Part shown: positions 1-21,474 of the stretch, piece by piece
How positions within the stretch are numbered: the first letter of the stretch is position 1
How the letters are laid out: the number at the start of each line of letters is the position of its first letter
Virus record (IMG/VR): IMGVR_UViG_3300030110_002095
Location: 1 to 21,474 of that record
DNA: 21,474 bases
DNA from: a virus
Strand: one strand, 5' to 3'
Notes under the pieces: generated by a model
What the model was told of the DNA's origin: nothing
Database searches by the model: none
The model's input: only the letters and a program-made list of their open reading frames with translations
Made by a program: the position numbers and the translations under genes

Positions 1-2
1 TA

Positions 3-1679
3 CATGCTACAGGTGCGATCTACGAACCAAAGTTTATAGAAGAGTGGGATTGGCATGATACAAATGATTTACCTGATCTAACCAAAGAACATTGGGTGAT
101 GATAACTGGTGTTGATAAGTCTAATATCAAAAACATATCGCAACCTTTTGAACTAACTGGTGTAGTGCAAGGTAGTCGTAACGACAACGCAGCTAGATTG
201 GCGGGTAACTTGATAGCCAAAGGCGTCACTATAGAAATGGTGGAGTTTTTCGTACAGTCTTGGAATCAACAAAACAAACCACCTTTACCTAGATCAGAAA
301 TATCTACTACGGTAAACTCAATACAAAAGACACACGATAGAAAGAACCAACAAGCGCCAGCATTTATACAACGTAATTACAACGTGAAAGAACCCGTCGA
401 TTTATACGAACCACCAGGCATACTCAAAGATGTCTACGAATACTCTGAGGAGATAGCGCAGATACAACAGCCGTCTTTATCTTTGCAGACTTCACTTGCG
501 CTAGGTTCGGTTGCACTTGGTCGTATATATAAAACAGATATGAATAACTTTTCGTCTTTGTTCTTTATGTGTATTGCCAAATCAGGACAAGGTAAGGAGA
601 ACGTCAAGACAGTTATTGAGACTATATTAGAAGGTGCTGGGTTTGAAGACTTAATGGCGGGTGACGGTTATACGTCTAGTGGAGCGGTATATAGCTTACT
701 GCGTCATAAACCAACACACGTCACCGTTATGGATGAATTTGGTAAAAGGCTAGAGTCTATATCCAAATCTACCAACTCTAATAAGGAAGACGCCATACAA
801 GTGCTTATGGAGGCGTGGGGACGTTGTCACGGCACGTTAAGGCCAGATAACTACTCTATGATGACTTTTACTCAAAAACAGCAACAGGAGGCTCTAGACC
901 GCCATACAATCAAACCAGCAATCACGCTGATCGGTATGTCTGTACCTAGAAACTTTTACGGTGCTTTATCAACAGGACGTATAGTTGATGGATTTTTGAA
1001 CAGGTTTATTGTAGTTGAATCTAAGCTACCCAGAACCGTCGGGAGAATGGTCCCGTATATAGAACCATCTTATAAGGTATGTGAATGGGTAAGACAAGTA
1101 AGAGCGCCTATAAACGATATGGAAGAGATTGCTAGAGACAACGCAGAGATGAATCTAAGTCAAAGATTGATAGCGTTTGACGATGAATCTAAGAATCTAT
1201 TGAAGCAGTTAGCTTACGATTTAGTAGAGCAACAAAACAAACTGGAGAAGGATGGATTAGAAGTATTGCTATCGAGGACTAGAGAGAAGGCGATGCGTTT
1301 GGCCCTGATATGTCAGTTAGCAGACAAACCAAACTCAAAAAAGATTACGGGTGATATGACTAAGTGGGCAATTGATTATGTTTATTATTACGATCAGTTG
1401 ATGGTGGCTACTTGCGAGGACAAAGTAGCTGGGTCTGAAATGGAGAGTCGTATCAAACAAGTATTAAGCTTTATAAGAACGCAAGGTGAAATGGGTATTA
1501 GTAAAAGAGATATAGACCGTAAAGAAATATTTAGATCAATGAAATCTTTTGAAGTCAAAGAGATTATAAACAGATTGATAAACGCTGGAGAGGTACAAGA
1601 GAAAGACGTACGTGTCAAACAGACAGGCAGACCAATGAAACGCCTTGTCGCGATAGATCCTAATTTCTTTGATGATTAA
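3..1679 (+). CDS. Phage primase C-terminal / DUF3987-type helicase, 5' truncated by window edge
   Basis: The reading frame is open from the first complete codon at position 3, so the GTG at 96 and ATG at 99 are internal and the gene starts outside the window. About 558 residues are visible. After a short N-terminal stretch, a segment with GSRNDNAARLAG and a helical region resembles the primase C-terminal (PriCT) domain. A P-loop-like stretch AKSGQGKENV follows, with GKE in place of the usual GKS/T, and then a Walker B-like VTVMDEFGK, as in DUF3987-type phage helicases. The C-terminus (KRDIDRKEIF, EIINRLINAGEVQ) looks like a winged-helix DNA-binding domain. The predicted role is priming and/or unwinding at the phage replication fork in the cytoplasm. 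Family assignment is from motifs only. The next gene starts inside its stop region. Confidence 0.8.
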   Translation, partial: HATGAIYEPKFIEEWDWHDTNDLPDLTKEHWVMITGVDKSNIKNISQPFELTGVVQGSRNDNAARLAGNLIAKGVTIEMVEFFVQSWNQQNKPPLPRSEISTTVNSIQKTHDRKNQQAPAFIQRNYNVKEPVDLYEPPGILKDVYEYSEEIAQIQQPSLSLQTSLALGSVALGRIYKTDMNNFSSLFFMCIAKSGQGKENVKTVIETILEGAGFEDLMAGDGYTSSGAVYSLLRHKPTHVTVMDEFGKRLESISKSTNSNKEDAIQVLMEAWGRCHGTLRPDNYSMMTFTQKQQQEALDRHTIKPAITLIGMSVPRNFYGALSTGRIVDGFLNRFIVVESKLPRTVGRMVPYIEPSYKVCEWVRQVRAPINDMEEIARDNAEMNLSQRLIAFDDESKNLLKQLAYDLVEQQNKLEKDGLEVLLSRTREKAMRLALICQLADKPNSKKITGDMTKWAIDYVYYYDQLMVATCEDKVAGSEMESRIKQVLSFIRTQGEMGISKRDIDRKEIFRSMKSFEVKEIINRLINAGEVQEKDVRVKQTGRPMKRLVAIDPNFFDD

Positions 1680-1857
1680 GGACTTAACAAAAATAGTATA
1701 TGAGATGGCAACAGTATGGTTTTATTTATTAGTGATAACTATAGTTTTGTTTGCTAGTTTAATAGCAACGCCATTTGTACTACTACACCGTTTATATACG
1801 CATATATATGAAGGAGTAAATTATGAACGCAAAACCAAAAATGGAAACGATCAATGA
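1672..1857 (+). CDS. Small single-pass membrane protein, unknown function
   Basis: A 61-residue reading frame whose ATG at 1672 overlaps the last codons of the helicase gene; a TTG at 1669 could extend it by one codon. It has one strongly hydrophobic segment (about residues 15-38, WFYLLVITIVLFASLIATPF) followed by a basic tail. No good Shine-Dalgarno sequence precedes it, so translation would depend on coupling to the helicase gene. Its last 35 bases overlap the next gene, which has its own strong ribosome binding site. It may be a real small phage membrane protein or a chance frame; the clean membrane segment and placement favour a gene. No family was recognised. Confidence 0.5.
   Translation: MIKDLTKIVYEMATVWFYLLVITIVLFASLIATPFVLLHRLYTHIYEGVNYERKTKNGNDQ
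1811..1816 (+). promoter_or_regulatory. Strong Shine-Dalgarno for the nuclease-like gene
   Basis: AAGGAG lies six bases before the ATG at 1823. It fixes that start even though the ATG lies inside the upstream small membrane-protein frame. Confidence 0.8.
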
Positions 1858-2290
1858 TCAAAAACGTGAGGAGCGTGTAGCTGGTTTTATAGAAGGATTA
1901 TGGGGCGTCAGATGTCATAAGCTGCCAGTTTCTTACGGACTGGACTATTGGTGTGAAAGCAAAGAGAGTTCTTTCTGGATGGAAGTCAAATGTCGAAGTT
2001 TTGGTATTAACAAATACGAAACACTTTTATTGAGCGCATCTAAACTTAGAATGGGAGCTGCTTTATCTTTAGCTACAAACAGGCCATTTGTTCTTGTGTT
2101 TGCGATGACTGATAGTGTGTACTCACATACCTGGGCAAAAGATAAAGTATATGATGTAAGGTTTGGTACGATTGCAGAACCGCAACTGCCAGAAGATTCA
2201 GAACCCTATATACATCTGCATCAAACAGACTTAGTTTGTTTATCCGATAGTCCTTTGGGATTTGATAGAGACGAGTTAGGTCTAACTTAA
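1823..2290 (+). CDS. PD-(D/E)xK-fold nuclease-like protein
   Basis: 155 residues, with the start chosen by AAGGAG six bases upstream. Residues 38-58 contain Asp41, then a spacer, then Glu54-Val-Lys56 in a beta-strand context (FWMEVKCR). This matches the D...ExK active-site spacing of the PD-(D/E)xK superfamily (restriction-like, VRR-NUC and Holliday-junction-type enzymes). An N-terminal helix with several charged residues precedes it, and a compact alpha/beta core follows (LSASKLRMG, PFVLVFAM). It sits at the end of the replication module after the primase/helicase, so a role in replication, recombination or DNA degradation is reasonable. The length is typical of small single-domain members. 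Catalytic activity is inferred from three residues only; an inactive fold relative is possible. The last 9 bases overlap the convergent 1035-residue gene. Confidence 0.55.
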   Translation: MNAKPKMETINDQKREERVAGFIEGLWGVRCHKLPVSYGLDYWCESKESSFWMEVKCRSFGINKYETLLLSASKLRMGAALSLATNRPFVLVFAMTDSVYSHTWAKDKVYDVRFGTIAEPQLPEDSEPYIHLHQTDLVCLSDSPLGFDRDELGLT

Positions 2291-5200
2291 CCTTTCCGCT
2301 AATTCTTGATCTTGCGGATTGGGTAATAACGTAGGACCTATTGATCTTGTTCTTGGTGCGGGTATAGAAGCAGTAATATTAGGGAGATCTAAATCTAAAG
2401 ATGCAGGTACAGAAAAATTATCTATTGCTGATCTTGCGCTTTCTAATAAATTATCAGGTAGTATGTTTTGTTCCTCAAGTTGAGCCGAAACTTGTTCTTC
2501 TGTTTGCTCCCCTAAGTCAACTAGCGATCTAACGCCAGCTAATCTCAACGCTTTTTCAAACGCATCTAATACTTGTCCCATAGCAGATTTATCTGTACGA
2601 GCCATGAGAGAAACTATTTTAGGTTGTGAAAAGAAAGTTTTAGCTACGGTCAAAGCTATTACTGAAGGTAAAATGTTCAGATTAAAAAAACCTGCTGCTA
2701 ATGTGGCTGCTACAATGCCACCAGCCCCTTCTTTTTTAGCACCTGCAACCGTTCTGTCTAGAGTTCTACTGTAACCTTTAAAAGCTTGCGCTAACTCTTT
2801 ACCAAACATTGCCTCTATAGTTTCTTCACCGTAAGAATCTAAAGCTCTTTGAAAATTACCAGGTCTGAACAAATCAGTTATATCAGTACCGCCTGGTGAT
2901 ATTGATTTTTTCAATAACTGTTCAAGCGCCTCTTCTCGTATATTTTCAAAAGCCTCTTCAGAGATTTGATTCCTAACTGTGTTGATAGCTTCAGCACTAT
3001 TAGGTCTAAAAACCACTTGAGTTATCGTTTCTGGTGTCGCATTTTGAACATTTTGTAAAACTTTAGATTGTTGTATTTTTAGAAGACTGTCACTTGCTTT
3101 TGCTTTAGCTTCAATAGAGTCTGCAAAAATCCTTAGATTTTGTGATAATACATTATCTAAAGCGCCTGGACCTTTTAATGGCATACGTAATTTTTCCACT
3201 AATTTAAGCATTTCATCAGGGCTTAACTTTGGGCTATAACTGTTGAAAGCATTTAGAGTTCTCATCATGTTATCGTAGTTGTCTTTTAATAGTGGTCTTA
3301 ATGTTGCTCCGTAACTTTGTATATTGTTGACGTACTTACTAGGATTAAAAACCCCAGTCACAGGATCTGTCGCAACATCTACTGCATCAGCAAACAATCT
3401 TCTAGTTAAATCTATTCTTAATTGATCAGCAGCAATTTTTTTACTCACGACAGGACCTACAAAGTCCTCTGCTATTCTAGGACCGCCTCTCTCCATAGCT
3501 TTCAGTATGGTGTCTATAGCACTAGAATTGTTTTTCAATATTATGTGTTTGTATATATCATCAGCGTTATTACCAAAAACAGATGCCTCTGAAACAATTT
3601 TTTGAGTTATAGCTTGATTAAAAGGTTTCATATCTTCAAAGTATTTTGCATTGATACCTTTTAAATCTTTTACGGCGTCACTTATAATTTTTTTATCTGC
3701 GGGATCGTCTATACCCCTGCCTGCTTGATTTTTTGCACTAGATGTTTTAATTAATATATTATCTGGAGCGTTAAATAGTTCTTCATCAACTTTTTTTATA
3801 ACCTCTTCAACAAATGCACCTGATTTTCCACCAGACCTTACTCCAGCAGCTAACATAGCATCGACTAAGTCAGATCTAAGTTCTATCATTTGACTTAAAG
3901 TTGCTCCGTCTGCAAAAACACCACTATCAATTTCTTTAGAAATTCCTTTTAATATATCAATACTTACAGCGTCCATTCTGTATTTCAATGTAGGATTAGT
4001 TGTATTCAATTTATTGTCTATAAATTGTCCAATATTTTTAAGAGGGATTTTTAATTCAGCATCACCCAGACCAATATCATTGGCTATATTTCGAATTTTA
4101 CTAAATGCCGTGTTGTAATCAGATCTAAAGTTACCAATCATAGTTTTATAAGAATCTCTTATAGTGTTTTGTACTGAGGCTCCCAAGGCCGCTGTATTAG
4201 GAGCTGTTATGATAGAACTATTAAATCCAGCTGTCTGTTGCGACATGTCAACAAACATTTTTTTCAGTTGATTGGATACTTCATTTTCTACCGTTTCAAG
4301 TCTTTTTTTGGCTGCTGTTATCTCGCCCGCAGCAGCTCCAGTACCTTGGAATTGTGAATATTCTTGAACTGCTGCTCTTTTCTTTTCCAAAAGTTTATAA
4401 AGCTGTCCTTTCATTGCATTATTGTAATCAATCAAACCTTGTTCTCTTGCCCTACGACCAGCGATGGTTTCACCCATTGCTTGTGTACGTCCAGGTATAG
4501 ATTTTCCAAGTAGACCCATACTAACAGCAGCTTCAGTTCCTAAATATTCTATATCACCTGCTTTGAACGCTTTTTCAATATCTTTCTCAGTAGCTATTCT
4601 TCCTAACTTTTGGTCTAGTTTAAGTACGTCTGTCATGTCATAACCTCTACTTATAACATAGGCGTCCCTTATAACATCTACCGCTGCTTTTTTACCAAAA
4701 AATGCTGCGTACCCAAGACCAACTAATTCTCCTAAAGCTTGACCGCCCGAACCGATTGCAAATTCAGTGGTCAGTAATCTTTGCAGTTCTTCGGAGTCTT
4801 GTCTTTGAATACCTTCTGCCTCTTCGTAAATTTCCTCAACACCCTTACCTGCGGCAGTACCTACACCTGCTGCTAACATCCTACCCAATCTAGGTCCTAG
4901 AAATTTTTGTAACACACTCACAGCTCGTAAGTGAGGAGACATCGCAGCTATAGCTCCAAATATGGGTCCAGCTAATCCAGAAAGATCAGCGAAGTCACCA
5001 GAGCTAAATCCTGATTCATCTATGATTATATTCTTATCACTTAAATCTTGTTCGGGAAATAAACCTTTTTCAGCTAACCTTTTTTGTCCAATTGGAGTTA
5101 AGGCTAAATCCATTTTTGTATTGTATGTGAAGCCTTCTGGTCCAACATAATTCAATAACACTTGTTCCTTTTCAACCTCTCTACCGCCAACTCGCTTTTC

Positions 5201-5389
5201 AGCCAAACCTAACAATCCCCGCATTTTATTATTTTGTAAGCCTGTTTCGTAATCAAAATTGATTTGATCGTAATTTTTTGATCCTACTTGTGTTTTGTAA
5301 ACTTCGCGTGCTTTTGAAATAGCTTCGTCTAAATCATCTGCCTCTACTCTTATTACGGCATCTTCTGCAACTTTAATGTCATATTTCAT
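2282..5389 (-). CDS. Large virion protein, probable internal/ejection protein (1035 aa)
   Basis: The ATG at 5389-5387 overlaps the stop of the 643-residue gene (TAATG), indicating translational coupling. The N-terminal 35 residues (MKYDIKVAED, then VEADDLDEAISKAREVY) form a beta-alpha unit of a kind that I recall at the N-termini of other marine phage virion proteins. Two Gly/Ala-rich hydrophobic stretches lie at about residues 137-182 and 888-915, with long charged helical and coiled-coil-like regions between them. No lytic transglycosylase, protease or polymerase motif was found. It is the last and longest of a run of four virion-like genes, the same placement as T7 gp16 and P22 gp16, which are ejected with the DNA. 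That role is inference from size, position and composition. It is the terminal gene of the minus-strand block and meets the plus-strand nuclease gene tail to tail. Confidence 0.65.
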   Translation of the reverse strand: MKYDIKVAEDAVIRVEADDLDEAISKAREVYKTQVGSKNYDQINFDYETGLQNNKMRGLLGLAEKRVGGREVEKEQVLLNYVGPEGFTYNTKMDLALTPIGQKRLAEKGLFPEQDLSDKNIIIDESGFSSGDFADLSGLAGPIFGAIAAMSPHLRAVSVLQKFLGPRLGRMLAAGVGTAAGKGVEEIYEEAEGIQRQDSEELQRLLTTEFAIGSGGQALGELVGLGYAAFFGKKAAVDVIRDAYVISRGYDMTDVLKLDQKLGRIATEKDIEKAFKAGDIEYLGTEAAVSMGLLGKSIPGRTQAMGETIAGRRAREQGLIDYNNAMKGQLYKLLEKKRAAVQEYSQFQGTGAAAGEITAAKKRLETVENEVSNQLKKMFVDMSQQTAGFNSSIITAPNTAALGASVQNTIRDSYKTMIGNFRSDYNTAFSKIRNIANDIGLGDAELKIPLKNIGQFIDNKLNTTNPTLKYRMDAVSIDILKGISKEIDSGVFADGATLSQMIELRSDLVDAMLAAGVRSGGKSGAFVEEVIKKVDEELFNAPDNILIKTSSAKNQAGRGIDDPADKKIISDAVKDLKGINAKYFEDMKPFNQAITQKIVSEASVFGNNADDIYKHIILKNNSSAIDTILKAMERGGPRIAEDFVGPVVSKKIAADQLRIDLTRRLFADAVDVATDPVTGVFNPSKYVNNIQSYGATLRPLLKDNYDNMMRTLNAFNSYSPKLSPDEMLKLVEKLRMPLKGPGALDNVLSQNLRIFADSIEAKAKASDSLLKIQQSKVLQNVQNATPETITQVVFRPNSAEAINTVRNQISEEAFENIREEALEQLLKKSISPGGTDITDLFRPGNFQRALDSYGEETIEAMFGKELAQAFKGYSRTLDRTVAGAKKEGAGGIVAATLAAGFFNLNILPSVIALTVAKTFFSQPKIVSLMARTDKSAMGQVLDAFEKALRLAGVRSLVDLGEQTEEQVSAQLEEQNILPDNLLESARSAIDNFSVPASLDLDLPNITASIPAPRTRSIGPTLLPNPQDQELAERLS

Positions 5390-7320
5390 TATTGGGTGGC
5401 GTCGTAAAAGGTTACACCAGGACTCGGTTTATAAGAAGTAGACGCGCCGCTTGGCAAAGAACCACCTAGCTCCGCAAAATATATATCAGCTATTTCTTGA
5501 TCTATGTAATTATCTAACCTTCCTATGTCGGCAAAGAACTGTACGGAGGCCATAATATCTCTTTTAGCTGCATTTCGTTTTTGAACTATACTGTCTATAT
5601 TATTATTTAAAGTCTTTTTAAGCTCTGCTATGCTTGAAATTTTAGTCAAATCTAAATTACCTACAATACGATTGGCTACTTCTCTGTCTATGTTTGATAT
5701 GGTTCTGCCTGACTCACCTAAAATTTCTTTAATATTTCTGTTAGTAAGTTCTCTCAAAGCAATCTGTGCCTTTTTCGTATCGCTTAAATCATTAAATTCG
5801 CTTAAATCTTTTACATTGGCAGCAGCAAGTATATCGTCAACACTAGCGCCTAACTTAGCTCCAAAAGTAGCCAAATCTTCATTACCGTTAGCCAAATCTA
5901 TTACAGATTGGGCCATTTTTTCGGCAGCGAGAGCATTGTTATAGTCTTGGATGCTTTGGTTCATTTCACCCGCAACAGTTCTTATAGATTTTTGATCGCT
6001 AATTTTCACAGGCTCTCTTTTTTTACCAGCTGCTTTTTCTTCAGCAGCGGCGGCAGCGCCTAATGTAACCCCTGAAGCAAACTCGCCAGTCTGGGCTAAA
6101 CCTTTACCTACATTTCTTACGTATCTTATAAAGTCTGGGCTGGATACAAATTGTGCAAAACGAGATTCTTCTGGAATATCTCTATCTCCAGCGCCCGTAT
6201 CTTCTACACCTGCTGCCGCATCTCCTTCTCCTGCGGCCGCATCTCCTTCTCCTGCGGCTGTATCTCCAGCGTCTGCCCCTGTATCTTCACCAGTTTCATC
6301 TCCAAAAACTTCAAGCTCTGGTTTGAATCTTTTTTCTAAGTCTATATTTTCTTCTACGAATTTTTTGACATCTATATTTTCAAGATCTTTTGTAATTTCA
6401 TCATCGTCAATGCCTGCCGCAGATTTAACTATATTATCAATTACTTCGGGAGTGAATCCACCCCTTGCCGCATACCCCTCTGGGAAGTCTTTATCAAAAA
6501 ATCCTCTAATATTTTCTAAAGTATCTTCACCTACAAATGGATAAAGAGCGCCTGGTACTAATGTGGCTAGACCCTCGCTGCCAAAATCAAATAAGCCTTT
6601 TGCTCCTGCAATTAAACCACTACCAAAATCTTCAGGGCCGTAAGCTGTACCCCTTCTCTCTTCTAAATCTCCTCCAAACATTTCTCCGAAAAACTTTATA
6701 GCTCCAGGTTCATCAGATTTGATAAATTTAATCAGAGCATCATCAACATTTGTACCTGTTTCAATATCAGGAGAGTTAAAAATACGATACAAAAAAGCGC
6801 CTTTTCCTTTGCCATCTTCAATATCTTTTATACCTTGGGTGAAATCTACGATTGTTCCGTCACTTAATCTTATATCGTTTGGTCCTAGTATTTCTGTATT
6901 TTCTGTTTGAGGTAGTTCTTCTGTTAATGTGTCTCCTCGCATTACAGCTTCAATATCTTCTGAGAAATCAGGCGTAGGTAGATTGGGAATAGTCTTATCG
7001 GTAGTAAAGAAACCATCTGTAACAGGCGGTACAATATTTTGAAGGGTGTTTGCATCTGCGCTTATTGTAGCCATATTAGGACTTTGATTAACTATTGTCA
7101 TAGGTCCACCCACCTCTATAGCTATTCTTTCGATTGTAGCCAACCCCAAATCTTTTGGGAATGGCACACCCATACTTACGTAATCAGATTGTAATTTTTC
7201 TAATATTTGTACTGGCGCTAAACCACTTCTAGATAGATTTGCTATCTCTGTAGTCACATCTATAAGAGGTTGATTGACCACATCTCCAGCAGCAAACATT
7301 CTTCTATTTAATATGTTCAT
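5389..7320 (-). CDS. Large virion-associated protein with low-complexity acidic/Ala segment (643 aa)
   Basis: The start ATG (7320-7318) shares ATGA with the stop of the 448-residue gene. The N-terminus has RRMFAAGDVVN, related to the FAAGG motif in the 480-residue neighbour. Residues 15-75 are helical; about 340-390 is a disordered Gly/Ala/Asp/Glu segment that includes a seven-residue tandem repeat AAGEGDA; the C-terminal half is mostly charged helices (for example INREVANRIV-like stretches). No enzyme motif was seen. Its position between other virion-like genes and the coupled starts suggest an internal or ejection protein. The specific role is unknown. Confidence 0.6.
   Translation of the reverse strand: MNILNRRMFAAGDVVNQPLIDVTTEIANLSRSGLAPVQILEKLQSDYVSMGVPFPKDLGLATIERIAIEVGGPMTIVNQSPNMATISADANTLQNIVPPVTDGFFTTDKTIPNLPTPDFSEDIEAVMRGDTLTEELPQTENTEILGPNDIRLSDGTIVDFTQGIKDIEDGKGKGAFLYRIFNSPDIETGTNVDDALIKFIKSDEPGAIKFFGEMFGGDLEERRGTAYGPEDFGSGLIAGAKGLFDFGSEGLATLVPGALYPFVGEDTLENIRGFFDKDFPEGYAARGGFTPEVIDNIVKSAAGIDDDEITKDLENIDVKKFVEENIDLEKRFKPELEVFGDETGEDTGADAGDTAAGEGDAAAGEGDAAAGVEDTGAGDRDIPEESRFAQFVSSPDFIRYVRNVGKGLAQTGEFASGVTLGAAAAAEEKAAGKKREPVKISDQKSIRTVAGEMNQSIQDYNNALAAEKMAQSVIDLANGNEDLATFGAKLGASVDDILAAANVKDLSEFNDLSDTKKAQIALRELTNRNIKEILGESGRTISNIDREVANRIVGNLDLTKISSIAELKKTLNNNIDSIVQKRNAAKRDIMASVQFFADIGRLDNYIDQEIADIYFAELGGSLPSGASTSYKPSPGVTFYDATQ
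6215..6267 (-). repeat. 21-bp tandem repeat inside the 643-aa gene
   Basis: Two identical adjacent 21-base copies (6215-6235 and 6236-6256), followed by a diverged partial copy to 6267. They encode the seven-residue unit AAGEGDA on the minus strand. The copies are in phase with the reading frame, so copy-number change would not break the protein. Confidence 0.85.
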
Positions 7321-8663
7321 ACGTTTGGAAAATATCCCTGATTTGGTCCCGCTAGAGGATTATATTGATTGAAGGGATTTGTAGTTACTGGGGGAGAGTA
7401 CGGACCACCCATTCCAGCAGCAGGTAACATTTGATTCAGTACCGCAGGTATTGTTCCGCCAAAATTCTGCGGATTGTATACTTGATTTCCAGTTCCATCA
7501 GGAGTAGGAGTAGGAGTAGGTGTAGGTGTTGGAGTCGGTGTAGGTGTAGGTGTTGGAGTAGGTGTTCTTTGTTGATTTTGTGTGTTCGCAAAATTAGCAT
7601 ACGTACTCAAGGCAGTGGACAGAGCTTGTACTCTTGGATCTGGTGGCTGTCTAAATTTAGTATCTACTTGCGTTACTCCACCTTGATAAGTTGGTAAGAA
7701 ACCTTGAACGTAACTTGCGGCAGATGTAGGTGCAAATCTAGTCTCTCTTTGTTGATCAAATGCTCTTTGCAATCTTTGATCTGCGATACCACGTTGTAAT
7801 CCACCAAGTCCTAACAGTTCACTTCTTTCGCTTTGTCCTAATCTTTGTATATCTTCTCCTAATCTTCCAATATTTCCACCATATTGAGCGATGTCGGCTC
7901 CTATATTCCTTGAAAGTCCAGCTCTCCTGCCGCCTATACCACCCAATTGAGTTGCAAAACCAGATAAATTACCAGCAAGCCCTTCTAGGCCACGTGCTCT
8001 TCTACCAAATTCATCAACGCCCAATCTTTGCGCCTCTGTGAATCCTTGCCTTCTAATATCTGATAAAGCTTCTCCTAGACCTCTTCCTAAAGCTCTACGT
8101 CTATCTGCGGCACTTAATCTAGCTCTTGAACCAAAAGCAGATTCTCCGCCTGTTTGTATGTCTCTAGCTCTAGCGTCAATATCCGCAAGCTCTCCAGCTT
8201 TAAAAACATCATCAATAGTTTGTTGAACTACTCTCTGTTCAAAAGGATTATAAAACTGAGTGGCAAATCTGGGATCGTATCCCATACCTGCTGCTCGTCT
8301 TGCAATATCAGTCGCTTCTCCTACAAGTGCTTGCTCACCAGCAAAATAAGGTTGAGCTATATCTTCTGCTCTAACTGATCTGCCTATGGCTTGTTGTAAG
8401 TTTTGGAGGTTGGTATCTAGAAAAGGCTGAAAAGAACCTATTCCGCTTAAAGCACTTTGTATAGCTCTTGATTCAATAGGGTCTAAATCAGCAGTTTCCC
8501 TGAGTATTGCAGGCGCGCCGTAAGCCCTATTAGCAGCTTCTATAGCTTGCGATATTATTCCTGGAGTATCAGGAGAACCAAAGTAAGCCTCTCTGATAAA
8601 AGGATCAGATATTGTTTCTCGTCTATCTATACTTGTTGGTACTGGATTTCTTGATTTTGCCAT
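7317..8663 (-). CDS. Virion-associated protein with Thr-Pro repeat hinge (448 aa)
   Basis: The ATG (8663-8661) overlaps the TAA of the upstream gene (TAATG). The N-terminus (SDPFIREAYFGSPDTPG) is extended. Residues about 60-340 are Arg/Ala/Gly/Gln-rich helices that look like a long coiled or bundled rod (ARRAAGMGY, RARGLEGLAG, IGRLGEDIQRLGQ). A run of 11 Thr-Pro pairs follows at about residues 367-388, then a Pro/Asn-rich tail ending FNQYNPLAGPNQGYFPNV. The (TP)n segment would be a stiff disordered linker. No catalytic motif was found. Like its neighbours it is best explained as an internal or tail-associated virion protein. The function is not known. Confidence 0.6.
   Translation of the reverse strand: MAKSRNPVPTSIDRRETISDPFIREAYFGSPDTPGIISQAIEAANRAYGAPAILRETADLDPIESRAIQSALSGIGSFQPFLDTNLQNLQQAIGRSVRAEDIAQPYFAGEQALVGEATDIARRAAGMGYDPRFATQFYNPFEQRVVQQTIDDVFKAGELADIDARARDIQTGGESAFGSRARLSAADRRRALGRGLGEALSDIRRQGFTEAQRLGVDEFGRRARGLEGLAGNLSGFATQLGGIGGRRAGLSRNIGADIAQYGGNIGRLGEDIQRLGQSERSELLGLGGLQRGIADQRLQRAFDQQRETRFAPTSAASYVQGFLPTYQGGVTQVDTKFRQPPDPRVQALSTALSTYANFANTQNQQRTPTPTPTPTPTPTPTPTPTPTPDGTGNQVYNPQNFGGTIPAVLNQMLPAAGMGGPYSPPVTTNPFNQYNPLAGPNQGYFPNV
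7501..7566 (-). repeat. Hexanucleotide microsatellite coding for (Thr-Pro)11
   Basis: Eleven consecutive 6-base units, GGAGTA/GGTGTA/GGTGTT/GGAGTC variants on the plus strand, reading ACN-CCN on the minus strand. The third codon bases vary while every unit still codes Thr-Pro, so the protein repeat appears to be kept by selection and not only by recent slippage. Confidence 0.9.
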
Positions 8664-10105
8664 TACATACCCTCAAATATGTTCATCAATTCTCTCATAT
8701 TTTTTACACCATCTTCTCTTGAAGGTTTGCCACCTTTTATTAATTCAATACCTGATTTATTTTTTTTCATATTGAAAGCTCCAGCGCCTTTAGTTGCAGC
8801 AGCTGTCATTACAAACTCGCCATCACTCAACATCGCTGGTATATCATCCGAAGTTCCCGTACCTGGTCCTATTGATTCTCCGCCTTCTCGTAAATCTAGT
8901 TCAGCTACGCCGCCCGCTGCAAACGCTTGTCTTTGTCCCATATTAGCTATATCTAAAACAGCTGGTTTGGGTGCTAATCCAAACTCTCCTCTAGTTCCGC
9001 CTGTTCCCAAATCAGAGGCCAGCTGATATCTGCCCAAAGCATCCATTGTTACTTGCGGAGTTAAAGACAATCCTCCTTCTCTATCTTTTGCATCATCGTA
9101 TACGGCTTTCGCTAAAAGAGCTGTAGCGCCCAAACCAAATCCACCGCCAGGATAGGCTCCTACGGCTTCGCCTATTTTTCCAGGTATGGACCCTATACCT
9201 TTAAACAAACTTGCTGATCTCGGATCAGTTTGTCCTTTTAAAGTGTCTTCAATACCTTTAATAAAACGAGGAGTTTCTCTACCGAAAAAACTGCCCGCTT
9301 TAGGTTGCTGTATAGTGGAAGAACTCGGGCCTGTCATCATAGTTTGCATGATTTGCCCTTCTGTAAATATATTCTGCCCATCCGTAAAAAGAGGACTACC
9401 TTGAGCATCAAATCCATAAGGCTGAAAGTTAGGCATACCTGCGTTCGGATTAAATCCAGGAGTACCTTGCGGTATACTTGGCATACCCATACCACTAAAT
9501 ATATTTGATAATGGACCGCCTTGCGTTAAGCCACCTAACCCACCAGATAATGCTGTTTTGAGAGAGTCACGTAAAGCACCTCCACCTATTCCTGTGCCTT
9601 CAGCAAATTGTGAGAAATTTTGAAAACCTTCCCCAAATCCACCAGGTAGCATTTTCCCTAAACTGCCAATACCACCAGATATAAATTTACCTGCGCCGCT
9701 CAAGGCTCCAGACAAAGCGCCACCTACTCCTGGTATGCTACCAACTAAACTTGTTATGCCTGTTCCTAATCCACCAGCTAAAGCTCCCAGAGCAGAACCT
9801 ACGCCTGGTACGAGCATCGCGACTGGTGCTACTTTTTTAGCCACCTTCTTAATTGATTTGAAAGCTTTCTTAAAAAAACCAAACTCAGGTAATCCTGTTA
9901 TCGGGTTGATGGACATACCAGATCCAACCGCATACTCGTTCGGATCAAGGCCAGCAGCCCTCATCTCTTGGTTGATACGTGCTTGCGTTGCAGCTGATAT
10001 TACAGGTGGTACGACACGTTCGCCCAAAGCAACGTGCGCTAGAAACTGATCTTCGTCTCTGCCTAAACTTGCTATTCCTGTCCCAGTTCTGTTTATTCTA
10101 TCCAT
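8663..10105 (-). CDS. Virion-associated protein with basic/Gly-rich membrane-active-like region and SDGEFVM motif (480 aa)
   Basis: 480 residues. The N-terminal part contains FLAHVALGERVVPP. Residues about 77-95 are a strongly basic amphipathic stretch (FKSIKKVAKKVAPVAML), followed by a long Gly/Ala/Leu-rich segment to about 210 that resembles membrane-active virion proteins. Near the C-terminus a block FAAGGVAEL then DDIPAMLSDGEFVM followed by a basic tail is seen; I recall this block from tape-measure-like and other virion proteins of marine phages. The start at 10105 has only a weak GAAAG upstream. It is first in the four-gene run and may be a scaffold-like tail or ejection component. The exact role is unknown. 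Confidence 0.6.
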   Translation of the reverse strand: MDRINRTGTGIASLGRDEDQFLAHVALGERVVPPVISAATQARINQEMRAAGLDPNEYAVGSGMSINPITGLPEFGFFKKAFKSIKKVAKKVAPVAMLVPGVGSALGALAGGLGTGITSLVGSIPGVGGALSGALSGAGKFISGGIGSLGKMLPGGFGEGFQNFSQFAEGTGIGGGALRDSLKTALSGGLGGLTQGGPLSNIFSGMGMPSIPQGTPGFNPNAGMPNFQPYGFDAQGSPLFTDGQNIFTEGQIMQTMMTGPSSSTIQQPKAGSFFGRETPRFIKGIEDTLKGQTDPRSASLFKGIGSIPGKIGEAVGAYPGGGFGLGATALLAKAVYDDAKDREGGLSLTPQVTMDALGRYQLASDLGTGGTRGEFGLAPKPAVLDIANMGQRQAFAAGGVAELDLREGGESIGPGTGTSDDIPAMLSDGEFVMTAAATKGAGAFNMKKNKSGIELIKGGKPSREDGVKNMRELMNIFEGM

Positions 10106-10138
10106 TTGCTTTCAATTCTACTGTTTTTAGTTGTTTTG

Positions 10139-10888
10139 TTAAATAAAATTCATTTCTAAATAAGTTTTTTTATCTTCCCAACAAGGACGAGATATTAACC
10201 AAAAGACCAATAAATAACGATCTCCTGACTGTACAGGTAGTCCTCGGTGCATATGTGTAAAGCTTGGAAACATCAAAGCGCTACCTGTAGGAAGTGGTTC
10301 AACGATGCCTCTACCTTGAAATTCTGTACCACCTCCCTCGTATTCCCCTGTATTTAAAGGGACTACTACGCTTATATCTGCGCTGGCGTCGTGATGCCAA
10401 GCTCCTTGTTGTTTGTCTTTTATATTGTAATTGGCTATTTGTACGCCACCATCTGTAACGACCCTACCCCAAAGACCCATGAATATTGGGTTGAATATAT
10501 TGCTGACGACATTCATTAAAGACAAATACAAATCAGGTATATGATCTTGTAAAACTATCTCGGGTATCTGTCTTAGCTTGTCCTCGTCTGTATTAGGCTC
10601 AAAGTTAAAATGTTCTTTTATATTATCTAGTTCGTCTTTGAATATATCGCAAAATGTTTCTGAGAATATAGGTGCTGTATAAACATCTTTAATTGGTTCG
10701 TTTATAACGGAATGTAAGGGTAAGTTGTCTAGGTTTTCTTGACCTTTGGATTTTAAAAAACGAACTATATCTAGTTGAGATTCTTTGACGGCTTGAAAAG
10801 TTTTGTCTTCTATAAACCAATCAGACGGCTGAGTTAGAAGTAAATTTTTTACTTCATACGGTGTATTTGTAGTATCTACAGCCTGCAT
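10139..10888 (-). CDS. 2OG-Fe(II)-dependent oxygenase (prolyl 4-hydroxylase-like)
   Basis: 249 residues. The double-stranded beta-helix core is clear: AWHHDAS gives the HxD metal pair (His165, Asp167), THMHRGLPV gives the distal metal His214, and SGDRYLLVFW supplies Arg224 for 2-oxoglutarate binding. The pattern EGGGTEFQ between them is typical of the P4Hc group. The N-terminal 130 residues are helical and unassigned. Such enzymes hydroxylate proteins or small molecules using O2 and 2-oxoglutarate. Here it sits between a fibre-like gene and virion genes, so a phage structural protein is a possible substrate (inference). It starts one base after the upstream stop (TGATATG). Confidence 0.85.
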   Translation of the reverse strand: MQAVDTTNTPYEVKNLLLTQPSDWFIEDKTFQAVKESQLDIVRFLKSKGQENLDNLPLHSVINEPIKDVYTAPIFSETFCDIFKDELDNIKEHFNFEPNTDEDKLRQIPEIVLQDHIPDLYLSLMNVVSNIFNPIFMGLWGRVVTDGGVQIANYNIKDKQQGAWHHDASADISVVVPLNTGEYEGGGTEFQGRGIVEPLPTGSALMFPSFTHMHRGLPVQSGDRYLLVFWLISRPCWEDKKTYLEMNFI

Positions 10889-10889
10889 A

Positions 10890-11219
10890 TCAAATCTCTA
10901 TACTTGTCGCTCCGTTGTTTCTGACAGTTACAGAACCTAGTTCTGATTGCAGTTCAAAACCCCTTGGATTCTTAGGCGTATGAAGCTGTATCCATTTGTT
11001 TCCCGTATATACTTGCAAGACCCCAATAGATGTATTCCATACTACATCACCTTGGTTAAATTTTAAAGAACCAAGTTGAGCGTCGTTAAATTGAGGAGTG
11101 CTATCTGGGTCAAAAGTTCCTAAGTTAAGCTCTAAGATCCTTGTAAGTCTATTAAAGGTTTCTTTACTTACAGAAGGTTGTAACTCCGTAGGCAGTCTTG
11201 TCTCTAATAATTTGCTCAT
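10890..11219 (-). CDS. Small tail/fibre-associated protein (109 aa)
   Basis: The ATG (11219-11217) overlaps the TGA of the 621-residue gene as ATGA. Residues about 53-80 have the pattern GDVVWNTSIGVLQVYTGNKWIQL. This G-x-x-x-(F/W)N-T-x-x-G-x-L-x-(V/I)Y-x-G-x-x-W motif occurs in phage tail-fibre, collar and adhesin-type proteins as a short beta-hairpin. It is probably a small virion accessory protein associated with the tail hub. No further assignment is possible from sequence alone. Confidence 0.55.
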   Translation of the reverse strand: MSKLLETRLPTELQPSVSKETFNRLTRILELNLGTFDPDSTPQFNDAQLGSLKFNQGDVVWNTSIGVLQVYTGNKWIQLHTPKNPRGFELQSELGSVTVRNNGATSIEI

Positions 11220-13081
11220 CTTCTACCATCGGTTTTTACATCCATTCTTGTATCACCCAAACGCCAACCGATCGAAAGATTACCATTATTAGAGGCATCG
11301 TCATTTGATTCAAACCGTACAACAGCTTGTCTGCCTCTAGCTCTAAGATTTATTTTTTGCGTAGATGAAGATATTTCAGAAGTAGAATCAGTTGTTAGAG
11401 AATCACCTGGAAAGTTTCGTACTTTTGTAACCACGTTTAAGGAGCCAGCGTTAGCATCTTCTATAAATTTAATATCGGGTATAAGTGCAGATATTTGGGT
11501 AAAACGATCTCCATCTCCTATATCAAAATCGCTAGACTCTACAAAAACATTTGTCATCTCACTACCATCGTTGTCAAAACCGATTTCGTGTTGATACAAA
11601 ACACCTCCATCAGTGGCTTGTGGATAAGGCTCAACACCAGCATCTAGCCAGACAGTTCTTACAAGCTGTCCATAGTACCAAACCTGTTGTTGTGTATTGT
11701 AAATGACGTATCTATCTATTTCTGAACTAGATGAAGATGGATAAAACCAACCTACTTCATTGTGTTCGCTATTTGTAAAAGCTTGTATTTTGAAAGCTTG
11801 ATCTTGATTTATGTCACCAAAAACATAGTTGTGTACGCTGCAAGACAATTCTTGCACCGTCCCGTTGTAAAGGTAAAAATTGTTATAACTCATGTAGTAC
11901 ACACCTGTAGAAGAAGTTATAGCAGCTTTTGGTGCAATCAAACCTGATGCTTCGTTTATTAAGTTCAAAGCAAAAGTCAAAGGCGAACCTACAAATTGCA
12001 TAGAGTAAACAGAAGTATCCGTAAATATAACTATTTCTTGTCTTGCCTTGACTGCTCCTACAATAAGTGAGCCTGATGATAATCTCAAAGATCCAGCAGT
12101 ATTAGTTATTAATGGTTCAAACTCCAGTTCATTTTCTTGATCTGAAAATGCTATAAGCATGGGGTCTATTGTTCCGCTTCTACTACTACCTGATATAGGA
12201 TCAGCACCTAAAACTATAAGGTGTCTATCGACTTCAGAGGTTATAACTTGCAAACCAACGGTAGGTACTAAGTTAGCTCCTGACACACTTGATAATTGTA
12301 CCGCTCTTGTACCTACACCATCGTTTTCAACCCACCTGTAAATACCAGACGCTCTTGCGTTTATAATTAAGTTTTCTCCAAAGTTATCGTGTGTCCATAA
12401 TCTAAGTTGGTTATCAGCTGATAAACTTGTAGAAGACCCCCAAGTGCCTGCACCCCAAGTACCTACACCCCAACCTGTAGATTGCACATATACATCTAAT
12501 CCTGTATTAATTTGGTAAACAGCATCAGTTGAAGAACCGCCGTTGCCAGAATCACTGGAGTTAGCAGTCACCGTTGTGCCTGTAGTGTCTTTTGCTGTTA
12601 TTGTATAAGTGTTGTCTCCAGTCACTAAATCAATCTGGTACTCTTGGTTCAAAACAGACGCAATGACATTTCCCCCTAAAGAAACTGCGCTAGAAAAAGT
12701 TACAAAGTCACCGTTTACGGCTCCGTGACTATTATCAGTTACAGTGATAGTAGCAGATCCGTTAGTAGCAGCGAATGTAGCTGCATTTGTTGTTGTTTTA
12801 CGTATGGGAGTTACATCTGAATAGTCTAGACCAGATTTTATGTAATATTTGAGATGTGTTCCAACACCTAAAAATTTATTGCCTCCTAATGAAATCCAAT
12901 TATGTAATGCACGTGCTGTACCTTGATATGTGCTGTCAGTCAACTTTTGCCAACCTCCAAATTTTTCAACCCTACCCTCTCTGAATCTTATTAAATTGCA
13001 ATCAAACCATCCCCCCTCGTTGCTGTATGCTGTACCTTCTCTATATATACCTGGTCTGAATTGTACTTTAGAATATGGCAT
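11216..13081 (-). CDS. P22 gp10-like tail accessory / DNA-stabilisation protein (621 aa)
   Basis: 621 residues, mostly beta. The N-terminus PYSKVQFRPGIYREGTAYS then GGWFDCNLIRFREGRVEKFGGW is characteristic of the phage 'stabilisation protein' group related to P22 gp10, which closes the portal and joins it to the tail needle. The C-terminus (RARGRQAVVRFE, GWRLGDTRMDVKTDGRR) is also typical. Repeating aromatic beta blades (YRWVENDGVG, VYSMQFVG, YLYNGTVQEL, RYVIYNTQQQVWYYG) fit a propeller. Residues about 95-190 appear to hold an inserted Thr/Ser-rich Ig-like domain. A podovirus-type or related short tail is suggested. Its start abuts the endolysin stop with no gap. Confidence 0.75.
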   Translation of the reverse strand: MPYSKVQFRPGIYREGTAYSNEGGWFDCNLIRFREGRVEKFGGWQKLTDSTYQGTARALHNWISLGGNKFLGVGTHLKYYIKSGLDYSDVTPIRKTTTNAATFAATNGSATITVTDNSHGAVNGDFVTFSSAVSLGGNVIASVLNQEYQIDLVTGDNTYTITAKDTTGTTVTANSSDSGNGGSSTDAVYQINTGLDVYVQSTGWGVGTWGAGTWGSSTSLSADNQLRLWTHDNFGENLIINARASGIYRWVENDGVGTRAVQLSSVSGANLVPTVGLQVITSEVDRHLIVLGADPISGSSRSGTIDPMLIAFSDQENELEFEPLITNTAGSLRLSSGSLIVGAVKARQEIVIFTDTSVYSMQFVGSPLTFALNLINEASGLIAPKAAITSSTGVYYMSYNNFYLYNGTVQELSCSVHNYVFGDINQDQAFKIQAFTNSEHNEVGWFYPSSSSSEIDRYVIYNTQQQVWYYGQLVRTVWLDAGVEPYPQATDGGVLYQHEIGFDNDGSEMTNVFVESSDFDIGDGDRFTQISALIPDIKFIEDANAGSLNVVTKVRNFPGDSLTTDSTSEISSSTQKINLRARGRQAVVRFESNDDASNNGNLSIGWRLGDTRMDVKTDGRR

Positions 13082-13525
13082 CTATATTTTCTCCCATTTT
13101 TTTCCTTCAAACATATCGGCTTCAGCTTGTCTTCTTTTTACTAGACCTTTTAAAACTTGTCCGCCAGCTTTGTTCCATCGTACTATTTGATCAGGCACTT
13201 CGTCATATTTACCTTCATTTAAAAATTTAAGTAAAGTAGAAGATTGTAAATTAGTGGGTCCTAAATTAAATACCCAAGAACAAAGCGCGTCAAATTGATT
13301 TTGATTCAAAGGTACATTTATCATTTTGTTTATATACCCCTCATATTCAGGCATCTCTTCTTGTAGTAAATGCTCTGCTTCGTCTTGATTTATTTGGTCG
13401 CCCTCTTTGACACCCTTAATTGTCCCGTATCCAATTGTCCAAACTCCTACGCTATCTTGATATGCTTCCAAACCGCAACCCTCAAAATTTTTGATTAGTT
13501 TTATACCTTCTTGTGATATTTTCAT
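13082..13525 (-). CDS. Endolysin, GH24 (T4/P22-type) lysozyme
   Basis: From the ATG at 13525 the protein is 147 residues, the normal size for this family. It begins MKISQEGIKLIKNFEG. The catalytic triad E-8aa-D-5aa-T is intact: Glu15, Asp24 and Thr30 in this numbering (NFEG, YQDSVG, WTIGYGT). LCSWVFNLG and the C-terminal KGLVKRRQAEADMF match the family. It cleaves murein glycosidic bonds at lysis. The frame is open upstream to an ATG at 13666, but those 47 extra residues lie entirely inside the nuclease gene and are not conserved lysozyme sequence. The ATG at 13525 is one base after the nuclease stop (TGAAATG) with a GGGGCGA upstream. No signal-anchor is seen, so release should need a holin. 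Confidence 0.92.
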   Translation of the reverse strand: MKISQEGIKLIKNFEGCGLEAYQDSVGVWTIGYGTIKGVKEGDQINQDEAEHLLQEEMPEYEGYINKMINVPLNQNQFDALCSWVFNLGPTNLQSSTLLKFLNEGKYDEVPDQIVRWNKAGGQVLKGLVKRRQAEADMFEGKKWEKI

Positions 13526-13526
13526 T

Positions 13527-13922
13527 TCATTCGCCCCAAGTCCCATCTTTTTTAACATGTCCTGTCTTTGTTCCGCCCCAGTATTCAACAGCGTGTCCTT
13601 CCTTGATAAGCTTTTGACAAACATCTTCACCATCTGCCGTATAAGGTACGCCCAAAATTCTGCCATATTTACCTTTACCTAAAGATTTAATCCTAAATGT
13701 GCCTTCGCATAATTCTTTCAATCTTTCTTTAGCTTTTAAACCTAAAGCCTTTTCTTCTAAATTTCTTGTTCTAGATTCTGGTGTGTCAATACCAGCGAGC
13801 CTAACTCTTTGTTTATGCAGTTTTACATCAAAACCAAGGTCTAAGATACAATCAAATGTGTCACCATCTACTATACGATCGAGTGTAGCTCTATAAACAA
13901 ATTCATCTGGGGTCCTACTCAT
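13527..13922 (-). CDS. Staphylococcal-nuclease-like (thermonuclease) protein
   Basis: 131 residues. VDGDTF (Asp19, Asp21), RVRLAGIDTPES (Arg41, Asp46, Glu49) and GKYGRILG (Arg88) match the metal and catalytic residues of the SNase fold, so it should be an active Ca-dependent sugar-nonspecific nuclease. No signal peptide is visible, so it would act in the cytoplasm unless released at lysis. It lies between the o-spanin and the endolysin. The start overlaps the lipoprotein stop by 8 bases. Phage SNase-like proteins may help degrade host DNA or scavenge nucleotides; which applies here is not shown. Confidence 0.88.
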   Translation of the reverse strand: MSRTPDEFVYRATLDRIVDGDTFDCILDLGFDVKLHKQRVRLAGIDTPESRTRNLEEKALGLKAKERLKELCEGTFRIKSLGKGKYGRILGVPYTADGEDVCQKLIKEGHAVEYWGGTKTGHVKKDGTWGE

Positions 13923-14283
13923 CTTCAGTTTCCTGTGGTTTATCTAACTCTCTATAATATTTAATGATAGCCAGTATATCTTTTGTGTACCTAGTTATTT
14001 CTGCCATGTCCATTGATAGATTCTCATACTCCCTAGCTGATAAGGAGTAGAAAGCTCTTGGTGGTGCGTTCCCTGCTGACAAACTATCTAAATACTCTTG
14101 CATAGTAGTTGGCGTTAAAACCTCCCAATCTACATTTGTAAGACTCATAGGGTAAGGCAAAGGCGGATGATATATAGGTGATCTTTCGGCTATAGTTTTA
14201 ACTTGAACAGGTTTGACGGCCTGTTGAAAAGTAGAACAACTAGCCAACAAAATTATAAAACTAATTAGTGCTAGATTTCTCAT
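13915..14283 (-). CDS. Outer-membrane lipoprotein, probable o-spanin (Rz1-like)
   Basis: 122 residues with a lipoprotein signal: RNLALISFIILLASC, with the modified cysteine at residue 16. A Pro-rich stretch follows (SPIYHPPLPYP), then SLTNVDWEVLTP, and a helical C-terminus with EYENLSMDMAEITRY and IIKYYRE. I recall this C-terminal pattern from phage genes next to endolysins. Together with the coiled-coil membrane protein just upstream it would form a two-component spanin that fuses inner and outer membrane after murein is cut. Its start overlaps the i-spanin gene by 23 bases, recalling the nested Rz/Rz1 arrangement. Confidence 0.75.
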   Translation of the reverse strand: MRNLALISFIILLASCSTFQQAVKPVQVKTIAERSPIYHPPLPYPMSLTNVDWEVLTPTTMQEYLDSLSAGNAPPRAFYSLSAREYENLSMDMAEITRYTKDILAIIKYYRELDKPQETEDE

Positions 14284-14665
14284 TTGATTTTTCTGGGTTA
14301 CTCAATCTCTCTAATTCAGCCATAACTCTTGCTGAACCTCTATTTATTCTTCTTTGCATGTCTTCTGGATTAGCTAGAGCAGATTCATCTAAATCTAAGT
14401 TTGCAAATGTTTTCCGTAGTTTGTTTACATTTTCCATAGCTTTTTTATTCTCTGCTGCAAGTGTATTCATTTGTTGTTGTTGTTGCTTTGCTTGTTCTAG
14501 ATGCTTTTCTATTGCATCGTTTTGTTTTTGTATCTCTGTTTCTAAGATTAATTGATTTCCTTTGAGGGTGCTTATCTGATCTGCTTGATAATCTATGTAC
14601 CAAGCTGATCCAGCAATTGATACTACTAACAGTCCGCTTAATATTATTGATAGTTTTAATCCCAT
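14261..14665 (-). CDS. Inner-membrane coiled-coil protein, probable i-spanin (Rz-like)
   Basis: 134 residues. An N-terminal membrane anchor (about residues 5-25, SIILSGLLVVSIAGSAWYI) is followed by a long periplasmic coiled coil rich in Gln, Lys and Glu (QISTLKGNQLILETEIQKQ, then a Gln run and AENKKAMENVNKLR) and a charged tail with NRGSARVMAELERL. This is the standard Rz organisation. The gene overlaps the cyclase stop by 10 bases and the lipoprotein start by 23. It is predicted to pair with the lipoprotein at the outer membrane. Confidence 0.8.
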   Translation of the reverse strand: MGLKLSIILSGLLVVSIAGSAWYIDYQADQISTLKGNQLILETEIQKQNDAIEKHLEQAKQQQQQMNTLAAENKKAMENVNKLRKTFANLDLDESALANPEDMQRRINRGSARVMAELERLSNPEKSNEKSSTN

Positions 14666-16401
14666 GTATATATATTTAAAGGTTTACTTATACCTTTTAC
14701 CTCTATTGGTTTTAATGATTTTAGCTTAAATCCACAATTTTTTGCAGTCTCCTCTGCAATTATTAAATCTACGCCTACTGTTTTGCAACTTGATTCACAC
14801 CTAGCAGCTATATTTACAGCAGAACCAATAGCTGTGTAATCAAATCTAGTGGACGACCCACAGTTACCTATCACAGCTTCACCAGTGTTTACTCCCACTC
14901 CTATTTCAACACCAATATCTGCGAGTTTAAATTGATCTTGTATTTCTTTAGCACATAATACAGCTGCTTCTTCGTGATTTTCCAAGTCTAAAGGAGCGTT
15001 AAATATGGCAAACATGGCGTCCCCTATGTACTTGTCTATCATACCGTCATACCTTTTTACTGTTTCAGATTGTATAGTTAAAGCCTCATTCATAATTTTA
15101 ATTACGCTTTCAGGGTCCATAGTTTCGCTCATAGCTGTAAAACCTCGCACGTCTGTGAATAAAAATGTGCATCTTTTCTTTTCACCACCCAACTTTAGTA
15201 GACTAGGATCAGATTGTAGAGCCTTTACTTGTCTAGGATCTAAGTAATGCTCAAATTGTTTTTTAATTTGCTGTCGTAGTTTGTATTGTTCTCTAAAACG
15301 CAAATAGAAAGCTACTGTGGCTGTAATAAATTGTGACACCAAAGCCCAAGTTACATCTATCAAGATACCATTTTGTATGGTATTTACTCCGTAAAAGGCT
15401 GTGGATGCAAACACTACAGCAAAAAATAATACGCCCCATGTGATACCAAAAACATTCAATACAAGCCAAACAAAAACTAAAGAGAACAAAAATATTAATA
15501 ACTCTAGAGCCAATGCGTAGTCAGGTATGTACGGACTATCTTGTATAAGTATAGATTCAGCAAGCGCTGCTTGTATTTTATGTGGTTCTAACAGACCTAC
15601 TGGTGTAGCAAGCTGCGGCATAATACCTTTTGCAGTAAACCCAACGAATACAAATTTATTTTCTACATCCATCTCTGCTAAAGATGTTTCACGTGGAACA
15701 ACCCAAGAAATCCATTTACGACCTAGACTATCAGTTTTTACTGGAGGTAATCCTTTTACTCTGACTTCTTCAACACCATTATCATTAGTTTTTATAACGT
15801 AGGTATCTGCTCCAGCTAAAACTTTGAGAACTTCTGTACCGTATGAAGATACCCAACCATTAGGAGTACGCATCAGTAAGGGCAGCCTACGTATTAAATT
15901 ATCAGCATCCGTACGAGCAACTGCTATACCTTGACTGGCGTTATGTTTCAAAACATCTATATTTTGTATAACACCTGTTGCCATCATGCCACCAGTATTT
16001 TCAGGACCTAAAATCACAGTGCCAGATGTAGGCGGATACTCACCTTTACCTTCAAACATAGCTAAAACACTTGGAGAAAATTTTAAAGCTTCAGTAAACT
16101 CAAAGTCACCACCAAACCTATCTGGTTGTGGAAAAGCCATGACCCAACCTACGCCCATAGCGCCTTGTCTTAATAAATTGATGTGTATTTGAGCTAATGT
16201 TTGTCTAGATAAAGGATAACCACCTTCGTTAGCTATATCTTCTTCTGTTATATTTAAAACTACAAAATTGCCTGATTCTTCCTTTTCTTGTATAAAACTA
16301 TCAAATGTTTTTAATTTTAATATCTCATAAGCAATTGGTTGAAAATAATAAACAGATCCAAGTGCCATAAATAAAATTAAAAATATAATAGTTTTTTTCA
16401 T
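14656..16401 (-). CDS. CHASE2-domain class III adenylate cyclase
   Basis: 581 residues. TM1 is at about 4-20; an extracytoplasmic CHASE2 sensor spans about 25-290 (FVFVGFTAKGI and a PHKIQAALAESIL helix are typical); three TM helices lie at about 298-317, 320-337 and 345-367; a short linker (KQFEHYLDPRQV) precedes the cyclase homology domain at about 408-581. Catalytic residues are all present: metal Asp417 (LFTDVRGF) and Asp461 (IGDAMF), adenine-selecting Lys457 and Asp521 (DKYIGD, FDYTAIG), and transition-state Asn530 and Arg534 (VNIAAR). It should therefore make cAMP from ATP at the inner membrane, most likely as a homodimer, in response to a periplasmic signal. Its ATG overlaps the FecR gene stop (ATGA). 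CHASE2 cyclases beside FecR-domain genes are a familiar bacterial pairing. A cyclase of this type on a phage is unusual. Confidence 0.93.
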   Translation of the reverse strand: MKKTIIFLILFMALGSVYYFQPIAYEILKLKTFDSFIQEKEESGNFVVLNITEEDIANEGGYPLSRQTLAQIHINLLRQGAMGVGWVMAFPQPDRFGGDFEFTEALKFSPSVLAMFEGKGEYPPTSGTVILGPENTGGMMATGVIQNIDVLKHNASQGIAVARTDADNLIRRLPLLMRTPNGWVSSYGTEVLKVLAGADTYVIKTNDNGVEEVRVKGLPPVKTDSLGRKWISWVVPRETSLAEMDVENKFVFVGFTAKGIMPQLATPVGLLEPHKIQAALAESILIQDSPYIPDYALALELLIFLFSLVFVWLVLNVFGITWGVLFFAVVFASTAFYGVNTIQNGILIDVTWALVSQFITATVAFYLRFREQYKLRQQIKKQFEHYLDPRQVKALQSDPSLLKLGGEKKRCTFLFTDVRGFTAMSETMDPESVIKIMNEALTIQSETVKRYDGMIDKYIGDAMFAIFNAPLDLENHEEAAVLCAKEIQDQFKLADIGVEIGVGVNTGEAVIGNCGSSTRFDYTAIGSAVNIAARCESSCKTVGVDLIIAEETAKNCGFKLKSLKPIEVKGISKPLNIYTWD

Positions 16402-17513
16402 CCAGACCCTTGCTTGATAGTAATAGTGGTTGAAGAACCGCCATTTACTTTCACTGTATTTGATACTCCGTCTTGTACTAAGATGATAGTATAGCTTTGA
16501 GAACCGTCTAATGACAGTCTTGCGCTTTGGCTTACGGATCTAATCATACTTATGTTTTGACCTGATACTATAGTAGTAATCTGTGTGTCTTTGTCTTGGC
16601 CTATATCTGTACCAGTGATACGTATACCTACACCACCCTTTTTGAGTTGATCTTCTTCTTTGGATATTGCCAAAGCATCTATAACATTAAGCAAATCCTC
16701 AAGAAAATTTACGTCTAAATAATTTATATCTAATTCAGTAAATTCAAGATCAGCCTCTGTATCAAGAAAATCTTCATTTAAATAATCAATATCTAGATCG
16801 TTAAAATCCAAATAGTCTACTGTCGATTTTGATTGTGTCTCTTGTATTTGTTTATCTGTTTCCTCTGGTGGATTGACGATCAACATGTTATCAATCAAAT
16901 CTAGCGATATATCTAAAGTTACAGGCTTAGTGGGATTGTTCTCGTATACAGATACAGTTGTTGCCTGGTATGGTTTATTCAACGTCACACTACCCATAGC
17001 TGTAGATACCATGATTTCACCACTAGATATACCATTCTCATCAGGTAACAGTATGACAAGGGATCTACCTAATTCATCTACTGTACAAGTAAAGTCTGTG
17101 CCTCTAATTGCTATATCAGCGGTAGGAGTCTTGATAGATATATTGCTTTTATTATTGAATTTGCCTGTGATGAATCTTGCTGTGCCACTAGCAAACTTCA
17201 AGGCCATTTTTGATTTTGAAGGATCAGGATCATAGATATATTCATCTATAACCAATTTTGAATGTTCTGTCAGTTTTACTGTAGAAGAGTCTTCAAAAGT
17301 TATGGCGACTCTGCCCGCTTCTGTGCGGACATCATCCATTTGTTGTATATCAAACTCTAGTTCAGCACCATAAGGCTTGTCTCGTAGAACTTGAGCATTA
17401 CCTCTAAGTTCTGAAATTGCGCCTATCTCAACAGACGAATGAAGTAGTTGAGTCTGACTGAGTAACGCAAACAGTACCGTTAGAGCCAACAGACGTAATT
17501 TTGAGCCAGTCAT
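16398..17513 (-). CDS. Periplasmic FecR-domain protein with acidic repeat and curlin-like C-terminus
   Basis: 371 residues. The signal peptide is at about 1-27 (KLRLLALTVLFALL core). The FecR domain is at about 30-190: FASGTARFITGKF followed by ISIKTPTADIAIRGTDFTC is the family signature. Residues about 233-275 are a degenerate acidic repeat of units like DINYLDVNFLE. The C-terminal 32 residues contain LVQDGVSNTV, a Q-x-G-x-x-N pattern as in curlin repeats, then NGGSSTTITIKQGSG. FecR-domain proteins act as periplasmic sensors, classically with sigma regulators, and also occur beside CHASE2 cyclases. The start lies 86 bases inside the 3' end of the curlin-like gene in another frame and has no clear Shine-Dalgarno; the next Met would remove the signal peptide, so the overlap is kept. 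It probably signals to, or senses the fibre for, the cyclase (inference). Confidence 0.8.
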   Translation of the reverse strand: MTGSKLRLLALTVLFALLSQTQLLHSSVEIGAISELRGNAQVLRDKPYGAELEFDIQQMDDVRTEAGRVAITFEDSSTVKLTEHSKLVIDEYIYDPDPSKSKMALKFASGTARFITGKFNNKSNISIKTPTADIAIRGTDFTCTVDELGRSLVILLPDENGISSGEIMVSTAMGSVTLNKPYQATTVSVYENNPTKPVTLDISLDLIDNMLIVNPPEETDKQIQETQSKSTVDYLDFNDLDIDYLNEDFLDTEADLEFTELDINYLDVNFLEDLLNVIDALAISKEEDQLKKGGVGIRITGTDIGQDKDTQITTIVSGQNISMIRSVSQSARLSLDGSQSYTIILVQDGVSNTVKVNGGSSTTITIKQGSG

Positions 17514-18186
17514 TATCTTGAGTTGATTCTTGGTCTATGTTAAAAGTCCTTGTACTTCCTGTATGATCTAAGTAAAAGTAACCACCAGCGTATCCATCGC
17601 CATCATAAGTTATTGTATTATCACTACCATCAATATCCATATAGTTAGTAGCCCCGTCAACATCTATATTAGAAGTTATAGTGTTGCCTGAACCTTGGAC
17701 TATCCAATCTAAATCAAGGTTTGCAGCTAATGCTGTCATCGCATGGTTTAATGTTGCTGTGTTTGTATTGCCTGTAAACTGAACATTCACGTTAGAACCG
17801 TCAGCCCCAGTTGCGTTAGTCTCATCAGTAGACATGTTAAATGTATTGGTATCACCTATGAATGAAAAATAACCCGTATAGTTATCCGCCCATATATCAC
17901 CAAGAAATTTATTAGTATTACCTTTTTGTAAAATATCTAAAGTCATGGTTGTGCCATCCAAATCCAATGGTGTCATATTGGAAGCACCAGCTGTTGCATC
18001 AGCACCACCTATGATATTACCGCTACCCCCAACTTGTTCTATATCTAGATTGGATGTAGCACCTGATTGATCTATAAATATTTCATTGTCTGCACTTATT
18101 AAATGCAAAGATAAAATTAACAAACTAAAACCAAATAAAATCGCCTTGAAAAGTTCAAGAACTTGTTTTCCAGTATCCTTGTTCAT
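17428..18186 (-). CDS. Secreted curlin-like repeat protein (candidate CsgG substrate)
   Basis: 252 residues. A long signal peptide (1-32, hydrophobic core FGFSLLILSLHLI, Ala32 before DNE) is followed by about eight imperfect repeats of roughly 22-28 residues. Their shared pattern is hydrophobic-x-hydrophobic-(Q)-x-G-x-x-N-T-hydrophobic. Clear units include DILQKGNTNKF (84-94), FSFIGDTNTFN (107-117), VNVQFTGNTNTATL (133-146), WIVQGSGNTIT (161-171) and MDIDGSDNTITY (183-194). These resemble the amyloid-forming repeats of CsgA/CsgB but are more Asp-rich and less Gln-rich. Two cysteines lie near the end (CVTQS, FVC). It is directly downstream of csgF-csgG with a GAGGAAGG ribosome site, so it is the best candidate for the exported subunit. 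Amyloid formation is not shown by sequence. Confidence 0.7.
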   Translation of the reverse strand: MNKDTGKQVLELFKAILFGFSLLILSLHLISADNEIFIDQSGATSNLDIEQVGGSGNIIGGADATAGASNMTPLDLDGTTMTLDILQKGNTNKFLGDIWADNYTGYFSFIGDTNTFNMSTDETNATGADGSNVNVQFTGNTNTATLNHAMTALAANLDLDWIVQGSGNTITSNIDVDGATNYMDIDGSDNTITYDGDGYAGGYFYLDHTGSTRTFNIDQESTQDNDWLKITSVGSNGTVCVTQSDSTTSFVC

Positions 18187-18955
18187 ATCCTTCCTCTATT
18201 GTTTGTAAAACAGCTGTCTCGATAGCCATCTGTAAAGCAATATTTATAGACTCATTCTCTACTATACCGCTCTCTATTTCAACTAATTCGGTGTTATTTG
18301 CATAAAATCTGAACACATCAGAAGATACAGATGCGCTAAGTATTGTTTTGGTAACTAACACTTCAAGTAATATTTTACCTGTCAAAACAGATACAGTTCG
18401 TAAAGATATAGTTACTGAGTCCTGTCTGTATTCTTTTGATGCACCTATACCTAAATATCTTGCACCAGCTCCACCTGACTTGATATTGGTTTCATAACCT
18501 ACAACTCCGCCCTCCATCAACAAGCCAGCGAATAGTAAAGGTTTGAGTTGTTGTTTTTCATCAAAATTTTCTCTGGCAGAACGAATAATTTGTCTTTCTT
18601 TTGTTAGATGATCTAATCCTGTACGCTCTACAACATCAAACACACCAGAATGTTGCAAGGCCCTAATCAAATAGGCATCAGGTGATTGTGTGATAGCCGT
18701 ACTAAAGCTCGCATATTGGCTGTTGCTTCTGCGCTGTCCTGTATCGTCTTTGAAAGAACCAGGATATACAGCTACTACAGGTTTGCGTTCGGGAGTAGGA
18801 ACTTCTGCTAGTTTGGTCAATAAAGAACCAACCTCTGCTGACTCAATATTTCTTACGGGTGGTATTCCATTGTCTAATGGCGGTATGGTTAAGGCGCAAC
18901 TAGAAAGTAAAAGAACCGAGAGGTACAGTAATTTCTGTTGTATTGCCTTCTTCAT
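18155..18955 (-). CDS. csgG: CsgG, curli secretion outer-membrane lipoprotein pore
   Basis: 266 residues, close to the 277 of E. coli CsgG. The lipoprotein signal ends LLLSSC with Cys20. The mature core aligns well: PVVAVYPGSFKDDTGQ, FSTAITQSPDAYLIRAL, VFDVVERTGLDHLTKER, GGVVGYETNIKSGGAGARY with LGIGA, and KTILSASVSSDVFRF. The KSGGxGARYxGIGA block and the VERxGLxxLxxER block are strong family markers. CsgG forms a nine-subunit outer-membrane barrel that exports unfolded curli subunits. The constriction residues differ from E. coli: by ungapped alignment Phe84 equals Phe56, but Tyr51 and Asn55 are both replaced by Ser, with a Tyr two residues downstream of the Tyr51 position (Tyr81). The start has no Shine-Dalgarno and lies 56 bases inside csgF. 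Confidence 0.95.
   Translation of the reverse strand: MKKAIQQKLLYLSVLLLSSCALTIPPLDNGIPPVRNIESAEVGSLLTKLAEVPTPERKPVVAVYPGSFKDDTGQRRSNSQYASFSTAITQSPDAYLIRALQHSGVFDVVERTGLDHLTKERQIIRSARENFDEKQQLKPLLFAGLLMEGGVVGYETNIKSGGAGARYLGIGASKEYRQDSVTISLRTVSVLTGKILLEVLVTKTILSASVSSDVFRFYANNTELVEIESGIVENESINIALQMAIETAVLQTIEEGYEQGYWKTSS
18188..18197 (-). promoter_or_regulatory. Shine-Dalgarno of the curlin-like gene, inside csgG
   Basis: On the minus strand AGAGGAAGGA lies just before the ATG at 18186, with GAGG about six bases away. It sits within the csgG coding sequence. It contrasts with csgG and the FecR gene, whose starts have no evident site, and suggests that the subunit is translated more strongly. 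Confidence 0.65.
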
Positions 18956-19367
18956 CTGTAATTATTAGTGTTACCTTATCGTCTTCTACTCTATATTCTA
19001 TGGTGTTGCCTTCTAATTCTAAAGTGCCGAACTCAGATGCAGTCTCACCAAATAAACTATCAACCAACTGTCTGCTTAGTTGTGCGTATATTCTACTCTC
19101 TAAATTACGTATAAATCTTGCAAGAGTGGTGTTATCTGCTTCTCTCTCTAAATCTTCTACATAAGCTTTGATTTCCTCACGTATAGCTTCTTTTCTATTG
19201 AACTCTTGGTTTTCAATGGTTAAATAATGACTTGATGTTCCAACACCTGAAAAACTAGGATTTTTGAACTTATGTGTCATCTCATCTGCTTGTACAGATA
19301 AAACCAAAAACATAACAATAATTATGGAAGCTATCAGCAATACTTCATCAGGACGTTTAGAAGGCAT
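18900..19367 (-). CDS. csgF: CsgF, curli secretion pore accessory/cap protein
   Basis: From the ATG at 19367 the protein is 155 residues (E. coli CsgF is 138). A signal peptide with a strong hydrophobic core (VLLIASIIIVMFLVLSVQA) is cut before DEM. The mature N-terminus DEMTHKFKNPSFSG matches the CsgF signature MTxxFxNPxFxG, which inserts into the CsgG pore. A helical region (FIRNLESRIYAQLSRQLVDSLF) and C-terminal beta strands (NTIEYRVEDDKVTLIITDEEG, ITVPLGSFTF) agree with the family fold. The frame is open to 19445, but the extra 26 residues overlap the upstream gene and precede a perfect signal peptide, so 19367 is chosen. The C-terminal 18 codons overlap csgG. CsgF couples secretion to nucleation at the cell surface in curli systems. 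Confidence 0.92.
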   Translation of the reverse strand: MPSKRPDEVLLIASIIIVMFLVLSVQADEMTHKFKNPSFSGVGTSSHYLTIENQEFNRKEAIREEIKAYVEDLEREADNTTLARFIRNLESRIYAQLSRQLVDSLFGETASEFGTLELEGNTIEYRVEDDKVTLIITDEEGNTTEITVPLGSFTF

Positions 19368-19372
19368 AATTT

Positions 19373-19570
19373 TTATAGATAAGTAATTACTAAATCTACA
19401 CTTTTTACTGTATCTATCCAATAAAATGTTATATAGCCAAGCCAACTAAATGCGATTAGGAAGCAACAAGCTACTGCATATCTTTTCCAATTTTCTTGTA
19501 ATAAATCTAATGTTTTATCAATAAAATTAAATACTTTTTGTCTTTTTGATATTTTCTTTTTTCTTGCCAT
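19373..19570 (-). CDS. Small single-pass membrane protein (65 aa)
   Basis: 65 residues: a very basic N-terminus (MARKKKISKRQK), an amphipathic stretch, then one membrane segment (about 32-53, YAVACCFLIAFSWLGYITFYW). AAGGAG at 19581-19576 is well placed before the ATG. The basic N-terminus predicts a cytoplasmic N-terminus. It sits five bases upstream of csgF and may belong with the small membrane-protein cluster or serve the cassette. No family was recognised. Confidence 0.65.
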   Translation of the reverse strand: MARKKKISKRQKVFNFIDKTLDLLQENWKRYAVACCFLIAFSWLGYITFYWIDTVKSVDLVITYL

Positions 19571-19575
19571 GTTTA

Positions 19576-19581
19576 CTCCTT
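19576..19581 (-). promoter_or_regulatory. Shine-Dalgarno of the 65-aa membrane protein
   Basis: AAGGAG on the minus strand, overlapping the stop of the 115-residue gene, with the ATG at 19570 five bases after it. Confidence 0.75.
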
Positions 19582-19927
19582 AATTAAATGCCCAAACAAA
19601 AACCGCTAATAATCCAATCAAAGATACCAAAATAAATGCAATAGCGGTTATTTCTATGGTTCTACCTAATTTATTTAGGTATATCGTATCTTGTTCTGGA
19701 TTGAACCTTTCGTCTTCATAGATATACTTGTCTCGTGGAAAAGGTCTTTTCTTTGGCATGGGTTCAAATATTACGTTGTCTATTGAAACTAACTGTTCTT
19801 CCTCTATCCTTTTTACTTCTTGCTCTTGATACTCCGTCCATTTTTTACCATACTTTTCATACATGATGTTGTTAAAATCTGCGTCTAGAAATGCTTGATC
19901 TTCTGATTTGGTCTTTTCTTTATCCAT
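19580..19927 (-). CDS. C-terminally anchored membrane protein (115 aa)
   Basis: 115 residues. Roughly the first 88 are charged and helical with several aromatic residues (FNNIMYEKYGKKWTEYQEQE, then a Pro-rich FEPMPKKRPFPRDKY). A single C-terminal membrane helix follows (about 92-113, ITAIAFILVSLIGLLAVFVW). The topology suggests a cytoplasmic domain tethered to the inner membrane. No homologous family was recognised. It sits between the paired 97-residue proteins and the curli genes. Confidence 0.6.
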   Translation of the reverse strand: MDKEKTKSEDQAFLDADFNNIMYEKYGKKWTEYQEQEVKRIEEEQLVSIDNVIFEPMPKKRPFPRDKYIYEDERFNPEQDTIYLNKLGRTIEITAIAFILVSLIGLLAVFVWAFN

Positions 19928-19947
19928 TACGTCTATCCTGTTGTTGT

Positions 19948-20241
19948 TTAATCAACTCTTCTAATTCCCTCTTGCTTTTTATTTTTTGATTCTGCTGTTT
20001 CATCTTTCCCCTCGTTTTCTCTTATTTCCAAAACAGTATTTACCTTTTGTTGTAACCTTATCATGTCTTGATCTAGTAATCTTAATTGATCAGTTAGACG
20101 AATAATAGTTGCTTTCATCTCTTGAACAGAAGGATCTATCTTATTAGTTATTGTTTGCCAGACAAAATATACAAAATAACCTAAACCTACAACCATAACT
20201 ACTGGAAATCCAAAGTCTGCGACTATCTGAACTACATCCAT
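19948..20241 (-). CDS. Small holin-like membrane/coiled-coil protein, paralogue A (97 aa)
   Basis: An N-terminal membrane helix (about 5-29, IVADFGFPVVMVVGLGYFVYF) is followed by a coiled coil (ATIIRLTDQLRLLDQDMIRLQQKV) and a charged tail. It has the same length and layout as the adjacent gene upstream, with shared positions such as G-x-P in the membrane segment, YF at its end, and the block DMIR. The ATG immediately follows the TAA of that gene. The layout resembles BhlA/UviB-type small phage holin-like proteins, but this is topology only. Confidence 0.6.
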   Translation of the reverse strand: MDVVQIVADFGFPVVMVVGLGYFVYFVWQTITNKIDPSVQEMKATIIRLTDQLRLLDQDMIRLQQKVNTVLEIRENEGKDETAESKNKKQEGIRRVD

Positions 20242-20535
20242 TTAATCTCTTCTAGCGTCTATTTTACCGTCCTCTACAAAGTTTTCTGCTCTTGCTATAC
20301 GGTCTAGGTCTGGAGGTAGGTTCAAAGCGCTAGAGACGCTTGTATCTATACGAATCATATCGTTGTTCATAATAGATGCTCTAGTAATTAACATTTTGGT
20401 TATACCTTGTACCGTTTGTATTTCGCTAATCAAACCATCCATAAGCTGTTTCATTACTAAAAATATAAAGTAGGCCATTATAAGTGCGCCCGCAATAGGC
20501 AGGCCTAATTCAGCGATTAGATTGAACGCTTCCAA
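20242..20535 (-). CDS. Small holin-like membrane/coiled-coil protein, paralogue B (97 aa)
   Basis: 97 residues: an N-terminal membrane helix (about 4-28, NLIAELGLPIAGALIMAYFIF) and a helical tail containing NNDMIRIDTSVSSALNLPPD, ending DARRD. It appears to be a duplicated copy of the neighbour at 20241-19948, retaining the G-x-P, YF and DMIR positions but otherwise well diverged. Its function is unknown. It is grouped with the 108-residue holin candidate and the XhlA-like protein upstream. Confidence 0.6.
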   Translation of the reverse strand: MEAFNLIAELGLPIAGALIMAYFIFLVMKQLMDGLISEIQTVQGITKMLITRASIMNNDMIRIDTSVSSALNLPPDLDRIARAENFVEDGKIDARRD

Positions 20536-20537
20536 AA

Positions 20538-20864
20538 TTAATCCTCGCCTTTAAACTTTTTACTTTGTCCAGATGTCCCAGCGTAAATACCAAATACTGC
20601 CGCCATAGCACCTACAACGACTGACACTAAAGCTGATTGTTCTAAGTTTGGTTCGGGTATGGTCATAAACCAGGTGACTACTTTGTAAAGTAGTATGATG
20701 TAGACGCTGACAAACACTCTAGGGAAAATTCGCCAAGCGTCTACTGTTTTAGCTAGATGGACCCATTTTTGAAATGGGTTTACTGACAAGTAGTTAGGTG
20801 TGACATCAATATCCAGTTCTAGCTTTTTTTTTATAGATGGTTCGTTTTGTAGTTCCTCTTCCAT
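20538..20864 (-). CDS. Two-helix membrane protein, holin candidate (108 aa)
   Basis: 108 residues. A charged N-terminus (MEEELQNEPSIKKK) is followed by two membrane helices at about 46-66 (FPRVFVSVYIILLYKVVTWF) and 77-97 (ALVSVVVGAMAAVFGIYAGT) joined by a short PEPNLEQS turn, then a basic tail SKKFKGED. Two helices, small size, charged tail and location near an endolysin and spanins fit a class II-type holin. It starts immediately after the 60-residue gene. Other small membrane proteins in this cluster could also be the holin. Confidence 0.6.
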   Translation of the reverse strand: MEEELQNEPSIKKKLELDIDVTPNYLSVNPFQKWVHLAKTVDAWRIFPRVFVSVYIILLYKVVTWFMTIPEPNLEQSALVSVVVGAMAAVFGIYAGTSGQSKKFKGED

Positions 20865-21047
20865 TTATAAAAACTTTGTGAGAACTATAGCTCCTACCAT
20901 AAATGGGTAAACACCCCAAAGCATATTCTCTAATTTTTTAAATTTTTCAGATCCTTCATCAAGACGTTTTTCTATATTCTGATAGCGAATTGCACATTCT
21001 TTTTCGTGCATTTCTATTTTATGTAAGGCGTCTTGGGATGTAGACAT
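20865..21047 (-). CDS. XhlA-like coiled-coil/tail-anchored protein (60 aa)
   Basis: 60 residues: a coiled coil with HEKECAIRYQNIEKRLDEG and FKKLENMLWG, then a C-terminal membrane helix (VYPFMVGAIVLTKFL). The layout resembles phage XhlA haemolysin-type proteins that act with holins. The ATG overlaps the stop of the 51-residue gene (TAATG) and the stop is directly followed by the holin-candidate ATG, so the three are coupled. Confidence 0.6.
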   Translation of the reverse strand: MSTSQDALHKIEMHEKECAIRYQNIEKRLDEGSEKFKKLENMLWGVYPFMVGAIVLTKFL

Positions 21048-21202
21048 TATTTTTCTTTTTCTACTTCGACAGTAGTGTAGGCCTCGTTTACGTCAGGGGT
21101 AGATTTGTCATCTGCAACAAACTTACCGTCTTCATCTCTTGCTCTGACAGTTTTTTCTTCTACGCCTCTAACATTTTGCCATAATTTTTTAAACCAACTC
21201 AT
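21047..21202 (-). CDS. Small soluble charged protein (51 aa)
   Basis: 51 residues read directly from the minus strand: MSWFKKLWQNVRGVEEKTV, then ARDEDGKFVADD and an acidic/Lys tail VEVEKEK. A consensus AAGGAG lies eight bases upstream, and the stop overlaps the next start as TAATG. The amphipathic Trp/Phe/Lys N-terminus could bind a membrane surface. No family was recognised. Confidence 0.65.
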   Translation of the reverse strand: MSWFKKLWQNVRGVEEKTVRARDEDGKFVADDKSTPDVNEAYTTVEVEKEK

Positions 21203-21203
21203 G

Positions 21204-21368
21204 TTATTTCTCCTTGGCTTTACCTATATTCAAAGCTAATAAATCTACTAACTTATACAGCTTACCTATCCACACATCATCTTTTGGTGTTGGTGTGGAA
21301 GCAGCTATAAAACTAGCAACTGTTACTATTATTGTAATCCAGCTAATCGCATTAATTAACATTTCCAT
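21204..21368 (-). CDS. Small membrane protein with TPTPKDD motif (54 aa)
   Basis: 54 residues read from the minus strand. A membrane helix (about 4-23, LINAISWITIIVTVASFIAA) is followed by STPTPKDDVWIGKLYKLVD and LLALNIGKAKEK. I recall very similar small proteins in other phages near lysis genes, with the A-x-TPTPKDD-x-W-x-GK core conserved. It has an ideal AAGGAG eight bases upstream. The gene begins 17 bases inside the end of the 2OG oxygenase gene. Confidence 0.7.
   Translation of the reverse strand: MEMLINAISWITIIVTVASFIAASTPTPKDDVWIGKLYKLVDLLALNIGKAKEK
21210..21215 (-). promoter_or_regulatory. Shine-Dalgarno of the 51-aa protein
   Basis: AAGGAG on the minus strand, within the last codons of the 54-residue gene and ahead of the ATG at 21202. 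It supports a gene shorter than 60 codons. Confidence 0.75.
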
Positions 21369-21474
21369 TTTTTTCTCCTTCTGTTAATGATTCTTTTGGA
21401 ACATCCCAACAATTTAAGTTAGATGCTACTGTTCTTCTTTCGCCTTCACCTTTAAAGGGATATACCATGTGTTG
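21352..21474 (-). CDS. 2OG-Fe(II) oxygenase, C-terminal fragment cut by window edge
   Basis: Only the last 40 codons are in the window; the frame is open to the right edge. The visible sequence begins QHMVYPFKGEGERRTVASNLNCW. This matches the end of phage 2OG-Fe(II) oxygenases (the group with H-x-V-x-P near a later R-x-x-x-x-x-N): the His would be the distal metal ligand and the second Arg of ERR the 2-oxoglutarate ligand. The HxD pair would lie outside the window. It would be a second oxygenase of this superfamily in the same phage, distinct from the one at 10139-10888. Confidence 0.7.
   Translation of the reverse strand, partial: QHMVYPFKGEGERRTVASNLNCWDVPKESLTEGEKNGNVN
21375..21380 (-). 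promoter_or_regulatory. Shine-Dalgarno of the 54-aa protein
   Basis: AAGGAG on the minus strand inside the oxygenase 3' end, with the ATG at 21368 six bases further on. It decides the start of the small membrane-protein gene. Confidence 0.75.

Follow-up and report, generated by a model that had tools for sequence, protein, structure and literature searches.

A cassette with the gene order csgF-csgG-csgA/B-FecR-(csgA/B)-adenylate cyclase was reported in 2022 for podo- and myo-pelagiphages as a type VIII secretion system (T8SS), and its genes are expressed in metatranscriptomes (PMC9599517). The CsgE gate and CsgD are missing from these published cassettes. In the records of the pelagimyophage HTVC008M and of Melnitz the same genes are annotated, and cells infected by Melnitz do not clump (PMC9004378). 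The earlier note on the DNA discussed here mentioned csgG/csgF homologues in some marine myophages but treated the five-gene unit as unreported. These descriptions contradict that: the cassette has been in print since 2020-2022, the scope for discovery is limited because of it, and the present case is a further lineage carrying a known cassette.

The whole stretch of DNA analysed, 21,474 nucleotides of a viral genome, is referred to below as the window. Its virion and replication genes are about 35-40% identical to those of HTVC023P or other named phages, and no phage record matches it at the DNA level. It therefore represents a separate lineage with the same cassette. The genes that matter for the comparison are the following.

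20242-20535 and 19948-20241, minus strand: two paralogous 97-aa small membrane proteins (phrog_18771; weak holin similarity)
19580-19927 and 19373-19570, minus strand: two small one-TM proteins, optional, separating csgF from the 97-aa pair
18900..19367, minus strand: csgF homologue, 155 aa, ATG start at 19367 (Pfam CsgF 6.7e-19)
18155..18955, minus strand: csgG homologue, 266 aa, predicted lipoprotein outer-membrane pore (Pfam CsgG 3.1e-53)
17428..18186, minus strand: curlin-like protein, 252 aa (from relatives and fold; annotated as curlin-associated in HTVC008M and Melnitz)
16398..17513, minus strand: FecR-domain protein, 371 aa (Pfam FecR 3.8e-13)
14656..16401, minus strand: CHASE2 sensor with class III adenylate cyclase, 581 aa (Pfam CHASE2 1.2e-25, Guanylate_cyc 1.5e-17)
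13915..14665, minus strand: Rz and Rz1 spanins, outside the cassette, directly after the cyclase (phrog_739 4.8e-11, phrog_812 1.6e-14)
13082..13922, minus strand: SNase-type nuclease and T4-type endolysin, outside the cassette (Pfam SNase 2.3e-14, Phage_lysozyme 1.5e-49)

The five packed minus-strand genes lie exactly where the earlier note had placed them, and its assignments are confirmed by Pfam for four of them: CsgF, CsgG, FecR and CHASE2/Guanylate_cyc. The fifth, the curlin-like protein, has no Pfam call and no score on any curlin model. The genes and their order, on a single strand, are those of the T8SS cassette of PMC9599517. That cassette may contain a second curlin gene, whereas the window has none. 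HTVC008M and Melnitz also share the order of the five genes, together with paired 97-aa proteins upstream, but they carry an extra curlin-repeat gene between FecR and the cyclase. A P22 gp10-like tail gene, said to stand beside the unit, is indeed nearby, but Rz, Rz1, the nuclease and the endolysin intervene.

Adjacent genes of the cassette overlap by 56 nt (csgF/csgG), 32 nt (csgG/curlin), 86 nt (curlin/FecR) and 4 nt (FecR/cyclase). It had been argued that these overlaps imply a joint function. The argument is weak, because the whole late operon is equally packed: the cyclase and Rz share 10 nt, Rz and Rz1 overlap as well, and all computed same-strand gaps from 21368 to 13915 are 20 nt or less. 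Scanning for promoters and terminators gave the same counts as in shuffled sequences.

Better grounds for regarding the five genes as a conserved unit come from other phages, and the comparison of gene order supports this. Exactly these five genes are found in 53 of the 58 IMG/VR loci having enough flanking sequence (24/27 located via CsgG and 29/31 via the cyclase), and dozens of independent contigs have the same order. An order occurring in no other phage would have spoken against a system; instead it recurs widely. The cassette is very common in ocean viruses. Its parts are not equally bound to each other. The curlin gene, the FecR gene or both come after csgG in all 119 distinct cases, and FecR precedes the cyclase in 132 of 133, while 17 of 121 distinct cassettes have no cyclase. 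The association with csgG is stricter for FecR than for the cyclase.

The CsgG homologue matches solved CsgG structures at 1e-69, and its lipobox cysteine, Cys20, is unchanged throughout the alignment of relatives. The N-terminus of the CsgF homologue is hydrophobic and resembles a signal peptide. In the cyclase alignment the metal aspartates (D417 and D461), the adenine-specifying lysine (K457) and the transition-state residues N530 and R534 are all conserved, and the closest solved structures are bacterial class III adenylate cyclases.

The curlin-like protein has a hydrophobic N-terminus followed by xIxQxGxxN repeats. Curlin_rpt matches occur in eight of its 14 aligned relatives (best 8.6e-6), and many of the Q, G and N repeat columns are invariant. 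Its profile, compared directly with E. coli CsgB, matches weakly; the curlin tail gives no signal against the E. coli curlin profile. AlphaFold2 models the protein as a beta-helix (pLDDT 84, pTM 0.80); our structure predictions were built from the window and IMG/VR rows only. Foldseek found nothing in the PDB below E 0.2 for this model, and VIA-align returned generic beta-helices (top Z 17, to SufB/SufD), which inform on fold type alone. The protein is likely to be the cargo of CsgG.

Where could such a combination have come from? The csgDEFG/csgBAC operons of E. coli have CsgF, CsgG and, probably, a repeat-type curlin cargo in common with the window, but neither the FecR nor the CHASE2 cyclase that is present here. 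Conversely, CsgD, CsgE and CsgC were not found here (for CsgE and CsgD, no Pfam match among the window proteins scanned). The pairing of FecR with CHASE2 has been published for Campylobacterota (PMC9239204), and in 26 of 289 alphaproteobacterial genomes sampled the two genes lie no more than 6 kb apart; in three bacterial loci (L246, L247 and L248) FecR is directly upstream of the cyclase. In the clusters of both groups an exported FecR-domain protein stands beside a CHASE2 cyclase, as in the window, but in those examined no csg genes adjoin and the FecR proteins do not have the xIxIxQ tail of the phage proteins. Both FecR and the cyclase are missing from the seven bacterial csgF-csgG loci examined. 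Of twelve GTDB csg loci, seven (L161-L166 and L169) proved to be phage contigs within MAGs, and we left them out of the bacterial evidence. Because the FecR-CHASE2 pair stands by itself in bacteria while bacterial csgF-csgG loci have neither gene, it seems that two bacterial modules have been joined in the cassette: the csgF-csgG-curlin core and, for envelope sensing, the pair of FecR and CHASE2 cyclase.

The FecR-domain protein consists of a FecR domain (residues 60-152), an acidic, leucine-rich linker and a C-terminal tail ending in xIxIxQ. Its N-terminus is signal-peptide-like and the protein is predicted to be exported; its predicted structure is of low confidence (pLDDT 46). FecR is the only domain found. 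The anti-sigma domain and the partner sigma factor that characterise the FecI/FecR/FecA ferric-citrate regulator were not found, the former in the protein and the latter in the window. Each of the 72 distinct tails of phage FecR proteins finishes in hydrophobic-x-hydrophobic-x-Q, where about two would be expected to do so after shuffling, the sequences being related; E. coli CsgB ends in AIRVTQR, and the motif is missing from eight bacterial FecR neighbours of CHASE2 genes. These three observations are the reason for a speculative suggestion, namely that FecR physically bridges the two modules. Its curlin-like tail would bind to or within the CsgG/curlin apparatus, where it would either stand in for the absent CsgE gate or nucleate the fibre. 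Its FecR domain would inform the CHASE2 cyclase about secretion, making the protein a sensor of secretion status. We think this unlikely to be correct as it stands; when profiles of the tail and of the curlins are compared, the match is weak (E 0.015, probability 3%).

What might the cassette do? Our preferred reading, to which we give a probability of roughly 55%, is that the phage carries a type VIII (curli) secretion cassette, made from two bacterial modules, that exports the curlin-like protein, with FecR and the cyclase serving for sensing. Expression of the late operon would send the curlin-like and FecR proteins into the periplasm. Nine-fold CsgG with CsgF would form an outer-membrane channel through which the curlin-like protein is exported, to fold into a beta-helix outside the infected cell. 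FecR would remain with the secretion machinery, and the CHASE2 cyclase, if present, would respond to FecR or to the condition of the envelope by making cAMP. Remodelling of the cell surface by the phage, as the earlier note proposed, is plausible on this reading of the genes. Export, surface assembly, contact between FecR and CHASE2, and a benefit such as cell aggregation or the blocking of rival phages are what we infer. Several observations speak against this reading: the lack of clumping in Melnitz infections, the failure to find CsgE in the cassette, the curlin-like protein's lack of a score on curlin models and the low-confidence FecR structure.

Several other suggestions can be made. Lysis genes come after the cyclase in most podovirus loci, and in the window the first of them, Rz, has a 10-nt overlap with it. 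If CsgG and the small proteins with weak holin scores weakened the envelope, the cassette could time or perform lysis, a role suggested for Melnitz (PMC9004378). Yet relatives without the cassette (L345 and L355) retain spanins and endolysin, and it is therefore not needed for lysis. In HTVC008M and Melnitz, unlike in the window, the flanking genes are other than recognised lysis genes, and a lysis pore has no need of curlin, FecR or cyclase; we consider a lytic role improbable. It has also been proposed that CsgG is an ungated inward pore through which a starving host gains larger nutrients (PMC7029224, PMC9599517). The cassette has no match to a CsgE-type gate family, as this would have it, but the universally retained curlin-like protein and FecR are left unexplained, and we hold the idea to be very unlikely. 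Equally unlikely, in our view, is a passenger cassette, swapped between phages in a late-operon slot with weak or conditional benefit. Relatives do have empty sites (L345, L355, L382, L386 and L387), and in L267 a different secreted cargo occupies the same slot; against this, gene order and catalytic residues have stayed the same in two phage families whose proteins are 30-40% identical.

The earlier note proposed a link to cAMP signalling in the host, and the adenylate cyclase, which is intact and has its sensor in the periplasm, would suit that role. We nevertheless rate it as very unlikely that signalling into the host's cAMP network is what the cassette chiefly does, as the cyclase is dispensable to it. 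Across 147 genomes from the order to which a Pelagibacter MAG belongs, which may not be the order of the window phage's host, neither a class I nor a class III cyclase of host origin was found; the single PF00211 match comes from a phage contig, and just ten genomes have cNMP-binding domains. With no cyclase of their own and almost no cAMP-binding protein, these sampled genomes give no support to a link with the cAMP signalling of the host.

If the preferred reading, export of a curlin-like protein, is correct, a cassette abundant in ocean viruses would supply infected cells with a secretion system missing from hosts like Pelagibacter. Should surface fibres be built, infection would alter how the commonest marine bacteria stick to each other and how they encounter other phages. 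With the two-module origin, a specific coupling of curli export to cAMP becomes open to test. This origin would also correct two names in print, 'iron regulator' for FecR and, by inference, 'histidine kinase'. A kinase was published as lying upstream of the cassette (PMC9599517), whereas the 97-aa pair upstream in the window has no histidine-kinase domain in Pfam or NCBIfam; these membrane proteins are probably the genes labelled 'HK' in that paper. The pair usually lies upstream of csgF, including in HTVC008M and Melnitz, while the two small one-TM proteins that separate it from csgF here are found in some relatives only.

The five genes that the earlier note described on the minus strand of this 21,474-base virus record were found at the positions it gave, and a Pfam check of the proteins confirmed CsgF, CsgG, FecR and CHASE2 plus Guanylate_cyc. 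The start codon of csgF is the ATG at 19367. The cyclase gene overlaps Rz, which is followed by Rz1, a nuclease and the endolysin:

19367-14656, minus strand: csgF, csgG, curlin-like gene, FecR gene and CHASE2 adenylate cyclase gene (the cassette)
13527-13922: SNase-type nuclease of the lysis block, flanked by Rz1 and the endolysin

A second type of SNase lies upstream of csgF in some relatives. The cassette genes overlap, as had been claimed, by 4 to 86 nt, but this is poor proof of the joint function then drawn from it: packing is equally dense throughout the late operon (21368 to 13915), and overlap alone is therefore weak evidence.

Two independent IMG/VR scans, with CsgG and with the cyclase as query, gave 160 loci, the best 80 matches listed for each, near relatives being therefore best sampled. 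Among loci with enough flank, the exact order csgF-csgG-curlin-FecR-cyclase recurs in 24 of 27 (CsgG scan) and 29 of 31 (cyclase scan); the exceptions have an extra curlin-like gene (two) or no cyclase (three). The deposited myophages HTVC008M, which infects Pelagibacter, and Melnitz, which infects a member of the Methylophilales, carry the same genes at 26-50% identity but, unlike the window, have an additional curlin-repeat gene. No DNA-level match to the window was found among deposited phages, and named phages have only distant counterparts of its tail and primase genes.

The five-gene unit is not new, since csgF/csgG operons were reported in pelagimyophages in 2020 (PMC7029224), a 2022 paper (PMC9599517) described the complete cassette, FecR and adenylate cyclase included, for podo- and myoviruses and gave its oceanic distribution, metatranscriptome expression and alphaproteobacterial origin, and the Melnitz cassette has been discussed (PMC9004378). 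The cassette is real and conserved and was in print before; the window belongs to another phage lineage that carries it. The novelty lies in details: an origin from two modules, a strict FecR with an optional cyclase, relabelled small proteins, empty sites and, with weak support, the FecR tail.

FecR, or curlin and then FecR, lies downstream of csgG in 119 of 119 distinct cases, and FecR precedes the cyclase in 132 of 133. In 17 of 121 distinct cassettes no cyclase follows FecR, which therefore has a role without cAMP; in the four inspected (L016, L034, L032, L283) the next gene is instead a short holin-like one or the endolysin. Identity as a FecR iron regulator was rejected: the protein has an apparent signal peptide, it lacks an anti-sigma domain, and a sigma factor was not found in the window. 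Bacterial relatives, among the matches listed, align only to about residues 28-218 of the phage protein. The tail beyond ends in xIxIxQ in 72 of 72 distinct phage sequences and resembles the end of E. coli CsgB, the profile comparison being weak.

At the bacterial loci examined, the two halves of the cassette occur apart. Across 289 genomes from the class of a Cohaesibacteraceae MAG, searched for FecR, CHASE2 and CsgF, FecR and CHASE2 matches are separated by no more than 6 kb at least 27 times in at least 26 genomes, at least 16 of these pairs on the same strand; we estimate about one pair by chance, given one or two of each per several-Mb genome. FecR is directly upstream of a cyclase in three loci (L246, L247, L248). 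In a sampled genome of the Pelagibacter order (G009; L244:4034-8916) a CHASE2 protein near FecR has a SpoIIE phosphatase as output domain in place of a cyclase, the same sensor pairing with a different output, which suggests that the FecR-CHASE2 pairing is independent of cAMP. Such a cluster with a cyclase is reported from Campylobacterota (PMC9239204), and in S. meliloti the cAMP regulator Clr targets the gene of a FecR-domain protein, with CHASE2 cyclases active in the Clr pathway (PMC5498481; PMC13001267). CsgF is rare in the sample (3 over the cut-off). Neither FecR nor cyclase was present at any of the csgF-csgG loci inspected in bacteria (L167, L241-L243, Azospirillum, Limimaricola, Sphingomonas), nor at that of Salinibacter, outside the class. 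The phage cassette appears to join two modules, csgF-csgG and FecR-CHASE2 cyclase. Contigs L161-L166 and L169, from MAGs that bear the labels Maricaulis, Candidatus Pelagibacter, Flavobacteriaceae and Rhodobacteraceae, are phage contigs with the cassette and can be mistaken for "bacterial" csg matches. An unannotated 1,499-base record, OR851715.1 ("Salmonella phage S.Kent 1-2-1"), matches csgG and may be mislabelled bacterial DNA.

What might the cassette do? Its best-supported putative function is to export the curlin-like protein by way of CsgG. That protein has no domain match of its own; Curlin_rpt is matched in 8 of 14 relatives, the repeat Gln, Gly and Asn are conserved in the alignment, and a confident AlphaFold2 model predicts a beta-helix. 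Putative uptake is a rival, and passenger cargo is another. Putative lysis timing, a third, would suit the neighbouring Rz; for Melnitz no clumping was seen and a lysis role was proposed (PMC9004378).

Putative control of host cAMP, the link suggested in the earlier note and the remaining rival, has in its favour the conserved catalytic residues of the window cyclase. Against it may be set the cassettes lacking that gene. In 147 genomes from the order of a MAG labelled Candidatus Pelagibacter MED1116, which may not be the window's host, no class I cyclase was found, and class III cyclase and csgF were found solely on one phage contig. Domains binding cNMP occur in 10 of the 147, all in one protein type of about 870 aa. 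This only cNMP-binding protein there (L173:919-3264) is long and multidomain, not a CRP-type regulator.

Upstream of the cassette are small membrane proteins, including a 97-aa pair (one or two copies) that is probably what PMC9599517 labels "HK"; no kinase domain was found in them. At 2282-8663 the window encodes three large late proteins, of 1035, 643 and 448 aa, that match no family convincingly and are probably virion or tail proteins. The 97-aa pair stands without the cassette in five relatives (L345, L355, L382, L386, L387), which we regard as empty sites. In a relative without csg genes (L267:4656-7981) the slot before Rz is occupied by two other secreted proteins without convincing family, an exported 376-aa protein rich in Asn-Thr repeats and an exported 741-aa protein, possibly a different surface system at the same site.

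Follow-up and report, generated by a model that had tools for sequence, protein, structure and literature searches.

What role does a membrane-bound adenylate cyclase play on a phage genome, and with which genes does it act? The DNA stretch analysed here (the window, 21,474 bases) is a virus record carrying primase, structural, spanin and endolysin genes. It is therefore read as a phage fragment, and the first-pass annotation, which had regarded the cyclase as a phage gene, is borne out in this respect. The features of the window relevant to this question are listed in the table.

Table. Features of the cyclase gene, its neighbourhood and its active site in the window
Feature	Position	Strand	Basis or remark
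CHASE2 - 3 TM - class IIIb adenylate cyclase, 581 aa	14656..16401	-	ORF listing (ATG start), Pfam, hydropathy, model
Membrane helix 1 (residues 5-23)	16333..16389	-	Hydropathy, AlphaFold2 model
CHASE2 sensor domain (residues 17-306)	15484..16353	-	Pfam range; periplasmic side expected from topology
Membrane helices 2-4 (residues 297-315, 324-342, 346-364)	15310..15513	-	Hydropathy, AlphaFold2 model
Linker helix (residues 365-400, RQQIKKQFEHYLDPRQV); zone of sensor/cyclase exchange between phages	15202..15309	-	
Cyclase domain (residues 408-575)	14677..15180	-	Pfam, alignment, structure overlay
Asp417, metal	15151..15153	-	Alignment, 81 homologues
Lys457, adenine	15031..15033	-	Alignment, 81 homologues
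Asp461, metal	15019..15021	-	Alignment, 81 homologues
Thr523, adenine position	14833..14835	-	Alignment; Asp521 of the first-pass annotation (14839-14841) is two residues away
Asn530, catalytic	14812..14814	-	Alignment, 81 homologues
Arg534, catalytic	14800..14802	-	Alignment, 81 homologues
FecR-domain protein, signal-peptide-like start	16398..17513	-	Pfam; stop overlaps cyclase start by 4 bases
Curlin-like (CsgA/B-position) repeat protein	17428..18186	-	Position; homology to the curlin-annotated gene of HTVC008M/Melnitz
CsgG outer-membrane pore	18155..18955	-	Pfam 3.1e-53
CsgF	18900..19445	-	Pfam 6.7e-19; listed from an upstream TTG, real start probably internal
Two small one-TM coiled proteins, 97 aa each	19948..20535	-	Kept upstream of CsgF in cassettes
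Rz-like spanin and Rz1-like lipoprotein	13915..14665	-	Rz start overlaps cyclase end by 10 bases
Endolysin (phage lysozyme)	13082..13666	-	

The cyclase protein is composed of an N-terminal CHASE2 domain (Pfam, 1.2e-25) and a C-terminal Guanylate_cyc domain (1.5e-17; 64 bits against a cut-off of 21.9). Hydropathy gives four membrane segments, and the AlphaFold2 model of the protein (29 sequences, mean pLDDT 88.7) contains helices at all of them. The CHASE2 domain followed by three membrane helices is the arrangement of a CHASE2 receptor. These observations agree with the reading frame, sensor and four helices described previously. An overlay of the predicted structure on class III cyclases, proposed at the same time, was carried out. 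The cyclase domain superposes on CyaC from Spirulina/Arthrospira (1wc1_C; Z 25.8, 1.6 Å, 176 residues) and on Pseudomonas aeruginosa CyaB (3r5g_A; Z 25.6, 1.5 Å, 175 residues), the closest adenylyl cyclase folds among the matches listed. The Guanylate_cyc domain and the fold, with Z of about 25 to both proteins, identify a class III nucleotide cyclase. CyaC and CyaB have input domains different from the CHASE2 of the phage cyclase. The model of CHASE2 alone has a mean pLDDT of 47.9, and the matches listed in the structure search correspond to the cyclase domain, none covering CHASE2, so that the search says nothing on the CHASE2 fold.

In the alignment, the canonical positions are occupied by D417, K457, D461, N530 and R534, including the metal-binding Asp pair (D417/D461) and the transition-state residues (N530 and R534) characteristic of class III. 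Five of the six residues named in the first-pass annotation thus keep their places, whereas the alignment puts Thr523 in the place of Asp521. The phage segment RFDYTAIG aligns with RSDFTAIG in CyaC and RMDYTIIG in P. aeruginosa CyaB, the DYT/DFT motif being common to all three proteins. Thr523 is located seven residues N-terminal of the catalytic Asn530, a spacing which we take to be the same in the mammalian pair D1018/N1025 and in T1139/N1146 of CyaC. Moreover, among the 81 homologues and the window, position 523 is Thr or Ser in every phage row except Melnitz, and six phage rows have Ala or Ser at position 521. Gammaproteobacterial homologues have mostly Ala or Ser at position 521, often Ala521 together with Thr523. 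The alignment with CyaC/CyaB and the variability at position 521 rule out Asp521 as the adenine residue. Because the second adenine residue is Thr523 and not Asp521, the pair K457/T523 (Lys and Thr/Ser replacing Lys and Asp) assigns the cyclase, on its sequence, to class IIIb (Lys/Thr) rather than IIIa. The correction shifts the class and leaves the predicted cAMP synthesis standing. A threonine has been said to predict bicarbonate control in sAC-like cyclases, a rule that is not universal (PMC3383692). Taking this threonine as the equivalent of Thr523, bicarbonate control of the phage cyclase may be considered as a lead only.

Across the 81 phage homologues, D417, K457, D461 and R534 are invariant and N530 is replaced in one case. 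Pairwise comparisons give dN/dS values of 0-0.17 for the CHASE2 and cyclase domains alike, the reading frame is intact in nearly all phage copies, and selection on the gene is purifying. In view of the near-invariant catalytic residues, the purifying selection and the 1.6 Å superposition on CyaC, the window cyclase likely makes cAMP. The earlier description as a catalytically complete enzyme accordingly stands for the class III set, with one residue corrected, and cAMP output is a prediction from sequence. The cyclase of phage Melnitz (L083) has Ser in place of Asn530 and Asp at the 523 position, unlike all others, and may be inactive or altered.

The cyclase stands at the end of a mobile phage T8SS (curli) cassette with the order CsgF-CsgG-CsgA-like-FecR-cyclase. 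In all 33 loci whose upstream sequence reaches 3.5 kb or more, CsgF, CsgG, CsgA-like and FecR genes are present upstream of the cyclase. On 80 viral contigs, the nearest recognised upstream gene is FecR in 70 of the 72 loci where this could be judged, and the two genes mostly overlap by 4 bases; three loci (L053, L066 and L078) have a gap of 0.7-1.7 kb. In 51 of the 76 loci that could be assessed on the other side, the next recognised gene after the cyclase belongs to the lysis set (Rz, Rz1 or endolysin). The window shows the order of the pelagiphage T8SS cassette, with the curlin-like gene, which has no Pfam curlin match, recognised by position and homology only. Rather than a lone, unusual auxiliary gene, as initially proposed, the cyclase has a fixed place at the end of a published curli cassette (PMC9599517), annotated in HTVC008M and Melnitz. 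No Pfam histidine kinase domain was found in the window; the two 97-aa membrane proteins occupy the place of the kinase upstream of CsgF. Such a pair of one-helix coiled proteins is also present upstream of CsgF in HTVC008M and Melnitz. A role of the FecR protein as a sigma-type iron regulator was considered and not adopted, as the protein has only a FecR domain (PF04773) and a signal-peptide-like start.

Wittmers et al. (2022) described the cassette in podovirus and myovirus pelagiphages and named its FecR and adenylate cyclase genes, both of which are expressed in ocean metatranscriptomes (PMC9599517). The cassette described there has the same order (CsgF, CsgG, CsgA/B, FecR, cyclase) and likewise lacks CsgE. 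Its histidine kinase is described as short and divergent; the window differs in that it has neither a Pfam histidine kinase nor a second CsgA gene placed between FecR and the cyclase. The viral cyclases group together in that report, with alphaproteobacterial ones nearest. This work thus already covers the cassette, its cyclase and a clade of phage sequences, and the window cyclase is a well-preserved member of the published cassette. In the text consulted we found no mention of the window contig, of domain swapping, of a class IIIb assignment or of a receptor gap. New relative to the published cassette are the sensor-cyclase exchange, the C-terminal difference, the FecR-cyclase pair in bacteria and the receptor gap, which are described below. 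Earlier myophage studies described CsgF and CsgG but not the cyclase (PMC7029224, PMC9004378).

The cassette gene set is annotated in the same order in Pelagibacter phage HTVC008M and Methylophilales phage Melnitz. The cyclase of HTVC008M, a T4-like myovirus, is located behind the curli genes (AGE60353.1); it contains CHASE2 and cyclase domains with an intact catalytic set, and is about 35% identical to the window cyclase. In HTVC008M one additional gene separates the FecR-like gene from the cyclase. In our tree, one branch with SH-aLRT 100 divides 28 phage-context rows from 45 bacterial rows. The phage copies branch together, as in the published work, and form a clade of their own against bacterial CHASE2 cyclases, a point that the first-pass annotation had left to phylogeny. 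A 1.5-kb record labelled Salmonella phage (H47, OR851715.1) has a csgG-like gene and may be host DNA.

The sensor and cyclase halves have different histories and were exchanged between phages at the linker helix. Compared with two other loci, the window is 98% (L021) and 97% (L014) identical in CHASE2 and 61% identical to each in the cyclase domain. The opposite is observed between L006 and L080, with 57% identity in CHASE2 and 98% in the cyclase; the cyclase proteins of the window and L025 are identical. The DNA identity shifts near base 1050-1200 of the gene, which corresponds to the linker helix, and in L017 it recovers in the next gene. Over 3160 pairs, sensor and cyclase identities have a correlation of only 0.18. 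In addition, separate trees conflict: the cyclase data reject a sensor-based group (p-AU 1.7e-49), and the sensor data reject the L080/L081 grouping (8e-12), which the cyclase data do not (0.28), these p-values being descriptive because the groups were picked after the identities had been seen, with the identity jumps as the main evidence. In these natural chimeras the linker helix tolerates exchange, and they provide ready pairs for probing what CHASE2 senses.

The genome scan mostly gave phage cassettes in metagenome bins, and cellular relatives were obtained from broader profile searches. Six loci with phage curli-cassette genes (L085, L086, L087, L088, L092 and L095) lie in bins labelled as bacteria (Pelagibacter MED605, Neomarinimicrobiota, Maricaulis, Flavobacteriaceae and Saprospirales), and their contigs are probably mis-binned phage. 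Alphaproteobacterial CHASE2 adenylate cyclases share the domain order and the Lys/Ser-Thr active site with the phage proteins, but are longer (about 740-800 aa). Phage proteins mostly stop at the cyclase domain, with 0-7 residues further, whereas the bacterial relatives continue for 65-87 residues; Melnitz keeps 76. Of 20 bacterial CHASE2 cyclase loci, 9 have a FecR-like gene no more than 7 kb away, against about 0.2 expected by chance in the same genomes, which have about three FecR domains each. No Csg genes were detected within 7 kb of the 20 loci with phage-built models, which distant members could escape. Because it is found in bacteria without detected curli genes, the FecR-cyclase pairing is probably older than the curli cassette.

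Candidate readers of cAMP were sought in phages and possible hosts. A DNA comparison with the phage collection gave no close match to the window. The structural and primase proteins of the window have their best matches in a variety of marine phages (34-40% identity), the structural protein being 40% identical to that of a gammaproteobacterial phage and 34-36% to those of HTVC023P/027P. A search of 20 related phage records, of which 18 may be fragments, gave no cNMP-binding domain. The SAR11 order, the host group best known for these phages, was covered by 117 genomes, the order being chosen from a Pelagibacter bin; HTH_Crp does not exceed the cut-off in any of these genomes and no CRP-type regulator was found. 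The only class III cyclase among them sits on the phage cassette contig itself. A cNMP domain is present in 8 of the 117, always in large proteins or ORFs, which are the sole candidate cAMP readers seen in this sample. Large proteins of this kind occur in G064, G105, G048, G028, G058 and G086 (L101-L107), and L101, the single one examined in full, has its cNMP domain fused to an acyltransferase domain. Because these genomes contain no CRP-type regulator, CRP-mediated control of host genes is unlikely for SAR11 hosts, and the proposed effect on host catabolite control finds no backing in this sample, although SAR11 may not be the host of the window.

The catalysis and topology of the window cyclase are well supported predictions. 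The protein would be located in the inner membrane, with CHASE2 on the periplasmic side and the catalytic domain in the cytoplasm, and a homodimer would form two complete class IIIb (Lys/Thr) active sites converting ATP to cAMP. CHASE2 may sense a periplasmic cue linked to the exported, translationally coupled FecR-domain partner, and the cAMP level would then track envelope state or curli export. That the FecR-domain protein provides the CHASE2 input is guessed from the pairing of the two genes, and is tentative and rather doubtful. Taken as a whole, a CHASE2-regulated class IIIb cyclase of the curli cassette, making cAMP in FecR-coupled sensing of the envelope or curli export, is the reading that we consider reasonably probable. 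A role in lysis, with the cyclase belonging to the lysis operon and timing lysis by an envelope cue, would account for the 10-base overlap with Rz and for the frequent lysis genes downstream. However, HTVC008M and Melnitz retain FecR and cyclase without annotated lysis genes downstream, the constant neighbours of the cyclase are the upstream ones, and late-gene co-transcription suffices as a reason for its position, making this role distinctly unlikely.

An increase in host cAMP acting via CRP on host catabolite genes appears improbable as well. The complete catalytic set would permit it, and CRP is present in many marine Gammaproteobacteria and Alphaproteobacteria; but the receptor survey speaks against it on both the phage and the SAR11 side, and HTVC008M, recorded with Pelagibacter HTCC1062 as its host, has an intact cyclase. 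That the gene is a dead or decaying remnant hitchhiking with the curli cassette is very improbable: the N530S change in Melnitz and the absence of the roughly 80-aa bacterial C-terminal extension from most phage copies fit such decay, yet the metal, Lys and Arg residues are invariant, dN/dS is low and nearly all frames are intact. A different product (cGMP, cCMP or cUMP) would suit the absence of a CRP-type receptor, but Lys457 and Thr523 form the ATP-type pair, and guanylyl cyclases have Glu at the Lys457-equivalent position, as seen for Cya2 in the alignment, so that we hold this to be highly unlikely.

If the cyclase of the curli cassette is active in SAR11-like cells without class III cyclase or CRP, the phage brings a second messenger whose usual reader is missing. 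Either an unrecognised cAMP receptor would then exist, or the nucleotide would work in some other way. A bolder variant, in which cAMP from a swappable sensor-cyclase chimera, carried with the curli cassette, serves as a private phage signal through a non-CRP receptor in hosts lacking their own class III cyclase and CRP, is conceivable though unlikely. Elsewhere in the window, one protein of the structural region (7317-8663, 448 aa) contains an extended tract of Thr-Pro repeats, and a 2OG-Fe(II) oxygenase-like gene is located amid structural genes (10139-10888).

Follow-up and report, generated by a model that had tools for sequence, protein, structure and literature searches.

What a phage exports through a CsgG pore of its own is the question raised by the window analysed here, that is, the whole 21,474-nt stretch of the IMG/VR record IMGVR_UViG_3300030110_002095 from a marine phage. 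An original prediction, made from the DNA letters, proposed that the gene directly behind csgG encodes the substrate of this pore, perhaps a diverged amyloid or beta-solenoid fibre, and that it would supply the missing cargo if no subunit gene were otherwise present in csgFG-carrying phages. This last premise does not hold, as phages HTVC008M and Melnitz carry two subunit genes each, and it is outdated by the report of Wittmers et al. (2022; PMC9599517) that CsgF, CsgG and CsgA/B are universal in pelagiphage curli modules; this had been suspected earlier still (Zaragoza-Solas et al., 2020). The window gene is a further, diverged member of the system published in 2022, and the cargo identity itself is not new. 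Based on the evidence below, we propose, with a probability of roughly 80%, that the gene encodes a curlin of the degenerate class, which serves as fibre subunit in a type VIII secretion (curli) cassette carried by the phage.

Organisation of the cassette

One of the structural proteins of the window is closest to those of phages DSL-LC04, HTVC023P and HTVC027P, and the record therefore probably represents a podophage related to HTVC023P. A packed series of minus-strand genes runs from two small membrane-anchored proteins and two more small genes through csgF, csgG, the curlin-like gene and fecR to a cyclase gene (Table 1). The last five, four of which have Pfam matches, stand in the order of the pelagiphage T8SS module (CsgF, CsgG, CsgA/B, FecR, adenylate cyclase), which is found in HTVC023P-type podophages and in myophages according to Wittmers et al. 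(2022; PMC9599517), and the same synteny occurs in HTVC008M and Melnitz. In the modules that they describe, FecR follows the subunit, often together with a second curlin and a cyclase, both commoner in myophages, and some modules lack one or the other of these two.

Table 1. Positions in the window of the curli cassette genes and of the parts of their products.
Feature	Position	Strand	Basis or remark
Second small membrane-anchored protein, resembles the one at 19948..20241	20242..20535	-	Homologues upstream of csgG
Small membrane-anchored, coiled-coil-like protein, conserved upstream of csgF	19948..20241	-	Homologues upstream of csgG
csgF	18900..19367	-	Pfam PF10614, E 6.7e-19
csgG, outer-membrane curli pore lipoprotein	18155..18955	-	Pfam PF03783, E 3.1e-53, profile positions 4-208 of 210
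Curlin-like subunit gene	17428..18186	-	252 aa; main finding
Sec-type signal peptide, residues 1 to about 32	18091..18186	-	Hydrophobic helix at residues 5-27 in the structure model; cleavage site (about residue 32) estimated by eye; AILFGFSLLILSLHLISA
Mature part, predicted beta-solenoid with degenerate curlin repeats, about residues 33-252	17431..18090	-	Alignment and structure model
Secreted FecR-domain protein	16398..17513	-	Pfam PF04773, E 3.8e-13; structure model
Curlin-like C-terminal tail of the FecR protein, residues 341-371	16401..16493	-	Sequence comparison
CHASE2 - adenylate/guanylate cyclase	14656..16401	-	Pfam PF05226, E 1.2e-25; PF00211, E 1.5e-17

The predicted open reading frame is real at its listed position, and its direct succession to csgG is borne out by a start 32 nt inside that gene, while its end lies 86 nt inside fecR. 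It carries the only GAGGA-type ribosome site between csgF and the cyclase, in agreement with the claim that it has the best site of the cassette. The last 28 curlin codons (17428-17513, 86 nt) are shared, in another frame, with the stretch of fecR that encodes its signal peptide. The Pfam matches of CsgG and CsgF are clear and span almost the whole of either model. For csgF, the ATG at 19367 is a more likely start than the listed TTG at 19445. Neither CsgE nor CsgC was recognised, an Rfam scan of the window returned no match, and promoter and terminator scans of the window remained at chance level.

Homologues of the proteins at 19948-20241 and 20242-20535 are found upstream of csgG in 95 and 93, respectively, of the 112 loci of the window's clade, and in 139 others in each case. 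The genes before csgF are called histidine kinase by Wittmers et al. (2022; PMC9599517), whereas no kinase domain, histidine kinase included, was detected in these two proteins; the two small genes may be what those authors named so. At the other end of the cassette, the cyclase is missing after fecR in some close relatives (loci L012, L016, L029, L043 and L047), where other phage genes follow directly, and it is thus dispensable for the core csgF-csgG-curlin-fecR unit.

Descent from curlins and association with csgG

When the window protein is searched alone, Pfam gives no curlin match, including Curlin_rpt (PF07012) up to E 1, and PHROGs and NCBIfam give no useful match, so the curlin repeat profile that had been suggested as a check fails on the protein itself and succeeds on its relatives: Pfam Curlin_rpt matches 33 of 50, NCBIfam CsgB 20 and NCBIfam CsgA 11, and the relatives outside the window's clade have clear curlin repeats. 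With the window's clade left out of the profile, the window protein is found at E 2.5e-33, compared with 0.11 for the best of 2000 shuffles, and the family profile matches the solved curlins of Pontibacter R15.5 (8c50, 8e-10) and E. coli CsgA (8enq, 0.004) in the PDB. The window protein is thereby shown, by computation on sequences, to share descent with phage and bacterial curlins, and the proposed reading as a diverged curlin gains strength accordingly from both profile results.

Among named phages, HTVC008M has at the same place, directly after csgG, the Asp-rich AGE60350, annotated as 'curlin minor subunit CsgB', which is homologous over 84% of the window protein but about 30% identical, and HTVC008M differs further in that its fecR and cyclase genes have one more curlin-repeat gene between them, with a larger product. 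The Methylophilales phage Melnitz likewise has a 'curlin associated repeat protein' directly after csgG, with two curlins (QZI95051, QZI95053) against one in the window. The two curlin-repeat proteins of the Melnitz record (locus L002, 6782-7501 and 8560-9576) contradict the absence of csgA/csgB stated in the paper on this phage.

Searches with phage CsgG proteins (three scans) and with an alignment of these proteins (one scan) yielded 199 distinct phage csgG loci. A curlin-like ORF lies within 1.5 kb of csgG in all 184 distinct IMG/VR loci with at least 300 nt downstream, and directly adjacent to it in 178, by a profile built on 50 of the counted proteins, which match by construction; of 355 shuffled control sequences, none reached the threshold. 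The same gene therefore accompanies other phage csgG genes as predicted, in every locus that could be checked. A pattern match in a Flavobacteriaceae locus (L295), one of 10 bacterial loci from the csgG-alignment search, is not a curlin and was removed. Within the window's clade the median dN/dS is 0.054 over 1766 pairs, which indicates strong purifying selection, so that the curlin-like protein is very probably made by the phage.

These observations bear on two other explanations. An unrelated virion or tail-fibre protein could stand behind csgG by chance, and beta-solenoids are indeed common in tailspikes, but the signal peptide, the cassette synteny across podophages and myophages, and the curlin homology contradict such an identity, which was rejected as having a negligible probability. 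The other explanation is that the CsgG/CsgF pore serves lysis or solute uptake, on a pinholin or secretin model, and that the curlin is incidental. A lysis role for the pore was proposed for Melnitz on the premise that this phage lacks csgA/csgB (Buchholz et al., 2022; PMC9004378), and the window cassette does lie near spanin-like and endolysin genes. However, an incidental gene would be expected to be lost in some lineages, whereas the curlin accompanies csgG at every phage locus that could be checked and evolves under strong purifying selection, and the Melnitz GenBank record itself holds two curlin-repeat genes; we regard this explanation as very improbable. The larger sample backs what had been published, namely that phages supply a subunit of their own for their curli pores, and explanations by an empty pore, for lysis or for uptake, thus lose their main premise.

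Degenerate repeats and predicted fold

The original prediction described repeats every 22-28 residues, of which the motifs stand and the spacing is loose. Counted over the mature part, the protein has 8 copies of G-x-x-N where shuffles lead one to expect 2.7 (p 0.002), and 5 copies of G-x-x-[NST]-[TIFS]-hydrophobic where 0.7 would be expected (p 0.0007), whereas a strict period shows weakly, with no BLOSUM autocorrelation rising above the 95th percentile of shuffles. Measured against the regular N-x-hydrophobic-x-hydrophobic-x-Q strand pairs of curlins, with about 23 residues per repeat, the protein has an enriched motif and five Gln positions that are invariant, but its repeats vary in form and other residues stand in place of many N/Q. 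Ten residues are invariant in the 50-sequence alignment (Q40, Q51, Q87, G89, N92, G111, N114, G210, Q219 and Q243), and the most conserved stretch is the N-terminal NEIFIDQSG..LDIEQ. The protein was rightly described as Asp-rich, with 11.5% Asp, though HTVC008M, Melnitz and their kin reach 11-17% and the more distant phage clades 4-8%, and rightly as poor in the inner Gln, since few of the inner Gln/Asn that stabilise curli are present. Compared with bacterial CsgA/CsgB (E. coli 8ENQ; Pontibacter R15.5 8C50), it resembles them in its repeats, which in these curlins comprise two strands over about 23 residues, in the Q-x-G-x-x-N motif, in the predicted solenoid and in the partner pore, and differs in being degenerate, with fewer Gln and more Asp, as far as sequence and model tell.

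With 49 sequences as input, AlphaFold2 predicts a strand ladder behind the signal helix, forming a two-sheet beta-solenoid (mean pLDDT 84.7, pTM 0.78), which agrees with the suggested solenoid and not with an unrelated globular fold. Among viral models, the structures most like it belong to phage proteins that bear the name 'Curlin associated', and the top solved structures in VIA-align are beta-solenoids such as SufD (Z 19.4, 195 residues, 2.2 Å). Foldseek against the PDB gave nothing below E 0.001, with no curli entries among those listed, and this is no evidence against a solenoid fold because high-Z solenoid matches do come up in VIA-align. A right-handed coil is implied by the best matches of the model, in contrast to the left-handed coil of solved curli. 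As AlphaFold2 often yields right-handed curlins from sparse alignments (Sleutel et al.; PMC10192328), the handedness of the model is ambiguous and carries no weight either way. The same authors define a degenerate class of curlins, and the window protein fits this class.

A beta-solenoid need not polymerise, which counts against reading the protein as a fibre subunit. A protein of curlin descent could still be exported by CsgG and now be non-amyloid, acting as a soluble or cell-bound beta-solenoid adhesin, a receptor mask or a pore plug, and the degenerate repeats with many Gln/Asn ladder residues lost, the top solved-structure matches to non-polymerising solenoids such as SufD, and the single subunit of the window's clade would all suit such a role. 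However, the Q and G-x-x-N columns are invariant across the family and the phage has retained CsgF, the protein that localises fibre nucleation in bacteria. Curlins of the degenerate class are, moreover, accepted as a class (Sleutel et al.; PMC10192328), and we consider the non-amyloid alternative unlikely.

Proposed export and fibre formation

Genetic linkage and the signal peptide make the window protein the likely and well-supported cargo of the phage CsgG pore, as originally predicted, and homology, synteny and the predicted solenoid lend further support. In curli systems in general, a Sec signal leads the subunit to the periplasm, CsgG with CsgF exports the unfolded chain, and folding and stacking take place outside. 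The phage cassette has the components for such a route, save that no CsgE was recognised, and for the phage system we propose the corresponding steps. First, the Sec signal peptide would take the curlin chain to the periplasm, and the phage CsgG pore together with CsgF would then export it, unfolded, across the host outer membrane. Once outside, the chain could fold into a short solenoid rich in Asp, and such solenoids, stacked end to end, would constitute a curli-like fibre on the surface of the infected cell. In the clade of the window phage, the curlin would act as the sole subunit, because the second, larger curlin that related myophages have between fecR and the cyclase is absent. The likeliest benefit would be a change of the infected-cell surface leading to the exclusion of rival phages or to aggregation with neighbouring hosts, as has been suggested in the literature, followed by an effect on lysis timing. 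No clumping was seen in Melnitz-infected cells (Buchholz et al., 2022; PMC9004378).

The FecR protein and the number of curlins

In the FecR protein, a signal peptide and the FecR domain are followed by a linker rich in D and L and by a tail that contains a curlin-like strand-arc-strand, and Pfam recognises no anti-sigma domain in the protein. Its last strand, hydrophobic-x-hydrophobic-x-Q, is present in 205 of 206 phage FecR homologue ORFs but in 14 of 2643 ORFs of other kinds, and the Gln of this strand is invariant in 28 diverse members; the Pfam curlin repeat matches 1 of these 28 tails (E 0.04), and the structure model, with a pLDDT of 60 and below 50 in the tail, does not confirm the curlin-like tail. 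Against five bacterial genomes, the FecR profile gave one weak partial match. A limited literature search found no description of a curlin-like tail on a phage FecR, though one may exist, and the available text of Wittmers et al. (2022; PMC9599517) does not mention one. The tail hints at a fibre anchor or nucleator. As a tentative and rather doubtful extension, the FecR of phage cassettes might be a fibre partner and not an iron regulator; as such a partner it could take the part of CsgB by templating, anchoring or capping the one degenerate curlin. If true, this would amount to a minimal one-subunit phage curli fibre, and the refinement that this work adds to the published system is a cassette with a single curlin, in which the fibre may be nucleated or anchored by the FecR partner.

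The number of curlins differs between clades: a single curlin is found in 73 of 73 long loci of the window's clade, against two curlins in 47 of 73 loci of other phage clades, with overlapping fetches of one contig counted more than once in these numbers. Where present between fecR and the cyclase (for example in loci L131, L143, L180 and L223), the second curlin is larger and more regular. That of HTVC008M (AGE60352, 441 aa) has an extra N-terminal domain, which may be an adhesin.
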